Origin: an uncultured Eubacteriales bacterium
Lineage (GTDB): Bacteria; Bacillota; Clostridia; Christensenellales; Aristaeellaceae
Assembly (NCBI GenBank): GCA_902765305.1
Contig: CACWZI010000022.1
Coordinates: forward strand, 26,391 to 90,390
Reading direction: 5' to 3'
DNA length: 64,000 nucleotides
Below the pieces are notes generated by a model. It was not told the DNA's origin. It saw only the letters and a list, made by a program, of their open reading frames with translations, and searched no databases. Position 1 is the stretch's first letter. Every line of letters starts with the position of its first letter. Positions 1 through 64,000 of this stretch are shown here, in pieces. The translations under genes were made by a program, and so were the position numbers.

Positions 1-108
1 AGCCGCTTTTGTTTACAGATAAAACGCATAATGACAGCTGGAATGTAAACAATTACAGTGAGATCGATACAAGTCCAAGAAATTACCCTTAGAAAGCAAG
101 TGCATATA

Positions 109-137
109 TTGACTGTTTTTTGAATGCATGATATCAT
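109..137 (+). promoter_or_regulatory. Probable promoter of the cas operon
   Basis: TTGACT at 109-114 and TATCAT at 132-137 are separated by 17 bases, close to the sigma-A consensus, and would start transcription about 40 bases before cas3. Two perfect palindromes lie here: ATGATATCAT (128-137, overlapping the -10 box) and ATTATTAATAAT (138-149). Either could bind a repressor or nucleoid protein; that role is inferred. No other promoter is evident before the array, so one transcript may cover all eight cas genes. Confidence 0.6.
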
Positions 138-185
138 ATTATTAATAATCTTTGCTTAACGAAGCGATGAATAGAAGACGGGGGT

Positions 186-2948
186 ATGGGGATGGAAGAT
201 ATTGATTCCAGACTATATGCTATACCTGCCAAATGCGATCGTGAGCGCAATTCATGGCTGCCGTTGCCGATTCATCTAAAGGATACGAGTAACATATTGG
301 AGTGGCTGTATCGTGAATGGTTGCCAAGGAGCGAACGACTGGCTATGCTTCCAGATTTCGACCATGCTACGGAGCGAGCAGTTCTTAACTGCTTGGGCAT
401 GCTTCATGATCTGGGAAAAGCGACGCCGTCATTTGTTGCACATATAGCAAACTCTGGCGGAATGCCGGAACTTCTTGAACGCCTTGAAAAGTCGGGATAT
501 CCAACTTTTTGGCCTTCGGTATACGCGGTAACCCACGCGGCTGCGGGAGAGGCGCTTCTTTTATCTGCAGGCGCACCGGTTGGTATTGCATCGATCATAG
601 GGGCGCATCATGGAAAACCGCAGGATGCCGAAAAACTACGGTTTATATGGAATAATTATGAACATTTGATAAGAGGAAGAAGCGAGGATGGGAATACCTG
701 GACGCAGGCGCAAGAGGAGATAATTCATTGGGCCGTATCACAAGGCGGCATCCCTTTGGATAAATTGCCAACCCTTTCTGATGCATCGCAGATGCTCCTT
801 TGCGGTCTTTTGATCATGGCGGATTGGATTTCGAGCAATACATATTATTTTCCGATGATTCCCATTGAGGATGATGGGCGGGATGCAGATTCCGAACATC
901 GTTTTCAAGATGCTTTGGAACGATTGAAGTTGCCTGCATGCTGGCAAACGGAAGCAGAAGCATTCTGGGCAGATCGGATCTATGACTTGCGTTTCGGGAG
1001 GGGGGAGACGCCATTCATTCCACGCCCCATGCAAATTGAAGCAGCGCAAACAGCTTCACAGATGCTTGTGCCAGGTTTGATAATCCTTGAGGCGCCGATG
1101 GGCTCAGGAAAGACAGAAGCTGCACTGGCTGTGACGGAACTGATAGCTTTTCAAACAGGTGCAGGGGGCATATTTTTCGGGCTACCGACTCAGGCAACGG
1201 CCAACGCGTTGTTTGGCAGGTTAAAGGATTGGGCGGAGCGTCAAAGCGAGGATGCGGTAAACACGATCATGCTGAGCCATCGTATGGCGATGATGAATCC
1301 ACTCTATCAGGATCTGCTGAAGGGAACACCGGAGGATGTCACGGTTGGAGAGGAAAGCGGCCTGGAGGTTCACAGCTTTTTCCAGGGCAAGAAAACTGCG
1401 CTGCTGTCGAGCTTTGTTGTCGGCACGATAGATCAACTGTTGATGGCAGCCTTGCGTCGCAAGCATGTCATGCTTCGACAACTGGGTTTGGCAGGCAAAG
1501 TTGTCATCGTAGACGAGGTTCATGCCTATGATGCCTATATGAGCCGCTATTTGCAGCGGGTATTGCAATGGCTGGGCGCATGGGGAACGCCGGTTGTGCT
1601 GCTCTCGGCAACGCTGCCGGCAGCTGCACGATCACAATTGATGGATGCGTATTTGGGCATAAAACCCAGGAAAAAAGACACCTCTGAGTGGCGGACGAGT
1701 ATAGAATATCCCCTGTTGACGTGGTCAGATGGAGGCCAGGTGAGGCAACGAACGTTGACAGGAGATGGACGTCGAATCAAGGTGCGCACAGAGATAATCC
1801 CGGATGAAGCGAGGATTGACATTCTTAAAGATAAGCTGTCAAATGGAGGGTGCGCTGGGGTCGTTTGCAATACTGTCGCACGCGCCCAGTCTTTTGCTAT
1901 GGCTGTTTCAAAAGCTATGCCGGAGCTCAGGGTCATACTGTGCCACGCTCAATTTGTCATGCCAGAGCGAGCGCGTATTGAGGAAGAACTGCTGCAGAAG
2001 CTTGGACGCGACGGAAAGCGCCCTATAAAGCTGGTATTGGTTGGAACCCAGGTGATAGAACAAAGTCTTGATATAGACTTGGATGTGCTTATAACAGATT
2101 TGTGTCCCATGGATTTGTTGTTGCAGCGAATTGGGCGCTTACACCGACATGAACGTTCCAGACCCGCACGGATGGTTAATGCGGAATGTTATATTGCAGC
2201 TGCTACGGATGATGCATTGAAGGATCATCCAATTTACGAGGAATATCTGTTGCGGCGCACGCGTGACAAGCTGCGACAGCAGCTGGTTATACCGGATGAC
2301 ATTGCCGGCTTGGTACAACAGACTTACAGCGCTCCTGAAGGCACAGAAAACAATGCTGAAAAGCTTCAGGAGATGTGGGAAAGGATGACGCGAAATATAA
2401 AAACACAGGAAGAAAAAGCGGATGCGTATCGGCTACGACCACCGATGCGTAGAGCAGGGATGATCCCTGCAACATTGAATGGCATTTTGGAGGCAGATGA
2501 AAAAACTGACGACGTTCAAGCCGAAGCCAGCGTGCGAGGCGGCGGATCAAGTGTGGAAGTGCTGCTGTTAAGACGCACAGGAGAAGGCAAGGCGTGTACA
2601 ATCACAGGGGAAGTCGATGAGGGTATTGCCTCGGATAATATGTCGTTTTCACTGAATCACATGCCGTCGACTCAGGAAGCAATGATCATTGCGCAGCAAA
2701 GGCTGAAACTGCCCTGGTCGCTGTGTGCGCCATGGCGAATAGATCAGACCATTGCGCTGCTAGAACGACAAACCTCGACGCTTGTTCCGGAGTGGGAACA
2801 ATCCCATTGGTTGAAGGGAGAACTTATTCTGTTGTTGAATGAGGATGGGAAAACTGTTTTGAACGGCTTCCAGCTGAGCTATGACAAACAATACGGCATG
2901 ATATGTGAGAGATATGAGGAGGTGTCTGGCGATGAATCCGTGCTTTAA
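186..2948 (+). CDS. cas3: CRISPR-associated helicase/nuclease Cas3 (type I-E)
   Basis: The effector nuclease-helicase of the type I-E system: recruited by target-bound Cascade, it nicks and unwinds the non-target strand in the cytoplasm. The 920-residue protein has an N-terminal HD nuclease domain (H74-D75 in MLHDLGK, H117 in THAAAGE, H141-H142 in GAHHGK, D213 in MADW) and then an SF2 helicase: Walker A GSGKT at 306-310, DEVH box 443-446, SAT at 474-476 and motif VI QRIGRLHRH at 647-655. All catalytic motifs are intact and the length is normal for a fused HD-helicase Cas3. ATG 186 or ATG 192 could be the start; the purine-rich stretch GAAGACGGGGG precedes both. It is the first gene of the cas operon and overlaps cse1 by 17 bases. 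Confidence 0.96.
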   Translation: MGMEDIDSRLYAIPAKCDRERNSWLPLPIHLKDTSNILEWLYREWLPRSERLAMLPDFDHATERAVLNCLGMLHDLGKATPSFVAHIANSGGMPELLERLEKSGYPTFWPSVYAVTHAAAGEALLLSAGAPVGIASIIGAHHGKPQDAEKLRFIWNNYEHLIRGRSEDGNTWTQAQEEIIHWAVSQGGIPLDKLPTLSDASQMLLCGLLIMADWISSNTYYFPMIPIEDDGRDADSEHRFQDALERLKLPACWQTEAEAFWADRIYDLRFGRGETPFIPRPMQIEAAQTASQMLVPGLIILEAPMGSGKTEAALAVTELIAFQTGAGGIFFGLPTQATANALFGRLKDWAERQSEDAVNTIMLSHRMAMMNPLYQDLLKGTPEDVTVGEESGLEVHSFFQGKKTALLSSFVVGTIDQLLMAALRRKHVMLRQLGLAGKVVIVDEVHAYDAYMSRYLQRVLQWLGAWGTPVVLLSATLPAAARSQLMDAYLGIKPRKKDTSEWRTSIEYPLLTWSDGGQVRQRTLTGDGRRIKVRTEIIPDEARIDILKDKLSNGGCAGVVCNTVARAQSFAMAVSKAMPELRVILCHAQFVMPERARIEEELLQKLGRDGKRPIKLVLVGTQVIEQSLDIDLDVLITDLCPMDLLLQRIGRLHRHERSRPARMVNAECYIAAATDDALKDHPIYEEYLLRRTRDKLRQQLVIPDDIAGLVQQTYSAPEGTENNAEKLQEMWERMTRNIKTQEEKADAYRLRPPMRRAGMIPATLNGILEADEKTDDVQAEASVRGGGSSVEVLLLRRTGEGKACTITGEVDEGIASDNMSFSLNHMPSTQEAMIIAQQRLKLPWSLCAPWRIDQTIALLERQTSTLVPEWEQSHWLKGELILLLNEDGKTVLNGFQLSYDKQYGMICERYEEVSGDESVL

Positions 2949-4671
2949 TCTCTCTGAGGAAAAATGGATTCGGGTACTTGAAGAAGATGGAAGCATCAAA
3001 GAAGCAACTCTTCCGGAGGTCTTTGAAAAGGCTCATGTATATCCTGGCCTCGCAGGGGAAACACCCACACAAAACGTGGCGATACTGCGCTTCCTGATGG
3101 CTGTATTATATGCATCGCTGTTCAATCAGGACTATGAAACGCCGGACGATGCACTGAATGCCTGGTTCGAACTGTGGGATGCCGGTTGTTTTCCTATGGC
3201 CCCCATTACAGAGTATCTTGCACGGTGGCGGGAAAGGTTTTGGCTCTTCCATGATGAACGGCCCTTTTGCCAGGTTGCTGCCGGTCGGGATGGAATAACG
3301 ATGGAGAATGCTGCCGGGAAGGCGGGATTGGAAAAGCCGGGAAAACCGACTGCCAAAGGCGTACAAAAGGCATCAAAGCTCAATGGTGCGATATTCGAGA
3401 GCGGAAATACAGATAAGCTCTTCAATATTGCGACAGGTTCCGGTAAAAACAGCCTTTCCTATTCTGAAGCTGCAAGGTGGTTGATACATGTTATCGGTTT
3501 TGATGATGGTGGCATAAAGCCATACTACGAAAAGAACTCGTCGATGAATCACGCAGATGATTTAGCAAAGTGTACTGTGGCGTGGCTGGGAAGTATCAGC
3601 CCTGTGCACGCAGAGAGCGATACGTTGTTTAAAACACTGATGCTGAATATGGTAATGCTGAAAAACGGCGAGTATACGGACGAGGCCCTGTGGCCTCACC
3701 AGAGGCCAAGCTGGGAATATGACACGCCTCATACCGTTGAAATGACAGGCATTCCGCTGCCGGACAACCCGGCAGAGCTGTGTACTTTCCTTTCCAGGCG
3801 CATCATGCTGATAAGGAGCGGTGAACGTGTTTTGGGATTTGTGCGCTATGTTGGGGAAGCGTTTGCCAGGGAGGCAGCTTCTACGGAGCAATGGTCGCTG
3901 TGGGTGATACCAAAGGCGAAGAAGGGCGAGGTGAGTCTTCCGGTTCCTCGGTCAAACAGGTTACCCGCACAGATGTGGCGTGAGATGGGTTCTCTGGTAG
4001 CTGTACGGGATGGCGATTATCCACCGGGTGTCGTAAGGTGGGTCAGGCTTCTGAGTAAGCCTGCTCAATCACCCCTGAGGGATGTAATGTGTCGGTTCAG
4101 GTATGTTAAAGCACTTTATGACGTTGCGCAGTCTTCGAGCATGACTGAAATACTGGAAGACAGTCTGACGTTCAGTGTAGGCCTGTTGAGCGAGGCTGGG
4201 CGTGCCTGGCTTGAGCTGCTTGCAAGCGAGCTTGAGCTGTATAATCGGGTCGCTTGGCAGCTGGGTCTTTTGGCTGAACAGTTGTTGAGTGCGGAGGGCG
4301 GTAAGGTGTTTGAAGGTAAGAATAAACGTACCGATACAGCCGAAGCCTTAAGAATTGATGCTCAGGAGCGCTTTTTCTATATACTGGATAAGCCGTTTCG
4401 CATATGGCTGCAGGGCCTTCGCGCAGAGGACGATTCTCAGACGAGACAGGAACGGATACAGCAGCTTCGAAGAATTGGAAGGCAGAATGCCATGAAGTGT
4501 GGACGAGAGATGCTGGATCAGGTCAGTCCGTCCGCATATCGCAAGCGAGGAAAAGGCGAAGGAGAAAATCACAATACGGCCCCGGAGGCATGGCTGTTGT
4601 TTCGCAGGGCGATCAATAAACTGATTCAAGTGGATACAGATCAATCACCTGAAGGAGGTGCAGATATTTGA
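2932..4671 (+). CDS. cse1: Cascade large subunit Cse1/CasA (Cas8e)
   Basis: Large subunit of the type I-E Cascade complex, which recognises the PAM in target DNA and recruits Cas3. The 579-residue product begins MNPCFNLSEEKWIRV, the typical Cse1 opening. I chose ATG 2932 because GAGGAGGTG lies eight bases upstream; an in-frame ATG at 2905 has no such site. Translation begins inside the last codons of cas3, so the two are probably translationally coupled. Size and position between cas3 and cse2 fit the family. No frameshift or truncation is seen. Confidence 0.93.
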   Translation: MNPCFNLSEEKWIRVLEEDGSIKEATLPEVFEKAHVYPGLAGETPTQNVAILRFLMAVLYASLFNQDYETPDDALNAWFELWDAGCFPMAPITEYLARWRERFWLFHDERPFCQVAAGRDGITMENAAGKAGLEKPGKPTAKGVQKASKLNGAIFESGNTDKLFNIATGSGKNSLSYSEAARWLIHVIGFDDGGIKPYYEKNSSMNHADDLAKCTVAWLGSISPVHAESDTLFKTLMLNMVMLKNGEYTDEALWPHQRPSWEYDTPHTVEMTGIPLPDNPAELCTFLSRRIMLIRSGERVLGFVRYVGEAFAREAASTEQWSLWVIPKAKKGEVSLPVPRSNRLPAQMWREMGSLVAVRDGDYPPGVVRWVRLLSKPAQSPLRDVMCRFRYVKALYDVAQSSSMTEILEDSLTFSVGLLSEAGRAWLELLASELELYNRVAWQLGLLAEQLLSAEGGKVFEGKNKRTDTAEALRIDAQERFFYILDKPFRIWLQGLRAEDDSQTRQERIQQLRRIGRQNAMKCGREMLDQVSPSAYRKRGKGEGENHNTAPEAWLLFRRAINKLIQVDTDQSPEGGADI

Positions 4672-5288
4672 GGACTCAGAAGGACATGACGCGGCGAGTA
4701 GAGCTGGTGACGGAGAGCAAGCTGGAATGGCTTCTGAAGCGGGCATCCGAAAGCGTATGTCGCGCTACGCTCGCTCGGCTTCGTCGGGGCGTTGGACGAG
4801 CACCGGGGGAAATACCAGCCTTGTGGGGAATTCTGTTGCAGGATATGCCTGAAGATATGCAAGCCAGCGGCAGAACGGCCAGCCATCAGGAAATTGCCAT
4901 TTATACAGCATTGACGCTCTTTGCAGTACACCAACAGGGTTGGAATCCGCAAAGTCGGCCGATGCATCAAAGGGATTGCACTCTTGGAGGCGCTATGGCA
5001 AGGCTCATTACACCAAGCGATGAGGATTCCAGAAACCGGGTTGAGAGGCGTTTCAGCCAGGCGGCTACTGCTTTAGATATGTCGGAGTTTTCCCATCATC
5101 TGAGGGGACTTGTACAGTTGCTTGGCGCGCAAGGTATACCATTGGACTGGGCAAGGCTTGCAGGACAAGTCTTTGCTTATCAGAATCCCGAACGCGTTGG
5201 CCAGGTGCGATTGCGCTGGGGCGAGGAGTTTTACACAGCAATAAACCGGGAAAAGGACAACCATGATGAGGAGGAAAAAACAGTATGA
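4668..5288 (+). CDS. cse2: Cascade small subunit Cse2/CasB
   Basis: Small subunit of Cascade, present as a dimer that helps hold the displaced non-target strand. The 206-residue protein is rich in Arg and helices, as in the family. The start appears to be TTG at 4668: GAAGGAGGTG (4651-4660) is seven bases upstream and the TTGA overlap with the cse1 stop is typical coupling. The first ATG (4686) would be about 25 bases from that ribosome-binding site. Conserved features include ALTLFAVHQQGW and a C-terminal LRLRWGEEFY-like segment. Assignment rests on position, size and general pattern because Cse2 sequences diverge strongly. Confidence 0.88.
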   Translation: MRTQKDMTRRVELVTESKLEWLLKRASESVCRATLARLRRGVGRAPGEIPALWGILLQDMPEDMQASGRTASHQEIAIYTALTLFAVHQQGWNPQSRPMHQRDCTLGGAMARLITPSDEDSRNRVERRFSQAATALDMSEFSHHLRGLVQLLGAQGIPLDWARLAGQVFAYQNPERVGQVRLRWGEEFYTAINREKDNHDEEEKTV

Positions 5289-6379
5289 ATACCAATTGCA
5301 AGTATCTTGACATTCATGTGCTTCAGAATGTGCCGCCGAGCTGCATCAACCGGGATGATACCGGAAGCCCAAAGACTGCTGTTTACGGTGGAACAACCCG
5401 GTCGCGCGTTTCTTCACAGGCTTGGAAACGGGCTGTGCGCCTATACTTCAAGCAAAAGTTGGCCAGAGAGGACATAGGAGAACGAACAAAGCGCATCATT
5501 CCGATGGTCGCGGAGGAGATCGAACGCATTGATCCCTATGCGGATTCAATGAAGCTGGCGAGAAAGGTTCTGGAAGCGGGGGATATCGGCATCAAGGCAA
5601 AAAATGAAAAGAAGGATGACGCCAAAGCGGATTTGGAAGGAACAGGCGCACTGTTTTTCATGAGTCATCGGCAAGCGGAAGCTTTGGCGAAATTCGCAGT
5701 GCAGGTGCCGGAGAAGACATGGAAGAAGGATGACATCAAGGCAATCATTGCAAGCCGGCCTTCTGTGGATATGGCGCTGTTTGGGCGTATGGTGGCCAGT
5801 GATCCATCGTTGAATATCGATGCTGCCTGCCAAGTAGCACATAGCATTTCAACGCATGCAGTGCGCAATGAGTTTGATTACTTTACGGCGGTGGACGATC
5901 GTTCGCCGGAAGATAATGCCGGGGCAGGGCATATTGGTACGGTAGAATTCAATTCCTCCGTGCTATATCGGTATGCGACAGTCAATTTGCGCGAGCTGAA
6001 TGAAAGCCTGGAGGAAGGGGAGGCGATCGATGCTGTTTTGGCGTTTTCGGAAGCTTTCATCTGCTCCATGCCTACTGGAAAGCAGAATACCTTTGCAAAT
6101 CGAACGCTGCCGGATGTGGTATATATCGCTTTGCGTGGCGATCAGCCGCTCAACCTGGTTGGCGCATTTGAAAAACCGGTGCGCGCAAATGATGGATTGC
6201 TGGGACCGTCTGTCCGAGTGCTCGCGAACTATGCCAGATCCATATGTGAGAAATACGATATGCCACCCCTGATTGAATATGATCTGGGCGGTGATATTAC
6301 GGGCCGTTCGTCGGGCGGTTTGAAGCGGATGCTTGAAGCGCTGGGCGAATACCTGAAACAACAGAGAGGAGTGCTTTAA
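5285..6379 (+). CDS. cas7e: Cascade backbone subunit Cas7e (CasC/Cse4)
   Basis: Six copies of this RAMP-fold protein polymerise along the crRNA to form the Cascade backbone. The 364-residue product starts with NTNCKYLDIHVLQNVPPSCI and NRDDTGSPKTAVYGG, a well-conserved Cas7e opening, followed by TRSRVSSQAWKRAVR. It also has the conserved HAVRNEFDYFTAVDD region. ATG 5285 overlaps the cse2 stop as ATGA and GAGGAGG lies just upstream. Length is normal. Confidence 0.95.
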   Translation: MNTNCKYLDIHVLQNVPPSCINRDDTGSPKTAVYGGTTRSRVSSQAWKRAVRLYFKQKLAREDIGERTKRIIPMVAEEIERIDPYADSMKLARKVLEAGDIGIKAKNEKKDDAKADLEGTGALFFMSHRQAEALAKFAVQVPEKTWKKDDIKAIIASRPSVDMALFGRMVASDPSLNIDAACQVAHSISTHAVRNEFDYFTAVDDRSPEDNAGAGHIGTVEFNSSVLYRYATVNLRELNESLEEGEAIDAVLAFSEAFICSMPTGKQNTFANRTLPDVVYIALRGDQPLNLVGAFEKPVRANDGLLGPSVRVLANYARSICEKYDMPPLIEYDLGGDITGRSSGGLKRMLEALGEYLKQQRGVL

Positions 6380-7059
6380 TGGGCACATTGCTTTTGCGGC
6401 TTGCCGCGCCGCTTCAGGCATGGGGCATTGATTCCAAATTCAATATTCGCCAGACGGGAAATGTACCAAGCAAAAGCGGCGTTGTAGGATTGCTTGCGGC
6501 TGCGTTGGGGCGAACCAGGGACAAATCCGTAGAGGATCTGTCGTTCCTGCGCTTTGGTGTGCGCATTGTGCGCGAAGGAAGGCTGCTTTGCGATTATCAT
6601 ACCGTCAGCCGCAATCCGAACCCCCGTCCTGCCCTGAACAAGACCGATTATGTCACAAAGCGCTATTATCTGTCAGACGCGGTATTCATTGTCGGCTTTG
6701 AATCGGACGATCGGGAATGCCTGCATCGAATGGATGATGCGATTCATGCACCGGCCTTTCCTCTATTTCTCGGAAGGCGCTCCTGCCCTCCGACATTCCC
6801 GATTTCATTGGGAATATCCGATGAGGGCTTGGAGCAGGCGCTGGTCGGAGCTCAATGTTCGGAGACAATGGTTGAAGCGGAATCTGGCAAACAGGTTCGC
6901 ATGATTTTGGATGCGCCTCAAACGATGCGTACAACAGCTATGCTCAAGGATAAGCCGATCTCTTTTTCTTCCCGGAAGCGGGAACACGGCTTTAGAAGTG
7001 TGATCGAAGCTTATCAGTTTTCGTCCGAGCATGATCCATTTAGCGAATTGGAGGGATAA
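6379..7059 (+). CDS. cas5e: Cascade subunit Cas5e (CasD)
   Basis: Caps the 5' handle of the crRNA and contacts Cse1 in Cascade. The 226-residue RAMP protein begins GTLLLRLAAPLQAWGIDSKF and continues RQTGNVPSKSGVVGLLAAALG, both hallmark Cas5e segments. FLGRRSCPPTFP is also conserved. The start overlaps the cas7e stop by one base (TAATG), with GAGAGGAG upstream. Confidence 0.95.
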   Translation: MGTLLLRLAAPLQAWGIDSKFNIRQTGNVPSKSGVVGLLAAALGRTRDKSVEDLSFLRFGVRIVREGRLLCDYHTVSRNPNPRPALNKTDYVTKRYYLSDAVFIVGFESDDRECLHRMDDAIHAPAFPLFLGRRSCPPTFPISLGISDEGLEQALVGAQCSETMVEAESGKQVRMILDAPQTMRTTAMLKDKPISFSSRKREHGFRSVIEAYQFSSEHDPFSELEG

Positions 7060-7061
7060 TC

Positions 7062-7688
7062 ATGTATATGACCCGTATGGAGCTGGATCGTTCTCGCAGG
7101 GCGACAATACTGGCGCTTGCTTTCCCCAATAAACTGCATGGTGCCATAGAATCAAGCTTTTCTGGTGAGAGGCAGCGACGCCTATGGCGTATAGACGAGC
7201 TGAATGGCAAGTGCTATTTATTGGTAGTCAGTGAAGCCAAGCCGGATTTCAGCGCTGCCGCTGCCCAGTTTGCCCCGACGCCGGATTGCTGGGAGACGCG
7301 GGAATACGGTACTTTCTTGCAGCGAATAACCGTGGGTAGCCACTGGCACTTTCGGCTTTCAGCCAATCCCACCATTTCACATTCCAGGGAAGGCGAGAAA
7401 CGGGGAAAGGTATACGCGCATGTTACAGCGGAACAGCAAAAAAACTGGCTCATGCAACGCGCCGCCAAGAGTGGCTTTCGACTGAAAGAAGATTATGAAG
7501 TCGTTAAGCGAGATACGCTGACCTTCTATAAAGGCGCGGATCGCAAGCGCGTGACACTGGGAGTTTGCGAGTATGAGGGATGGCTGGAAGTTACAGACGC
7601 AGATTTGATGCGGGCGGCTCTTACGAATGGAATCGGCCGAGGCAAGGCATATGGACTTGGACTTCTGACGATTGCACAGAGAATATAA
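7062..7688 (+). CDS. cas6e: CRISPR RNA endoribonuclease Cas6e (CasE/Cse3)
   Basis: Cuts pre-crRNA at the base of the repeat hairpin and stays bound to the 3' handle within Cascade. The 208-residue protein has the conserved PNKLHGAIESSF segment; His26 is the expected catalytic histidine. The family's C-terminal glycine-rich RNA-binding loop appears as NGIGRGKAYGLGLL. The start at 7062 follows GGAGGG and lies two bases after the cas5e stop; ATG 7068 is an alternative. The strong CCCCGC/GCGGGG hairpin in the downstream repeats is its expected substrate. Confidence 0.94.
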   Translation: MYMTRMELDRSRRATILALAFPNKLHGAIESSFSGERQRRLWRIDELNGKCYLLVVSEAKPDFSAAAAQFAPTPDCWETREYGTFLQRITVGSHWHFRLSANPTISHSREGEKRGKVYAHVTAEQQKNWLMQRAAKSGFRLKEDYEVVKRDTLTFYKGADRKRVTLGVCEYEGWLEVTDADLMRAALTNGIGRGKAYGLGLLTIAQRI

Positions 7689-7699
7689 GGGGAATTCGT

Positions 7700-8644
7700 A
7701 TGACAAAGGAAATGCCGGGAATCGTGCGTCCTGAATTGCAAGCATTGCCCCAGGTTGGCGACCGCATGACATTTCTCTATCTTGAACGATGCGTTATCAA
7801 CCGGGAGGATGGAGCGATTACAGTTAAGAATGAAAAGGGCGTCATTCACATACCTGCTGCAATGATAAGCGTATTGATGCTTGGACCAGGTACGACCATA
7901 ACCCATCGCGCTATGGAATTGATAGGGGATACAGGCGTTAGTGCCATATGGGTTGGAGAGCGGGGCGTCAGGTATTATGCCGCGGGGCGTCCGCTTACAG
8001 GCAAAGCGAATCTGCTGCTCAAACAGGCGGAATTGGTTACCAATATGCGCTCTCATCTCGCAGTAGCCAAAAAAATGTATCAGATGAGATTTCCCGAAGA
8101 GGACGTTAGCCATCTGACAATGCAACAGCTTCGTGGCAGGGAGGGGGCGCGTGTGCGTGGCATCTACCGCAAATGCGCTCGGGAATCCGGCGTGACATGG
8201 AATGGGAGAGATTACAATCCAGATGATTTTTCCGCAAGTGATTCCATAAATCAGGCCTTGTCGGCTGCTCATCAGTGTTTGTATGGGCTTGCAGCAGCGG
8301 TCATACAAGCATTGGGATGCTCTTTGGGTCTGGGCTTTGTTCATGTTGGGCATGAATTGTCATTTGTCTATGATATAGCAGATCTCTACAAAGCCGAATT
8401 CAGTATTCCGATTGCCTTCAGATGTGTTGCGCAAGCTCCGGAGGATCTGTGTGGGACGGTTCGACGCGAGGTGCGCGACGCAATGGCATACGGCAAGCTA
8501 ATATCTCGCATGGTGCATGATTTGCAGTTTTTGCTGAATGGAGAAGAGAACATGGACGATAATGTGAATGTCGTTTATCTGTGGGACGATCGATTTGGTA
8601 ACATTCACAACGGAATCAACTTTGAGCGGGAGGGAGGCGCGTGA
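7700..8644 (+). CDS. cas1e: CRISPR integrase Cas1e
   Basis: Metal-dependent integrase that inserts new spacers together with Cas2. The 314-residue protein shows the expected catalytic set: E148 (RGREGARVRGIY), H215 (GLGFVHVGHELSFVYDIADL) and D225/D228 in the same block. Length matches the type I-E form. I place the start at ATG 7700, preceded by AAGGGGAATT; the open frame runs back to 7580 but that part overlaps cas6e and does not look like Cas1. The final codons overlap the GTG start of cas2 (GTGA). Confidence 0.96.
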   Translation: MTKEMPGIVRPELQALPQVGDRMTFLYLERCVINREDGAITVKNEKGVIHIPAAMISVLMLGPGTTITHRAMELIGDTGVSAIWVGERGVRYYAAGRPLTGKANLLLKQAELVTNMRSHLAVAKKMYQMRFPEEDVSHLTMQQLRGREGARVRGIYRKCARESGVTWNGRDYNPDDFSASDSINQALSAAHQCLYGLAAAVIQALGCSLGLGFVHVGHELSFVYDIADLYKAEFSIPIAFRCVAQAPEDLCGTVRREVRDAMAYGKLISRMVHDLQFLLNGEENMDDNVNVVYLWDDRFGNIHNGINFEREGGA

Positions 8645-9564
8645 TCGTTGTAACTCTGACGGATTGTCCCCCTGCCCTGCGTGGCGACTTGAGTAAATGG
8701 CTACTTGAGATCAATACAGGTGTATATATTGGGCAGGTTAATGCGAGAGTACGGGACAAGCTGTGGCAAAGAATTACACAGAACATTAAGTGTGGCCGTG
8801 CAACTATGGTGTTTGATGCACAAAATGAACAAAGAATGGATTTCAGAATTCACAATACCTCCTGGGAAATTGTGGATTGTGATGGAATTAAGCTTATAAG
8901 GCGGCCTTCGGAGCAACGGTTGACGGAAATCAAGGATGCAGGAGAAGGTGTATTGGTGCCTGGCTTTTCGAATGCAGCCAAGTACTTACAGCTAAGTAGA
9001 TTACAAAAGTCCCAAGGAAAGACAAATGCTTCCAACGGAAAACTGAGGAAAGGCTGTGTTTCGAATTGCACGGTGGTGGATATCGAGACGACAGGCTTGG
9101 ATGCAGATAACGACAGCATCGTTGAAGTGGCTGCGTTGCGTGTGCGTAATCTGCAGCCTGTCGAGGAATATAGCGCGCTGATCCGGATTGAGCGTTCTTT
9201 GCCTGACAGCATAATCCAATTAACGGGGATAACAGACGAAGCACTTGCAGAAAGCGGAATCCCTCTTTTTAAAGCGCTTCAATCATTGTTGGAATTTATA
9301 GGCGAGGATATTATGTTAATTCACAATGCATCCTTTGATCTTGCGTTTTTGAGAAACAACTTGGCACGGCAGGGTTTGCCGGCGCTGAACAATAAATCAT
9401 TGGATACTTGTCAGTTGGCACGAAAAGCTTTTCTGAATGTGTCCGATTACAAGTTGTCAACGCTGGCTCGCCATTACAGCATTGAGCAAGCAATTCAACA
9501 TAGAGCATTGGAGGATTGCAGGGTAACCTTGGATGTCTACAAGGCCATTGCTCAAACTGAATGA
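8641..9564 (+). CDS. cas2e: Cas2e-DnaQ fusion: adaptation subunit with DEDDh 3'-5' exonuclease
   Basis: Residues 1-95 are a Cas2e domain (MIVVTLTDCPPALRGDLSKW, conserved GVYIGQVNARVRDKLW). After a linker of about 45 residues comes a DnaQ-like exonuclease with an intact DEDDh active site: D147 and E149 in VVDIETTG, D233 in HNASFDLAFL, H288 and D292 in HRALEDCRVTL. Cas2 scaffolds the Cas1-Cas2 integrase; the fused exonuclease is expected to trim the 3' overhangs of prespacers, a job done elsewhere by separate DnaQ/ExoT enzymes. Such fusions are known in some type I-E systems, for example in streptococci. GTG start at 8641, GGGAGGG upstream, overlapping cas1 by four bases. Confidence 0.95.
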   Translation: MIVVTLTDCPPALRGDLSKWLLEINTGVYIGQVNARVRDKLWQRITQNIKCGRATMVFDAQNEQRMDFRIHNTSWEIVDCDGIKLIRRPSEQRLTEIKDAGEGVLVPGFSNAAKYLQLSRLQKSQGKTNASNGKLRKGCVSNCTVVDIETTGLDADNDSIVEVAALRVRNLQPVEEYSALIRIERSLPDSIIQLTGITDEALAESGIPLFKALQSLLEFIGEDIMLIHNASFDLAFLRNNLARQGLPALNNKSLDTCQLARKAFLNVSDYKLSTLARHYSIEQAIQHRALEDCRVTLDVYKAIAQTE

Positions 9565-9616
9565 AAACGACATAACTATCGCGAAAAAACACTGGAAATA
9601 CGGGATCTTTTTAAGG
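9565..9616 (+). promoter_or_regulatory. CRISPR leader (short, AT-rich)
   Basis: Only 52 bases separate the cas2 stop from the first repeat. They are A/T-rich, contain GCGAAAAAACAC, and end TCTTTTTAAGG directly against the repeat. The leader is assigned to this side because the degenerate repeat is at the far end and because the repeats read in the same direction as the cas genes. I see no convincing separate promoter, so the array may be read from the cas operon or from signals inside cas2. Confidence 0.55.
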
Positions 9617-12600
9617 GTAGTCCCCGCACACGCGGGGGTGATCCCAGCGTCCACAAACCTAACAGGCGTAGGACTTTGTAGTCCCCGCACACGCGGGGGT
9701 GATCCCGCCGCATAATTTAGCGTTCCATCTCCTGCAAGGTAGTCCCCGCACACGCGGGGGTGATCCTATTGCTCGGGCGGCTTAAAGCCCCCGGGCATCG
9801 TAGTCCCCGCACACGCGGGGGTGATCCTCATAGAAGCCCCTGTAAGCCATTTGCAGCCCTGTAGTCCCCGCACACGCGGGGGTGATCCTCATCTACACAC
9901 ATGCATTTTATCACAAAACAGGTAGTCCCCGCACACGCGGGGGTGATCCCACGCCAGCGATATACAGCAGCGTTCCCATTAAGTAGTCCCCGCACACGCG
10001 GGGGTGATCCTAGCATTTATGTTTCAGTTCGTTGGGTTTTCGAGTAGTCCCCGCACACGCGGGGGTGATCCTATCTATAATTCCAAATATCGGGAAGTTG
10101 TAGAGTAGTCCCCGCACACGCGGGGGTGATCCTGTACTTGTGTAGATGAATTACAGGAGGGATGAGTAGTCCCCGCACACGCGGGGGTGATCCCTAAGGA
10201 AAAGTTGAGACAGGCAAATATTGGAAGTAGTCCCCGCACACGCGGGGGTGATCCTAATACCATTCTTAGAACTTATAGCAGCCTCTAGTAGTCCCCGCAC
10301 ACGCGGGGGTGATCCCGGACCGCCCCGCAGCTGATCACCTACTATGAGGTAGTCCCCGCACACGCGGGGGTGATCCCCCGCCTGGGGCGGGTGGTGGGCG
10401 GTATCAGTAGTAGTCCCCGCACACGCGGGGGTGATCCTTCCGCCATGATCAAGCATTGCATCATCTGCTGGTAGTCCCCGCACACGCGGGGGTGATCCCA
10501 TCCGATCCGGCTTCGGCCAGATCGTGCAAAGGTAGTCCCCGCACACGCGGGGGTGATCCTAACACACAGAGGAGGGCAAGCCGATGAAATTCGTAGTCCC
10601 CGCACACGCGGGGGTGATCCCCATGTCGCGGCTATTCCTTCCGGGCCGCGTGCGTAGTCCCCGCACACGCGGGGGTGATCCCGCCCGGCGTGGTGTCGTC
10701 ACGCCAGGCGCTCCGTAGTCCCCGCACACGCGGGGGTGATCCCGTGAGGCCGGGAATTCTGAATTTCTTCTTCGCGTAGTCCCCGCACACGCGGGGGTGA
10801 TCCCTGCATGGCGCGGGCCTACCGGCTGATCGTCAAGTAGTCCCCGCACACGCGGGGGTGATCCCGCCGGCGGCACCGTGAAGCCCGGAACGCCTACGTA
10901 GTCCCCGCACACGCGGGGGTGATCCCCAGGGCCAGCAGCACGATTAAAAAGCGTTTCAGTAGTCCCCGCACACGCGGGGGTGATCCCGATCAAGCGCATG
11001 ATGCGCTGGAGCACGGCCAGTAGTCCCCGCACACGCGGGGGTGATCCCCCATTGATAAATCGCTCTTCCTCCTCCGACAGGTAGTCCCCGCACACGCGGG
11101 GGTGATCCCAACGAGACCAAAATATTTCATTATCCGAACTGGTAGTCCCCGCACACGCGGGGGTGATCCCAATAGTCCAGTTCTTCTTCTCGCGTCCAAC
11201 TGGTAGTCCCCGCACACGCGGGGGTGATCCCTTGGAAATGAGTTATCCTCCAGAAGGATATGAGTAGTCCCCGCACACGCGGGGGTGATCCTGCACCGAA
11301 TCAGCCGTACAGAATCCCGGCGCAGTAGTCCCCGCACACGCGGGGGTGATCCCTTGGAAATGAGTTATCCTCCAGAAGGATATGAGTAGTCCCCGCACAC
11401 GCGGGGGTGATCCTACTTGATGAAGGCAAAGAGGAACTCGATTCAAGTAGTCCCCGCACACGCGGGGGTGATCCCGCATTCACCGCCCGCATCCTGCGAG
11501 AGCGCACGTAGTCCCCGCACACGCGGGGGTGATCCTTCTTCGCCCGGAAGATATAAACCACCTGGGGAGTAGTCCCCGCACACGCGGGGGTGATCCTGGT
11601 TCTCGGTTCAGGTTGTGCGGTTCGGTGTAGTAGTCCCCGCACACGCGGGGGTGATCCTATGAGACGGTCGTCTGCGGGGGTGCCGTGGAGGTAGTCCCCG
11701 CACACGCGGGGGTGATCCCCGTCAAGCGCATCGACTGATCCCACCCGACAGGTAGTCCCCGCACACGCGGGGGTGATCCCATCCCCTATATCTGCATCAA
11801 TACTTCGTCAAAGTAGTCCCCGCACACGCGGGGGTGATCCTTAAGGGAATGTTGGCATACGTCTATTATATGGGTAGTCCCCGCACACGCGGGGGTGATC
11901 CTAGATGATGATTCCATTGTCTGTTGCGCGGTTCGTAGTCCCCGCACACGCGGGGGTGATCCGTGGGTTAGCTTTGGTGATGGCCGGATTATTCGGTAGT
12001 CCCCGCACACGCGGGGGTGATCCTAGTTCCCCACGGACACGCCCAACCAGCACAAAGTAGTCCCCGCACACGCGGGGGTGATCCTGAGATCGAGGAAGAA
12101 GCTGGACAATCGGAAAGGTAGTCCCCGCACACGCGGGGGTGATCCCGTCTTGACGGTCTCCCGGCTGCTGCTGGTGAAGTAGTCCCCGCACACGCGGGGG
12201 TGATCCCTAATGGTGTACAAATAATTTATGCCAGGATTTGTAGTCCCCGCACACGCGGGGGTGATCCCAAGACTAACAGCTCCACCATTGATTGCGCCAG
12301 GTAGTCCCCGCACACGCGGGGGTGATCCTTTGGTGTGTTTGGTTTTTTCAGGGGTTCGGCCGTAGTCCCCGCACACGCGGGGGTGATCCCCGTCAAACAG
12401 GTAAACCGTAAACCGACATTACGTAGTCCCCGCACACGCGGGGGTGATCCTTTTGCGATATTTTGCAGAATTTGGTGTGTTTGGTAGTCCCCGCACACGC
12501 GGGGGTGATCCTCCCCGTCAAAAAATGCCCGTCCCCGTCTCCATGTAGTCCCCGCACACGCGGGGGTGATCCTACCCCGTCCCCGTCTCCATAAAATCGA

Positions 12601-15600
12601 AAGCAGTAGTCCCCGCACACGCGGGGGTGATCCTGGCCTCGCAAGCCTGACAGTCAAGACGGTATAGTAGTCCCCGCACACGCGGGGGTGATCCTGGCCT
12701 TGCCGGTGAGGGAAAGAAACAAACCGAGTAGTCCCCGCACACGCGGGGGTGATCCCTTGTGACGACTTGACGGTTTCCCGGCTGCTGCGTAGTCCCCGCA
12801 CACGCGGGGGTGATCCTATACTATCATATGTTTTCCGTTGGTATCTATCGTAGTCCCCGCACACGCGGGGGTGATCCATAGGGGGGATACTACAATGGCG
12901 AATATGAATGAGTAGTCCCCGCACACGCGGGGGTGATCCTAGGCAGACGTACCAATGACATTCTCTCTCTGAGTAGTCCCCGCACACGCGGGGGTGATCC
13001 CCAGCACAAATCCTGGACAAAATCGTCCCCCGGGTAGTCCCCGCACACGCGGGGGTGATCCTTGAATTGTATGGGAAAAGGTAGAGGAGAAAAGGTAGTC
13101 CCCGCACACGCGGGGGTGATCCCTGGGATGGCCTGATCTGGTGCGGCTTGTGCAGGTAGTCCCCGCACACGCGGGGGTGATCCTCCGCCGACCGTCAGCA
13201 CCTGCGGAAGCTGGACGTAGTCCCCGCACACGCGGGGGTGATCCCCGTGATGACGGCTGGCGGTTGTAGTCCATTGAGTAGTCCCCGCACACGCGGGGGT
13301 GATCCCCGCCACTTGGATGTTTCGCCGCCGTCGTGTACGTAGTCCCCGCACACGCGGGGGTGATCCCAATGAAGGGCACTGAGAAGCAGGTTTCCTGGGG
13401 TAGTCCCCGCACACGCGGGGGTGATCCCGTCAAAAACAGATGATTTCAGACTACGAAAAAGTAGTCCCCGCACACGCGGGGGTGATCCCAGGGTGACGGT
13501 GGCGTCGTCCAGATTGTTCAAGTAGTCCCCGCACACGCGGGGGTGATCCCTGCTCTTGAAAGAGCAAGAAGCGCCTGCTGATGTAGTCCCCGCACACGCG
13601 GGGGTGATCCTATCACCAGGCAGCAGGTAGTCCGCATTCTTCAGTAGTCCCCGCACACGCGGGGGTGATCCTTCCGCGATTGCCGCTTCATGTTCCGGGT
13701 CCAAGTAGTCCCCGCACACGCGGGGGTGATCCCATCTACACCACGGCGCTGAACGCCTGGTTCGAGTAGTCCCCGCACACGCGGGGGTGATCCCGCCTCG
13801 CTGGCGCGCAATGCCGGCATTCCTGTGTAGTCCCCGCACACGCGGGGGTGATCCCACCCTGAAGCTGAAAGGCCGTGGCGACGATGAGTAGTCCCCGCAC
13901 ACGCGGGGGTGATCCCATGGCCAGCGGCATCAAGCGCTACGAGCTGCGGTAGTCCCCGCACACGCGGGGGTGATCCCATCTTGGCCGTGCTCCAGCGCAT
14001 CATGCGCTTGTAGTCCCCGCACACGCGGGGGTGATCCTCGGCCTGAAGCATGCCGCAGCAGTTCCAGGGGGTAGTCCCCGCACACGCGGGGGTGATTTGC
14101 ATCCAAAGTGTTGTATTCCATGCATATCAGGGTAGTCCCCGCACACGCGGGGGTGATCCCAAGACATACGAAACCATTTCTTTTCAATCTCAGTAGTCCC
14201 CGCACACGCGGGGGTGATCCCAGCTTCACCATGTCCGGGGCGTATGTGTGGAAGTAGTCCCCGCACACGCGGGGGTGATCCTCTGCGAAGAGATCAACAG
14301 CATCATGGAAGAGTGTAGTCCCCGCACACGCGGGGGTGATCCTGGTACGATGAAAAGCGCGGGGTTTGGGTGGAGGTAGTCCCCGCACACGCGGGGGTGA
14401 TCCTAAAATGGCCCAGGTCGCCAATCCCCTGGCCGGGTTGTCCCCGCACACGCGGGGGTGATCCTGGGTGCGGTTCGCGTTCTCCTTGCCCTGAATGGTA
14501 GTCCCCGCACACGCGGGGGTGATCCCAACGTATTGTGCTCAATGGACTACAACCGTCAGTAGTCCCCGCACACGCGGGGGTGATCCCTCTTCGCCGAACT
14601 TTTCCAGGTCTGGCCGATTGTAGTCCCCGCACACGCGGGGGTGATCCCCGCCTTGACCGCCCGTTCTATTTCATCATCGGGTAGTCCCCGCACACGCGGG
14701 GGTGATCCTATCAAGCAGATGAAGCATTGTACCATTCAAGGGTAGTCCCCGCACACGCGGGGGTGATCCCCGGCTGGTGGCTGGCTATTGGATCGCGGCG
14801 CGGTAGTCCCCGCACACGCGGGGGTGATCCCACCTGCCAGGGCAGCAGCCTGAACGGGGTATTGTAGTCCCCGCACACGCGGGGGTGATCCTCAAGTCCG
14901 GCAAATACGTCGACTGGAAATATGGTAGTCCCCGCACACGCGGGGGTGATCCCTGTACTTGTACAAAATTCTGGCATTTCAGCAAGTAGTCCCCGCACAC
15001 GCGGGGGTGATCCCGCCTGGCGCGCCGAGGACGCCATAGCGCACAAGTAGTCCCCGCACACGCGGGGGTGATCCTGGGCTTCATTGGGGCTTCTCCTCTC
15101 TGCCGTCGTAGTCCCCGCACACGCGGGGGTGATCCTATCGGGTCTCCGTCGGTCAGGTAATAGCCGAAGTAGTCCCCGCACACGCGGGGGTGATCCTATA
15201 CCCGGCTTGCATTGTTTCGCGCAGTTACGGTAGTCCCCGCACACGCGGGGGTGATCGGTCGTCGCAGTTTTCGCGGGCGATGGTGTACCGGTAGTCCCCG
15301 CACACGCGGGGGTGATCCCCAAACGCGCTGCAAGTCCTGTGTGGACGCCCGGTAGTCCCCGCACACGCGGGGGTGATCCTCGACGAAATGGCCGACCTGC
15401 TGACCATCAAGGGTAGTCCCCGCACACGCGGGGGTGATCCCCGGGACGAGTGGAACAGCTTCATCCAGAACAGGTAGTCCCCGCACACGCGGGGGTGATC
15501 CTCGCACGTATGTAATTCCATGTTCGTTTCCCTGGTAGTCCCCGCACACGCGGGGGTGATCCCAGGCCGCCGCCGTCATCGAAGACAGCGCCGAAGTAGT

Positions 15601-15806
15601 CCCCGCACACGCGGGGGTGATCCCTGCATCTTGTACCCGGCATACCGTGACCGCCTGTAGTCCCCGCACACGCGGGGGTGATCCCTTCTTACCGTGCTTA
15701 TAGGGCCTGCTCTTGTTGTAGTCCCCGCACACGCGGGGGTGATCCCTTCGGGATTATGTGGGGCTCCCTCACTGTATGGTATTCCCCGCACAAGTGGTGT
15801 GATACT
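9617..15806 (+). CRISPR. Type I-E CRISPR array: 101 intact repeats plus a degenerate terminal repeat
   Basis: The repeat begins GTAGTCCCCGCACACG and ends CGGGGGTGATCC (28 invariant bases). It contains the CCCCGC/GCGGGG hairpin cut by Cas6e. Period is 61 bases throughout except one 62-base step (12545 to 12607). The last full repeat starts at 15718; a decayed one (GTATTCCCCGCACAAG...) starts at 15779, marking the leader-distal end. Variant repeats: 14071 (ends GATTT), 14437 (GTTG start), 15230 (ends GATCG). The base after GATCC is C or T in all but about four units, so the functional repeat is probably 29 bases with 32-base spacers. The spacer after 11203 is repeated exactly after 11325. The repeat closely resembles streptococcal type I-E repeats. 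Array size implies long, active use. Confidence 0.98.
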
Positions 15807-15837
15807 GGTTGCCAGGACGATTGTAGAACTCGGCGGT

Positions 15838-15927
15838 GTCTTTCCCCACCCGCGCGGGCTTGAACCTTCAGTGCCAGGGGCTATAAGGAAAGCAAGCTGT
15901 CTTTCCCCACCCGCGCAGGGTTGAAAC
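15838..15927 (+). CRISPR. Remnant of a second CRISPR array (two 29-base repeats of a different sequence)
   Basis: Two similar 29-base segments start at 15838 and 15899, exactly 61 bases apart. Both begin GTCTTTCCCCACCCGCGC; they end GGGCTTGAACC and AGGGTTGAAAC. They contain an imperfect CCCC/GCGGG-type stem and a GAAC-type tail, as in other type I-E repeats, but differ from the main array at many positions. One 32-base spacer-like segment lies between them. Offset from the terminal degenerate repeat is 59 bases. They could be an older array of a related I-E subgroup, or very decayed copies of the present repeat. Confidence 0.6.
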
Positions 15928-15978
15928 AAAAGGATTTAACTGGTAAAATGGTTCCAGCAAAATACGGAGGACGCCGCC

Positions 15979-17400
15979 ATGAGATTCAATCCCTTTCTCC
16001 CCTCCTGGGAGTACGTTCCCGATGGCGAGCCCCATGTGTTTGGGGATCGCGTGTACCTTTACGGCTCCCATGACCGCTTTAACGGCCATGCCTTCTGCCT
16101 GAACGATTACGTGTGCTGGTCCGCGCCAGTGGATGATCTGACCGATTGGCGGTATGAGGGCGTGATCTACGGGCGGGGCGACGACCCGCGCAATGTGGAC
16201 GGCGACCAGTGCCTATATGCGCCGGACGTGGCCCGGGGGCCGGACGGGCGCTATTACCTCTACTACGTGCTGGACGCTTCGCCCTTCGTGTCTGTGGCGG
16301 TGTGCGACATGCCCGCCGGGCGCTATCGCTTTTACGGCCATGTCCAATACCCGGACGGCAGCCTGCTGGGCGGGCGCGAGGGCGACGCGCCGATGTTCGA
16401 CCCCGGCGTGCTGGTGGAGGGTGACAGGGTTTACCTCTACGGCGGCTTCTGCCCGGACAGTGCCCCGGAGCGGGAAGGCGCCATGGTCACGGTGCTGATG
16501 CCCGACATGCTGACCGTGGCCGAGGCGCCCCGAATCGTCGTCCCCAGCTTCAGCCACAGCGCGGGCACGGGGTTCGAGGGGCATGAATACTTTGAGGCGG
16601 CGTCCATTCGGAAGGTCGGAGAGCTCTATTATTTTATCTATTCCTCCGTGCTGCACCATGAGCTCTGCTACGCCACCAGCGCCTCGCCCGTGGAGGGCTT
16701 TGCCTATCGCGGCACCATCGTCAGCAACGTGGACGCGGGCATCGACCGCTACAAGCCCGCGCATAGGCTGATGGCTTGTCCGGACAACAACCACGGCAGC
16801 ATCGAGCAAATCAACGGAAAGTGGGTTGTGTTCTACCACCGCCACACCAATGGCCACAGCTTCAGCCGCCAGGCGTGCATGGAGCCGTTTCGCCTGCTGC
16901 CGAACGGGGCCATTCCCCAGGTGGAAATCACCTCCTGCGGCCCCAACGGCGGTCCGCTGCCGGGCGAGGGCGTCTGGAGCGCGCATATCGCCTGCAATCT
17001 CTTCTGTGAGGCGGATCATGCTCCCATCCCCGGCGTGCCCGGCAAGCGGCTGGACGCCAGGTATCCCTATATCACCCAGGACGGGAAGGACGGGGATGAG
17101 GCGCAGCACGGTTTCATCGCCAACATGGATCCCGGCGCGACGGCGGGCTTTAAGTCCTTCGACTGCAGGGCCGCCGCGCTGACCGCCGTCACTACCCGGG
17201 GCTGGTGCCGGGGCGCGTTCGAGGTGCTGAGCGCCCCGGACGGCGAGGCGCTGGGCAGCATTCCCGTCGGCAAGAGCAACGACTGGAAGCGGTGGCCGGG
17301 CCGCGTGCCCATCCCGGACGGCGTACAGTCCATCTACCTGCGCTTCAAGGGCTCCGGCTGTGCCAGCCTGTATGAATTTGAACTGTCGAAGGGCCTGTAG
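15979..17400 (+). CDS. GH43-family glycosidase with C-terminal carbohydrate-binding-like domain
   Basis: A five-bladed beta-propeller glycosidase of family GH43 (xylosidase/arabinofuranosidase type). The expected acidic residues are visible: D15 (PDGEPHVFGDRVYLYGSHD), D83 (LYAPDVARGPDGRYYLYY) and E206 (EGHEYFEAASIRKVGELYYF); D141 in MFDPGVL is also conserved. Residues from about 330 onward look like a beta-sandwich carbohydrate-binding domain ending in SIYLRFKGSG. There is no signal peptide, so it likely acts on oligosaccharides in the cytoplasm. Start ATG 15979 follows ACGGAGGAC. It lies 51 bases after the CRISPR remnant and is richer in GC than the cas genes. Exact substrate is not determinable. 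Confidence 0.85.
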   Translation: MRFNPFLPSWEYVPDGEPHVFGDRVYLYGSHDRFNGHAFCLNDYVCWSAPVDDLTDWRYEGVIYGRGDDPRNVDGDQCLYAPDVARGPDGRYYLYYVLDASPFVSVAVCDMPAGRYRFYGHVQYPDGSLLGGREGDAPMFDPGVLVEGDRVYLYGGFCPDSAPEREGAMVTVLMPDMLTVAEAPRIVVPSFSHSAGTGFEGHEYFEAASIRKVGELYYFIYSSVLHHELCYATSASPVEGFAYRGTIVSNVDAGIDRYKPAHRLMACPDNNHGSIEQINGKWVVFYHRHTNGHSFSRQACMEPFRLLPNGAIPQVEITSCGPNGGPLPGEGVWSAHIACNLFCEADHAPIPGVPGKRLDARYPYITQDGKDGDEAQHGFIANMDPGATAGFKSFDCRAAALTAVTTRGWCRGAFEVLSAPDGEALGSIPVGKSNDWKRWPGRVPIPDGVQSIYLRFKGSGCASLYEFELSKGL

Positions 17401-17443
17401 CGCGGGCTTTCAGGGCAGAAGCGCATTTTCGGAGGATGAGGAT

Positions 17444-18004
17444 ATGATGGTCATAAGACAAGCGCGCATCGGGGAGGATGAGGACGTCCTGGCTTTTTAT
17501 CACGACCTGATCGACAGGATGCAGGGGCAGCCGTACTGCCCCTATTGGAAGAAGGGCGTCTATCCCACGCTGGACGTCATTCATTCGGCTATCAGCCGTT
17601 CCCAGATGAGCCTCGCCACCGAGGAGGGCCGAATTGCCGGGGCGTTTATACTGAACCGCGTGCAGGGAGAAGGGTATGACCGGGTTCCCTGGCGCGGGGA
17701 GGTTGCGGCGGATGAGGTGGGCGTGCTTCACCTGCTGGCGGTTCACCCCGATTTTCAGGGCAGGGGGCTTGGAAGGACGCTGCTTGAAAGCGCGGTGGCG
17801 CAGAGCCGGTCGAAGGGAGACAGGGTGATCCGCCTGGATACGCTGACCTGGAACCTGCCGGGGAGAAGGCTCTATGAGGGCTTTGGCTTTCAGTGGCGCG
17901 GGGATTTTGAGCTGACCTATCCCACCACCGGCACCATTCCCTTCAGCATGTATGAGCTGGAGATTGGCGACGGGGGAACACACGGGGACGGTTTTCTGTG
18001 TTGA
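17444..18004 (+). CDS. GNAT-family N-acetyltransferase
   Basis: A 186-residue GCN5-related acetyltransferase. The acetyl-CoA-binding motif is clear in LLAVHPDFQGRGLGRTLLE (Q-x-x-G-x-G), followed by an alpha helix and the RRLYEGFGF segment typical of the fold's C-terminal half. The start is placed at ATG 17444 (ATG 17447 also possible) because GGAGGATGAGG lies just upstream; the frame is open further left but overlaps the GH43 gene. Acceptor substrate unknown. It may be co-transcribed with the GH43 gene, 43 bases upstream. Confidence 0.85.
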   Translation: MMVIRQARIGEDEDVLAFYHDLIDRMQGQPYCPYWKKGVYPTLDVIHSAISRSQMSLATEEGRIAGAFILNRVQGEGYDRVPWRGEVAADEVGVLHLLAVHPDFQGRGLGRTLLESAVAQSRSKGDRVIRLDTLTWNLPGRRLYEGFGFQWRGDFELTYPTTGTIPFSMYELEIGDGGTHGDGFLC

Positions 18005-18103
18005 ACGTCAGAGAACCGCCTCAACGTGTTCAGATTGAAAAAATATCGGGAAATGATAAGCTCGACACGAAAAAACACTTTTGGTGTGGTATTATTATAA
18101 TAG

Positions 18104-18132
18104 GGCTGCCTTTCGAGGCGGCCTTGATTTTT
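18104..18132 (+). terminator. Possible intrinsic terminator before the primase-like gene
   Basis: GGCTGCC (18104-18110) pairs with GGCGGCC (18117-18123) with one G-U wobble, and is followed by TTGATTTTT. This is a short terminator-like hairpin 100 bases after the acetyltransferase stop. The stem is only seven pairs, so confidence is modest. Confidence 0.35.
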
Positions 18133-18145
18133 GGGAAGGGGGGGG

Positions 18146-18869
18146 ATGAACCACGACCACTGTTTTTGAGGCGGCGCGACAGGCGGATTGCGTCCAGGCA
18201 GCCCAGCGGCTTGGCTTACGCATCCGGCGATCCGGCAGCAGGGCTTATACCTGCTGCCTTTTTCATGCCGAGCGCACGCCGTCCATGTGCCTCTATCCCG
18301 GCAGCGGCGGCTTCTACTGCTTCGGCTGCCACGCCCACGGCGACGCCATCGCCCTGTATGGCAAGGCGTTGAACCTGACTAACCTGGAGGCCGCCCGGCA
18401 GGTTTGCCGGGACTTCGGCTTCCAATACGACGAGGGAAAGCGCCGCAAGCGCGCGCCTTCGCCGCTTCCCGACCGCCGGAGGGAGGCCCATTATGGGCCG
18501 ACTGGCGGCGAGCAATTTGAGCGAAGCGAAATATGCCGCCGCGTAGCTGCGACGCGCCCGAAGGGTGCGGGGCAGCCGACAAGGAGGGAGGCCCGGGCCC
18601 TGGCGAAGCGCCTGGAGGCGATGCGGGAGAAGCAGGCGGACGACCTGCTCGAGCGGATGCGAAGCGCCCAGGAGATCATCATGCAGATGGCGTCATCGAA
18701 GGCCGACTGGGACGCCGTGCTGGACGACATGCAGTGGCGGCGCGCCCTGCAGGAGCAGTCGATCGCCCAGGACCAGCTGGCCATGCTGGACGGCATGACG
18801 CTGGCGGAATTCTATGAACATGTCAGGGAGGGAGGCCCTTTACGGCACGGTTCATGTATGAATGCCTGA
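18146..18869 (+). CDS. Primase-type CHC2 zinc-finger protein, 5' end out of frame (phage/plasmid relic)
   Basis: The reading frame from 18150 encodes VFEAARQADCVQAAQRLGL, then CLFH (C-x2-H) and YCFGC (C-x2-C), a complete CHC2 zinc ribbon of the DnaG type, then a helical region of about 150 residues. No TOPRIM domain is present. The only good start, ATG 18146 after a G-rich stretch, is in a different frame: removal of one A from ATGAACC would join it to the zinc-finger frame. Alternatively a +1 slip at TTT-TGA would do so. Starting at ATG 18285 would lose half of the zinc ligands. With the helicase downstream it forms a replication pair typical of integrated phages or plasmids. Likely a frameshifted remnant; recoding is less likely. 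Confidence 0.6.
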
Positions 18870-18903
18870 GCCTGCCGCACATAATCCGAAGCTGCAGTGC
18901 GGC

Positions 18904-19175
18904 AAATACTGATTTGTCGAGCAGGGCTCGATAAATCAGTATTCAGGTTTTAGGTTTTAGGTTTTAGGTTTTAGGTTTTAGGTTTTAGGTTTTAGGTTTT
19001 AGGGGTGGTGCAAATCCCTTAACGCTTCGCTAGGCCTTCGGCCACGGGATAGTTACTACGTTTCTCGGTCCTTTGAATAAAAGAAATCCGTCAGGATTTC
19101 TACCTTCCCTAACACCTAAAATCTATAACCTAAAACCTAAATACTGATTTGTCGCAGCGCGACAAATCCGTATTT
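18904..19175. mobile_element. ATACTGATTT-bounded repeat element, copy A (272 bp)
   Basis: Each end is a hairpin: AAATACTGATTTGTCG paired with CGATAAATCAGTATT on the left, and the same motif around GCAGCGC on the right. Inside the left hairpin is a run of about eight AGGTTTT heptamers; inside the right one are degenerate inverse copies (CCTAAAA type). The core contains TTAACGCTTCGC, TAGGCCTTCGGCCAC, TACTACGTTTCTCGG and GAAATCCGTCAGGATTTC, shared with copies B and C. No coding potential. It lies between the primase-like and helicase genes. Confidence 0.8.
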
Positions 19176-19249
19176 GAATCCGTCTGATCCGTCTGGCAAT
19201 TCATTCGTTGGCCGTGCCCTTTACGGGCCGGCGAAAAGGGAGGAAAGAA

Positions 19250-20797
19250 ATGAAGGAAGAAGAGATACGGGAACTCACAAAACTGCTGGCGGAGGATGAC
19301 TTCGCCAGGAACCTGGCGCTGGGCCTGTCGCCCGAGCGCGCCTGCGACATGAACCGCCTGCGCGACATGAACCCCTGGAGCGTCGAGCGCTATTCCAACA
19401 GCGACATCGGCAACGGCTACCTCTTCGCCGATTTCTACAGGGAAACGGCGCGTTTCGTCAGCGAGCGCAAGTGCTGGTACGTCTACGACGGCAAGGCCTG
19501 GCGCGCCGATCCCGGCGGGCTGAAATCCATGGAACTCTGCAAGCAGCTGGCAATGCTGCTGCTCCTGCTGGCCTCGGAAATCACCGATACGTCGCAGAGG
19601 ACTTCCTGCCTGAAACGGGCCGCCCACTGGCACACCCGCCGGACGAGGGAGACGATCCTGAAGGACGCCTCCGGCGTCTACTGCCTCGGGGTGGCGGACT
19701 TTGACCGCGATCCCTTCCTGTTCAACTGTCTCAACGGAACGCTGAACCTGCGCACGGGCCAATTCCGGGAGCATCGCGCAGGGGACCTGCTCACGATGCT
19801 CAGCGGGGCCGAATATGATCCGCAGGCAAGGTGCGAGCGCTGGGAGAAATTCGTCCAGGAGATCATGGGCGCGGCGGAGACCGGCGACCTGGTTCGGGAT
19901 GCCGACGCCGCCGCAGACGCCTGGGAGAAGGGCGTCTACCTGCAGAAGGCGCTGGGCTACGCCCTGACCGGCGATACCCGGTACGAATGCCTGTTCATAC
20001 TCTACGGCGCGACCACCCGCAACGGCAAGGGTACCGCCATGGAGACGTTCCTCAGGCTCATGGGCGACTATGGCCGGACGGCCAGGCCGGAGACCATCGG
20101 CGCCAAATTCCAGATGAACAGCAACGCGCCCAGCGAGGACGTGGCCCGGCTGAACGGCGCGCGGTTCGTGAACATCTCCGAGCCCGACAAGAAGCTGACG
20201 CTGTCGGCGGCGCTGGTGAAATCCCTGACGGGCAACGACACCGTCACCGCGCGGTTCCTGCATGAGAACAGCTTCGAATACAGGCCGCAGTTCAAGATGT
20301 TCATCAACACCAACTACCTGCCCCAGATCACCGACCAGACCCTGTTTACATCGGGGCGGGTCAAGACGATCCCGTTCAACCGCCACTTTGGTCAGCAGGA
20401 GCGGGACCGGGGATTGAAGGACCTGTTTGCCCGCCCGGAGCATCTCAGCGGCATACTGAACTGGTGCATCGAAGGCTTGGGGATGCTGGAAAAGGAGGGC
20501 TTCGCCGAGCCGGATGTCGTGCGCGCCGCCACGTCGGAATACGAGCGCAACAGCGACAAGCTGGCCCTGTTCATGGAGGAATGCCTGGAGACCATGCCCC
20601 AGACACTGACGCGAATCAGCGAGGTGTACCGCTGCTATCAGGGCTGGTGCCAGGAGAACGGCTTCCACGCCGAGAACACCCGGAACTTCAAGGGCCTGCT
20701 GGCGGGCCGGGCGACCATCGACCGGGGCAGGCCGTCCGACGGCGGCGAAAATACCACGGTGCTCGTCGGCTACCGGATCAGGAGGGAGGCTTCGTAG
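19250..20797 (+). CDS. Phage/plasmid primase-helicase, P4/D5 type (SF3 helicase)
   Basis: A 515-residue protein of the P4-type replication family. The SF3 helicase Walker A is LYGATTRNGKGT (about residues 245-256); ARFVNISEPDKK supplies the Walker B region and FKMFINTNYLPQI the sensor region. The C-terminal part (residues 410-515) is a winged-helix-like domain. The N-terminal 150 residues correspond to the D5 N domain. ATG 19250 follows AAAAGGGAGG. It would unwind an episome or phage genome at replication start. No integrase, capsid or terminase gene is nearby, so it is an isolated relic. The gene itself looks intact. Confidence 0.85.
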   Translation: MKEEEIRELTKLLAEDDFARNLALGLSPERACDMNRLRDMNPWSVERYSNSDIGNGYLFADFYRETARFVSERKCWYVYDGKAWRADPGGLKSMELCKQLAMLLLLLASEITDTSQRTSCLKRAAHWHTRRTRETILKDASGVYCLGVADFDRDPFLFNCLNGTLNLRTGQFREHRAGDLLTMLSGAEYDPQARCERWEKFVQEIMGAAETGDLVRDADAAADAWEKGVYLQKALGYALTGDTRYECLFILYGATTRNGKGTAMETFLRLMGDYGRTARPETIGAKFQMNSNAPSEDVARLNGARFVNISEPDKKLTLSAALVKSLTGNDTVTARFLHENSFEYRPQFKMFINTNYLPQITDQTLFTSGRVKTIPFNRHFGQQERDRGLKDLFARPEHLSGILNWCIEGLGMLEKEGFAEPDVVRAATSEYERNSDKLALFMEECLETMPQTLTRISEVYRCYQGWCQENGFHAENTRNFKGLLAGRATIDRGRPSDGGENTTVLVGYRIRREAS

Positions 20798-20822
20798 GTT
20801 TACCCTTGATCCATAGGCCTGG

Positions 20823-20899
20823 GGCAACTTGTGGCCACTTATATTTTATCCCCTATAGGGAACTGTATAAGGGTAAATATATAGTGGCCACAAGTTGCC
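20823..20899. repeat. Long perfect inverted repeat downstream of the helicase
   Basis: Arms of 17 bases (GGCAACTTGTGGCCACT at 20823-20839 and its exact complement at 20883-20899) enclose an AT-rich 43-base centre containing CCCTATAGGG and GTATAAGGGTAAATATATA. A second pair, GGTTTACCCTT before the left arm and AAGGGTAAA inside the loop, is also inverted. The position just after a replicative helicase makes a former replication origin or a cruciform/terminator plausible; neither can be shown here. Confidence 0.6.
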
Positions 20900-20956
20900 A
20901 CGCTGTGTTCCGGGCGTGACATTTGTAAATGAACTATAAATAATTTCCCCTTTTCG

Positions 20957-20985
20957 TTGTGCAATTTTCGCCCTTGTGCTATAAT
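20957..20985 (+). promoter_or_regulatory. Promoter of the PpiC-like gene
   Basis: TTGTGC (20957-20962) and TATAAT (20980-20985) with 17-base spacing, 50 bases before the start codon at 21036. The -10 box is perfect. Confidence 0.6.
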
Positions 20986-21035
20986 TCATTCCGATGTCCC
21001 ACGGTCGTGAGGATAACGAAATGGAGGCAATGCAT

Positions 21036-22439
21036 ATGAATATGAAGAAACTGCTGTGTCTGGCCCTGGCCATGCTGGTTGCGCTGAGCGCGATGGCGCT
21101 GGCGGAGACGGGCGACGATCTCCAGGCCCAGCTGGACGCGGCCAACGCCCGGGTGGCGGAGCTGGAAGCCCAGGTAGAGCTTTACAAGCCCTACTATGAC
21201 AAGCAGGTCGTGGCGGAGTTTGGCGAGGACGGCATCATCTGGCTCGACGACGCCATGAAGGAGTACGAGGCCGCGGCCAGCGCCTACGCCCAGTACGGCC
21301 TGTCCATCGACGACTACGCCGCCGGCATCAAGGAGGATATCCTGAAGACGCTGGTGAGGGACGCCGTCATCGACGCCAAGGCCGCCGAGCTGGGCCTGAG
21401 CCAGCTGGACGACGAGACCGTCGCCAAGCTGCAGGCCGAGGCTGCCGAGACCTTCGAGAACTATGTCGATTCCTACAGGAGCTACTTCGCCGCAGAGGAC
21501 GCCACCGACGACGAGGCCCGTGCGCAGACCCTCGCCGCCCTCGAATCCTATGGCCTGACCCAGGACGCCCTGGCCCAGCAGACCATCGACGGCTATGTGG
21601 ACGAGCAGCTGTATAACCACGTCACCGCCGATGTGACCGTCACCGACGAGGAGGTCCAGGCCAAGTACGACGCCATGGTCGCCGAGGCCCAGGAGAGCTA
21701 CAGCGACGACCGCAACTACAACAACGCCCGCAACAGCGGCGATACCATCGCCTGGAATCCCGAGGGCTATCGCGCCGTGAAGCATGTGCTGGTCAAGTTC
21801 GACGACGATCAGGCCAAGCAGTACAGCGAGCTGCACAGCACCCTGGACAGCCTGAACGCCGAACTGGAGGCCCTGGACGCGCCCGCTGAAACCGAAGCCC
21901 CCGCCGAGGATGAAGAAGCGCCCGCCGAGGCGACCCCCGAGGTGACGCCCGAGCCCACCCCCGAGCCCCGCAGCCGAGAGGAGATCCAGTCCGACATCGG
22001 CAACATCGCCACCGAGATCGAGGCCCTGTACAGCCAGCTGCTGCCCCAGGCCCAGCAGGTGATCGACGAGTTCAACGGCGGCGCCGATTTCGACAGCCTG
22101 ATCGAAAAGTACAACGCCGATCCCGGCATGCAGAACGAGCCCACCGCCACGAACGGCTATGCCGTCTCCGCGAACTCCACCACCTGGGACCCGGCCTTCA
22201 CCGAGGGCGCCATGGCCATCGAGGCCGCGGGCCAGATCAGCGGCCCCGTCTACGGCCAGAACGGCATTCACGTGATCTACTATCTCAGCGACATCACCCC
22301 CGGCCCGGTGGCCCTGGAGGACATCGCCGACGCCGTGAAGGACGCCGCCCTGCAGGACAAGACCTCTGAAACCTACGACAACCAGATCAACGCCTGGGTC
22401 GAGGAGGCCAATCCGGTCTATCACGTGGATCGGTTCTGA
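21036..22439 (+). CDS. Secreted PpiC/SurA-type peptidyl-prolyl isomerase or foldase
   Basis: The 467-residue protein has a signal peptide (MNMKKLLCLALAMLVALSAM, cleavage likely after ALA) without a lipobox cysteine. Next come a short coiled coil (LQAQLDAANARVAELEAQVE), a SurA-like helical region, and a split parvulin domain: RAVKHVLVKF at the start and GQISGPVYGQNGIHVIYYL at the end. These flank an acidic, Pro/Glu/Thr-rich insert (PAETEAPAEDEEAPAEATP and onward). It likely assists folding of exported proteins outside the membrane. GGAGG (21023-21027) favours ATG 21036 over two nearby in-frame ATGs. Single-gene unit with its own promoter and a strong terminator. Confidence 0.85.
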   Translation: MNMKKLLCLALAMLVALSAMALAETGDDLQAQLDAANARVAELEAQVELYKPYYDKQVVAEFGEDGIIWLDDAMKEYEAAASAYAQYGLSIDDYAAGIKEDILKTLVRDAVIDAKAAELGLSQLDDETVAKLQAEAAETFENYVDSYRSYFAAEDATDDEARAQTLAALESYGLTQDALAQQTIDGYVDEQLYNHVTADVTVTDEEVQAKYDAMVAEAQESYSDDRNYNNARNSGDTIAWNPEGYRAVKHVLVKFDDDQAKQYSELHSTLDSLNAELEALDAPAETEAPAEDEEAPAEATPEVTPEPTPEPRSREEIQSDIGNIATEIEALYSQLLPQAQQVIDEFNGGADFDSLIEKYNADPGMQNEPTATNGYAVSANSTTWDPAFTEGAMAIEAAGQISGPVYGQNGIHVIYYLSDITPGPVALEDIADAVKDAALQDKTSETYDNQINAWVEEANPVYHVDRF

Positions 22440-22448
22440 TCCATCGGA

Positions 22449-22493
22449 ATCAAACGCATCCGCCTGTTTTTAAGGCGGGTGTGTTTGATTTTT
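22449..22493 (+). terminator. Strong intrinsic terminator after the PpiC-like gene
   Basis: A long stem (ATCAAACGCATCCGCCT against AGGCGGGTGTGTTTGAT) with a TTTTTA-type loop is followed by TTTTT, immediately downstream of the stop at 22439. The T-run may overlap the -35 region (TTGATT) of a promoter for the next gene, which has TATACT at 22509-22514. Confidence 0.85.
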
Positions 22494-22546
22494 GGACGGC
22501 TGACATGGTATACTGTTGGCAATGAAAAATGACAAGGAGAATCCCC

Positions 22547-23230
22547 ATGCGCATACTATTGGTCGAAGACGAAAAGAATCTCTCTGCGGCGGTGTGCCGG
22601 TTGCTGCAGCAGGAGCGCTTTGTGGTGGACCCGGCGTATACCGGGCCGGAGGGGCTGGATTGCGCGCTGACCGGCGCCTATGACGCCGTGATACTGGACG
22701 TGATGCTGCCGGGGATGGACGGCTTTACCGTGCTGGAGCGGCTGCGGGCCGAGGGAATCAGGACGCCGGTGATGATGCTCACCGCCCGGGGCGACCTGCA
22801 GGACCGCATCCGGGGACTGGAGGGCGGCGCGGACTACTACCTGCCCAAGCCCTTCCAGATGGGCGAGCTGGTGGCCTGCCTGCGGGCGATCACCCGACGG
22901 GGCGACGGCACGCCGGTGATGAACCTGTCCTTCGGCGGCATTTCCCTGTCGGAGCGGGAGGGCAAGCTGCAAAACGACGCCACCGGACAGTCGGTGAAGC
23001 TGGGGGCGAAGGAATACCAGCTGATGGAGGTGTTCCTGCGCAACCCCGGCCAGATCCTGCCCAAGGAGACCCTCATCGAGCGGGTATGGGGCTACGACAG
23101 CGACGCCGAGTACAACAACCTGGAGGTCTACGTGTCCTTCCTGCGCAAGAAGCTGAACTTCATCGGCGCGCAGGTGAAGATCAAGGCCACCCGGGGCCTG
23201 GGCTACAGCATGGAGGAGAGCCATGATTAA
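22547..23230 (+). CDS. OmpR/PhoB-type response regulator
   Basis: A 227-residue two-component regulator. The N-terminal receiver domain begins MRILLVEDEKNLSAAV (acidic pair E/D), has the phosphoacceptor in VILDVMLPGMDG, the conserved T in MMLTAR and K in YYLPKPF. The C-terminal winged helix shows LGAKEYQLMEVFLRN and RGLGYSM. Start ATG 22547 is chosen for AAGGAG seven bases upstream; ATG 22529 is less suitable. It overlaps the partner kinase by eight bases. Its target genes are not evident; the nearby secreted foldase and LCP protein suggest envelope functions, but that is inference. Confidence 0.93.
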   Translation: MRILLVEDEKNLSAAVCRLLQQERFVVDPAYTGPEGLDCALTGAYDAVILDVMLPGMDGFTVLERLRAEGIRTPVMMLTARGDLQDRIRGLEGGADYYLPKPFQMGELVACLRAITRRGDGTPVMNLSFGGISLSEREGKLQNDATGQSVKLGAKEYQLMEVFLRNPGQILPKETLIERVWGYDSDAEYNNLEVYVSFLRKKLNFIGAQVKIKATRGLGYSMEESHD

Positions 23231-24611
23231 GACCCTTCGACGCCGCCTGACGCTGCTGGTGGCCTGTGTGCTGGCGCTGGTGACGGCGGGCATCGTGCTG
23301 TCCATCCGCGCGGTCAACCTGCGCAACATCGACAGCTCGGCCCGCGCGGCGCTGGCGGTGCTCAGCGAAAACCGGGGCCAGCGACCGGGCCAGGCCGAAG
23401 GCGAAGCGACAACCCGCAGCGGCGGCAACCTGCCGCCACAGTCCGCCGCGACAGAGGGCGAAGCGACAACCCGTAGCGGCGGCAACCTGCCGCCACAGGA
23501 CGCTCCCACAGACGGCGAAACCCCGCCCCCGAAACCCGAAGGCGAACCGACGCCGCCCCAACGCCCCGGCATCGACATGCCAGGGGGAAATTCACTGGCC
23601 AGCCTGTCCAACGCCTACACCATCCACCTGGACGGCGATGGGACCGTCACCGAATGGACCAGCGACCGCTCGGACCTGTATACCGACGCCCAGGTCGAGG
23701 CCATGGCCCAGGCCGTTTTGGCGGCGGGAAACAGCGAGGGCCGCATCGGCACCCAGTACTACCGCCTCATCGACGATGGGGAGGGGGGCGCGTCGCGGCT
23801 GTTGATCGTGCTGGACGCCCGGCTGGAGTTCCTCTCCGCCGAGCGCATGCTGCGCGCCGCGGCGCTGGTGGCGGCGCTGGCAGGGCTGTTGCTGGCCGCG
23901 GGGGCCTGGCTGCTGATCCGCAGGATGCTCCGGCCGGTGCAGGCCTCCTTCGACCGGCAGAAGCAGTTCGTCTGGGACGCCAGCCACGAGTTCAAGACGC
24001 CCCTGGCGGTCATCTCCGCCAACGCCGAGCTGCTGTCGCGGCAGGTCGGTCCCAACGAATACCTGGGCTACATCCAGTCCGAGGTCAGGCGCACCGACAG
24101 CCTGGTGCAGAGTCTGCTGACCCTGGCCCGCATGGACAAGGGCACGGTCACCGCCGAAATGAAGCGCTTCGACCTCTCCCAGGCGCTGCTGGGCGTGGCG
24201 CTGCCCTTCGAGAGCACCGTGTTCGAGGCCGGCAGGACGCTGGAGACGGACGTGCCCGAGGGCGTGTGGATCAGGGGTGACGAGGCCATGCTCCAGCAGC
24301 TGGCGGTGATCCTGCTGAGCAACGCGCTGAAATATTCCAACGAGGGCGGCCTGATCCGCCTGTCCCTTGCGCAGAAGGGCCGGGGCGCGGTGATCACCGT
24401 GTACAACACCGGGCCGGGCATCGCGCCGGAAAACCTGGAGAAGATATTCGACCGCTTCTACCGGGAGGACCTGTCCCACAACAGCGCCGTTGCCGGCAAC
24501 GGCCTGGGCCTGGCCATCGCCCGCACCATCGCCGAGGCCCACAGGGGCCACATCCGCGCCGAGAGCGAGCAAGGAAAAAGCGCCACGTTTATCGTGACGC
24601 TGCCGGGATAG
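23223..24611 (+). CDS. Sensor histidine kinase with repeat-expanded extracellular domain
   Basis: A 462-residue membrane kinase paired with the upstream regulator. TM1 is at about residues 8-28 and TM2 at about 213-233, followed by HisKA with the H-box DASHEFKTPLAVI, then HATPase motifs (LLSNALKYS N-box, NTGPGIAP, NGLGLAIA). The extracellular segment contains two tandem 19-residue copies of EGEATTRSGGNLPPQ-type sequence followed by a Pro-rich stretch. At the DNA level this is a 57-bp tandem duplication (23397-23510) whose core is the GTAGCGGCGGCAACCTGCCG palindrome, a family also found at 48244, 57083 and 63127. A mobile repeat therefore appears to have become part of this sensor. Confidence 0.92.
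   Translation: MIKTLRRRLTLLVACVLALVTAGIVLSIRAVNLRNIDSSARAALAVLSENRGQRPGQAEGEATTRSGGNLPPQSAATEGEATTRSGGNLPPQDAPTDGETPPPKPEGEPTPPQRPGIDMPGGNSLASLSNAYTIHLDGDGTVTEWTSDRSDLYTDAQVEAMAQAVLAAGNSEGRIGTQYYRLIDDGEGGASRLLIVLDARLEFLSAERMLRAAALVAALAGLLLAAGAWLLIRRMLRPVQASFDRQKQFVWDASHEFKTPLAVISANAELLSRQVGPNEYLGYIQSEVRRTDSLVQSLLTLARMDKGTVTAEMKRFDLSQALLGVALPFESTVFEAGRTLETDVPEGVWIRGDEAMLQQLAVILLSNALKYSNEGGLIRLSLAQKGRGAVITVYNTGPGIAPENLEKIFDRFYREDLSHNSAVAGNGLGLAIARTIAEAHRGHIRAESEQGKSATFIVTLPG
23397..23510 (+). repeat. In-frame 57-bp tandem duplication carrying the GCGGCGGCAAYCTGCCGCC palindrome
   Basis: Two 57-bp copies (23397-23453, 23454-23510), about 85% or more identical, each hold GTAGCGGCGG or GCAGCGGCGG followed by CAACCTGCCGCCACAG. 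The length is 19 codons, so the kinase frame is kept. The same palindrome occurs outside genes at three other places in the window. Confidence 0.8.
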
Positions 24612-24634
24612 ATGGATGGATCAGTATTTGCCGC

Positions 24635-25693
24635 TTATCCGTAGATGAATTCGTTCAAAGCCTTTTTGTTGGCCTCGAAATCGGGCTTGATGCACCAGGT
24701 GGTGCCGTACATGCCGGAATCGTAGGTGCCGTCGGCGGGGATGCGGAATTCGGCCAGGGTGTTCAGGTCCGTCTTCATGCAAACGCCGGCGATGTCCATG
24801 ATTTCGTTGAAGCCGAGGTTCGTCTCCACGTATTGCAGCATGGTGGTGACGATGCCCGTCAGGCGCAGCAGGTTGACGCTCTGCATCTTCTTTGCGATGG
24901 CGACCAGCACGTTGCGCTGGCGGCTGGTGCGGGCGTAGTCGGAATCGCTCTTGCGGATGCGGGAGTAGGCCAGCACCTGCTTGCCGTTGAGCAGCACCTG
25001 CTCGCCCGAGGGCACGGCGTCGGATATGTACTTGCCGGAGCCGTCCTTCGCGCCCACGCTGGAGTCGTTGAGCCGGCGGATGGCGCCGCTCTCGGCGGGG
25101 GTGACGTCCAGCTGTATGCCGCCCAGGGTGTCCACGATCTGCACCAGGCACTGCATGTTCACCAGCGCGTACTTTTCGATATTCAGGCCGAAGTATTCGT
25201 TGATCAGGCGAATGGTCAGCTCCGGGCCGCCGTAGACGCAGGCCGCGTTCAGCTTCTGCCCGCCGTAGCCGGGGATCTGCACCCAGATGTCGCGCATGAT
25301 CGAGGCCAGCTTCAGCTGGTTGGTCTTGGGGTTTATGGAGAGCACGATCATCGTGTCCGTGCGCAGGTATTTGGTGTTGCCCCGGGCGTCGGTGCCCAGC
25401 AGCAGTATGTTCAGCCAGTCCCTGGAAAGGCCCGGGGTGACGGCGAGGTCGGTGACGTTGATGTGCTCGTCCACCACGATCTGCTCTTCGTCCGCCTCGT
25501 CCCCTTCCACCACGTATTCCCCGTCGTCGTCGGTGATGGGCTCGGGCTCCGCGTCGCTTACGCCCATGAAATAGCGCAGCAGGTCGCCGACCACATCCGG
25601 TTTGTCCTGTTCCGCCAGGGCGCCAAGGGCGCCGCCCATCGGCAGGCACAGCGCCAGCAGCGCGGCGACGATTTTATATATCCGTTTTTTCAT
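24635..25693 (-). CDS. LytR-CpsA-Psr (LCP) family cell-wall glycopolymer ligase
   Basis: A 352-residue exported protein: signal peptide or anchor at residues 1-26, an acidic linker (EPITDDDGEYVVEGDEADEE), then the LCP domain with NILLLGTDARGN, TDTMIVLSINPKTNQLKLAS, the arginine-containing MRDIWVQIPGYG and LNAACVYGG, and the YSRIRKSDSDYARTSRQR arginine cluster that binds pyrophosphate. LCP enzymes attach teichoic-acid-like or capsule polymers to peptidoglycan at the outer face of the membrane. Start ATG 25693 has GGAGGAT upstream. It converges on the kinase gene, 23 bases away. Confidence 0.93.
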   Translation of the reverse strand: MKKRIYKIVAALLALCLPMGGALGALAEQDKPDVVGDLLRYFMGVSDAEPEPITDDDGEYVVEGDEADEEQIVVDEHINVTDLAVTPGLSRDWLNILLLGTDARGNTKYLRTDTMIVLSINPKTNQLKLASIMRDIWVQIPGYGGQKLNAACVYGGPELTIRLINEYFGLNIEKYALVNMQCLVQIVDTLGGIQLDVTPAESGAIRRLNDSSVGAKDGSGKYISDAVPSGEQVLLNGKQVLAYSRIRKSDSDYARTSRQRNVLVAIAKKMQSVNLLRLTGIVTTMLQYVETNLGFNEIMDIAGVCMKTDLNTLAEFRIPADGTYDSGMYGTTWCIKPDFEANKKALNEFIYG

Positions 25694-25978
25694 TGTCGGT
25701 ATCCTCCATATCGATGATGCTTGCTATTTTACCAGCGCCGGGAGATAAAATCAACCCACCCATCGAAATTCAAAGTACAGTTCAAACCAGCTTCATAATT
25801 GGGGCGGGGCGGCGGCGGCCCACGAACAGGCCCGCCGCCGCGGTTTTCACGGCGGCCTGTGCCCATCGGCCTGCCGAAAATTGGCAGCGTTTTCCCAACA
25901 ATTTCCGGCAGGCAGGATTAACGGACCCGGACGGAGAATAACAGAGGTAATCCATTCGATCAGACGGAGCGCGGTCCA

Positions 25979-26533
25979 ATGAATGTTTATGACTTTGACA
26001 ACACGCTTTTGAAGGGCGACAGCACCGCCCGGTTTTTCGCCTTTTGCCTGGCCCGCTATCCCCGCATGTGGCTGGATATCCCGGCCCAGGCCGCCAACGG
26101 GCTGCTGTTTATGCTGCGCCTGCGCAAAAAGCAGCCCTTCAAGCAGCGCATGCTCCACTTCCTGGCGCTCATCGGCGATGTGGACGCGGCCGTGGACGCC
26201 TTTTGGCGGAAGAACCTTTCACGGATCAAGGCCTGGTATCCCCCCCGCCACCGGGACGACGACGTGGTGATTTCCGCTTCGCCGGAGTTTTTGATCCGTC
26301 CGGCCTGCGCAAAGCTGGGCATCCGCTGCGTCATGGGCTCGCCGGTGGACAAACGCACCGGTCGCTTCCTCGGCCCCAACTGCCACGGACAGGAGAAGGT
26401 CACCCGGTTCCACGCCCGATTTCCCGGGGCGCGGATCGGGGAATTCTACTCCGATTCCCACTCGGACGATCCCCTGGCCGCCCTGGCGGAGCGGGCCTAT
26501 CTGGTCAGGGGGGAACGGCTGCTGCCGTGGTGA
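25979..26533 (+). CDS. HAD-family phosphatase (phosphoserine phosphatase-like)
   Basis: A 184-residue haloacid-dehalogenase phosphatase. Motif I is YDFDNTLLKGDST (nucleophile D4 in DxDxT), motif II is VISASPEFL, the motif III lysine lies in HGQEKV, and motif IV is FYSDSHSDDPLA. The helical cap between residues 15 and 85 resembles the PSP/CicA subgroup. Substrate unknown. It stands alone between the LCP gene and repeat copy B. The 285-base gap upstream contains GC-rich palindromic sequence but no gene that I can see. Confidence 0.88.
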   Translation: MNVYDFDNTLLKGDSTARFFAFCLARYPRMWLDIPAQAANGLLFMLRLRKKQPFKQRMLHFLALIGDVDAAVDAFWRKNLSRIKAWYPPRHRDDDVVISASPEFLIRPACAKLGIRCVMGSPVDKRTGRFLGPNCHGQEKVTRFHARFPGARIGEFYSDSHSDDPLAALAERAYLVRGERLLPW

Positions 26534-26590
26534 GGGCTGAGCCAGGCGCCACGGCCAACGCATGAATTGCCGGGCGGATCAGTCGCATTC

Positions 26591-26897
26591 ATATTCTGAT
26601 TTGTCACGGAGCGACAAATCAGTAGTTAGGTTTTAGGTTATAGGTTTTAGGTGTTAGGAAAGGTAGAAATCCTGACGGATTTCTTTTATTCAAAGGACCG
26701 AGAAACGTAGTAACTACTGCCGTTTCCTTTGAATCAAACAAATCCCGTGGCCGAAGGGTTTCCTTTGAATCAAACAAATCCCGTGGCCGAAGGCCTAGCG
26801 AAGCGTTAAGGGAATTTGCACCACCCCTAAAACCTAAAACCTAAAACCTAAAACCTGAATACTGATTTATCGAGCATAGCTCGATAAATCAGTATTT
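26591..26897. mobile_element. ATACTGATTT-bounded repeat element, copy B (307 bp, inverted relative to A)
   Basis: Same architecture as copy A in the opposite orientation: end hairpins (right one AATACTGATTTATCGAGC with its complement), degenerate AGGTTTT heptamers on the left, five clean CCTAAAA heptamers on the right. A core segment containing CAAACAAATCCCGTGGCCG and TTTCCTTTGAATC is duplicated in tandem. Its right end supplies the TACTGA stop of the exporter gene that ends at 26889. Confidence 0.8.
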
Positions 26898-28691
26898 CTC
26901 CACCATATCAATATACTGCCGCGTGTACAACTCAAAGTAGTACCCGCGCTTTTTCATGAGTTCTTCATGGGTGCCGCGCTCGACGATTTTGCCGTCCACC
27001 ACCGCCAGGATCACGTCGGCGTGGGTGATCGTGGAGAGGCGGTGGGCGATCACGAAGGACGTGCGGCCCTGGATCACCGTCTCGATGGCGGCCTGTATGG
27101 CTCGCTCGGTCATCGTGTCGATGGAGGACGTGGCCTCGTCCAGCACCAGTATGCGGGGATCGGCCAGCAGCGCCCGGGCGAAGGACAGCAGCTGCTTTTC
27201 GCCAACGGACAATCTTCCGCCGCCCTCGCCCACAACCGCGTCCAGGCCGCCTGCCTTTTCCACGACCTCGCGGGCCGAGACCATCTCCAGCGCCTCCATG
27301 ATCTGCTCATCGGTAGCGTCGGGCTTGCCGTAGCGCAGGTTCTCCCGCACGGTGCCTGAGAACAGGTGGGGCGTCTGCAGCACATAGCCGATGTTGGAAT
27401 GCAGCCACAGCTGGCTGCGCTGGCGGGCATCCCTTCCATCGATCAGCACCGCGCCCTCCGTGGGCTCGAAAAAGCGGCACACCAGGTTCACCAGCGTGGA
27501 TTTGCCCGCGCCGGTCTCCCCCACGATGGCCACGTTGGTGCCCCGGGGCACCTTCAGGTCGAAGTGCTCCAGCACCAGCTCGTCCCCGTCCGGGTAGTGG
27601 AAGGACACGTCCCGGAATTCAACGTCGCCCAGCAGCGGCTCCCAGTTCTCCCGCTTGGGATGGAAGGTGTCTCCGTACTTCGCGATCACCTCCGGGGCGT
27701 CCGACACGTCCGATTGGGTCTCCAGCAGCCGGGTCAGGCGCTCGATGTTCACCTGTATGGCGATCAGCCTGGAGAGGGTGTCGACGATGGTCTGTATCGG
27801 CTCCATCATCGAAAGGGCATAGGACATGAACACCGACAGCGTGCCGATCCTTATCGCCGATTCCCGGGTCAGCCGTCCCCCCTTCCAGAGCACCAGCGCC
27901 AGCGCCACCGAGGACATGAGCGTCACGGCAGACGTGAACAGGGCGCTGTAATGGGTGGCGCGTATGCCGGTCTTGCGCATGTTTTCCGTCTCGGCTTCGA
28001 AATCCCCGTCGATGCGCGCCTCCGCCACCAGCGTCTTGATGGCCCGCACGCCGGTGATGCCCTCGTTGAAGCTGCCGGTGATGCGGGAATTGATCTCCCG
28101 GATTTGGCGGTTCAGCGTCACCAGCTTCCCCTGGAACCAGGCGATCAGCGCCGCCGACACGGGAATCAGCGGCAGCAGCCACACCGCCAGCCGGGGGCTG
28201 GCCAGGAACATCATCAGCACGATGAACAGCAGATAGGACAGATTCCAGACAATGTCCATCATCCGCCACGCCACCAGCTCGCCGATCTTGCCGCTGTCGC
28301 TGATCACCCGGGCGTGGATGTATCCCACGGAGTTCTGGTTGAAGTAGGAAAAGGACAGGGTCTGCAGGTGGTTGAAGGCGGCGTTGCGCAGGTCCCGGTC
28401 CACGCTCATCTCGATCTTGCCGCAGTAGGCCACGCTGTAGTAGTTCAGCAACACCTGCAAAAGCAGCACGCCGATGTACAGCGCGATGAACCCGCCCAGG
28501 CCGTCCAGGCTCTCGCCGATGACGAAGTGATCCAACGCGTATCGGTTGAACATGGGATAGGCCGCGTCGATCAGTGACACCAGGCAGCCCACGGCGATCA
28601 TCGCGGCGATGCCCTTCATGTAGGGCTTCAGGTATGGAAGCAGCTTTGGTATGCCGAACCAGGGAAGGGTCTTGTTCCGCTCCTCGCTCAT
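26889..28691 (-). CDS. ABC exporter half-transporter, catalytic-site partner (heterodimeric type)
   Basis: A 600-residue fusion of six membrane segments (residues 20-320) and an ATPase domain. Walker A is GETGAGKST, Walker B ILVLDEATSSIDT with the catalytic Glu, H-loop IAHRLST; the signature RLSVGEKQ departs from LSGGQ. This complements the upstream partner, which has a canonical signature but an Asp in place of the catalytic Glu, exactly the asymmetry of BmrCD/LmrCD-like heterodimeric exporters (drug or lipid export). ATG 28691 overlaps the partner's stop by four bases. The frame stays open upstream but that part lies inside the partner gene. The stop codon (TGA) lies inside the terminal repeat of element B. 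Confidence 0.93.
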   Translation of the reverse strand: MSEERNKTLPWFGIPKLLPYLKPYMKGIAAMIAVGCLVSLIDAAYPMFNRYALDHFVIGESLDGLGGFIALYIGVLLLQVLLNYYSVAYCGKIEMSVDRDLRNAAFNHLQTLSFSYFNQNSVGYIHARVISDSGKIGELVAWRMMDIVWNLSYLLFIVLMMFLASPRLAVWLLPLIPVSAALIAWFQGKLVTLNRQIREINSRITGSFNEGITGVRAIKTLVAEARIDGDFEAETENMRKTGIRATHYSALFTSAVTLMSSVALALVLWKGGRLTRESAIRIGTLSVFMSYALSMMEPIQTIVDTLSRLIAIQVNIERLTRLLETQSDVSDAPEVIAKYGDTFHPKRENWEPLLGDVEFRDVSFHYPDGDELVLEHFDLKVPRGTNVAIVGETGAGKSTLVNLVCRFFEPTEGAVLIDGRDARQRSQLWLHSNIGYVLQTPHLFSGTVRENLRYGKPDATDEQIMEALEMVSAREVVEKAGGLDAVVGEGGGRLSVGEKQLLSFARALLADPRILVLDEATSSIDTMTERAIQAAIETVIQGRTSFVIAHRLSTITHADVILAVVDGKIVERGTHEELMKKRGYYFELYTRQYIDMVEKY

Positions 28692-30529
28692 GCCGTCGCC
28701 TCCCCTCCGATGTCCAGCCCCTGGGTCTGCAGCTCGTAGACGCGGCGATAGATGCCGTCCTCCCTGATCAGCGCGTCGTGGGGGCCCTGCTGGACCACCT
28801 TGCCCTTGTCCAGGACGATGACCCGGTCCGCGCCCATCAGCGTGGTGACCCGGTGGGCGATCAGTATGACGGTGGCGCCGGCGGTGTGCTCGATCAGGGC
28901 CCGGCGGATCTTCTCGTCGGTCTGGGCGTCCACGGCGGACAGGGAGTCGTCGAAGATCATGATCGGCGTCCTGCGAATCAGCATCTGGGCGATGGCGGCC
29001 CGCTGCTTCTGGCCGCCGGACAGCGTCACACCCCGCTCGCCCACGAAGGTGTCGTAGCCGTTTGAGAAGCGCTCGATGGCCTCGTCCAGCTGTGCGATGG
29101 CGGCCGCCTCGCGCACATGGGCCCCGGTGGCCCCCTCCCTGGCCAGGCGGATGTTCTCCTCGATCGTCCGGGAGAACAGGAAGGGCTCCTGGAGCACCAG
29201 GCCCACGTTTTGACGGAGCCACTTGACCGGCATTTTCGATATATCCTTCCCGCCGACGGTGATGCGCCCGCCCTCCGGGGGCAGCGCGTACAACCGGTCC
29301 AGCAGCTGCACCAGCGTGGACTTGCCCGCGCCCGTGCCGCCCAGTATGCCCACGGTCTCGCCCTTGTGGATGGTGAAGCTGACGCCGTCCAGCACCTGCC
29401 GGTCCCCGTCGCCATAGCGGAAGGACACGTTCTCAAAGCAGATGTCCCCGTCCACTGGCGAAGTCTGGGCGTCGGGCGCGTCCTGCTCCCGGTCGGCGTT
29501 CATGATCATCCGTATGCGGTCGATGGCAATGCCCGCCTTGCTCATGTCGGCGATCACCCGGCCCAGCTCCCGCACCGGCCAGGTCAGCATGGCATTGTAG
29601 CTGACGAAGGCCACGTAATTGCCCGCGGACAGGCTGCCCCGCACGCAGAGCACCGCGCCCAGGGCCACCACCGTCAATATCTGCAGCCCGGAGACCAGGT
29701 CGCTGGTGCACCAGAACAGCGTGAGTATCTTCATCAGCCGCACCCACATGTCGGTATAGTGCTGGTTCTGGGTCTCAAAGCGCTTGCGCTCGTGCAGCTC
29801 CCGGCCAAAGGCCCGCACCACCCGCACGCCGGTCAGGTTTTCCTGGGCGATGGCCGAGAGCTTGCCCTCCTGGACGTCCGCCTCGTAAAACGCGCCGCCG
29901 ATGTGCCGGTGGAAGATGAAAGAATAGCCCACGATGACCGGGATGAAGACAAAGGTCGCCAGCGTCAGCCCCCCGTGGATCAGGCGCATATAATAAAGCG
30001 CCATCGCCAGCATCACAGAGATGCGCAACAGGCTGGTCAACCGCTCCGCCACGAAGGTCTTCACCGTCTCCACGTCCGAGGTGCAGCGCTGGATGATGTC
30101 GCCGGTCTGCTGACCGCCATACCACGCGCAGGGCAGGTGCAGGATCTGCTCGAACAGCCGATCCCGCATGTTTTTTAGCAGGGTTTCCGCGCCTATGGCA
30201 TTGAACAGCCGGAACAGGTACCGCGCCAGCGCGCCGCAGAGCGCCACGGCCACCACGATGCCCGCCACGACGCCCAGACGGCTGGTCACGAAGGCCGCGC
30301 CGCCCAGCCGCTCCAGCAGCCTGCCTGTCAGCGCGCCGGAGGCCTCCGGGGTCACGCCGATCAGCGCGTCCACGGTATAGCCGATGATCTTCGGGTTGAC
30401 GAAGTCGATCATCGCCACCGCAAAGGTCATGACCGCGCTCAACACGAACCAGCGCGCGCTGCCCTTCAGGAAAGCGACCAGCATGCGCCAGCGGGTCGGA
30501 TACCGCTCGGCGGGATTTTGGTTTTGCAT
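28688..30529 (-). CDS. ABC exporter half-transporter, degenerate-site partner
   Basis: A 613-residue membrane-ATPase protein translated first in the exporter operon. Six membrane helices span about residues 25-330. The ATPase has Walker A GGTGAGKST, signature TLSGGQKQR, and Walker B IMIFDDSLSAVDA with Asp replacing the catalytic Glu, plus H-loop IAHRVTT. It is therefore expected to form the non-hydrolysing composite site with its partner. Substrate cannot be deduced. Start ATG 30529 is followed by MQNQNPAERY. Confidence 0.93.
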   Translation of the reverse strand: MQNQNPAERYPTRWRMLVAFLKGSARWFVLSAVMTFAVAMIDFVNPKIIGYTVDALIGVTPEASGALTGRLLERLGGAAFVTSRLGVVAGIVVAVALCGALARYLFRLFNAIGAETLLKNMRDRLFEQILHLPCAWYGGQQTGDIIQRCTSDVETVKTFVAERLTSLLRISVMLAMALYYMRLIHGGLTLATFVFIPVIVGYSFIFHRHIGGAFYEADVQEGKLSAIAQENLTGVRVVRAFGRELHERKRFETQNQHYTDMWVRLMKILTLFWCTSDLVSGLQILTVVALGAVLCVRGSLSAGNYVAFVSYNAMLTWPVRELGRVIADMSKAGIAIDRIRMIMNADREQDAPDAQTSPVDGDICFENVSFRYGDGDRQVLDGVSFTIHKGETVGILGGTGAGKSTLVQLLDRLYALPPEGGRITVGGKDISKMPVKWLRQNVGLVLQEPFLFSRTIEENIRLAREGATGAHVREAAAIAQLDEAIERFSNGYDTFVGERGVTLSGGQKQRAAIAQMLIRRTPIMIFDDSLSAVDAQTDEKIRRALIEHTAGATVILIAHRVTTLMGADRVIVLDKGKVVQQGPHDALIREDGIYRRVYELQTQGLDIGGEATA

Positions 30530-30616
30530 AAGTATTGCTCCCTATGGTTTCTCTTGTTTGATTATACAGAACCCGGAAGGGGAATGCAAGGCCGGCCGAT
30601 GCGTTTTCGAGAATAT

Positions 30617-30643
30617 AAAAAAGCCCCGGCCAGATGGCCGGGG
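30617..30643 (-). terminator. Intrinsic terminator for the sugar operon
   Basis: Read on the minus strand: CCCCGGCC, loop ATCT, GGCCGGGG, C, then six T. It lies between the end of the fucU-like gene (30904) and the ABC exporter start, after repeat copy C, so transcripts of the sugar operon would cross the repeat before ending here. Confidence 0.85.
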
Positions 30644-30875
30644 AAATTCTGATTTATCGAGCTGTGCTCGATAAATCAGTATTCAGGTTTTAGGTTTTAG
30701 GGGTTAGGTTTTAGGGGTGGTGCAAATCCCTTAACGCTTCGCACGGCAGTAGTTACTACGTTTCTCGATCCTTTGAATAAAAGAAATCCGTCAGGATTTC
30801 TACCTTCTCTAACACCTAAAACCTATAACCTAAAACCTAAATACTGATTTGTCGCGCTGCGACAAATCAGTATTT
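30644..30875. mobile_element. ATACTGATTT-bounded repeat element, copy C (232 bp)
   Basis: Left hairpin (ATTCTGATTTATCGAGC, TGT, GCTCGATAAATCAGTATT), two to three AGGTTTT heptamers, a core sharing GGTGGTGCAAATCCCTTAACG and GAAATCCGTCAGGATTTC with copy A, degenerate CCTAAAA heptamers, and a right hairpin (ATACTGATTTGTCGCGC/GCGACAAATCAGTAT). Same orientation as copy A but with a shorter heptamer run and a deletion in the core. Confidence 0.8.
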
Positions 30876-30903
30876 ACCGTTCTTCTCTCACGCTGCCGCG
30901 CCT

Positions 30904-31347
30904 CTACATGACCCCCTTCTGCAAGATGATGCAGCCGTAGGGCTGGCGTTCGCTGGTGGAGATGGTGATGTAGCCCTTCATGGCTTTCTCGTAGAACTTC
31001 GAGCGCTCGATGGTGCCGACGCAGGCCACGTCGTAGCCGTGCTTCGCCACGGTATCCTTCACGGCATCCCACACCGGATTGCTCTCAACCACGATGCCGG
31101 AATCCGCGTCTGGCACGATGTACTGTATGGGCTGCTTCTCATATTCCACGTCCAGCGGCACCAGCTGGAGTATGGCGTCCAGCATCTGGACCGCGCCGAC
31201 GCCCTTGGCCTGTATGCTGACGCCGTTGGGGCACTTGGTCACGTGGGGATAGAAGTGGTCCGCGATGACGATCAGGTCGCCGTGGCCGGTGTCGGCCAGG
31301 GCCTTCAGAAGGTCGGAACCGATGATGTCGGGGATTCCTCTGAGCAT
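30904..31347 (-). CDS. FucU/RbsD-family sugar mutarotase
   Basis: A 147-residue mutarotase interconverting sugar anomers so that imported sugar matches the next enzyme. The start MLRGIPDIIGSDLLKALADT and the conserved GHGDLIVIADHFYP (catalytic His/Asp region) are typical of the FucU branch; YGCIILQKGVM is the conserved C-terminus. Last gene of the nine-gene operon. GGAGGAT precedes ATG 31347. FucU acts on L-fucose in E. coli; the sugar here may differ. Confidence 0.88.
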   Translation of the reverse strand: MLRGIPDIIGSDLLKALADTGHGDLIVIADHFYPHVTKCPNGVSIQAKGVGAVQMLDAILQLVPLDVEYEKQPIQYIVPDADSGIVVESNPVWDAVKDTVAKHGYDVACVGTIERSKFYEKAMKGYITISTSERQPYGCIILQKGVM

Positions 31348-31390
31348 GGTGATGATCCTCCTTCTCTGTTTTTGTTCATGTCTCGGCAGT

Positions 31391-32866
31391 CTATACCCGC
31401 ACGCGGCGCACGGCGTCCTGCCAGCCCGCGTATTTCTCGTCGCGCGCTTGCGCCGACATCTCCGGCGCGTAGGCGGTGCGCTTCAGCACATTGAACACGT
31501 TCTCCTCGTACAGCCCACAGGCGAGCCCCGCCGCCCAGGCCGCGCCGATGCCGGAGAGCTCCTCGGAATCGGGGATGCGCACCGGGATGCCCAGCATGTC
31601 GCTCTGGAACTGCATGAGATACCCGTTGCGGGTCGGGCCGCCGTCCACCCGCAGCTCGCCGATGGGCACGCCGGCACTTTCCCCCATCGCCTTCACGATG
31701 TCGGTGATCTGGTAGGCGATGCAGTCCAGCGCCGCGCGAACGACCTCGTTCTTGCCTGTGGTGCGGCTCATACCCACGATGGCAGCGCGGGCGCCGCTGT
31801 CCCAGTAGGGTGCGCCCAGGCCGGAGAAGGCCGGCACGAGGTAGCAGCTGTCGCCGGGGTTGGCCGTCCGGGCCAGCGCCTCGGTCTCCCCCGGCCCTTC
31901 GATCAGCTTCAAATCGTCCTTCAGCCAGGTGATCACCGCACCGGTGTAGTTGATGTTGCCCTCCAGCACGTAGTTCACCTTACCGCCGATCTTCCAGGCC
32001 AGGCTGGTCACCACGCCCAGGTCGCTGAACACGGGCTTTTCCCCGATGTTCATCATGATGGAGGAACCGGTGCCGTAGGTCGCCTTGGTCATGCCGGGCC
32101 TGAGGCAGCCCTGTCCGAACAGCGCGCCGTGACTGTCCCCCAGCACGCCGCGAATGGGGATGGGTTTTGCCAGCCATCCGTCAAAGTCGGTCACGCCGAA
32201 GTCGCCGTCGGAATCGGTAACCGTCGCCATGCAGGCGGGGTCAATGCCGAACAGCTCGAGCAGCTCTGCGTCCCAGGCCAGCGTGTTGATGTTGAAAAGC
32301 TGGGTGCGGGAGGCGTTGGAATAGTCGGTGCAGTGCCGATGGTCGGCGGACAGGTTGTAAACCAGCCAGCTGTCGATGGTGCCCACGCAGATCTCGCCGG
32401 CCCTCGCCCGTTCGGCGACGCCCTCGACATTCTGCATGATCCAGGCCAGCTTGGCCGCCGGGAAGTAGGGCGACAGCTGAAGCCCTGTGGTCCGGCGCAC
32501 CATCTCGCCATAGCCCCGCTGGGCCAGCCCCTCGCAGATCGCCGCGCCCCGGGCGCACTGCCACACGATGGCGTTGTAGACCGGCTTGCCGGTGGCGCGG
32601 TCCCAGGCCACGGAGGTCTCCCGCTGATTGCTGAGGCCCAGCGCGTCGATTTCAGACTTGTCGATGCCGGCCTTTTCCACCACGTCCCTGGCCACCTGCA
32701 GGGTATTGGCCAGGATCTCCGCCGGGTCGTGCTCCACCCAGCCCCTTTCGTCGACGATCTGCCGGTGGGGCCGGTCCGCCCGGCACAGCAGCGCCCCGCG
32801 TTCGTCGAACAGCAGCGCCTTGGTGCCCTGGGTGGACTGGTCAATACTCAGTATGTATTTGCTCAT
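31391..32866 (-). CDS. FGGY-family carbohydrate kinase
   Basis: A 491-residue sugar kinase of the glycerol/xylulose kinase superfamily. N-terminal ATPase motifs SIDQSTQGTKALLFDE and GLSNQRETSVAWDRATG resemble glycerol kinase; the second lobe has GDSHGALFGQG, ATYGTGSS and RVDGGPTRNGYLMQF. In this operon it probably phosphorylates the ketose made by the isomerase. I chose ATG 32866 because AAGGAG sits five bases upstream; an in-frame GTG at 32872 overlaps that site. The precise sugar is uncertain, and because of its glycerol-kinase-like sequence it could be misnamed glycerol kinase. Confidence 0.88.
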   Translation of the reverse strand: MSKYILSIDQSTQGTKALLFDERGALLCRADRPHRQIVDERGWVEHDPAEILANTLQVARDVVEKAGIDKSEIDALGLSNQRETSVAWDRATGKPVYNAIVWQCARGAAICEGLAQRGYGEMVRRTTGLQLSPYFPAAKLAWIMQNVEGVAERARAGEICVGTIDSWLVYNLSADHRHCTDYSNASRTQLFNINTLAWDAELLELFGIDPACMATVTDSDGDFGVTDFDGWLAKPIPIRGVLGDSHGALFGQGCLRPGMTKATYGTGSSIMMNIGEKPVFSDLGVVTSLAWKIGGKVNYVLEGNINYTGAVITWLKDDLKLIEGPGETEALARTANPGDSCYLVPAFSGLGAPYWDSGARAAIVGMSRTTGKNEVVRAALDCIAYQITDIVKAMGESAGVPIGELRVDGGPTRNGYLMQFQSDMLGIPVRIPDSEELSGIGAAWAAGLACGLYEENVFNVLKRTAYAPEMSAQARDEKYAGWQDAVRRVRV

Positions 32867-32885
32867 GTTCACTCCTTATACATAT

Positions 32886-32921
32886 CGGCATACCGGGGAA
32901 ATGCATTTCCCCGGTATGCCG
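32886..32921. repeat. Perfect 36-base palindrome between transketolase and kinase genes
   Basis: CGGCATACCGGGGAAATG followed directly by its reverse complement. In the operon mRNA this forms an 18-pair stem with essentially no loop (about 16 pairs if four bases are left unpaired). No T-run follows on the minus strand, so it is more likely an mRNA processing or stability element than a terminator. Confidence 0.75.
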
Positions 32922-32926
32922 ACTTT

Positions 32927-33856
32927 TTACAGATTCTCTCTGATCGTCTTCACGATCCCCTCGGCGTTCAACCCGTAGTGGTCGAACACCTCTTTCGACG
33001 TGCCGGTGATGACCGGGGCGTCGGGCAGGGCCAGGTTGATGACCTTCTTCGGGTCGTTGGCGCCGATGACCTGGCTGACCATGCTGCCCAGGCCGCCGAA
33101 GGGACTGTGCTCCTCCACGGTCACGACGACCTTCTTGCCCTTCGCGGCGGCCAGCAGGCCGTTCGCGTCCAGGGGCTTGACGCAGTACATGTCCAGCACG
33201 GTAGCGGATATGCCCTGCGCCTTCAGCAGCGCCGCCGCGTCCTTGGCGGGCCTGACCATCTCGCCGCAGGCCACGATCAGGGCGTCGCTGCCCTCGCAAA
33301 CCACAGTGGCCTTGTCCATCTCGAAGGGGCAGTTGCCCTCCTCGTAGGTGTCCTCCACGGCGTTGCGGCCAGTGCGAATGTAGGCGGGCTTCTCGTCCTT
33401 CAGGAGCGCCTCGAACAGGCAGCGGGTCTGGAAGCGGTCGGAGGGCAGGTACACCCGCATGCCGGGAATGGAGGCCATGGCCGCGATGTCCTGGGCGGAG
33501 TGGTGGCTCATGCCCAGCGCGCCGTAGCTGACGCCGCCGGAAATGCCGATCAGCTTCACGTTGGTATTGGAGTAGGCGCAGTCCACCTTGGCCTGCTCGT
33601 AGGAGCGGGTGGACAGGAAGGACGCCGGGGAGGCTGCGTAGGGCTTCTTGCCCATCTTCGCCAGGCCCGCGGAGATGCCCACCAGGTCCTGCTCGGCGAT
33701 GCCGACCTCGACGAACTGGTCCGGGAATTCCTTGGAGAACGGGGCCAGCGACGCGGAGCCGCGGCTGTCGCTGCACAGCACCACGATGTCCTTGTCGGTC
33801 TTGGCATGCTCGGAGAGGACTTCACAGATGATCTGACGATTCGTTATCTTGTTCAT
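32927..33856 (-). CDS. Transketolase, C-terminal subunit
   Basis: A 309-residue subunit holding the pyrimidine-binding and C-terminal domains of a split transketolase. Recognisable segments: FVEVGIAEQDLVGISAGLAKMG with the conserved Glu that activates thiamine, GISGGVSYGALGMSHHS and PSDRFQTRCLFEALL; the C-terminal domain has VVVTVEEHSPFGGLGSMVSQ. It works with the overlapping upstream N-terminal subunit to move two-carbon units between sugar phosphates. ATG 33856 overlaps the partner stop (ATGA). Confidence 0.93.
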   Translation of the reverse strand: MNKITNRQIICEVLSEHAKTDKDIVVLCSDSRGSASLAPFSKEFPDQFVEVGIAEQDLVGISAGLAKMGKKPYAASPASFLSTRSYEQAKVDCAYSNTNVKLIGISGGVSYGALGMSHHSAQDIAAMASIPGMRVYLPSDRFQTRCLFEALLKDEKPAYIRTGRNAVEDTYEEGNCPFEMDKATVVCEGSDALIVACGEMVRPAKDAAALLKAQGISATVLDMYCVKPLDANGLLAAAKGKKVVVTVEEHSPFGGLGSMVSQVIGANDPKKVINLALPDAPVITGTSKEVFDHYGLNAEGIVKTIRENL

Positions 33857-34776
33857 ATTCTCGCCCCCTCCCTTTCGCTACGCTCGGTGAGGGGTTTCGC
33901 CTGCGTCTTGCTTTGCTGCGCTTGCAGGCTCAGTCCGCCCTCCGGTCGGACGCTCTGCGCTGCCTCCTCGTGTGCCTTCAGGTCCTTCATGATCTGCTCG
34001 TATTCCTCGGCGCTGGGCACATGATGGTGCCAGCTCGCCTTGTTCTCCATGACGCTGGAGCCCTTGCCCTTGGTGGTGTTGGCGACGATCAGGGTGGGCT
34101 TGCCCTTGACGTCCTTTGCGGCATCGAAGGCCGCGTTCATGGCGTCGATGTCATTGCCGTCCACGCTGAGCACGTTCCAGCCGAAGGCCGCGAAGCGTTC
34201 CTCCACGGAATCCTGATGCATGACTTCCTCGGTGGTGCCGGAGATCTGCAGCCGGTTGCGGTCGATCACGGCGCAGAGGTTGTCCAGCTTATACTGGGTG
34301 GCGCTCATCGCGCCCTCCCACACGGAGCCCTCGGCCAGCTCGCCGTCGCCCATCACCACGTAGGTGCGGCTGGGGCGCTTGTCCATCTTCTGGGCCAGCG
34401 CCATGCCCACCGCCACGGGCAGCCCGTGGCCCAGGGAGCCGGAGTTCATCTCGATGCCGGGCAGCTTGTTGTTGGGATGGCCGATGAACTTGCTGCCGAA
34501 CTGGCTGTACTCCCTGATGACCTGTTCGATGGGGAAAAAGCCCTTCTCGGCCAGCACCGCGTAGAGGGTCTCCACGCAGTGGCCCTTGCTCATCACGAAC
34601 ATATCCCGGTTGGGATCGTCCTGGTTCTCGGGGCTGATGTTCATGGCGTGAAAGTACAGCGCGACCATGGTCTCCATCACGCTCATATCCCCGCCGATGT
34701 GCCCCGCCTTGCCCGCCATGATCATGTCGACCACGTTTTGGCGGAGCTTGTATGATAGCGCTTTCAGGTTTTGCAT
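33853..34776 (-). CDS. Transketolase, N-terminal (thiamine diphosphate-binding) subunit, with an odd C-terminal tail
   Basis: A 307-residue subunit with GKAGHIGGDMSVMETMVALY, FVMSKGHCVETLYAVL, SGSLGHGLPVAVGMALAQKM and the ThDP/Mg motif MGDGELAEGSVWEGA...DRNRLQISG. The normal domain ends near EEYEQIMKDLKAHEEA (about residue 275). The last 30 or so residues (SVRPEGGLSLQAQQSKTQAK, then a TERSEREG-rich end) are low-complexity and unlike the family. The DNA there is rich in short inverted motifs, so the tail may derive from a repeat insertion. Start ATG 34776. Confidence 0.9.
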   Translation of the reverse strand: MQNLKALSYKLRQNVVDMIMAGKAGHIGGDMSVMETMVALYFHAMNISPENQDDPNRDMFVMSKGHCVETLYAVLAEKGFFPIEQVIREYSQFGSKFIGHPNNKLPGIEMNSGSLGHGLPVAVGMALAQKMDKRPSRTYVVMGDGELAEGSVWEGAMSATQYKLDNLCAVIDRNRLQISGTTEEVMHQDSVEERFAAFGWNVLSVDGNDIDAMNAAFDAAKDVKGKPTLIVANTTKGKGSSVMENKASWHHHVPSAEEYEQIMKDLKAHEEAAQSVRPEGGLSLQAQQSKTQAKPLTERSEREGARI

Positions 34777-34779
34777 GTT

Positions 34780-36204
34780 TTACACCTCGTCAAACACAAC
34801 GTCTTCTCCGTGCAGGTAAGCGAGAACCTTGTCCTCGATGGGATCGTACAGGTCGGGCTTCACGCCGATGTACTTGCAGGCCTCGTAGACCACCGGCACC
34901 ACGTCGCCGTGGATGGCCGCCACGTGGTGGATGTAGGGGCCCTCGACCACCTTCGCCTCCAGGCGCTTGAGGTTGTTGACCTCCACCCACACATAGGTGC
35001 CGCGGGTCCAGGGGCCGTCGATGCCACGGGCGTGGCCCAGCAGGATCGAATACTCGCCGTCGTCGCCGTCGAAGCGCACCAGGCTCATGGGGCCGTGCTT
35101 GGCCTCGGCGGACACCGCGCCGTTCTGGGGGAAGGCCACCGGCACGCAGATGCTGGGCTTTTCCTTCGCAACGCTGATCGGCCAGGGGCCACAGTGCTGC
35201 AGCAGCTCGCCGTTGTCGTTGTCCGGGTGGCGCACGGTCCAGTCGCTGAACATGACCCGGCGCTCGCCCATGGCGGCCGCCTCGGCGATCAGCTGGGAGA
35301 TCGCGCCGTGGATGTCGGTCTCGCAGATCACCGGGATGCCCTCTTCGTTGAGCAGCGCGTTGGCGGCGCAGGGCATGATGTGAATCTCGTCCTGCAGCGC
35401 GTTCCAGCACTGTATGGCGATGGCGTTGCAGCCATACTTCGTGGCCAGGCTCTTCATGGCCACCTTCAGCGCGGCGACCTCGGTAAGGCCCGCCTCGTCG
35501 ATGGAACAAGTCATGTTCTCGTGACAGTAATCGACGACCTTCTGGACCTCGGTCTTTTCTTCCTTCCACTTGCGCATCTCAGCATACAGCTCGGGCAGCG
35601 GGATGGGGGCCAGCTGGATGTTGAACTTCTCCAGCAGCTCGCCCTCGTTGCACATGGTGCTCCAGAAGTCGAAGGGACGCGGCCCGATCTGCAGGATGCG
35701 GGTAGACCTAAACACCTTGACCACGTTGCACACGGCCAGGAAGTCGCGGATGCCCCGCTCGAACTCCGGGTCCTCCAGGTTGCAGTTGTTCATGTAGGTG
35801 AAGGGCACCTTGAAGCGGCGCAGCACCTTGCCGGTGGCGAACAGGCCGCACTGGCTGTCGCGCAGCCGCATGCCCTTCTCGTCCGGGCGCTCGTCCCGGG
35901 GGCCCCACAGCAGCACCGGCACGCCCAGGGCCTTGGCCAGGCGGGCGCACTCGTACTCGGTGCCGAAATTCGCGTGGGGTATGAACAGGCCGTCCACCTT
36001 TTCACGCTTGAACTTCTCGATGATCTTCTCCAGGCCCGCATCGTCGAACAGCAGGCCCTCGTCGTTCACGTCGTCGATGTCCACGAAGTCGATTTTCAGT
36101 TCCCGCAGCCGGTTCGCGGTCAGCTTGCGGTATTCCAGCGCGGCCGGCGCGCTGAATATGGCGCGCCGCGTCGGCGCATAGCCCAATTTGATATTTGCAG
36201 CCAT
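34780..36204 (-). CDS. L-fucose/L-arabinose isomerase family protein
   Basis: A 474-residue aldose-ketose isomerase-like protein. It has the central NNCNLEDPEFERGIRDFL and FGTEYECARLAKALGVPVLL segments, and probable metal-ligand motifs in NALQDEIHIMPC and CETDIHGAISQLI (the E and D of the family), with a late His in GPYIHHVAAIHGD. In the operon it would convert the imported aldose to a ketose for the FGGY kinase. It is four bases upstream of the transketolase gene. True FucI is longer (about 590 residues); this belongs to a shorter branch whose substrate is unknown. Confidence 0.8.
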   Translation of the reverse strand: MAANIKLGYAPTRRAIFSAPAALEYRKLTANRLRELKIDFVDIDDVNDEGLLFDDAGLEKIIEKFKREKVDGLFIPHANFGTEYECARLAKALGVPVLLWGPRDERPDEKGMRLRDSQCGLFATGKVLRRFKVPFTYMNNCNLEDPEFERGIRDFLAVCNVVKVFRSTRILQIGPRPFDFWSTMCNEGELLEKFNIQLAPIPLPELYAEMRKWKEEKTEVQKVVDYCHENMTCSIDEAGLTEVAALKVAMKSLATKYGCNAIAIQCWNALQDEIHIMPCAANALLNEEGIPVICETDIHGAISQLIAEAAAMGERRVMFSDWTVRHPDNDNGELLQHCGPWPISVAKEKPSICVPVAFPQNGAVSAEAKHGPMSLVRFDGDDGEYSILLGHARGIDGPWTRGTYVWVEVNNLKRLEAKVVEGPYIHHVAAIHGDVVPVVYEACKYIGVKPDLYDPIEDKVLAYLHGEDVVFDEV

Positions 36205-36219
36205 GATATTATTCCTTTC

Positions 36220-37254
36220 TTATTTGGCCTCATTCCGCGCCTGCAGCGCCATCTTGGCCTGCAAATTGCGCTGGGTCTGGTCGATGACGACGGCGAGTAT
36301 GATCACGACGCCGCGGATGATCTTCTGCCAGAACTCGGAAACGCCGCACATGGTCATGCCGTCGTTGATGACGCCGATGACGAACGCGCCGACGATGGTG
36401 CCCACGATGGTGCCGGAGCCGCCGGCCATGGACGTGCCGCCCAGGACGGTGGCCGCGATGGCGTTCATCTCCCAGCCGTCGCCGGAGGCGGGATGCGCAG
36501 CGGACAGCTGCGCGGTGTTGATCAGGCCGATCCACGCGGCGCAGAAGCCGGAGATGATGTAGACCAGTATCTTCACCCGGTCGGCCTTGATGCCCGACAG
36601 CTTGGCGGACTTCTCGTTGCCGCCCACGGCCAGTATGTGCCAGCCGATGTGGGTGCGCTTGAGCAGCACCGCCGCCAGTATGGCCAGCACCGCGAACACG
36701 TACACGCCCGCGGGGATGTTCAGCCAGTTGGTGCCCAGCGCCTTCAGGCCCACGTTGCCCAGGCCCTCATAGCCGGAGATCTTCGAGAACGTCGCGCCGT
36801 TGGAGCGCAGGTTCGCCAGGCCCCGGCAGATGTACATGGTGCCCAGCGTTGCGATGAAGGCCGCCACGTTCAGCTTAGTGATGATCAGGCCGTTGATCAG
36901 GCCGATCAGGCAGCCCACCAGCAGCATCAGCACGATGACGGCGGGCACGGTGAAGTAGATGGTCTTGCCGCCGATGGTCAGGCCCTCCTGGATCAGGCCG
37001 CCGGCCAGCATGCCCGTCAGGCCCACCACCGAGCCCACGGAAAGGTCGATGCCGCCGGTGATGATGACGAAGGTCATGCCCAGGGCCAGTATGCCGTACA
37101 GCGCCACGTGCTTGGCGACCATCGTCAGCGTGCTGGGCTGCAGGAAGGAAGACGACGCAAAGCTGAAGAAGATGACCAGTATGATCAGCACGATGAAGGT
37201 ACGGCCCTTCAACAGGGTCATCAACAGCTGGTTGTTGTTCTTTTTCATATTCAT
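36220..37254 (-). CDS. Ribose-type ABC transporter permease (RbsC family)
   Basis: A 344-residue membrane protein with about nine to ten hydrophobic segments and the conserved MTFVIITGGIDLSVGSVVGL and NGLIITKLNVAAFIATLGTM motifs of the RbsC/XylH/AraH group. It forms the channel for sugar uptake with the ATPase encoded just upstream. ATG 37254 or 37248 could be the start; GGAG precedes both. Confidence 0.94.
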   Translation of the reverse strand: MNMKKNNNQLLMTLLKGRTFIVLIILVIFFSFASSSFLQPSTLTMVAKHVALYGILALGMTFVIITGGIDLSVGSVVGLTGMLAGGLIQEGLTIGGKTIYFTVPAVIVLMLLVGCLIGLINGLIITKLNVAAFIATLGTMYICRGLANLRSNGATFSKISGYEGLGNVGLKALGTNWLNIPAGVYVFAVLAILAAVLLKRTHIGWHILAVGGNEKSAKLSGIKADRVKILVYIISGFCAAWIGLINTAQLSAAHPASGDGWEMNAIAATVLGGTSMAGGSGTIVGTIVGAFVIGVINDGMTMCGVSEFWQKIIRGVVIILAVVIDQTQRNLQAKMALQARNEAK

Positions 37255-37266
37255 ACCACTCCTGTC

Positions 37267-38805
37267 TTACGCACTCTTTCCGGTTCCGAGGCCGGCGTAG
37301 GAGGCCCGAACGAGGTTATCCTCGGTGATATCGCTCCCCGTCAGTTCCGCGGTGCACTTCCCGTTGGAAAGCACATAGATGCGGTCGGCGATCGCCATGA
37401 TCTCCTTCAGCTCCGAGGAGATGACGATGATCGACAGCCCGCGCTCGGAGAACTCGTGAATGATCTCAAAGACCTCGGTCTTGGCGCCGATGTCGATGCC
37501 GCGGGACGGCTCGTCCATCAGCAGCACCGTGGGATGGGTCATCAGGCCCTTGGCGATGACCACCTTCTGCTGGTTGCCGCCGGAGAGGGACAGTATCGGC
37601 AGGTGCTTGTCCGCCACCTTGATGTGCAGGTCCCGGATCTGCTCGTCCACGGCCTTTTCCTCGGCGGGATAGTTCATCAGCAGGCCCCTGCGGAAGTCGG
37701 TCAGCGAGGCCAGCGAAGCGTTTTTACAGATGTCCAGGCTCTGCACCAGGCCCTGGCGCTGCCGGTCCTCCGGCACCAGCGCGAAGCCGGCGTTCAGCTG
37801 GTCGGCGATCTGGCCGATCTTCATGGGCTTGCCCTGGTAGATCACCTCGCCGGTGTGCTCGGGGCGCATGCCCATCAGGCACTCGAACAGCTCGCTGCGG
37901 CCCGCGCCCAGAAGGCCGTAGATGCCCAGCACCTCGCCCTTCTTCAGGTACATGCTCACGTCGTCCAGCAGCCAGCCGCCGCCGGTCTTGGGCAGGCGAA
38001 GGTGGTTGACCTCCAGCACCTTTTCGGCCCGGTCCAGGTCGATCGACCGCGTAAAGCGGTGGTACTGGGTGTTCTTGCCCACCATGTTTTCAACAATCCA
38101 GGACAGGTCGATGTCCTTGATGTCGGCGTCCGCCACATACTTGCCGTCCCGCAGGATGGTGACGTGGTCGCCGATCTCCATGATCTCCTCCAGGCGGTGG
38201 GAGATGTAGACAATGGATATCCCCTGCTCCAGCAGCTCGCGCATGATCTTGAACAGCACCTTCACCTCCGCCGCGGAGAGGGAGGAGGTGGGCTCGTCCA
38301 TGATCAGCACCCGCAGGTCGTTCTCCACCAGGTTGCGGGCGATTTCCACCATCTGCTGCTGGCCGACGCGCAGGTCGCCCACCATCGTCTCCGGGGGAAT
38401 CTCGTGCTCCAGGTGCTTGAGTATCCGCTTCGCGCCCTCGATGTGGGCCTTGTCGTCCAGGAACAGGCCCTTGCGCTTTTCGTGGCACATGAAGATGTTT
38501 TGGTAGACGGTCAGGTTCTGGAAAAGGCTCAGCTCCTGGTGGATGATGCCGATGCCCTTGGCCCTAGCGGCGTTGGTGTCCTTGAAGTAGACCTCCTCGC
38601 CGTCCATGTACATCTTGCCGGCGGAGGGCTGCTCGATGCCCGCGATCATCTTCATCAGCGTGCTCTTGCCCGCGCCGTTTTCGCCGATCAGCACGTTGAC
38701 CTTGCCCTTGAGCAGGTCGAAGGAAACCTGGTCCAGCGCCTTGGTGCCGGGATAGATCTTGTCGATCTTTTCACAGTGGAGCACTACATTTGGATCATCA
38801 AACAT
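37267..38805 (-). CDS. Ribose-type ABC transporter ATPase (RbsA family, two NBDs)
   Basis: A 512-residue tandem ATPase. NBD1: Walker A LIGENGAGKSTL, signature-like VGQQQMVEIARN, Walker B LIMDEPTSSL. NBD2: degenerate Walker A GLLGAGRSEL, signature LSGGNQQKV, Walker B LLMDEPSRGIDIG. This asymmetry is normal for RbsA/MglA/XylG proteins. Start ATG 38805 is chosen for GGAGGG nine to ten bases upstream; an earlier in-frame start at 38823 overlaps the DUF2291 gene. Powers sugar import. Confidence 0.94.
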   Translation of the reverse strand: MFDDPNVVLHCEKIDKIYPGTKALDQVSFDLLKGKVNVLIGENGAGKSTLMKMIAGIEQPSAGKMYMDGEEVYFKDTNAARAKGIGIIHQELSLFQNLTVYQNIFMCHEKRKGLFLDDKAHIEGAKRILKHLEHEIPPETMVGDLRVGQQQMVEIARNLVENDLRVLIMDEPTSSLSAAEVKVLFKIMRELLEQGISIVYISHRLEEIMEIGDHVTILRDGKYVADADIKDIDLSWIVENMVGKNTQYHRFTRSIDLDRAEKVLEVNHLRLPKTGGGWLLDDVSMYLKKGEVLGIYGLLGAGRSELFECLMGMRPEHTGEVIYQGKPMKIGQIADQLNAGFALVPEDRQRQGLVQSLDICKNASLASLTDFRRGLLMNYPAEEKAVDEQIRDLHIKVADKHLPILSLSGGNQQKVVIAKGLMTHPTVLLMDEPSRGIDIGAKTEVFEIIHEFSERGLSIIVISSELKEIMAIADRIYVLSNGKCTAELTGSDITEDNLVRASYAGLGTGKSA

Positions 38806-38819
38806 TGCGCGCCCTCCTG

Positions 38820-39407
38820 TCATTCAATCGTGATCGCCACGGGCGTGACCGTCACTTCCTTGCCGGAAGCCGAGGCCGCGCCGACGATCTGCACGGTCTT
38901 GCCCTGGATGCCCTCGTCGATGGCCAGCGGGGCCACCACCAGCTCGTCCAGCTGGCTGTTCAGCGCCTTGGCGTACTGGCTCCATTCGGTCTGGTTGGTG
39001 AAGTCCGCAAAGCCCTTCACGGTCTGGGCGTCGCGCACGTCGGTGCCGGAATAGATGCTGCCCAGCTGCACGGTGAACACGGCGTCGCCGGAATAGCCCT
39101 CGGGCACGACGGTGATGGAATTTTTCTTGCCGCCGGCCTTGGAGACGAATTCACTGACGGTGCCCTTGATGCTCACGGCGGTGCCGGGGCCGATCGCGGC
39201 CACGTCCAGCGCAGCGATATCCTGCGCCTTGCCGGTGATCTCACTGACGACGCTCTCCCAGTCGCCGCTGGAGGAGGCGTTGGCGTCGAACGCCACCTCG
39301 CCGGTGTACTGGCCCTCGGTGCCCTTGTCGATCACCTTCGCGGACAGGGCCAGGAACACCACCAGCACCACGGCCAGGGCGATACATATGATTTTCTTCT
39401 TATTCAT
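38820..39407 (-). CDS. DUF2291-family exported protein linked to sugar ABC transporters
   Basis: A 195-residue protein with a single N-terminal membrane segment (KKKIICIALAVVLVVFLALS) and an extracytoplasmic beta-rich domain with FTVQLGSIYSGTDVRDA, characteristic as far as I can judge of DUF2291. Members are usually encoded next to ribose-type transporters, as here between the binding protein and the ATPase. Biochemical role unknown; an accessory to substrate capture or transporter assembly is the simplest inference. Confidence 0.75.
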   Translation of the reverse strand: MNKKKIICIALAVVLVVFLALSAKVIDKGTEGQYTGEVAFDANASSSGDWESVVSEITGKAQDIAALDVAAIGPGTAVSIKGTVSEFVSKAGGKKNSITVVPEGYSGDAVFTVQLGSIYSGTDVRDAQTVKGFADFTNQTEWSQYAKALNSQLDELVVAPLAIDEGIQGKTVQIVGAASASGKEVTVTPVAITIE

Positions 39408-39490
39408 AGCAGCGTTCTCCTTTGCTTCAACCGGGTAGAAATATGGCGGGGATGAAAGACCATCCCCGCCAAACGGGTTTCAATCAGGTA

Positions 39491-40426
39491 TCAGTCGCCG
39501 GAGTACACGAAGGCGGACAGCTTGTCCACGTTCTCAGCGGTGATGGCCACGCAGGGCACCAGCTGCTTCTCCTGCTCGGGCAGGGTGCCGTTCTTGATGT
39601 AGGCGTCGGCCTCTTCGATGGCCAGCTCGGTGATCGCGGCGATCTGCTGCAGGGCGGTGCCGACCATCTTGCCGTCCTTGATGTAGGCGGCAGCCTCGTC
39701 AGAGCCGTCCAAGCCGATGATCTTGATGTCGTCGCGGCCGGCGTCGATGCAGGCCTGGGTCGCGCCGCAAGCCATGGTGTCGTTGCCGCAGATGATGCCG
39801 GTGATCTCCGGATGCTCCTGCAGGATGGCTTCGGTCTTCTCATAGCCCTGGGTCTGATCCCAGTTGGCGGACTGCTGCGCCACCATCTCCAGCGTGTCGT
39901 ACTCGTCGATCACGGCGTGGTAGTTGTCGGAGCGCACGTGGCAGTTGGTGTCGGACTCCAGGCCCAGCAGCTCGGCGTACTTGCCTTCGTAGTTCATGGC
40001 CTCGACCCACTTCTCGGCGATGGCGGCAGCGCCCTGGGCGTTGTCGGCGACGATCTGGGCCTTGGCCAGGCCGGACTCGTTGATCTCGCGGTCGATCAGG
40101 AACACGGGGATGCCCGCGTCGTCGGCCTTCTTGACGGCCTCGATGGAGGCGTCGGCGCCGGCGTTGTCGCAGATGATGGCGACGGCCTTGTCGTTGATGG
40201 CGGCCTCGAACATCTGCAACTGGGTGGCTGCGTCGTCGTCGTGGGACATGCACTTCACTTCATAGCCCAGCGCTTCCGCCTTCGGCTTGCCGACATCCTG
40301 CTCGGTCTTGAAGAACGGGTTGGAGGTGGAGGGGGTGATGATGTAGATGATGCCTTCGGCGGACGCGAACGCGGCCAGGCTCATCACGAGAACCAGTGCC
40401 AGGACGATGGAACAGATCTTCTTCAT
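39491..40426 (-). CDS. Ribose-type ABC transporter substrate-binding protein (RbsB family)
   Basis: A 311-residue type I periplasmic-binding-fold protein. Signal peptide MKKICSIVLALVLVMSLAAF, likely cut after ASA; no lipobox Cys. Conserved sugar-binding landmarks: TPSTSNPFFKTEQD, VFLIDREIN, IICGNDTMACGATQA and IIGLDGSDEAAAYI. First gene of the nine-gene operon, with a near-consensus promoter and divergent LacI gene upstream. GGAGGAT precedes ATG 40426. It delivers the sugar to the permease. Confidence 0.93.
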   Translation of the reverse strand: MKKICSIVLALVLVMSLAAFASAEGIIYIITPSTSNPFFKTEQDVGKPKAEALGYEVKCMSHDDDAATQLQMFEAAINDKAVAIICDNAGADASIEAVKKADDAGIPVFLIDREINESGLAKAQIVADNAQGAAAIAEKWVEAMNYEGKYAELLGLESDTNCHVRSDNYHAVIDEYDTLEMVAQQSANWDQTQGYEKTEAILQEHPEITGIICGNDTMACGATQACIDAGRDDIKIIGLDGSDEAAAYIKDGKMVGTALQQIAAITELAIEEADAYIKNGTLPEQEKQLVPCVAITAENVDKLSAFVYSGD

Positions 40427-40502
40427 GGGGTTATCCTCCTTTTATTCTCGGCCCCTCGGCGGGGCCAATCGCTCATCGCGGTTTATCACCGCTTGCAATA
40501 TC

Positions 40503-40578
40503 ATTATAACCCTTTGGGCACTAAATTTCAATAAATAATTGAGATGAAATTGACTAAATTCACTAAATCACATATAAT
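40503..40578. promoter_or_regulatory. Divergent promoters with probable LacI operator
   Basis: Plus strand (lacI-type gene): TTGACT 40550-40555, 17 bases, TATAAT 40573-40578. Minus strand (sugar operon): TTGAAA 40531-40526, 17 bases, TATAAT 40508-40503. Between them lies TCAATAAATAATTGA (40528-40542), a palindrome with five-base arms, nested in TTTCA (40526-40530) and TGAAA (40545-40549). The palindrome overlaps the -35 box of the sugar operon, where a bound repressor would block transcription. It is the best operator candidate for the adjacent regulator. Confidence 0.7.
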
Positions 40579-40595
40579 GGAATTGAGGTGATTGT

Positions 40596-41603
40596 ATGTC
40601 CATCACAGCAAAGGAGCTGGCCGCGAAGCTGGGCCTTTCCGAATCGGCGATCTCCCTGGCGCTCAACGACAAGCCGGGGGTCAGCCGCGAAACGCGAAGG
40701 CGCGTCATCGAGGCCGCGAAGGCCTACGGCTACGATTTTTCCAAAAAGGCCTCCGCGGCCACCGGCAGGAAGGGCACGATATGCTTTGCCATCTACAAGA
40801 AGAGCGGCGCCGTCGTCTCGGACACGCCCTTCTTTTCCACATTGACGGACGGCATCAGCATGGGCTGCCGGCGACAGCACTACGATTGCGTGGTGCGCTA
40901 CCTGTACGAGGACGACGACATCGCCGACCAGGTGTACACCCTCGGCGCATCCCAGTTTTCCGGAATCATATTGCTGGCCACGGAGATCGACGAGGGAACG
41001 CTCAAGGGCTTCAACCGCCTCGGCATCCCCATGGTCGTGCTGGACGCCTATTATGAAAAGCTGGATTTCAATTTCATACTGATCAACAACGTCCAGGGGG
41101 CCTACATGGCCACGGAGCACCTGATCAAGAAGCGGCGCACCCAGCCGGGCTACCTGCGCTCGGACTACTGGATCAGCAACTTCGAGCAGCGCGCCGACGG
41201 CTTTTACAAGGCCATCCGCGCCGCCGGCATGTCCACCGCGAAATCCCAGGTGCTGCGGCTGACCCCCTCCCAGGAGGGGGCCTACGCGGACATGAAGCGG
41301 CTGCTGAACGCCGGCGAAAGGCCGGTGGACTGCTACTTCGCCGACAACGACCTGATCGCCATCGGCGCGATCCTGGCCCTGAAGGAGGCGGGCTATCGCG
41401 TGCCGGAGGACGTGGCCGTGGTCGGCTTTGACGACATGCCCGCCTGCGAATACATGGACCCCCAGCTGACCACGATCATGGTGCCCAAGCTGTTCATGGG
41501 CGAGACCGCCGCCATGCGGGTCATCCAGTTGATCGAGGGCGCCAACACCCAGCCGCTGAAGATCGAGGTCTCGACCAAGCTGGTCAGGCGCAGGAGCGTG
41601 TAG
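40596..41603 (+). CDS. LacI-family transcriptional regulator
   Basis: A 335-residue regulator. N-terminal HTH SITAKELAAKLGLSESAISL followed by the hinge helix region VSRETRRRVIEAAKAYGYD; then the sugar-binding effector domain ending in VGFDDMPACEYMDPQLTTI. Divergent from the ribose-type transporter operon, which it most likely represses until the sugar or its phosphate binds. GAGGTG precedes ATG 40596; the 5' leader would be only about ten bases. Confidence 0.94.
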   Translation: MSITAKELAAKLGLSESAISLALNDKPGVSRETRRRVIEAAKAYGYDFSKKASAATGRKGTICFAIYKKSGAVVSDTPFFSTLTDGISMGCRRQHYDCVVRYLYEDDDIADQVYTLGASQFSGIILLATEIDEGTLKGFNRLGIPMVVLDAYYEKLDFNFILINNVQGAYMATEHLIKKRRTQPGYLRSDYWISNFEQRADGFYKAIRAAGMSTAKSQVLRLTPSQEGAYADMKRLLNAGERPVDCYFADNDLIAIGAILALKEAGYRVPEDVAVVGFDDMPACEYMDPQLTTIMVPKLFMGETAAMRVIQLIEGANTQPLKIEVSTKLVRRRSV

Positions 41604-41705
41604 GGGCTGGAGCGGTCACCGATGAGGGAGCCTGCCCGCGTTCAATCGTATATCAGACAAGCTTCCTGCATCGGAAACGAACGGTCAGCTTCGTCAGTCA
41701 CGATA

Positions 41706-41930
41706 TTATTGGAATCTCTCCGGTTCTGTCTCCTGAAGAATCTGCGCCAGCACCTTGTAGTCCAGATACTGTATTCCTTCCACGCCGTTGTGAATCATCT
41801 CAGCCAGATTGCTGCTGTAGTATATGTCCATCGCTTTTTCCAAAGAATAGTTATGCTGATCGGCCATGTAGGCGATCAACCGTTCTTCCAGGTTCTCCTG
41901 ATAGTTTTGCTCCAGAATTCGATCGTCCAC
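41706..41930 (-). CDS. Small protein of a DUF3791/DUF3990 module
   Basis: A 74-residue acidic protein (NYQENLEERLIAYMADQHNY, MDIYYSSNLAEMIHNGVEGI) with helical character. It starts at GTG 41930 with GGAGG upstream and follows the DUF3990 gene by three bases. I recognise similar small proteins as the third gene in such modules but not a named function; an antitoxin or accessory role is inference. Confidence 0.65.
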   Translation of the reverse strand: MDDRILEQNYQENLEERLIAYMADQHNYSLEKAMDIYYSSNLAEMIHNGVEGIQYLDYKVLAQILQETEPERFQ

Positions 41931-41933
41931 GCC

Positions 41934-42410
41934 TCACACCTCCAAATATCCTTTGAAGCGCAACAGCTTGTCAATCGCTATTTGGGTGATGAAGGCAAGC
42001 TGGTCATAGTTTGGATAGGCTCGGATTTCCATTATCGCCCTTTCCTTATCCCAGATGCCGGAATGATACATGTCAACAACGCGGAAAACCTTGTCGTTGG
42101 CGACCATTCCAATAATCAGGTCATAATCCTGGTAGCCCAACTTGCCATCCCGGCAATCGCACACAAATTCGATCCAATCCGAAAGATCGTCGGAGAATCT
42201 CTTGACCTGAAGCTCTGTCATATCATCATCCATCTGATATTGGTTGACGATAGCCCTGCCGCCAACCAAGACAACCTTGCGTCGCGCCCAGCGCTCTGCC
42301 TGCTCCCTGACCGTGGTTACATAAAATCCTTTTCCGAAATCCAATGCACGAAAGGAATGGAGAATATCCGGCTGACGCACAACTTCGGATGAGCCATGAT
42401 AGACGATCAT
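41934..42410 (-). CDS. DUF3990 protein, ADP-ribosyltransferase-like putative toxin
   Basis: A 158-residue protein opening IVYHGSSEVVRQPDI, then FGKGFYVTTVREQAERWARR. The YHGS histidine and the GFYVTT tyrosine match the first two positions of the H-Y-E type ADP-ribosyltransferase signature that DUF3990 proteins carry; a clear third residue is not evident. Encoded between two small proteins and overlapping the upstream DUF3791 gene by four bases, as in toxin-antitoxin pairs. If active it would modify a cellular target using NAD. Toxicity is inferred from family context only. Confidence 0.75.
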   Translation of the reverse strand: MIVYHGSSEVVRQPDILHSFRALDFGKGFYVTTVREQAERWARRKVVLVGGRAIVNQYQMDDDMTELQVKRFSDDLSDWIEFVCDCRDGKLGYQDYDLIIGMVANDKVFRVVDMYHSGIWDKERAIMEIRAYPNYDQLAFITQIAIDKLLRFKGYLEV

Positions 42411-42622
42411 ACCACAATCCCCCTGATTCTCAGATACTGTTCAATATCATTCAATACATATGCGCTGGACTGTGTATGCAGCACACCATAATGTGGTACA
42501 AGATAGGTATCTATGCAGCCGGATTCCTTAAGCTTCCTGTAGACCGCTGCCGGGGAAAGCCCCCATTGATTGGCGCAGCGATGAATCATATAGACCACAA
42601 AGGCCATTGAATCCTTGTTCAT
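42407..42622 (-). CDS. DUF3791 protein, putative antitoxin
   Basis: A 71-residue protein (MAFVVYMIHRCANQWGLSPA, YLVPHYGVLHTQSSAYVLND) that matches the general DUF3791 pattern: a helical N-terminus, VYRKLKESGCIDTYL and the conserved YxxLHT-like motif. First gene of the three-gene module, with GGAGG before ATG 42622. DUF3791 is nearly always next to DUF3990, suggesting it neutralises or regulates it. Confidence 0.75.
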   Translation of the reverse strand: MNKDSMAFVVYMIHRCANQWGLSPAAVYRKLKESGCIDTYLVPHYGVLHTQSSAYVLNDIEQYLRIRGIVV

Positions 42623-42649
42623 GCGTGTCTACCTCCGAGCGTTTCTGAA

Positions 42650-43265
42650 TCAATTATACCACGTGAGGGAGACAACTACAAGAAAAACAAGGGCTAAACC
42701 CATCCACCAATAGCTGAAGCGCGTGGTGAGAGGTTTTTTCATTATCATGGGCCACGCAGATGCAAGTAAGCTGATGTTTGTCCGACTGAATATTCCCATC
42801 TTTGCCCACCCATGACGCTTTGCCATATGTTGCAAATCCGATGGAAAATATCTCCGTGTTGCCGTCCATACTGACCAAGAATGATCTGTAGGGTCCGTAA
42901 AACTGACCTCCCGAAGCATTGCCGTATGTCAGCATCCTGACGCCATAATCCTCAATCAATTTAAACAGGCCGTAATCACCGACTGGCATTTTTACCCTGA
43001 CGTCAAGGAGCCCCTCCCAGAGATTGAAAGCCGGGAGTGCAAGTTCCATTGGGGTGTATTTGCTAATATCCGTACGACAGAAATCGTCATTGGCATCAAA
43101 AGCTGCACGCAGTTCCTCTTCAAGTGCCTCGTAAGGAATCCGCTCGGGCGGGGTATCCTCCCTTACAGCCAGATAATCACCGGCGATCATGGCATCATAC
43201 TCTGGCAAATCCTCGATCTGGACATATTCAGTCAGGTAAATGCTGATTTGTCGGGGAGATAACAA
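42650..43265 (-). pseudogene. Decayed gene: N-terminus lost to a repeat, C-terminus frameshifted
   Basis: The main frame encodes about 160 plausible residues (YLTEYVQIEDLPEYDAMIAG through YGPYRSFLVSMDGNTEIFSI) that I cannot assign to a family. Its only start (TTG at 43265) and first codons lie in terminal-repeat sequence of the element beginning at 43238, so the real N-terminus is missing. Near 42750 the likely continuation switches frame: the alternative frame ends FSYWWMGLALVFLVVVSLTW, a convincing membrane helix, whereas the main frame ends in Cys-rich nonsense. A broken membrane-anchored protein is the simplest reading. Confidence 0.5.
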
Positions 43266-43574
43266 GTAAATAGGAATGGCTGGTAGCGCAATCCAAAGCC
43301 TTCCCCAGCGACCGAAGGGAGCGGTTCAGGGGAAGGTGGGCCGGCCGTTAGGCCGGGTCGGATGAGGTCGGTCCCTCTGCGGTAAGGATGGTTTACTTGC
43401 TTCCTTCCAGGAGAACGACCTCATCCGTCACGGCGCTGGACGCTTCGCTAGGCCTTCGGCCACGCGCCGCGCCACCTTCCGCCCAAGGGCATGGCTGCGC
43501 ACACCCTGAACCGGCAGCTTCGCTGCCTGGGGAAGGCTGTTAGAGTTAGCCTTCAACTCGACAAATCAGTATTT
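43238..43574. mobile_element. ATACTGATTT-bounded element, copy D (337 bp, unrelated interior)
   Basis: Ends are AAATGCTGATTTGTCG and CGACAAATCAGTATTT in inverted orientation. The interior differs from copies A-C except for CGCTTCGCTAGGCCTTCGGC. It contains GCCTTCCCCAGCGACCG and GGGGAAGGTGGGCCGGCCG, their inverted counterparts near the right end, and an inner pair GGATGAGGTCG/CGACCTCATCC. No gene is seen in it. It cuts the 5' end of the decayed gene to its left. Confidence 0.7.
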
Positions 43575-43642
43575 GCATACGACAGAACAATTGCAAAAAA
43601 ATCATCCCACATGCCGCAACCGGCATGTGGGATGAATCTCCT

Positions 43643-46450
43643 TTATTCGACCTCCCTGAGCAACCGATCAATGCGCTGCCGCTGCTCCTCGGTCATGCTG
43701 GTAAAGGGGCCCCAGCTCATCTCCCGCAGGGTGCAAAGCTCCTTTTCAAAGGGAATGTGATCCTCCTTGAAGGTGTACTCGCGCCGGATGATTTCCATGG
43801 CCTTCGGATTGGCCTTCAGTTCCTCCCAGCTGGAATCGAGGCTGTAGACCTTGCGATAGGGCGTGGTCGGCGCGTAGGTGAAGCCGTAGCGGCCCGGGTT
43901 CGCGGTGAAGACCACGTCCGCGCCCTGCTGCCGGACACTGCCGGGCACCACGTTCTGGCCCTGGCACTGGGCCTCGATGACCGAAGCTTCGGCGTCGGGC
44001 AGCACGATTTCCGCCCGGGTGTCGAAGGGCACGGTGAAGCCGAAGCGCAGCCGGCTCCCCTCGATGGCCCACTCGGATTCGATCAGGCCCGAGGCGGAAT
44101 CCAGCTTCGCCGCCGCGCTGCCGATTTGGTAGTTGGGCTTCGGGGCGACGGTGAAGCGCTTGAAGCCCGGGGCGTCTTCCATGGGGTTGATGCCCAGCAT
44201 GTCACGGAACATCCACTCCACGATGGAGCCGTAGGAGTAGTGGTTCATCGAGTTCATCTCGGTGCCGCTGACCTTGCCGTCCGGCATCACGGAATTCCAG
44301 CGCTCCCAGATGGTGGTCGCGCCCATGAGCACCTCATACAGCCAGCCCGGATAGCCCTTCTCCATCAGCAGGTGATAGGCGATGTCGTTCATGCCGTTCT
44401 CGGAGAGCGCCCGGCACAGGTAAGGCGTCCCTGTAAAGCCGGTATTCAAATGGTAGAAGTTCTTTTGCAGGCGGTTCAGCAGCATGCCGCGCACCTGCTC
44501 GACGGCGTAATCCGGGGCCAGGTCCATGACCAGCGCCAGCACGCAGCCGGTCATGGTGTCGATGGCCAGCCGGCCCGAGGGGGTGAAGTATTCCCGCACG
44601 AAGGCCGCGCGGATCTCCTCGGCCAGGTTGTCGTAATAAGCAGCGTCCTCCGCGTAGCCCAACACGTGGGCCGCCCTGGCCACGATGCGGGTGGAATGGC
44701 AGTAGTAGGCCGAAGCGATGTAATTCGGGTCCGTGCCGCCGTAGACGCCGCCGGGGTAGCTGCCGTCCAGCGCCAGCCAGTCGGCGTAGTGGGTGCCGGT
44801 GAGCCACAGGCGCTTGCCGCCGTCCGCGTCGTCCTGCCGCTTCATGTAGTCCACCCAGCCCTTCATGCTGGGATACTGGCGGCGCAGTATGCCCCTGTCA
44901 CCGGAATGAAGATACGTGTTCCATGGAATCACCGTAGCAGCGTCGGCCCAGACGGTGGAGGCGTCGCCGGAATAGTTGGCCACGGGCACCACGTCCGGCA
45001 CGCTGCCGCCCAGCTTCTTCTGCTCCAGGTAGATGTCGTGGCCGTACTTGGTGTAGAAGGCGTAGGTGTCCATGAAGAAGCACGCCGTGCCGGAGAAGAT
45101 CTGGGCGTCGCCGGTCCAGCCGTAGCGCTCGTCGCGCTGGGGGCAGTCGGTGGGCACGTCCAGGAAGTTGCCCTTCATGCCCCAGCGGGCGTTGCGCACC
45201 AGCTGGTTGACCAGTTCGTCCGAGGTGACGATGTCGCCCCGCGCGTCCATATCGGAGTGGATCACCAGGCCGGTGAAGGCGTCGGAGTCGACCTCCCCCA
45301 CCCAGCCCTCGACCTTCACGAACCGGAAGCCGTAGAAGGTGAAGTGCTGCCGCACGTCCCGGGGCGTGCCGTCGGAGATGTAGGTGAATTCCGCCTTCGC
45401 GGTGCGCAGGTTGTCCCGGTAGAAGCAGTCGTCCTGAAGCAGCTCGCCGAATTGCAGGTGGATTTGCGTGCCCTTGGGTGCGTCGCAATGGAACTGCAGC
45501 CAGCCCACCATGTTCTGCCCCATGTCCAGCACCGTCTCCCCCGCCGGGGTGTGCAGCACCGCCACGGGCTTCAGGCGCTCGCGGATCACGATGGGCGGGG
45601 ACAGCCGGTCGCACAGCCGTTCATAGCCCAGGTCGATGGGCCTGACGCCGAAGGTTTCGGAGGGTTCCAGCGTAGCGTCAAAGACCTCGCCGCAGTAGAT
45701 GCCGGATGCCACGATTTGGCTTTTGCGGGCCTGCCAGCTTTCGTCGGTGCAGACGATGTCCTTCGTGCCGTCCTGATACCAGATGTGGATTTCCGCGATG
45801 GCCGCCAGCCGGTCGCCGTAGTTCTCGAAGCGCTTCACCAGGCCGAAGTTACCCTTGTACCAGCCGTCGCCCAGGGCGATCTCCAACAGGTTGTCCCCCT
45901 GGGTCAGCGGCAGGTCGAAGGTCTGGTACTGGATCCAGTCGTCGTAGTCGCAAAAGCCGGGCAGCAGGCACTCGTTCCCCTGCTTTTCGCCGTTCAGGTT
46001 CAACTCGTAAACGCCAAGGCCCACCGCATACGCTCGGGCGCGGGCGACGGGCTTCGACACATCGATGTGCCTGAACAGCACCGCCTGCACAGACTTGTCC
46101 GCGTCGGGGGTGATCCATTTGGCCCGCCAGGGCGCGTCCTTGCCGGTTTCAAACCACTGGGCCGCGCTTTCGGCACTGTCCCCGGCGTCGTCCCGGACCC
46201 ACACCTTCCAGTAATAGCGGGTCATCGGGGCGAGGTCTACGGGCAGCTCGAAGCCGGTGGAGACGATGTCGGCCCGCTCCCCGCTGTCGTACAGGCAGTC
46301 GGCGAAGTCCTCCGTCAGGGAGACCCAGACCCGCGCCGCCTGCTGGAAGCTGCCCTTCGCTTCGGTCACCACATATGAAACCGTCGGGTGCGCCACGTCC
46401 CAGCCCAGGGGATTGGTCAGGTGGTTCAGCTTGCAATGGATGATCTTCAT
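43643..46450 (-). CDS. GH78 alpha-L-rhamnosidase
   Basis: A 935-residue family GH78 enzyme that removes terminal alpha-L-rhamnose from pectin fragments or plant glycosides. N-terminal beta domains include YDSGERADIVSTGFELPVDL and the galactose-binding-like AYAVGLGVYELNLNGEKQG. The catalytic (alpha/alpha)6 barrel has DCPQRDERYGWTGDAQIFSG, containing the conserved acidic residues, and later WERWNSVMPDG and MNSMNHYSYGSIVEW. No signal peptide, so it acts in the cytoplasm on imported oligosaccharide. Last gene of the rhamnoside operon; AAGGAG precedes ATG 46450. Confidence 0.93.
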   Translation of the reverse strand: MKIIHCKLNHLTNPLGWDVAHPTVSYVVTEAKGSFQQAARVWVSLTEDFADCLYDSGERADIVSTGFELPVDLAPMTRYYWKVWVRDDAGDSAESAAQWFETGKDAPWRAKWITPDADKSVQAVLFRHIDVSKPVARARAYAVGLGVYELNLNGEKQGNECLLPGFCDYDDWIQYQTFDLPLTQGDNLLEIALGDGWYKGNFGLVKRFENYGDRLAAIAEIHIWYQDGTKDIVCTDESWQARKSQIVASGIYCGEVFDATLEPSETFGVRPIDLGYERLCDRLSPPIVIRERLKPVAVLHTPAGETVLDMGQNMVGWLQFHCDAPKGTQIHLQFGELLQDDCFYRDNLRTAKAEFTYISDGTPRDVRQHFTFYGFRFVKVEGWVGEVDSDAFTGLVIHSDMDARGDIVTSDELVNQLVRNARWGMKGNFLDVPTDCPQRDERYGWTGDAQIFSGTACFFMDTYAFYTKYGHDIYLEQKKLGGSVPDVVPVANYSGDASTVWADAATVIPWNTYLHSGDRGILRRQYPSMKGWVDYMKRQDDADGGKRLWLTGTHYADWLALDGSYPGGVYGGTDPNYIASAYYCHSTRIVARAAHVLGYAEDAAYYDNLAEEIRAAFVREYFTPSGRLAIDTMTGCVLALVMDLAPDYAVEQVRGMLLNRLQKNFYHLNTGFTGTPYLCRALSENGMNDIAYHLLMEKGYPGWLYEVLMGATTIWERWNSVMPDGKVSGTEMNSMNHYSYGSIVEWMFRDMLGINPMEDAPGFKRFTVAPKPNYQIGSAAAKLDSASGLIESEWAIEGSRLRFGFTVPFDTRAEIVLPDAEASVIEAQCQGQNVVPGSVRQQGADVVFTANPGRYGFTYAPTTPYRKVYSLDSSWEELKANPKAMEIIRREYTFKEDHIPFEKELCTLREMSWGPFTSMTEEQRQRIDRLLREVE

Positions 46451-46478
46451 TTGAATGTGCTCCTTATTTATGGATGGA

Positions 46479-47312
46479 TTATCCCTTGACCGCGCCCGCC
46501 ACCATGCCGGCCACGATGCGCTTGTTGAAGAACAGGAACAGTATCAGCATCGGCACGGTGATGATGATGATGTCGGCGAACAGCAGGTTGTAGTTGTTGC
46601 CCAGCTGCCCCTTGTAGTTGTACAGCGTCAGCTGCACGGTGGTGTTGGCCGCGCCGGGCAGGAAGTACAGCGGGTTGGTGAAGTCGTTGAACGTCTGCAC
46701 GCCCACCAGTATGATGATCGTGGCCTGTATCGGCTTGAGCAGCGGAAAGATCACCTTCTGGAAGATCTGCCAGCGATTGCAGCCGTCGATGGACGCCGCC
46801 TCCTCCAGGTCCACGGGGATCGAGGACATGAAGCCGCGGTACAGCATGATCGTGAAGGGGGTTTGCAGCGCGATCTCGATCATGACCATCGAGAACATGG
46901 TCTTGTAGATGCCCATGGACTGCAGCATGCGGATGGTGGGCAGTATCGACGCGGGGATCATCAGGCCCAGCATGATGACCGACTGTATGGTCGTCATCAG
47001 CTTGCCCTTGCGCCGCTGGATCACGTAGCCCGCCATGGCGCCGGTGACGATCAGGCCCAGCACCGTGAACACCGTCAGTATCGCGCTGTTCTTGAAGGCG
47101 GTGACCAGCTGGTAGTTGCCGTGCTTGATGACCTCGAGGTAGTTTTCAAAGTGCAACTCGGTGGGCCAGGCGATGGACAGCCGGTTGGCCTCCTTCTTGG
47201 ACTTGATGGACTGGACGAACATGAAGTAGAACGGGATCAGGAAGATCACGGCGGTCAGGATCAGGCCGACGATATCCCCGATGATCTGGTTTCTCCTCTT
47301 CTTGCCTTCCAT
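46479..47312 (-). CDS. Carbohydrate ABC transporter permease (MalG type)
   Basis: A 277-residue inner-membrane permease with six predicted helices and the EAA loop SSIPVDLEEAASIDGCNRWQ that docks the shared ATPase. Pairs with the MalF-type protein whose stop overlaps its start (TAATG). No ATPase gene is in the operon, as is usual for Firmicute CUT1 systems that share an MsmX-type ATPase. Likely imports rhamnose-containing oligosaccharides, judged from the linked GH78. Confidence 0.93.
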   Translation of the reverse strand: MEGKKRRNQIIGDIVGLILTAVIFLIPFYFMFVQSIKSKKEANRLSIAWPTELHFENYLEVIKHGNYQLVTAFKNSAILTVFTVLGLIVTGAMAGYVIQRRKGKLMTTIQSVIMLGLMIPASILPTIRMLQSMGIYKTMFSMVMIEIALQTPFTIMLYRGFMSSIPVDLEEAASIDGCNRWQIFQKVIFPLLKPIQATIIILVGVQTFNDFTNPLYFLPGAANTTVQLTLYNYKGQLGNNYNLLFADIIIITVPMLILFLFFNKRIVAGMVAGAVKG

Positions 47313-48184
47313 TACCGGATCGCCTCCTCTCGCTTGTTCAGGAAGTGCTGCAGCGGGAAGGCGATGATCGAGATCAGTATCAGCATCACCACGTTGCCCG
47401 CGGTGGACAGGCCGTAGAAGCCCGCGGCGTACTGCTTGTAGATCACCGAGGCCAGCACGTCGGTGGCGAAGCCCGGTCCGCCGCCGGTCATGGCCCAGAT
47501 CAGGTCAAAGGTGCGCAGGCCGCCGATCAGCGACAGTATGATGATGGAGTTCTGGGCCGGGGCCACCAGCGGCAGGGTCACGTTGGTGATCTGCTGCCAC
47601 CAGTTCGCGCCGTCGATGGACGCCGCCTCGTAGTAGCTCTGGTCGATGGACTGTATGCCCGCGATGTAGATGACCACCGAGATCGACAGGCCCTTCCACA
47701 CGTCGCTCAGTATGATGCCCCACAGCGCGACCTTGGGGTCGCCCAGGAAATCCACCGGCTTTCCGCCCAGGCCCTGGATCGCCACGTTGAGCAGGCCTTT
47801 CGTCGGGTGCATCATGTAGGCGAAGGTCAGGCCCACGGCCATGGTGGACACCAGGTTCGGAAAGAACACCGCCGAGCGGATGAAGCCCTTGGTCTTGATG
47901 CTGCTGGTCAGGAAGATGGCGATGAAGAACGCCAGCACCACCTTCAGGCCGCTGGTGGCGAAGGCATACAGCAGCGTATGGGGCACCGACGAGCTCATGG
48001 CCGGGTCGGTGAAGAACAGCTTGTAGTTCTCCAGGCCGTTGAAGGTCGCCGTTTCAAAGTTCCAGACCGTCATGCTGTAGTAGAGCGAGGATATGACGGG
48101 CCAGAGGAAGAAGATCAGGAAAATAGCCAACGACGGTACGACGAACCAAACCGAATACAGGCTCTTTTCCTTCGTCTTTGTCAT
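47312..48184 (-). CDS. Carbohydrate ABC transporter permease (MalF type)
   Basis: A 290-residue permease with six helices and the EAA loop QSIDQSYYEAASIDGANWWQ. Start ATG 48184 has GGAGG eight bases upstream; the longer open frame to 48313 is translated repeat sequence and is rejected. Second gene of the rhamnoside operon, separated from the binding-protein gene by a 128-bp inverted-repeat element. Confidence 0.93.
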   Translation of the reverse strand: MTKTKEKSLYSVWFVVPSLAIFLIFFLWPVISSLYYSMTVWNFETATFNGLENYKLFFTDPAMSSSVPHTLLYAFATSGLKVVLAFFIAIFLTSSIKTKGFIRSAVFFPNLVSTMAVGLTFAYMMHPTKGLLNVAIQGLGGKPVDFLGDPKVALWGIILSDVWKGLSISVVIYIAGIQSIDQSYYEAASIDGANWWQQITNVTLPLVAPAQNSIIILSLIGGLRTFDLIWAMTGGGPGFATDVLASVIYKQYAAGFYGLSTAGNVVMLILISIIAFPLQHFLNKREEAIR

Positions 48185-48205
48185 GCTTGTCGCCTCCATT
48201 GGGAA

Positions 48206-48333
48206 GGGGCTGCCCCAAAACGAACGCGTTTTGCGAATCCGGCTGTAGCGGTGCCGATCAGGCGCCCTTTGGCGGCAGATTGCCGCCGCTACGGTTGGTT
48301 CTTTCCATCGCAACGCTGTTTTGGGGCAGCCCC
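48206..48333. mobile_element. 128-bp MITE-like element with 16-base terminal inverted repeats
   Basis: GGGGCTGCCCCAAAAC at 48206-48221 is matched exactly inverted at 48318-48333. Inside is one copy of the TGTAGCGG...CCGCTACGG palindromic repeat (48244-48294). It sits between the binding protein and the permeases of the operon. The hairpin could also lower downstream expression relative to the binding protein. No coding capacity. Confidence 0.7.
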
Positions 48334-48374
48334 TTGTAATTAGGTTCGGTTAAACACAGGTCGATCAGAGCCTT

Positions 48375-49661
48375 TTATTCCCAGTTGTAGCCCAGCTGGA
48401 CAGCGGACTTCTTGCAGTCCTCGTCGTAGTCCTTGGCGGCGTCCGCGCCGGACATCTGGCCCATGGCCACGGCGGTGGTCAGCTGCTCGCAGGCTGTGCC
48501 CTTGATGGGAGAGACGTACTCCAGGGCGGGGCAGGTCTTGCCGGCGTCGAAGTACTGCTGCATGTCCACGCGCACCGCGTCGCACACGGTCTCGGGCAGG
48601 GTATAGCCCTTGATGCAGGAGGGGCCGTTGGCGCCGTAGGTCTCGAAGTACAGGTTCAGCATTTCCTCGGAGAAGTAGAAGTCCAGGAAGGCCTTCACGG
48701 CGTCGATGTTCTGGCTGTCCTTCCAGACGTAGAAGCTCATGGGCTCCCACACGGTCAGGCCGTGGTTGTCGGGATCGTCGCCGGGCACGCCGAACACGCC
48801 GATCTGGCTCTGGTCGTCGGCTTCCGCGGTGATCAGCGGCAGCTGCTGGGTCAGGATGAACCAGTGGGTCGCCTCGCCGGTGCCGATGGCGAAGTTGCCG
48901 TCCTGCACGGTGGCGGCGGACTTGTCGGCGTTCAGGTAGTCCACCAGGTCCTCGTACTTGGTCCAGGAGCGGGTGGCCACGGGGATGTCGGCGTACTTGG
49001 CCTTGCCCTCGGTGTACTCCTCGGCGAAGGTCGGATACTCGGCGTTGATGTTGTAGTAGTCGCCCAGGAACAGCACCTGGGTGGTCCAGGTATCGCCGGC
49101 GGTGAGCTCAATGGGGGTCTTGCCCGCTTCCTTCAGCTTGGCGCAGTTGTCCACGAACTCGGCCCAGGTGTGGGGCACTTCCAGGCCCAGCTCCTCATAG
49201 TCGGGCTTGTAGTAGATGATCGCGCCCGCCTGGGTGGAGGACTGGGGCAGGCCGTACACCGCGCCGTCGATGGTGACGGAGCTCAGGAAGGCGTCGTCGA
49301 CCCGGGAAACCAGATCCCAATCCTTGATGTCCAGGAAGCAGCGGGAGGGGTTCAGGTCGTACAGCTTGGAGCCGGAATTGTAGACCATCAGGTCGGGCAG
49401 GTCGTTGGAGGCGATGCGGGTCTTGAGCAGGTTGTCGCCCTCGGATCCGCCGGGATTGATCTCGGTCTCGACGTGCAGGCCCAGGGCTTCCTCAGCCGCT
49501 TCGATGACCGCCAGGGTGCCGGGGTTCAGCTCGGCCTGGCCGCCCCAGAAGGTGATGGTCACGCCCTCAAAGGGCTTGGCTTCCGCAACTGCGGAAACGC
49601 CCATCAGCATGGTGACCGCCAGCGCGATGGCCAGGGTCAAAGACATAAGCTTCCTGTTCAT
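48375..49661 (-). CDS. Extracellular sugar-binding protein of a CUT1 ABC transporter
   Basis: A 428-residue type II binding protein. Signal peptide from MNRKLMSLTLAIALAVTMLM with probable cleavage after AVAEA; no lipobox Cys. Landmarks of family 1 binding proteins: VTITFWGGQAELNPG, LPDLMVYNSGSKLYDL, DGAVYGLPQSSTQAGAIIYY and AVKAFLDFYFSEE. First gene of the rhamnoside operon with a near-consensus promoter. AAGGAGG precedes ATG 49661; the frame upstream of it is untranslated leader. Confidence 0.93.
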   Translation of the reverse strand: MNRKLMSLTLAIALAVTMLMGVSAVAEAKPFEGVTITFWGGQAELNPGTLAVIEAAEEALGLHVETEINPGGSEGDNLLKTRIASNDLPDLMVYNSGSKLYDLNPSRCFLDIKDWDLVSRVDDAFLSSVTIDGAVYGLPQSSTQAGAIIYYKPDYEELGLEVPHTWAEFVDNCAKLKEAGKTPIELTAGDTWTTQVLFLGDYYNINAEYPTFAEEYTEGKAKYADIPVATRSWTKYEDLVDYLNADKSAATVQDGNFAIGTGEATHWFILTQQLPLITAEADDQSQIGVFGVPGDDPDNHGLTVWEPMSFYVWKDSQNIDAVKAFLDFYFSEEMLNLYFETYGANGPSCIKGYTLPETVCDAVRVDMQQYFDAGKTCPALEYVSPIKGTACEQLTTAVAMGQMSGADAAKDYDEDCKKSAVQLGYNWE

Positions 49662-49737
49662 GGTTCCTCCTTGATATTCGCCATTGGCGTATTTTAAGCT
49701 CCACATGCCATGTGTCGCTTAATTCCATTGTGTTAAT

Positions 49738-49766
49738 AGTATAAACTACTTTCGACAGTTTTTCAA
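49738..49766 (-). promoter_or_regulatory. Promoter of the rhamnoside transporter operon
   Basis: On the minus strand TTGAAA (49766-49761) and TATACT (49743-49738) are 17 bases apart, leaving a leader of about 70 bases before ATG 49661. The AraC-type regulator ending at 49916 is the obvious candidate controller. Confidence 0.7.
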
Positions 49767-49915
49767 GCCCAAATTATGTGTATTTGTGGATTTTATTGAC
49801 ATCCAGCATCGATTATGCGCCGATACAGGCGGTGCTTGCATCAGCCCTTAACTGCATTATAAAGGACTTTTGCGGAATATTGAATTGCAAAAACGGATAT
49901 GAAATTGATATTTTT

Positions 49916-50971
49916 TTACCTAAATACATCCTCCTGGTTGTCCCGACGGTATTCCCCGGGCGTCTTGTGGAAGACCTGGCGGAAGGTACGGATAAAGTGC
50001 TCCACGTGCATATAGCCCACCGCGATGCCGATCTCCTCGACGCTGAGCTTCTCGTCGGGCAGGCGCAGCAGCCGGCAGGCCTCGGTCATGCGGCACTCCC
50101 TGAGCATCTCGGAAAAGGACTTCCCGACGCTCTGCTTGAGCATGCGGCTGAGATAGGCGGGATTGTAGTGGAATTCACGGGCCGTGGATTCCAGCGAGAT
50201 ATGGGCATAGTTCTGGCGGACAAAGCCGAGTATGTCGATGATGCGCTTGTTGTAGCGGTCCTGGTACTCGGCCTCCGTATTCTGGATGTGATTGCGAAGG
50301 ATGTAGTAAAACAGCGTCATGAAGCCGTTGTTGAGCATCTGGGCGCTGTAGCGCTCCGAGCGGTAGCTCTCCATATAGAGGAAGGCGATCTGGGACTGTA
50401 TGAACGCATCCTCGCCGGTGTGGATCAGTAGGTAGCGGTTATTCCCCGACCCGCTCAGGCACCTGCACAGGTAGTCGGACAGTATGTCGCCCTCCTCCAT
50501 GATGTGGAAGAAGGTCTTCTGGAAGGTGCTGGTCCTGACAAGCACGTTGATGACAATGCTTTCATCGAACACCGCCAGCGCGTGGGTCTCGCCGGGGGTG
50601 ATGAAGCAGATGTCCCCCGTCCGCATGTGCAGGGGGACGCCCCCCACCGTATTGACGCAGCTGCCCCTGTAGACATACAGTATCTCAAAATAGGTATGGC
50701 TGTGGGAGAACTCCGGCGTATAGCAATAGTGCTTCTTAAAGGAAACGTCGGCGTCCTTCGCGAAAAGGTAGTCCACCTCGGGCATCGTGCTGAGCCATTC
50801 GGGCGTCACCTCCGGCACGAACAGCGACAGGCGCTCGATGAGCTCACGGGGGATGGTGTCAAGGTATGCCTTGCGCGCGGCCGGATCGTCCCGGAGCGCG
50901 TACATCCGCTTATAGATGCGCTCCGATTCGCACAGGGGACCGACCGTCTTCAAGAATGCATCACGATACAT
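49916..50971 (-). CDS. AraC-family transcriptional regulator
   Basis: A 351-residue regulator: N-terminal cupin-like sensor (FEILYVYRGSCVNTV, GDICFITPGETHALAVF) and a C-terminal double helix-turn-helix (YNPAYLSRMLKQSVGKSFSE, then AVGYMHVEHFIRTFRQVF and TPGEYRR). It lies immediately upstream of the rhamnoside operon on the same strand and probably activates it in response to sugar. Its start overlaps the end of the GGDEF gene by 11 bases, so it is co-transcribed with it. Confidence 0.92.
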   Translation of the reverse strand: MYRDAFLKTVGPLCESERIYKRMYALRDDPAARKAYLDTIPRELIERLSLFVPEVTPEWLSTMPEVDYLFAKDADVSFKKHYCYTPEFSHSHTYFEILYVYRGSCVNTVGGVPLHMRTGDICFITPGETHALAVFDESIVINVLVRTSTFQKTFFHIMEEGDILSDYLCRCLSGSGNNRYLLIHTGEDAFIQSQIAFLYMESYRSERYSAQMLNNGFMTLFYYILRNHIQNTEAEYQDRYNKRIIDILGFVRQNYAHISLESTAREFHYNPAYLSRMLKQSVGKSFSEMLRECRMTEACRLLRLPDEKLSVEEIGIAVGYMHVEHFIRTFRQVFHKTPGEYRRDNQEDVFR

Positions 50972-52424
50972 GGGCTTTCATCTCTGTCTTCCGCGCGTAC
51001 ATCGCCTTGTCCGCCCGCTTGAACACAGCCTCGAGGGTATCCCCCTCGCCGTAGCGCGCGAAGCCGACGGCGGCGCTGGTCCGCTCCCAGGGCTCCAGCG
51101 TCTCATCCGCACGGTTGCGGTCGATGTTGTCCTGCAGCTGACGCATCAGCGCGTCCACGTTTTCCAGGTCGTGTCCCTCCAGCACCACGGCAAACTCGTC
51201 GCCGCCCAGCCGGAACACCGGGGAATGCTTGAATACGGCGCAGATCATGCCGCACAGCCGCTGGATGGCAATGTCGCCCTTGTCGTGGCCGAAGTTGTCG
51301 TTGATCTTCTTCAGGTCGTTCAGGTCGATCATGGCGATGCCGAAGTCCCTGACGTCTCCCGCGCGAAGGCCCTCCGTCAGCCGGGCGGCGATCTCGTCGT
51401 AGGCCCGCTTGTTGCGCACCTTGGTCAGGGCGTCGACGTTGGCGATGCGGTCCATCTCGTCCGCATGCTCCCGGGTGGTGATCAGCTTCTGGGTGGTCTC
51501 CAGGATCTTCGTGAACTGCTCGTTGATGTTCTGCTCCATCTGCTTCATGGAGTTGGACAGCGTTTCGATCTCGTCGCCGGTATGGATCTGGAGCTGGGAA
51601 AATTCGTTTCGGATGGACGACGTTCCGCTTCTCCAGTACTTCTCCGACGTGTCCGACAGCTTGTTGATCGGGCGGATGATCGTCCGGTCGATCAGTATGA
51701 TGCTCAGTGCGATAAACACGGCCGCCAGGAGCAGCAGCGCGGAGAGGGCGATCAGCAGGTAGCGGTTCCTCTGGTTCATCACCTCGTTCATCGACAGCTC
51801 CGCCGCGGCGAACGCCACCAGCTCCCCGTCCAGGAAGACGGGGCTGCCCGCGGCGACCACCCAGCCGTATTCCGGCGTGTTGGTCACGTCGGGGGCAATG
51901 CCGTTTTCCGGCTTTTTCATGGCCTCGTGGTCGACATCGTACATGACCGCGTCAAAGCAGCCGGGCGGGCTGTTGTCCTCGCCGTAGGTGCCGTCGACCA
52001 GATAGACCGTGGACTCCGTCTTCAGATCGAAGCACACCAGGTAGACGCACTCGACGGCGTTGTTGTCCTGAACGACGCGCAGCTGCCGCTGGATCGTCTT
52101 GAATTCGTCCGTCTCCTGGATCGATTCGTACTTCGCAAGGTATGCCTCATAGCCCGGCGACTCCCATTCCTCGTTGCTCACCCGGTCCTCCGAGGCGTCG
52201 AAGATGGCCATGACCCGGTCCCTGATCGAGCGCACCATCTGCGGATCGACCATCGCGGCGGCGGTCGCCGACAGCTCCTTCGACCGGCTGATGTACATCG
52301 ACCGGCTGATATCGCTGATCCCCTTGTAGCTGAACAGCCCCGCCAGTATGCTGATCGCGGCAATGATGGAAACGATGAGTATGACCAGCTTCTTCTTCAG
52401 TGAAAACCTGGGCTTGGTGGTCAT
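50961..52424 (-). CDS. Membrane-bound diguanylate cyclase (sensor-HAMP-GGDEF)
   Basis: A 487-residue protein: TM1 at about 12-32, an extracellular dCache-like sensor (YVVAAGSPVFLDGE-type motif, here YGWVVAAGSPVFLDGELVAF), TM2 at about 225-247, a HAMP region (IIRPINKLSDTSEKYW), a coiled coil, and a GGDEF domain with VDALTKVRNKRAYD and the intact catalytic motif FRLGGDEFAVVLEG. It should make c-di-GMP in response to an external signal. No inhibitory RxxD is clear. ATG 52424 has GGAG upstream. Operon with the AraC regulator. Confidence 0.92.
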   Translation of the reverse strand: MTTKPRFSLKKKLVILIVSIIAAISILAGLFSYKGISDISRSMYISRSKELSATAAAMVDPQMVRSIRDRVMAIFDASEDRVSNEEWESPGYEAYLAKYESIQETDEFKTIQRQLRVVQDNNAVECVYLVCFDLKTESTVYLVDGTYGEDNSPPGCFDAVMYDVDHEAMKKPENGIAPDVTNTPEYGWVVAAGSPVFLDGELVAFAAAELSMNEVMNQRNRYLLIALSALLLLAAVFIALSIILIDRTIIRPINKLSDTSEKYWRSGTSSIRNEFSQLQIHTGDEIETLSNSMKQMEQNINEQFTKILETTQKLITTREHADEMDRIANVDALTKVRNKRAYDEIAARLTEGLRAGDVRDFGIAMIDLNDLKKINDNFGHDKGDIAIQRLCGMICAVFKHSPVFRLGGDEFAVVLEGHDLENVDALMRQLQDNIDRNRADETLEPWERTSAAVGFARYGEGDTLEAVFKRADKAMYARKTEMKAHVS

Positions 52425-52620
52425 TCGTTATCAGCTCCTCGATGGTCGTCGGTACCGACGCCGCTTCCGTTGGTTCCGCGCCTGTACACATACATTGTTA
52501 TATTATTTTATCACGGCAAAGCGCTTTTGTCTACAAAAAACAGTATGGACGTGAGCGCGGGAATATGGTAAAATCGAAGTTGGCAGATATACAATCAAAA
52601 AACAAAGCGAGGCGTGGAAT

Positions 52621-54030
52621 ATGGATTTTCAGCAAGTTGTCGACCACATGGGGGCCATGACCTGCGTGGTTTCCGTCCAGAAGCGCCTTGGCGGCGGCTA
52701 CGGTGACATCCGGATCGTCACCGGGAACAGGGCCTATATCGATTCGATCGAGCACCCGATGGGCGATGTGCGGATGCTGACCACCAGCTTCACGCCAAAC
52801 AGCCTGTACACCGACTACTTGACCCGGGATTTGAACTTCGAGGAGTACTGCTACCGGGCCGCCGTCGAAAAGAAGTGCCTGCACTCCTACGCCCACCCGG
52901 ACCGGTTTGACGTCTGGTTCAACATGACGTTTTTGCCGCTGGCGCCCGACGAGGGCGACCTGTGCTTTTGCACCTATACGATGGAGATCAACCCCGTGGC
53001 GGACAGCTCGAGGATGTCCAACGTCTCCTCGGAGATGGCGTCAGCGGTGCTGGAGACCGCCATCAAGCTGCGGGGCGCCACCGATTTCGAGGCGGCCATG
53101 GCCGACGTCATCAAGGACATACGGGAAATCTGCCTGGCGAAGCAGTGCTGCATACTGCTGATGGACCCCCTCACCCGCACCTGCTCGGTGCTCTGCGAGG
53201 ATATCGCGGCGGACAGCCCGAAGAAGCCCATGGCCGAGATCGTCGACGACGGCTTCTACGACCTGGCCGAGTCCTGGGAGGCGACCATCTCCGGCAGCAA
53301 CTGCCTGATTGCCAAGAACGAGCAGGACATGGAGGTGGTCCGGGAGCGAAATCCAGCTTGGTACAGCTCCCTCGTCGAAAACGGCGTCCGCTCCATCGTG
53401 CTGTTTCCCCTGAAGTCGGGCCATGAAAAGCACGGCTACATCTGGGCGACGGATTTCGACCCGGAAAACGCCCCCAGGATCAAGGAGGCGCTGGAGCTGG
53501 TGACCTTCATACTCGGCGCGGAGATCGGCAATCACCTGCTGCTCAAGCGCCTGCAGGTATTGAGCGCCAGGGACATGCTCACGGGCTGCCTGAATCGCAA
53601 CGAGATGAACAACTATGTGGACGCGCTCAGCAACGGACGGATCAGCCCCGGCAAGTCCGTCGGCGCGCTGTTCGCGGATCTGAACGGCCTCAAGCGCGTC
53701 AACGATTCCCAGGGCCACGCCGCCGGCGACGCCCTCATTCGGGCGGGATACCGGGTGCTGCGCGAAATATTTAACGACGATGAGATCTTCCGCGCCGGCG
53801 GCGACGAGTTCACCGTGATCGTCCTGGGCGCCACGCCCGGGGATATGGAAGAAAAGGCCCGCCTGATCGGTCAGTGCGCGGCGCGGGAGGGCGCGGTCAG
53901 CCTTGCGGTGGGCTATCACGTCGAAGCGGATTGCAGGAACGTGCGCGCTGCCCTGCGCAGGGCGGATGAAAACATGTATGAGAACAAGCGTCAGTATTAC
54001 AGGGCCCACCCCGGCAAGGGGCGGGGCTGA
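52621..54030 (+). CDS. Soluble GGDEF protein with PAS/GAF-like sensory regions
   Basis: A 469-residue cytoplasmic protein. Residues 1-130 resemble a PAS-like domain; 150-315 a GAF-like domain (ICLAKQCCILLMDPLTRTCS, ENGVRSIVLFPLKSGHEKHG). The C-terminal GGDEF domain has SARDMLTGCLNRNEM and FRAGGDEFTVIVLG, with the intact GGDEF core and a YHVE end. Likely diguanylate cyclase. Divergent from the other GGDEF gene and 15 bases before the PHP gene, probably co-transcribed. TAAAAT at 52569 may be part of a weak promoter. Confidence 0.85.
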   Translation: MDFQQVVDHMGAMTCVVSVQKRLGGGYGDIRIVTGNRAYIDSIEHPMGDVRMLTTSFTPNSLYTDYLTRDLNFEEYCYRAAVEKKCLHSYAHPDRFDVWFNMTFLPLAPDEGDLCFCTYTMEINPVADSSRMSNVSSEMASAVLETAIKLRGATDFEAAMADVIKDIREICLAKQCCILLMDPLTRTCSVLCEDIAADSPKKPMAEIVDDGFYDLAESWEATISGSNCLIAKNEQDMEVVRERNPAWYSSLVENGVRSIVLFPLKSGHEKHGYIWATDFDPENAPRIKEALELVTFILGAEIGNHLLLKRLQVLSARDMLTGCLNRNEMNNYVDALSNGRISPGKSVGALFADLNGLKRVNDSQGHAAGDALIRAGYRVLREIFNDDEIFRAGGDEFTVIVLGATPGDMEEKARLIGQCAAREGAVSLAVGYHVEADCRNVRAALRRADENMYENKRQYYRAHPGKGRG

Positions 54031-54045
54031 AGGAGCATTTGGAGC

Positions 54046-54882
54046 ATGATAAACCAGAACCCGGAACCCCGGAGCGCGTTTGTGTATGAAACGCACATGC
54101 ACACCTGTCAGGCCAGCGCCTGCGGCAAATCCATGGGGCGGGACTACATTCAGCGCTACATCGACGCGGGCTACGCCGGCATCATGGTCACCGATCATTT
54201 TTACCGGGGCAACTGCGCCGTCGACCGCCGCCTGCCCTGGCCGGAATTCGTCAACCGCTTCTGCGCCGGCTACGAGGACGCCCTGAACGAGGGCGAACGA
54301 AGGGGCCTGCCGGTGTTCTTCGGCTGGGAGGAAAACTTCGACGGGGACGAATACCTGATCTACGGCCTCGACAAGTCCTGGATGCTGGCCCACCCGGAGA
54401 TGGTCTCATGGACCCGCAAGCAGCAATACGATGCGGTGCGCGCCGCAGGCGGCTGCGTGGTGCAGGCCCACCCCTTCCGGGCCAGGAGCTACAACCACAC
54501 GATCTACCTGGCCCAGTACCTGTGCGACGGGGTGGAGGCCTTCAACGCCGGAAACGAACCGGATTGGAACAGCCTCGCGCTGCGATACGCCCAGGTCACC
54601 GGCAAGCCGATGACCGCGGGCTCAGACAACCACAACGCCGATGCCATGGGACCCGGCAAGCTCGCCGGCGTGGCCTTTGACGCGCCCCTTCGCAACATCC
54701 GGGACTATGTGAACGCGATACTCGATAACAGGTCCTTCGCCCTGCACATCCCCTGCCCCGCGCCCTCCTGGACGCCGGCCATCCGCCCTGCCCTGCCCGC
54801 CAGGTGGCTCGACGAAAGCGGAGCGGACACCGGCGCCGACGTCGTGGCGCGGCTGGATACGCCCTGCCGTGAAAAGCTGTAG
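54046..54882 (+). CDS. PHP-domain phosphoesterase
   Basis: A 278-residue metal-dependent hydrolase of the polymerase-and-histidinol-phosphatase fold. Metal motifs are visible in order: THMHTCQASACG (HxH), MVTDHFYRGN (DH), FGWEENFDGDEYLIYG (Glu), VVQAHPFR (H) and AGSDNHNADAMG (DxH). It likely removes phosphate from a small molecule. AAGGAG precedes ATG 54046. The final 30 residues after RNIRDYVNAILDN are not family-typical. Confidence 0.9.
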   Translation: MINQNPEPRSAFVYETHMHTCQASACGKSMGRDYIQRYIDAGYAGIMVTDHFYRGNCAVDRRLPWPEFVNRFCAGYEDALNEGERRGLPVFFGWEENFDGDEYLIYGLDKSWMLAHPEMVSWTRKQQYDAVRAAGGCVVQAHPFRARSYNHTIYLAQYLCDGVEAFNAGNEPDWNSLALRYAQVTGKPMTAGSDNHNADAMGPGKLAGVAFDAPLRNIRDYVNAILDNRSFALHIPCPAPSWTPAIRPALPARWLDESGADTGADVVARLDTPCREKL

Positions 54883-54892
54883 ACCGAGAGAT

Positions 54893-55072
54893 AAATACTG
54901 ATTTATCGGGGAGAGGGGGAGCCCTATCCCCCGCTTCGCGGGTACTTCCCCACTGCGGTGGGGAAGCTTATATTGCGCACTTCAACCGGCTCTTTAGCTT
55001 CCCCACCGCAGTGGGGAAGTGGCCCGAAGGGCCGATAGGGCTCCCCTTTCATAGCTCGACAAATCAGTATTT
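54893..55072. mobile_element. ATACTGATTT-bounded element, copy E (180 bp)
   Basis: AAATACTGATTTATCG on the left and CGACAAATCAGTATTT on the right enclose nested inverted repeats: GGGGGAGCCCTATC/GATAGGGCTCCCC outermost, then CTTCCCCACTGCGGTGGGGA against TCCCCACCGCAGTGGGGAAG. It fills the gap between the PHP gene and the GH2 gene and overlaps the GH2 stop codon (TAA at 55073-55071). Confidence 0.75.
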
Positions 55073-57692
55073 ATACGACCGGCAGCTCGAGTGTCGCCTC
55101 TCCGACGCCTTCGGCAGTCACCTTCAATCGGGCCGTGCCGGACTGATACCCCGACCGAAGCACCGCCAGCGCCGTGCCGCAATGGCTGACGCATTCGCCC
55201 CGGGCATAGTTGTCGTCGGTGATGGGATTGCCCGAACCCATGCCCAGCAGACGCGCCGCGCCGGTCACCCCGGCTTTGAGCGCCACCCTGGCGTCCGGGA
55301 CCCGCCTGCCCTTTGAATCCACCAGCTCGATACGCACATAGCCCAGCGATTCCCCGTCCCCGCGCAGGGCGCCGGTCTCCGGAACGAGCCGGACCTTCGT
55401 CGGCGCGTCCGCCGTCTCCAGCTTCGCCCTTGAAACCTCCCGCCCGCCGGTATAGCTCACGGCCTCCAGCGTGCCGGAGGTGTAGGTGGTATGGAACAGG
55501 AAGCTCTTCGGCATGCCGTGGGCCTGCGCCTCGCCGGCGCGCACCCTGCCGGCGCTTTCCCCGTTGACCCGCAGTTCAACCGCCTCTGCCCCGCTGAACA
55601 CCAGCACGTCCACGCCCTGGCCCTCCTGCCCGCGCCAGGTCCAGCTGTCCCAGACGCCGGGGAAGCCCCAGCCCGACAGCACCTCCACCTTGCCGTAATC
55701 GTGGGGGTCGTAGCTGAACACGGCGGTCTCCGCGCTGCCCCAGACGATTCGGCGATAGACGCCCTGAGGCCGCACCGCGCCGGTGATGTCAAAGTCGGCG
55801 TCGTTCGCCAGCCGCCACGGGAAGGGCGCGCCGATGATCCAGGGGCTCGCGCCGTCCTTCATGGCGGGGTCCTCCGGGTCATAGAAGGTGGCCCTGCCGA
55901 TGCCCGCCTCGCCGATGTAATCCCAGGCCGTCCAGGTAAATTCGCCGATCACCCAGGGCGTGCGCTCGATCATCGGCCAGTGGACGCCCACCTGCACGGG
56001 ATAATTCTCGGAGCCCAACATCACCCGCTCCGGGAAGAGCCCGTGGTCCTGGGCATACCTGTCCTCCAGGTAGTTGTAGCCCACCACGTCCAGCCCGTTG
56101 GCGAAGGCTTCAGTATAGCGCTCCCACTGCAGATCCTCCGGGCCGCCGGCGTCGGCGTTTTGCAGGCTGCCCTCCCCGCGCCATTTGCGCAGCTGGTTGG
56201 CCATCAGCACGTCGTCCAGGCCGTTCCAGAAGGAGCAGATGCCGTTGGAGACGAGGCGGCTGGGGTCCAGCGCCCGGACGGCCTCCGCCAGTCGGGTCGC
56301 CCACAGATAACCGTCGTTCAATCCCGCCCGCTCGGTGATCTCGTTGCCGGTGGACCAGAGGATCACGCTGGGATGGCAACGATCCCGGCGCACGAAGGCG
56401 GCGAGGTCCGCCTGCCAGTCGGATTCGAAGTACTGGTTGTAATCGCCGGGCTGCTTGCCCATGCCCCAGGCGTCGAAGGCCTCGTCGAACACGTACAGGC
56501 CCAGCCGGTCGCAGGCCTCGATCAGCGCCGCAGAGGGCGGGTTGTGGGTCGTGCGGATGGCGTTGAAGCCGAGGGCCTTCAGCTTCCGCACCTTCCAGGC
56601 CTCGGCGTCGTACAGGCTCACCGCCCCGATCACGCCGTTGTCGTGGTGCAGGCAGCCGCCCTTCAGCTTGACGGTCCTGCCGTTGATCCGCAGGCCGTGC
56701 TTCACGTCCGCCTCGACGGTGCGGATGCCGAACAGCACGTCCTCTTCATCCACCGTCGGGCTGTCGGTGGGAATGATGCGGGTCCTGTAGGCGCCCGCGT
56801 CCTTCACACGCGCCGAGAGGCGGTAGAGGTTGGGTTCCTCGGCGCTCCACAGCTTCGGGGCGTCCACGGTGAGGGTCATGTAGGCCGTCGACGCGCCCAG
56901 CGGCGGCACCTGGGTAAGCGTCCCTGCGCTGTGCACCGCTTCGCCGGTGGCGTCGTCGATCAGCTCAAAGGTCACCTCGGCCAGTCGGCTCTCCGCCCAT
57001 TCGTTGCCGATCTCAGCGCTGACCTTCAGGAAGGCGGTCTGTGCGACGCCGTCTCCTAAAGGACTGGCTTCGCGTCGCCCTTGTAGCGGCGGCCCTAAAG
57101 GACTAACTTCGTGTCGCAATCTGCCGCCATGTGGCGCCTGATAGGCACCGCTACATGCTTCGCGTCGCGGGGCGTATTCGATCTTTTGCGCATAGCCGGA
57201 CAGGCCCTCGAAAGCGATATGCAGCTTCGGCATGTGGACCAGCGCCACGCCCCTGAACAACCCCGCCCCGGAATACCAGCGGGAATTGGGCTGCATGCTG
57301 GGGTTCACCGTGATGACGACGGTATTCGCCTCGCCGGGATAGACCAACCGGGTGATGTCCACCTCGAAGGGCGAATAGCCGTAGTGGTGCAGCGCGGCCT
57401 TGGCTCCGTTGACCTCGACGGTGGCGTTCATCATCGCGCCGTCCAGCCGCAGCGCGATCCGCTCCCCCGCCCATTCGGCGGGGATGTCCAGCTGCCGCCA
57501 GTAGTGGGCGACGCCGGCGTTGAAATAGCCGCTGGCCGGCCCCGAGGGCGCTTCGGCATAGACGTCGCTCTCGATCATGTAATCGTGGGGCAGGTCCACG
57601 ACGCGTTCCTTAAGCTCGCCGGTCAGGCGCCGGTTGTTGTCGATGAGTCCCCGGCCGAAGCGCCAGCCCCGGTTGATATTGATACACCGCAT
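55071..57692 (-). CDS. GH2-family glycosidase (beta-galactosidase-like) carrying repeat-derived insertion
   Basis: An 873-residue GH2 enzyme: sugar-binding domain (VDLPHDYMIESDVYAEAPSG, NSRWYSGAGLFRGVAL), immunoglobulin-like domain, then the TIM barrel with HDNGVIGAVSLYDAEAW, FNAIRTTHNPPSAALIEACD, the acid/base in LWSTGNEITERAG and the probable nucleophile in IGEFTWTAWDY. C-terminal DUF4982-like region. Residues about 180-211 (RREACSGAYQAPHGG..., RHEVSPLG, RREASPLG) are encoded by nested mobile repeats at 57054-57167 and interrupt the immunoglobulin-like domain without breaking the frame. Start ATG 57692 follows GGGAGGG. No signal peptide. Exact substrate (galactoside or other) is uncertain. 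Confidence 0.9.
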   Translation of the reverse strand: MRCININRGWRFGRGLIDNNRRLTGELKERVVDLPHDYMIESDVYAEAPSGPASGYFNAGVAHYWRQLDIPAEWAGERIALRLDGAMMNATVEVNGAKAALHHYGYSPFEVDITRLVYPGEANTVVITVNPSMQPNSRWYSGAGLFRGVALVHMPKLHIAFEGLSGYAQKIEYAPRREACSGAYQAPHGGRLRHEVSPLGPPLQGRREASPLGDGVAQTAFLKVSAEIGNEWAESRLAEVTFELIDDATGEAVHSAGTLTQVPPLGASTAYMTLTVDAPKLWSAEEPNLYRLSARVKDAGAYRTRIIPTDSPTVDEEDVLFGIRTVEADVKHGLRINGRTVKLKGGCLHHDNGVIGAVSLYDAEAWKVRKLKALGFNAIRTTHNPPSAALIEACDRLGLYVFDEAFDAWGMGKQPGDYNQYFESDWQADLAAFVRRDRCHPSVILWSTGNEITERAGLNDGYLWATRLAEAVRALDPSRLVSNGICSFWNGLDDVLMANQLRKWRGEGSLQNADAGGPEDLQWERYTEAFANGLDVVGYNYLEDRYAQDHGLFPERVMLGSENYPVQVGVHWPMIERTPWVIGEFTWTAWDYIGEAGIGRATFYDPEDPAMKDGASPWIIGAPFPWRLANDADFDITGAVRPQGVYRRIVWGSAETAVFSYDPHDYGKVEVLSGWGFPGVWDSWTWRGQEGQGVDVLVFSGAEAVELRVNGESAGRVRAGEAQAHGMPKSFLFHTTYTSGTLEAVSYTGGREVSRAKLETADAPTKVRLVPETGALRGDGESLGYVRIELVDSKGRRVPDARVALKAGVTGAARLLGMGSGNPITDDNYARGECVSHCGTALAVLRSGYQSGTARLKVTAEGVGEATLELPVV
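57054..57167. repeat. Nested repeat cluster inside the GH2 gene
   Basis: Two full 24-bp units (57054-57077 and 57093-57116) and a partial one (57157-57167). The second unit splits a palindromic repeat exactly between GTAGCGGCGG (57083-57092) and CAATCTGCCGCCA (from 57117); deletion of the 24 bases recreates the sequence found intact at 63127. The palindromic repeat closes with GGCACCGCTACA at 57144-57155 and is itself flanked by pieces of a further 24-bp unit. All lengths keep the GH2 frame open. Confidence 0.85.
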
Positions 57693-57756
57693 GTGTTTTC
57701 CCTCCCGCTTTTTTGCCGCACAGGGGCAGCCATTTGGAAATAAGTCCTGGCACAGT

Positions 57757-58278
57757 TTACCCGTGTACCTCGATCCTCGGCAGGACGGCGTCGATATCCA
57801 CAAATCCGACCCTTTTGTCTCCCCGATCCAGGTAGACCGGCACCTCGAAGCGAAGCGAGTCCTTTAGGGCGTTGCCGGTCAGGAGCGGCTCCACGTTGAA
57901 GTAAAGGTTGCGGCTGTAAAAGACATGGACCGTACCGGTATCCGGGTCCGTCCAGTGGACCTCCACCACCATCGGGTGTGTGCCGTTCACGTTGACGCGC
58001 GTGTTGACCCTGCAGCCGGCCACCCTACCCATCACGCAGTAGCCGCCCTCGTAGGCCGCGCGCTGCCTGGCGCGTCGCCGCAGCTCCATTCCCAGCAGGA
58101 CCAGTCCCACCGCGAGGAATACGCCGCCGATGCCGACAAAGCAGATCAGGAAGGCGAGGCGCTCGTCAGAGGCCTGGACAGAGCCATTAAACAGCAGGCC
58201 CACAACCAGGAATATCAGCCCAAAGGGCGCAAATATCCCCCCGATGATCCCCTTCTCCGTCCATCCGTATCGCTTCAT
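57757..58278 (-). CDS. Small membrane protein (DUF3592-like)
   Basis: A 173-residue protein with two membrane helices (GIIGGIFAPFGLIFLVVGLLF and FLICFVGIGGVFLAVGLVLL), a basic stretch ELRRRARQR, and a soluble C-terminal domain (VEVHWTDPDTGTVHVFYSRN) resembling DUF3592. Function unknown. The start is chosen at ATG 58278 (MKRYGWTEKG) as the first position where the sequence looks like this family; ATG 58296 is possible. It is 64 bases upstream of the GH2 gene on the same strand. Confidence 0.6.
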   Translation of the reverse strand: MKRYGWTEKGIIGGIFAPFGLIFLVVGLLFNGSVQASDERLAFLICFVGIGGVFLAVGLVLLGMELRRRARQRAAYEGGYCVMGRVAGCRVNTRVNVNGTHPMVVEVHWTDPDTGTVHVFYSRNLYFNVEPLLTGNALKDSLRFEVPVYLDRGDKRVGFVDIDAVLPRIEVHG

Positions 58279-58368
58279 ATCCGTCACCGTACCCATTCGA
58301 TTGCACGTTCTGCCATCATTATAGCAACAGAGTGAGGCTTTGTCCACATAAAAAACCGGAGGGATGGA

Positions 58369-58411
58369 CATATACTGATTTATCGGGCTTTGCTCGATAA
58401 ATCAGTATATG
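58369..58411. repeat. Solo ATACTGATTT palindrome (43 bases)
   Basis: CATATACTGATTTATCG and CGATAAATCAGTATATG pair perfectly around a nine-base loop. This is the minimal form of the terminal hairpins of elements A-C, with no core. It overlaps the 3' end of the FGE fusion gene: the TGA stop at 58404-58402 is part of its TACTGA. Confidence 0.8.
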
Positions 58412-60384
58412 CCATTCTCCTCCAGCCAAGCGGCCACATCCTCGGACAGTGTCGATCCGCCGGAATAGTGGATGGAAAGGCCCTGGCCCAGGTTGGATTG
58501 GGGGGCCAGCTTGGCGATGGCCGTCAGGCTCTGGCCGAAGCGACCGCCGCCGTGGGAGCAGAAGGGAAGGATGCGCTTGCCCGAGAAGTCGAAGGCTTCC
58601 AGAAAGGATGCGATGGGCATGGGGATGGACGCCCACCAGTTGGGATAGCCCAGCAGGATGGTGTCATAGACGTCGAGGTTCTCCGGAAGGCCGGCGATCT
58701 CAGGCCGCGCCTGGGCGTGCTGGTCCCGCTGGGCCTCTACCAGCACGGTGTCGTAGTCGTCGGAATAGGCGGGTATGGGCTCGATCTCGAACAGGTCGAA
58801 GCCGGTCTGACGCTGGATTTCCCGGGCGATGCCCCGGGTGTTGCTACCCCAGGAGAAGTAGGCGATCAGCGCCCTGCTGTCGTCGGACGTGGAGGGAATG
58901 CCGCCCGAAGCGACAACCGAGCCCGCGATGCCCGCCCCGGCGTTGCGCACCAGGCGCACGCCCAGGTTGTAGCTCTTCATGTCGGCCTGGCCCGCCGCGC
59001 GGTAGGCGCTGCGCATGTTCTTGCCGAAGTCGTTCCAGCCGCCGCCCCGGTAGACGTGGCGGGTGCCGGTTTCAGCGCCGGTGGGGTTGTCGGTGTTTTC
59101 AAGGTCATAGGGGCCGTACCAGTCCCAGCACCACTCGTTGACATTGCCATGCATGTCGTACAGGCCCCAGGCGTTGGGCGCAAAGCTGCCCACCGGCACG
59201 GTCTTGCCGCGATATTCGCCCGGCCGGGCCTCCAGAACGGAATCGTCGAAGTAGTTCTCCTCGATCTCGTAGGGATAGTGGCCGTAGAAGTTGGCGTCGT
59301 CCGCGTCCAGCGAGCGCTCCAGGTTGAAGGGCGTGGCCGTGCCCGCCCGGCGACGCGAAGCTAGTCCTTTAGGGCAGGCATATTCCCACTCCGCCTCGGT
59401 GGGCAGGCGGTAGCCGTCGGCCGCGCGGTCCCAGGTGACGGCATCGCCGTCGACGACATAGGCCGGCGTCAGCCCTGCCGCCGCGCTTTTCGCGTTGGCG
59501 TAGAGGATCGCGTCCAGCCAGGAGAGGTTCTCCACGGGCAGGTCGTCCCCGACGAAGGTGCTGGGGTTACCGCCCCGACGCGAAGTTAGTCCTTTAGGGA
59601 TCACGGCCGCCCATTCGGCCTGGGTGGTCTCACGGGGATCGATGCAGAAGGCGGCTACGGTCACTTCATGCTGCGTCTCGTCGTCGATGCGCCAGTTTTC
59701 GTCCGCCGGACTGCCCATTTGGAAGACGCCGCCCTCGACGCGGACAAAGCCGTCGTCGACGGAGGGGGACAAGGATTCGGTTTTTTGTACGGATCCCACT
59801 GCAGGCTCCTGTTCCGCTTCTCGCTCCGACTCAGCCTCCTGCCACGGCGTTTCCATGGCGTCGCCCCAGCCGGAGCCAAAGCCAAAGTTGTTCCGGTTCG
59901 GCCATATCGTGTTCAATACCAGGCCGATCACGATTGCTGCCAGCACCAGCGTCACCGGCATGATGGGATTGCCCTTCTTCCTGCACAGCAGCGCCGCCTG
60001 GCAACCCACAAAGGCCCAGAACAGCAGCATGGCCACGTTCTCCAGCAACACCAGCGCCCCGGCCTTTTCATAGTCCAGGAAGGCGAAGGGCACCCGGAAG
60101 AACAGGTAGTTGGGCATGCCGCAGAAGGCCGTCAGCGCAAAGGACGCCAGCAGCAGCACGTTCACGCAGGTGGAGGCCACGCGATAGGCCGTGTACCTGC
60201 CCTTGAGCATTGCCCCGTACCAGCGCCGGTTGAGGATCTGGTGGACGATGACCAGCGCGGTCATAGCCATGCCCAACCACTCGTGGGCGGCCTCCCCCAT
60301 CACCTGGTAGGCCATCTGCAACAAAAGGAGGACGGTCATGCCGATGTCGATGATCCTCCGCGTATTGCCCTGGCGCGTCTTCAT
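58402..60384 (-). CDS. DUF4405 membrane domain - FGE-sulfatase domain - flavodoxin fusion with two 8-residue repeat insertions
   Basis: A 660-residue three-domain protein. Residues 1-175: four or five membrane helices with paired His (EAAHEWLGMAM, VIVHQILNR), as in cytochrome b-like DUF4405. About 210-480: formylglycine-generating-enzyme-like domain (VEGGVFQMGSP, LPVENLSWLDAILYAN, GYRLPTEAEWEYAC, DMHGNVNEWCWDWY, YRGGGWND). About 500-660: flavodoxin-like domain (ALIAYFSWGSNTRGIAREIQ, DTILLGYPNWWASIP). PKGLTSRR and PKGLASRR are inserted in FGE motifs: excising each 24-bp unit gives AVMGGNPS and EYACRAGT. A membrane redox role coupled to flavin is inferred. GGAGGAC precedes ATG 60384. Its stop lies inside a repeat hairpin. 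Confidence 0.82.
   Translation of the reverse strand: MKTRQGNTRRIIDIGMTVLLLLQMAYQVMGEAAHEWLGMAMTALVIVHQILNRRWYGAMLKGRYTAYRVASTCVNVLLLASFALTAFCGMPNYLFFRVPFAFLDYEKAGALVLLENVAMLLFWAFVGCQAALLCRKKGNPIMPVTLVLAAIVIGLVLNTIWPNRNNFGFGSGWGDAMETPWQEAESEREAEQEPAVGSVQKTESLSPSVDDGFVRVEGGVFQMGSPADENWRIDDETQHEVTVAAFCIDPRETTQAEWAAVIPKGLTSRRGGNPSTFVGDDLPVENLSWLDAILYANAKSAAAGLTPAYVVDGDAVTWDRAADGYRLPTEAEWEYACPKGLASRRRAGTATPFNLERSLDADDANFYGHYPYEIEENYFDDSVLEARPGEYRGKTVPVGSFAPNAWGLYDMHGNVNEWCWDWYGPYDLENTDNPTGAETGTRHVYRGGGWNDFGKNMRSAYRAAGQADMKSYNLGVRLVRNAGAGIAGSVVASGGIPSTSDDSRALIAYFSWGSNTRGIAREIQRQTGFDLFEIEPIPAYSDDYDTVLVEAQRDQHAQARPEIAGLPENLDVYDTILLGYPNWWASIPMPIASFLEAFDFSGKRILPFCSHGGGRFGQSLTAIAKLAPQSNLGQGLSIHYSGGSTLSEDVAAWLEENGIY
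59351..59374. repeat. 24-bp unit inserted in the FGE-domain gene (site 1)
   Basis: Plus strand begins CGACGCGAAGCTAG and ends TCCTTTAGGG. On the coding strand it adds PKGLASRR between C and RAGT of the conserved WEYACRAGT motif. Removing exactly 24 bases restores TAT GCC TGC CGG GCG GGC ACG. Confidence 0.9.
59576..59599. repeat. 24-bp unit inserted in the FGE-domain gene (site 2)
   Basis: Begins CGACGCGAAGTTAG and ends TCCTTTAGGG. Coding strand reads GTG ATC + PKGLTSRR-encoding bases + GGC GGT AAC; excision yields GTG ATG GGC GGT AAC CCC (VMGGNP), the usual FGE motif. The insertion thus also changed Met to Ile. Confidence 0.9.
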
Positions 60385-60398
60385 GCTCTGTCCTCCTG

Positions 60399-61337
60399 TT
60401 TCGCGTAGCGCTCTCCTTCCCCGCCAACGCGATCTACAACGCCGGCGCGGCGCTGTATCGCTCCATGGGCAAGACCCGCACCACCATGCTCGTCTCCGCG
60501 GGCATGAACCTGATCAACGTGATCGGCAACGCCATCGGCGTGTTCGTGCTCAGGGCCGGCGCGGCGGGCGTCGCCTGGCCGACCACGATCTCCTGGATCT
60601 TCGCCGCCATCGCCATGACCGCGCTGTGCCTCAGCGAAGAGAACCGCGTCTTTGTCCGCTTCAGGGACATGCTGCGCCCGCAGCGGGAAATGGCATGGCG
60701 CATACTGCGCGTCGCCGTACCCAACGCCGCCGAGCAGGTGCTGTTCCAGCTGGCCAAGGTGGTGCTGGGCTCCCTGATCGCCACCTTCGGCACGTCGCAG
60801 ATCGCCGCCAACGGCATCGGCCAGACGCTGTGGTCGCTGCCCGCCTGTATGTGCACGTCCATGAGCCCGGTGTTCATCACCGTGGTTGGGCAGTGCATGG
60901 GCGCGGGCGACGCCGACGCCGCGGCCTGGTACATGCGGAAGCTGACGCGGCTGTCGCTTATGCTGTCCACGCTGTGGAACGCCCTGGTGCTGCTGCTGGT
61001 GCCTGCGATCCTGCCGCTGTACGCCGTCACCCCCGAGACCCGGCACTACATCTGGGTCATCGTCATCATCCACAACGTCTTTGCCGCGCTGGTGCAGCCC
61101 TTCGCCATGCCGCTGTCCTCCGGCCTGCGCGCCGCGGGCGACGTCCAGTTCAGCCTGTGGTCCTCGCTGCTGTGTACGGTGGTATTCCGCACGGCACTCT
61201 CCTTCATCCTGGGCCTGTGGCTGAATATGGGCATCGTCGGCATCGCCTGGGCCACGGTGCTGGACTGGTGCCTGAAGGCGCTGATGGACGTGCTGCGCTT
61301 CTCCAGCGGAAAATGGCGGGAAAAGAAGCTCATCTGA
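60399..61337 (+). pseudogene. 5'-truncated MATE-family transporter
   Basis: The frame encodes the C-terminal two thirds of a MATE efflux protein, from FRVALSFPANAIYNAGAALY (about residue 140 of a normal protein) through NAAEQVLFQLAKVVLGSLIA to the end. The first four or so helices are missing; homology stops where the divergent fusion gene begins (its ribosome-binding site at about 60390). An internal ATG at 60465 could start a 290-residue product but it would lack the N-terminal half of the bundle. Probably a deletion remnant. Confidence 0.75.
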
Positions 61338-61384
61338 GCAAGAGCCGATCGACGCCATAAGCTTATGGATCACGAAAAATACAG

Positions 61385-61413
61385 TTGATAGAGAGGTGAA
61401 GATATGATAAAAT
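61385..61413 (+). promoter_or_regulatory. Promoter of the hybrid histidine kinase pseudogene
   Basis: TTGATA (61385-61390), 17-base spacer, TAAAAT (61408-61413), 56 bases before ATG 61469. Confidence 0.55.
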
Positions 61414-61601
61414 CATAATAAGCATCAAATGCCGGATAAACGCCTCGACGGCAAGGGAGTGAAGCGCAATGGCACCGGCCATCCACATCGAGCTCGACGC
61501 GCTGTGCCTGATACTGCTCTGCACCATCGCGATGCAGAGCTGGCAGAGCGTCAACCAGCAGAAGGACCGCATACTGTTCCGGACGACGGCCTACGGCATC
61601 A

Positions 61602-61625
61602 CGACGCGAAGCTAGTCCTTTAGGG
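61602..61625. repeat. 24-bp unit in kinase pseudogene (site 1)
   Basis: Inserted between GGCATCA and TACTGCTTCTC. Introduces TAG in the kinase frame. Precise removal restores the membrane-helix frame. Confidence 0.9.
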
Positions 61626-61691
61626 TACTGCTTCTCGCCCTCGATATCCTGTGGGTGCTGATCGAGGGGCGCCAATTCCCCGGCGTCGTCG

Positions 61692-61715
61692 CCCTAAAGG
61701 ACTAGCTTCGCGTCG
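61692..61715. repeat. 24-bp unit in kinase pseudogene (site 2, inverted relative to site 1)
   Basis: Reads CCCTAAAGGACTAG... on the plus strand. It forms an inverted pair with the unit at 61602 around 66 bases. It marks the junction of a deletion, because the frames left and right of it do not join after excision and the His-box region is absent. Confidence 0.85.
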
Positions 61716-62119
61716 GAACATCTCCGATCACACCCGGGAGGAGCTGGACAAGATCGGCTCCAGCGCCCGGCACCTGCTGGCGCTCATCAACGACATACTG
61801 GACATGAGCCGCATCGAATCCGGGCGCATGGTGCTCAAGGACGAGGCATTCTCCTTCCGGGAAATGATCCGGCAAATCAACGTCATCATCCACGGGCAGT
61901 GCGCGGACAAGGGGCTGGATTTCGTCTGCAACCAGGTGGAACCCCTGGACGCGTACTTCTCCGGCGACGACCTGAGGCTCAAGCAGATCATCATCAACAT
62001 ATTGGGCAACGCCGTCAAGTTTACCGACGCGCCGGGAACCGTCACCTTTACCGTCGCGCAGCAGGATGCCCCGGACGGACGGGCGATCATGGGCTTCACG
62101 GTGAAGGACACGGGCATCG

Positions 62120-62143
62120 CCCTAAAGGACTAACTGCGTGTCG
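62120..62143. repeat. 24-bp unit in kinase pseudogene (site 3)
   Basis: Inserted in ACG GGC ATC G / GC ATG GAC CCC. Variant with CTGCGTGTCG at the end. It brings a TAA into the frame; removal restores the ATPase G1-box region TGIGMDP. Confidence 0.9.
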
Positions 62144-62768
62144 GCATGGACCCCGCCTTCCTGCCGAAGCTGTTCGACCCCTTTGCCCAGGAGGACGCCA
62201 CCACCACCAACCGCTACGGCGGCAGCGGCCTGGGCATGGCCATCACCAAAAACATGGTCGACCTGATGGGCGGTCAGATCGACGTGGAAAGCGAAAAGGG
62301 ACGCGGCACGACCTTCACCGTCCACATCCCGCTGAAAAAGGCCACGCATGTGACAGACGCGCCGGAGGCGGAAACGCCGGTCCTCACGCTGGCAGGGCTG
62401 CACATGCTGATCGCGGAGGACATGGCGCTGAACGCGGAGATCCTCACGGACCTGCTGGAGATGGAGGACGTCACCTCCGAATGGGCGGAAAACGGCCGCC
62501 GGGCCGTGGAGATGTTCGAGGGCAGCGCGCCGGGCCACTTCTCCGCGATCCTGATGGACATGCGCATGCCGGTCATGGACGGTTTGGCGGCGACGCGGGC
62601 CATCCGGGCGCTGGACAGGCCAGACGCCGCCACCATACCCATCATCGCCCTCACAGCCAACGCCTTCGAGGAGGACGTGCGGCAGTGCCTCCAGGCAGGC
62701 ATGAACGCCCACCTTTCGAAGCCCGTGGAAATGGATCAGCTGAAGGCGGCGCTGCGACGCGAAGCTAG

Positions 62769-62860
62769 TATAGCGTCTTTAAATTAACTGGACTGTATAA
62801 TCTGTGATATTGTTGATTTTTCTCGATCCATATGGTCCAGTTTATTGTCGAACGCTATAT
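62769..62860. mobile_element. 92-bp MITE inserted into a 24-bp unit
   Basis: Ends TATAGCGT and AACGCTATA are inverted; subterminal AACTGGAC and GTCCAGTT are also inverted, giving about 30-base imperfect arms. TAG flanks both sides (62766-62768 and 62861-62863), a probable 3-bp target duplication. The flanks 62755-62768 and 62864-62873 join into one complete 24-bp unit. The interior is AT-rich and non-coding, so mobilisation would need a transposase elsewhere. Confidence 0.85.
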
Positions 62861-62863
62861 TAG

Positions 62864-62953
62864 TCCTTTAGGGCGACGCGTAGCTAGTCCTTTAGGACGA
62901 TGCGTAGCTAGTCCTTTAGGGCGACGCGAAGCTATTCCTTTAGGGCGACGCGA
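62864..62953. repeat. Head-to-tail tandem array of 24-bp units
   Basis: The second half of the MITE-split unit (62864-62873) is followed by three full units (62874-62897, 62898-62921, 62922-62945) and a partial one (62946-62953). Units differ by one to three substitutions (CGACGCGTAGC, CGATGCGTAGC, TATTCC). Same orientation throughout. Confidence 0.9.
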
Positions 62954-62960
62954 ATTCGGT

Positions 62961-63334
62961 AAATACTGATTTGTCGAGCTGTTGGTGGAAAAGCAAAGGG
63001 TAGTACAAAGGGAACAGGGAACAGTCAACAGGGAACAGGAAAAGCCGCGCACGGAATGTTGCAGCCAGAACGAACGAAGGGAACATTCCCGCGACAAAAA
63101 ATGAAGTATAGAATCCTTGAAAGTCCTGTAGCGGCGGCAATCTGCCGCCACGGCATTCTTATCGGCTGGGAACGGTGGCAGCGCAGGTGCCGCGACACGA
63201 AGTTAGTCCTTTAGGGCGACACGAAGTTAGTCCTTTAGGGCCGCTACAACTCGTACGTTATCAATATGTTCGCGGCAGCCGCCATTCCTTTTCCCTGTTC
63301 CCTGTTCCCTCGTCTCCCCGACAAATCAGTATTT
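62961..63334. mobile_element. ATACTGATTT-bounded element, copy F (374 bp) with GGGAACA heptamers
   Basis: AAATACTGATTTGTCG (62961) and CGACAAATCAGTATTT (to 63334) are inverted ends. Just inside the left end are GGGAACA heptamers (about four, one varied), and just inside the right end their inverse, CCCTGTT, two to three copies. The core contains the TGTAGCGG palindromic repeat with two 24-bp units. The plan (inverted end, heptamer run, core, inverse heptamer run, inverted end) matches copies A-C although the heptamer is different. Confidence 0.75.
63127..63246. repeat. TGTAGCGG...CCGCTACA palindromic repeat containing two tandem 24-bp units
   Basis: Begins TGTAGCGGCGGCAATCTGCC near 63127 and ends CCGCTACA near 63248. 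Two identical 24-bp units, each beginning CGACACGAAGTTAG, lie at 63193-63216 and 63217-63240 immediately before the closing CCGCTACA. The left half preserves the uninterrupted sequence that is split by a unit at 57093. Confidence 0.8.
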
Positions 63335-64000
63335 GCCTATGACTGGCATGTTCACCTCCAGCGCCACAAAACCACCCCCGTCGCCAAGGCCAGGCTTTGC
63401 CCTGAAAAGAACGTGTCATGGGGCAAGGTCACTTTCCCTGTTAGGGGCAAAGTCACTTTCCCTTTTACCTCATTTCAAGTCCTGCTTCAAGTCCAATTTT
63501 TCACCCTCTATACTCCTCCATTTCCCTCCCCCTTCCCCCTGCGACCCCCAACCCCCACCCGGTTCCCGATTTGGGAATCCTCGTGGGAACACCGCGATTC
63601 CCGTCGTGGTTCCCACCTCTGTTCCCGCTTCTGTTCTAGTCCCTGTTCCTGCATCTGTTCCAGGCTGTGGTTCCCTCTTTCTGGAACCACTTCGCATGGG
63701 CTGGAAGCCCTGATATTACGGCGTTTTGAAGCCATACAAGGTGACTCTATGGGTGGCTGAAGTAGGGTGCCGATAACGGTTCCCATGAGGGGGTTATTAC
63801 TGCTCCCGAAAAGGGTTCCCACGATGCTTCCCAAATTGCTCCCGCATGGTTTCTTTACGGTTCCCGGGCTCTGTTTTTTGGAATAAAAAAGGCTCCGGAA
63901 GCGATGCCTGAGCACGGTTCCCGGAGCTGGTTTTCTGTTCGGTTTTCATACGAGCAAAGGGAAAACTATTTTGCCCCAAACAGGGAAAACGAGATTGCCC
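63335..64000. other. Gene-free segment rich in GGTTCCC/GGGAACC motifs
   Basis: Short frames exist on both strands but none has a family-like sequence, a good ribosome-binding site and sensible length. From about 63570 the DNA is full of irregularly spaced GTTCCC/GGGAAC words (for example CGGTTCCCG, GTGGTTCCCAC, TCTGTTCCCGC), resembling the heptamers of element F. Minus-strand frames give low-complexity EQ/GT-rich peptides broken by shifts. It may be a decayed low-complexity gene (such as a phage replication protein C-terminus) or expanded repeat DNA. Confidence 0.5.

Follow-up and report, generated by a model that had tools for sequence, protein, structure and literature searches.

The window analyzed here, a stretch of 64,000 nucleotides from an uncultured Eubacteriales bacterium, holds repeated copies of a unit, CGACGCGAAGCTAGTCCTTTAGGG, that is exactly 24 nt long and whose tandem copies abut head-to-tail. 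Sequence comparisons provide good support for the view that this unit, called U below, is a precisely inserted 24-bp module, and we infer its movement from unoccupied sites in relatives and in sister copies of the repeats that host it. The reading that we favor, with a probability of roughly 0.7, is that U is a non-autonomous small dispersed repeat that moves via a single-stranded DNA form and is joined into new sites by a trans-acting enzyme. Such a unit would rank among the smallest mobile DNA elements.

Copies of the unit and their distribution

Thirteen copies of U with at most three mismatches lie between positions 57054 and 63240, nine on the plus strand and four on the minus strand, while 100 dinucleotide shuffles gave a mean of 0.00. 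They start at 57054, 57093, 57846, 59351, 59576, 61602, 61692, 62120, 62874, 62898, 62922, 63193, and 63217, in agreement with an earlier note on this DNA that had described at least 13 copies within about 6 kb, in both orientations, singly or in tandem. The constant ends reported there hold except in 2 of the 13 window copies, whose last base is A. A search of the whole host genome (G000) for the 24-mer, which the note had proposed, found 153 copies, divided 86 to 67 between the two strands, so the repeats extend genome-wide, beyond the 6-kb region; reversed U, used as a control, had 0 matches. Among 28 genomes of the genus, G000 and G025 (170 copies) are rich in U, six others have 1-3 copies, and 20 have none. 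The window and 40 stretches contain 51 single copies beside 19 multi-copy arrays, which rules out a simple tandem repeat (VNTR), and part units are also present. Since many copies ride on larger repeats, the number of copies exceeds the number of insertion events.

The identical 24 letters are found in Clostridia, Negativicutes, and certain cyanobacteria, the latter of the Pleurocapsales type. Isolates that carry U include Anaerovibrio lipolyticus DSM 3074 (12 copies) and Hyella patelloides LEGE 07179 (79 copies); the unit is also carried by a complete plasmid of Chondrocystis NIES-4102 and, in 76 copies, by the metagenome-assembled genome (MAG) G085. Single Spirochaetia and Akkermansia MAGs have it as well, with contamination possible for both. 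Elsewhere U was found in 0 of 390 other genomes sampled from the host's class and in 1 of 291 others sampled from the cyanobacterial phylum. This very sparse occurrence, together with identical letters in distant phyla, suggests horizontal spread.

Empty sites, host genes, and reading frames

Four window sites (59351, 59576, 61602, and 62120) have same-genus homologs without U, and the palindrome at 57093 exists in empty copies elsewhere in the genome. Orthologs sharing the unit at the same position, one of the refuting findings named in the earlier note, were absent from the aligned rows, which comprise same-genus homologs for these four sites plus a single family with solved structures. In that family, GMP synthase, U appears as a clean 8-residue insert relative to PDB 7sbc, with the gap less cleanly placed in 5tw7. 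Several unrelated host repeats in G000 also exist without U, for example GGCGGCAGATTG^CCGCCGCTAC and GGAAATCGCTTG^CGATTTC (the caret marks the junction). A hairpin in G085, CCCGTGCCAAACA-G^CGAG-TGTTTGGCACGGG, is found both empty and filled, with at least 27 empty places among the matches listed.

The first host gene in the window encodes a GH2 glycoside hydrolase (55071-57803, minus strand, from Pfam GH2 domains) and is open across a 114-bp composite at 57054-57167. The composite consists of a U with two mismatches (57054-57077, minus, read as RREASPLG), a REP-like palindrome of the GTAGCGGCGG...CCGCCA type (57078-57156) that holds a U of the A-T allele (57093-57116, minus, read as RHEVSPLG), and a part unit made of the first 11 nt, CGACGCGAAGC (57157-57167, minus). 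All 114 nt are missing in 5/5 aligned homologs; in one homolog the gap falls into two parts, 81+33. This part of the gene thus holds a composite and no lone unit. Further along, a U at 57846-57869 (plus) close to the 3' terminus of a gene for a membrane protein, called by a one-flank codon score and by eye, reads ALKDSLRFE and is stop-free because of the change T12G. A gene for an FGE-sulfatase domain fused to flavodoxin (58402-60384, minus, from a Pfam search) is open across two antisense copies: an exact consensus at 59351-59374 (plus, PKGLASRR), which is spanned by the Pfam FGE-sulfatase match and corresponds to a net 24-nt gap in 5/5 aligned homologs, and a copy in the same domain at 59576-59599 (plus, PKGLTSRR), where the 24-nt gap is clean in four of five homologs and ragged in the fifth.

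The hybrid sensor kinase gene (61469-62787, plus), a name assigned by inspection and in the earlier note, is broken. An exact consensus at 61602-61625 (plus) introduces an in-frame TAG (TTRS*SFRV) and is absent from four homologs in a ragged alignment, while a copy with three mismatches at 62120-62143 (minus) introduces an in-frame TAA (ALKD*LRVG) and matches a 24-nt gap that is clean in 5/7 aligned homologs and ragged in two. Between them, an exact consensus at 61692-61715 (minus) lies at the junction of two kinase parts in different frames, with the upstream frame closed (ALKD*LRVG) and the downstream frame open (PKGLASRR), an arrangement that may reflect an internal deletion. Because two copies bring in-frame stops and the parts lie in different frames, the kinase lends no support to a translated U.

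Three further features lie downstream, all on the plus strand. At 62754-62873 a U is split into halves (62754-62766 and 62861-62873) by a TA-flanked miniature element of about 94 nt, placed at about 62767-62860, with ends TATAGCGT/ACGCTATA and the TA duplicated. It is followed by an array of three U (62874-62945) and a part unit to about 62954, and a tandem pair of the A-T allele (63193-63240) lies inside a REP-like palindrome (...GTGCCG^CCGCTAC).

Translation of U as eight residues, which the earlier note had proposed, fails for the kinase, where two of three copies bring stops, but agrees with the genome-wide pattern, in which most genic copies, that in GMP synthase included, leave the host frame open. 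Under an automatic coding rule, the host frame in G000 is open at 12/13 sites (p 3e-4) and, counted by gene, in 7/8 genes (p 0.014), relative to a base of 43% of frames open in 45 other U arrays. Hand-curated coding sites give 20/25 open (p 1.8e-4), or 20/26 (p 5e-4) if L213:2001 is added, a site counted as coding only under an earlier, stricter-window rule by which 7/9 sites were open (p 0.04). One open frame of 971 codons (L205) has four open insertions, and two of these lie in the frame that canonical U would close, opened by changes at positions 20-21. These counts support selection as the cause of the frame compatibility of genic copies, which would then show that a mobile element can lengthen functioning enzymes by short peptides and leave them intact.

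Hairpins, target sites, and possible routes of movement

U keeps a pairable GC-GNA-GC mini-hairpin, and the base pair between positions 5 and 11, around the GNA loop, covaries (G-C/A-T). These positions are paired in 244 of 252 copies (GC 204, AT 39, CG 1) and in 63 of 70 distinct sequences, counts that are not independent since the copies are related by descent. In G000 stretches chosen by at most three mismatches alone, all four bases occur at position 8, whereas A stands at position 9 in 96/96 copies, as predicted by the GNA rule for DNA mini-hairpins (PMC4686876, which gives GCGAAGC a Tm of 78 °C). Covariation was strong for the 5-11 pair and was not seen for the outer stem and a second hairpin, and ViennaRNA with DNA parameters yields no stable fold of the 24-mer.

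Outside the genus, U lies at hairpin tips at 10/42 sites as against 44/1631 control positions (p 3.5e-7), preferably in loops just 3' of G, with REP-like palindromes among the hosts and an offset profile that peaks at the U junction. The cyanobacterial enrichment varies with the stem threshold (p 0.13 at >=5, 0.012 at >=6, and 0.06 at >=7), and 8/42 cyanobacterial sites are GCG^NAGC loops of related repeats, a motif with a background of 43 in 140784 positions across 26 loci. The last base of U there mostly equals the upstream base (G,G at 34 and A,A at 4 of 42 sites), so the element at these sites could be 23 nt long and accompanied by a duplication of 1 nt. Hairpin enrichment at G000 sites is not significant, whether coding (2/25, p 0.18) or other (2/15, p 0.08), and the loop rule therefore does not explain the host genome. 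The base at -1 in G000 is G 24, C 9, T 4, and A 3 times (n=40), and no fixed flanking tetranucleotide is found.

U probably moves through single-stranded DNA hairpins. A single-stranded form would be protected by its own mini-hairpin and a trans-acting enzyme would join it into exposed loops or nicks; tandem arrays would grow by repeat insertion or slippage, and REPs and MITEs carrying U would multiply it further. Within genes, purifying selection would retain stop-free copies, which lengthen the protein by 8n residues, but would not act in this way on genes that were dispensable beforehand, like the kinase. A fuller version, to which we give somewhat less than even odds, holds that U is a phylum-crossing, single-stranded-DNA-mobile element of 24 nt, among the smallest known, which its extra-stable GNA mini-hairpin protects, which an enzyme joins 3' of G into loops, and which after a burst in a few genomes writes 8-residue modules even into essential proteins. 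If this is true, U naturally supplies proteins with in-frame variation. The mechanism is open to testing through the two base-pair alleles and the loop-target rule.

Unlikely, though deserving real weight, is the view that a RAYT/IS200-type HUH (Y1) transposase moves U, with U as a cut-down REP-like element using the hairpin-recognizing enzyme of nearby GTAG-tagged REPs. HUH chemistry is compatible with hairpin targeting on a single strand, and REP-like palindromes are often targets of U. RAYT-length Y1_Tnp genes are matched in G000 (3) and G025 (2), and of the 20 carriers tested 16 have a Y1_Tnp match; REPs themselves are inserted within palindromes in three species, according to PMC3733652. 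However, U has no GTAG head, and Y1_Tnp has no match in four carriers including G085 (all four are MAGs and may be incomplete), whereas G027 has nine matches and no U, so that the family also occurs in U-free relatives. Around Y1 genes, four of five stretches hold no U at up to five mismatches, and the fifth (L293) has two diverged copies inside REPs.

An RNA copy followed by reverse transcription, the route that the 2008 study of cyanobacterial repeats discussed below is said to have suggested, appears slightly less likely still. RVT_1 is matched in 17/20 carriers tested (16 over the cut-off, G079 below), and the covarying pair would suit an RNA. On the other hand, RVT_1 was not found in G025 (92% complete, with its 170 copies), G097, or G099, the loop varies by the rule for DNA mini-hairpins, and a longer source RNA was not found, the one Rfam match in the region being far below threshold. 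Neither family was thus found in every one of the 20 carriers, and G099 has no match to either, although most of these genomes may be incomplete.

That neither Y1_Tnp nor RVT_1 correlates with U would fit an origin without transposition, in which template switching or break repair copies the repeat with help from hairpin-stalled forks and slippage builds arrays. Hairpin tips naturally stall forks, one U sits at the apparent deletion junction in the kinase, and part units exist. But copying by homology does not predict constant 24-nt ends at unrelated sites without shared flanks, and we regard this origin as doubtful, a little more so than the RNA route. It is very improbable that U is an immobile, conserved functional motif, whether a protein-binding site or an RNA element, that selection maintains at the tips of loops: U is near-constant in G085 while the host stems vary with compensating changes, yet empty copies of the hairpin are common there, U occurs in both orientations inside many unrelated genes, and most relatives lack it. 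An assembly or adapter artefact is scarcely credible, for although some copies lie at contig ends, as repeats would, U is present in the Anaerovibrio and Hyella isolates and the complete Chondrocystis plasmid, and in many places U is internal to a contig and crossed by an open reading frame.

Relation to known repeats

The impression that U looks new was only partly right. Elhai et al. reportedly described small dispersed repeats (SDRs) of 21-27 nt from cyanobacteria in 2008, and these are said to be confined to a coherent cyanobacterial subgroup; to our knowledge they have been a cyanobacterial curiosity without known machinery. U resembles them in size, in its many dispersed copies (153 in G000, 79 in Hyella), in precise insertion with recognizable empty sites, and in sitting within other or related repeats (the GCG^NAGC loops and REP-like hosts). 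Structure backed by compensatory change may be a further likeness, represented in U by the 5-11 pair beside a null thermodynamic fold. Compared with SDRs, U differs in spanning Clostridia, Negativicutes, and cyanobacteria with identical sequence, so that confinement to a cyanobacterial subgroup fails, and in having many copies inside open genes. The gut Clostridia and Negativicutes that carry it, cultured A. lipolyticus among them, offer a second, tractable setting for an enzyme hunt. One SDR, SDR5, is inserted precisely into HIP1, according to PMC4390886.

REPs, described in PMC3116915 and PMC3733652 as palindromes of 20-40 bp headed by GTAG or CGTC, and REPINs with their RAYTs are likewise short, dispersed, hairpin-forming, and non-autonomous; REPs host U, and some are themselves inserted within palindromes (PMC3733652). 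U nevertheless differs from REPs and REPINs in having neither a GTAG/CGTC head nor a palindrome, and a Y1 transposase was found in 16/20 carriers tested, the other four being MAGs that may be incomplete. PMC3733652 also treats RPE-4 and RPE-6 of R. conorii as intragenic REPs.

For the IS200/IS605 family and its MITEs, recognition of single-strand hairpins and duplication-free insertion would look as they do for U. U differs in that Y1_Tnp was not found in all carriers tested, and assignment to IS200/IS605 or another MITE was rejected for want of a constant flanking target or target duplication at G000 sites, with the 1-nt duplication possible in cyanobacteria. Rickettsia palindromic elements share with U insertion into genes and translation, but they are longer and palindromic, whereas U has 24 nt, occurs in several phyla, and forms tandem arrays.

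Copies of the unit and the precision of its insertion

The unit U has the sequence CGACGCGAAGCTAGTCCTTTAGGG, and the earlier note's count of at least 13 copies in the window stands: 13 copies with up to 3 mismatches lie between 57054 and 63240, and 100 shuffles gave none. At the same threshold the whole host assembly (GCA_902765305.1, here G000; 3.88 Mb in 177 contigs) carries 153 copies, 86 forward and 67 reverse, and a reversed control carries 0. Those read in detail are the 104 copies with up to 5 mismatches in the window and 40 further stretches. Within the genus a second genome, G025, reaches 170 copies, while 6 of 26 other genomes have 1-3 and the remaining 20 have 0.

A further window copy (62754-62873) is split by an insert of about 94 nt. 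This miniature element has the ends TATAGCGT and ACGCTATA and is flanked by TA, which is duplicated, as in mariner/IS630-type MITEs.

Insertion of the unit is precise, and the proposal that it adds exactly 24 nt is borne out by empty sites in the same genus and by empty copies of repeats within single genomes. Same-genus homologs were drawn from a single DNA query spanning 55000-63300, whose alignments cover the sites at 59351, 59576, 61602 and 62120 (57846 and 61692 have no aligned row); none of the aligned homologs carries the unit at these four sites. At 59351 it is absent from all five aligned homologs, and the gap amounts to 24 nt net. The gap is a clean 24 nt in four of five homologs at 59576, the fifth being ragged, and in five of seven at 62120 (L250-L252, L254 and L256), the other two being ragged; at 61602 four homologs are without the unit and the alignment is ragged. 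In the glycoside hydrolase gene (GH2, 55071-57803, minus strand), a 114-bp block made up of units, a palindrome and part of a unit is missing from all five aligned homologs, one of them with a split gap. Several unrelated host repeats also occur as empty and filled copies in one genome that differ by exactly 24 nt. The hairpin CCCGTGCCAAACA-GCGAG-TGTTTGGCACGGG of G085, a Lachnospiraceae MAG, is found both empty and filled, with at least 27 empty places.

In G085 (L296-L302), host hairpins carry the unit at their tip, and their stems vary by compensating changes (CCAAACA/TGTTTGG, CCGGACA/TGTCCGG) around a nearly constant unit. A second host repeat consists of an AAATCC-GTA-AGGATTT hairpin, then the unit, then CTCC or CACC, and is spread over the host genome with and without the unit (L189 at 2072, L193, L196, L202, L203, L206, L209, L210, L218-L223 and L226). 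Several units at these hairpins have the substitution T15C.

Reading frames of the host genes

The suggestion that the unit is compatible with coding holds for most coding sites of G000 and fails for the sensor kinase of the window. An automatic rule that scores codon usage in the flanks alone, applied to the G000 stretches, yielded 13 coding sites in 8 genes; the unit lacks a stop in the host frame at 12 of the 13 sites (p = 3e-4) and in 7 of the 8 genes (p = 0.014), relative to a baseline of 43% open among the six frames in 45 arrays that are not part of the curated coding set. Hand-curated sites gave 20 open of 25 (p = 1.8e-4); these were picked partly by eye with the peptides known, and 61692 was scored as closed, whereas the 13 automatic sites were picked without such knowledge. 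An earlier rule using 180-nt flanks gave 7 open of 9 (p = 0.04); L213:2001 was the second site that it scored as closed.

The open hosts that match a family above the curated cut-off are the FGE-sulfatase/flavodoxin gene and the GH2 gene of the window, a GMP synthase, a melibiase, a GH3 protein, a DUF2201 VWA-like protein, a GDSL-type hydrolase and a PucR-type regulator that holds an array of units. The L205 gene, with four insertions, matches a GH2 barrel slightly under the cut-off, the family match of L197 is weak, and the alignment of L224 to acyl-ACP thioesterases reaches the edge of its unit array. Against PDB 7sbc the GMP synthase shows a clean gap of 8 residues, placed less cleanly against 5tw7. 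At five open sites the canonical unit would close the frame, and substitutions remove the stop: T12G at 57846 and L207:2276, T19A at L204:2044, T20C or A21G at L205:2711, and T20A at L205:3662. The gene at 58402-60384 (minus strand) fuses its FGE-sulfatase domain to a C-terminal flavodoxin domain, downstream of apparent membrane segments.

Of the five curated closed sites, three lie in the window kinase (61469-62787, plus strand); the other two are in L188, judged by eye to be a glycosidase, and, at L190:2217, where the PucR-type gene ends. In the kinase, the copies at 61602 and 62120 each add an in-frame stop, and the one at 61692 lies where kinase parts in different frames meet, closed in the upstream frame and open in the downstream one. 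The kinase gene is therefore broken and is no example of translation. One unit in it sits at an apparent internal deletion.

Target sites, mini-hairpin and a probable route of movement

Junctions were compared at 136 non-redundant sites, after removal of copies that lay within 40 nt of the end of a stretch, had N in their flanks, adjoined a further unit or shared their flanks to within 6 of 24 letters. The 42 sites of non-cyanobacterial bacteria outside the genus follow the target (T/C)TG^C: 40 have T or C at -3, 39 have G at -1 and 30 have C at +1. These junctions often lie in the loop of a perfectly paired stem of 6 bp or more, in 10 of 42 as against 44 of 1631 random positions from the same loci (p 3.5e-7), the control positions falling mostly outside repeats. 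An offset profile confined to the same flanks is also maximal at the junction for these 42 sites, and looser hairpin scores agree in direction. Cyanobacterial sites gave 4 of 42 (p 0.012; p 0.13 for stems of at least 5 bp and 0.06 for at least 7) and G025 2 of 12 (p 0.03). Loops were not enriched at G000 sites, either coding (2/25, p 0.18) or other (2/15, p 0.08). The loop motif of related repeats, GCG^NAGC, is the target at 8 of 42 cyanobacterial sites; it totals 43 in 140784 positions.

Target-site duplication is ruled out in G000 because the flanks at the two ends differ (e.g. catca^tactg). At cyanobacterial sites, unlike those of the host genome, the last base of the unit often equals the upstream base (G,G in 34 of 42; A,A in 4 of 42), possibly a 1-nt duplication.

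The unit contains a predicted GC-GNA-GC mini-hairpin. Positions 5 and 11 are Watson-Crick partners in 244 of 252 copies with distinct contexts (G-C 204, A-T 39, C-G 1) and in 63 of 70 distinct sequences, counts that do not represent independent events, the copies being related by descent. The pairing was not imposed by the selection of copies, since neither position was constrained in the collection pattern and the genome searches chose copies by number of mismatches alone. Both the G-C and the A-T allele are found in Clostridia and in cyanobacteria. In G000, all 96 of 96 copies have A at position 9, whereas position 8 is A in 86 of them, C in 4, T in 3 and G in 3; the collection pattern fixed positions 7-10, so its loci are uninformative there for the matched copy. 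DNA mini-hairpins of the GC-GNA-GC type are described in PMC4686876 as extraordinarily stable (GCGAAGC, Tm 78 C) and nuclease resistant. Thermodynamic folding with standard DNA parameters was null and did not reproduce the mini-hairpin.

The unit probably moves as single-stranded DNA by way of hairpin loops, with an enzyme acting in trans that would carry out the joining. Enzyme families were compared in 20 of the 43 carriers with copy counts, G000 being among the 43. Y1_Tnp is present in 16 of the 20 and RVT_1 in 17, of which 16 are above the cut-off, and neither tracks copy number within the genus. The absences weaken both enzymes as candidates and do not exclude them, because they come from MAGs, mostly with no stated completeness. 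A longer parent or source element was also looked for and not found: an all-against-all ORF comparison of 139 loci, whose largest cluster spans 16 loci, recognised no shared mobile gene, an Rfam search gave a single match far below threshold, and a phage search with the unit returned nothing at E<=10.

Range across bacteria and likeness to known repeats

A scan of genome_contigs with an exact pattern of 21 fixed positions, expected by chance about 0.12 times in 257 Gb, found the unit in at least 110 stretches. Among the matches listed, with groups assigned from record titles, 28 are cyanobacterial (Xenococcus, Hyella, Pleurocapsa, Myxosarcina and kin), 17 Negativicutes and 63 Clostridia (19 from G025), and one Spirochaetia MAG and one Akkermansia MAG have a single copy each, possibly by contamination. 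With up to 2 mismatches the unit was found in 0 of 390 other genomes sampled from the host's class and, besides the cyanobacterial carrier G066 on which the sampling was centred, in 1 of 291 from its phylum. IMG/VR has matches on 3 contigs. A plasmid search matched 14 records, of which the two of Chondrocystis alone look real, the best being exact; one is a complete plasmid, and its record classes Chondrocystis under Chroococcales. This plasmid (from Chondrocystis NIES-4102) and isolate genomes with the unit, those of Anaerovibrio lipolyticus DSM 3074 and Hyella patelloides LEGE 07179, argue against the unit being an artefact of MAG assembly.

The small dispersed repeats (SDRs) of cyanobacteria, reportedly described by Elhai in 2008, are the nearest known kind, and the unit probably works like them; this is a likeness of kind and not an assignment to a published SDR family. 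The two are alike in size, dispersal, precision and nesting, but differ in phylogenetic range, identity across phyla and coding use. According to PMC4390886, SDR5 inserts precisely into HIP1. PMC3733652 names three species in which REPs have inserted inside palindromes, a partial precedent for the target of the unit, and REPs of the CGTC type that lack a dedicated transposase, a partial precedent for its missing enzyme. In the open-access library searched the letters of the unit matched once, in an unrelated enzyme paper, and topic searches returned SDR citations and no account of the unit.

A looser cyanobacterial pattern is present in 6 of 292 genomes and its reversed control in 4 of 292; three single-match genomes are at background level, and G267, with 4 matches, is the sole addition to the known carriers G066 and G068. 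The repeat GCGNAGCGTCTCCTTTAGG is present four times in G267, and in three cyanobacterial stretches (L177, L132 and L135) the unit has neighbouring repeats that are related yet distinct, for instance GCGNAGCGGTATCCTTTAGG. Together these sequences give a faint hint of what is possibly a wider cyanobacterial family with the same layout.
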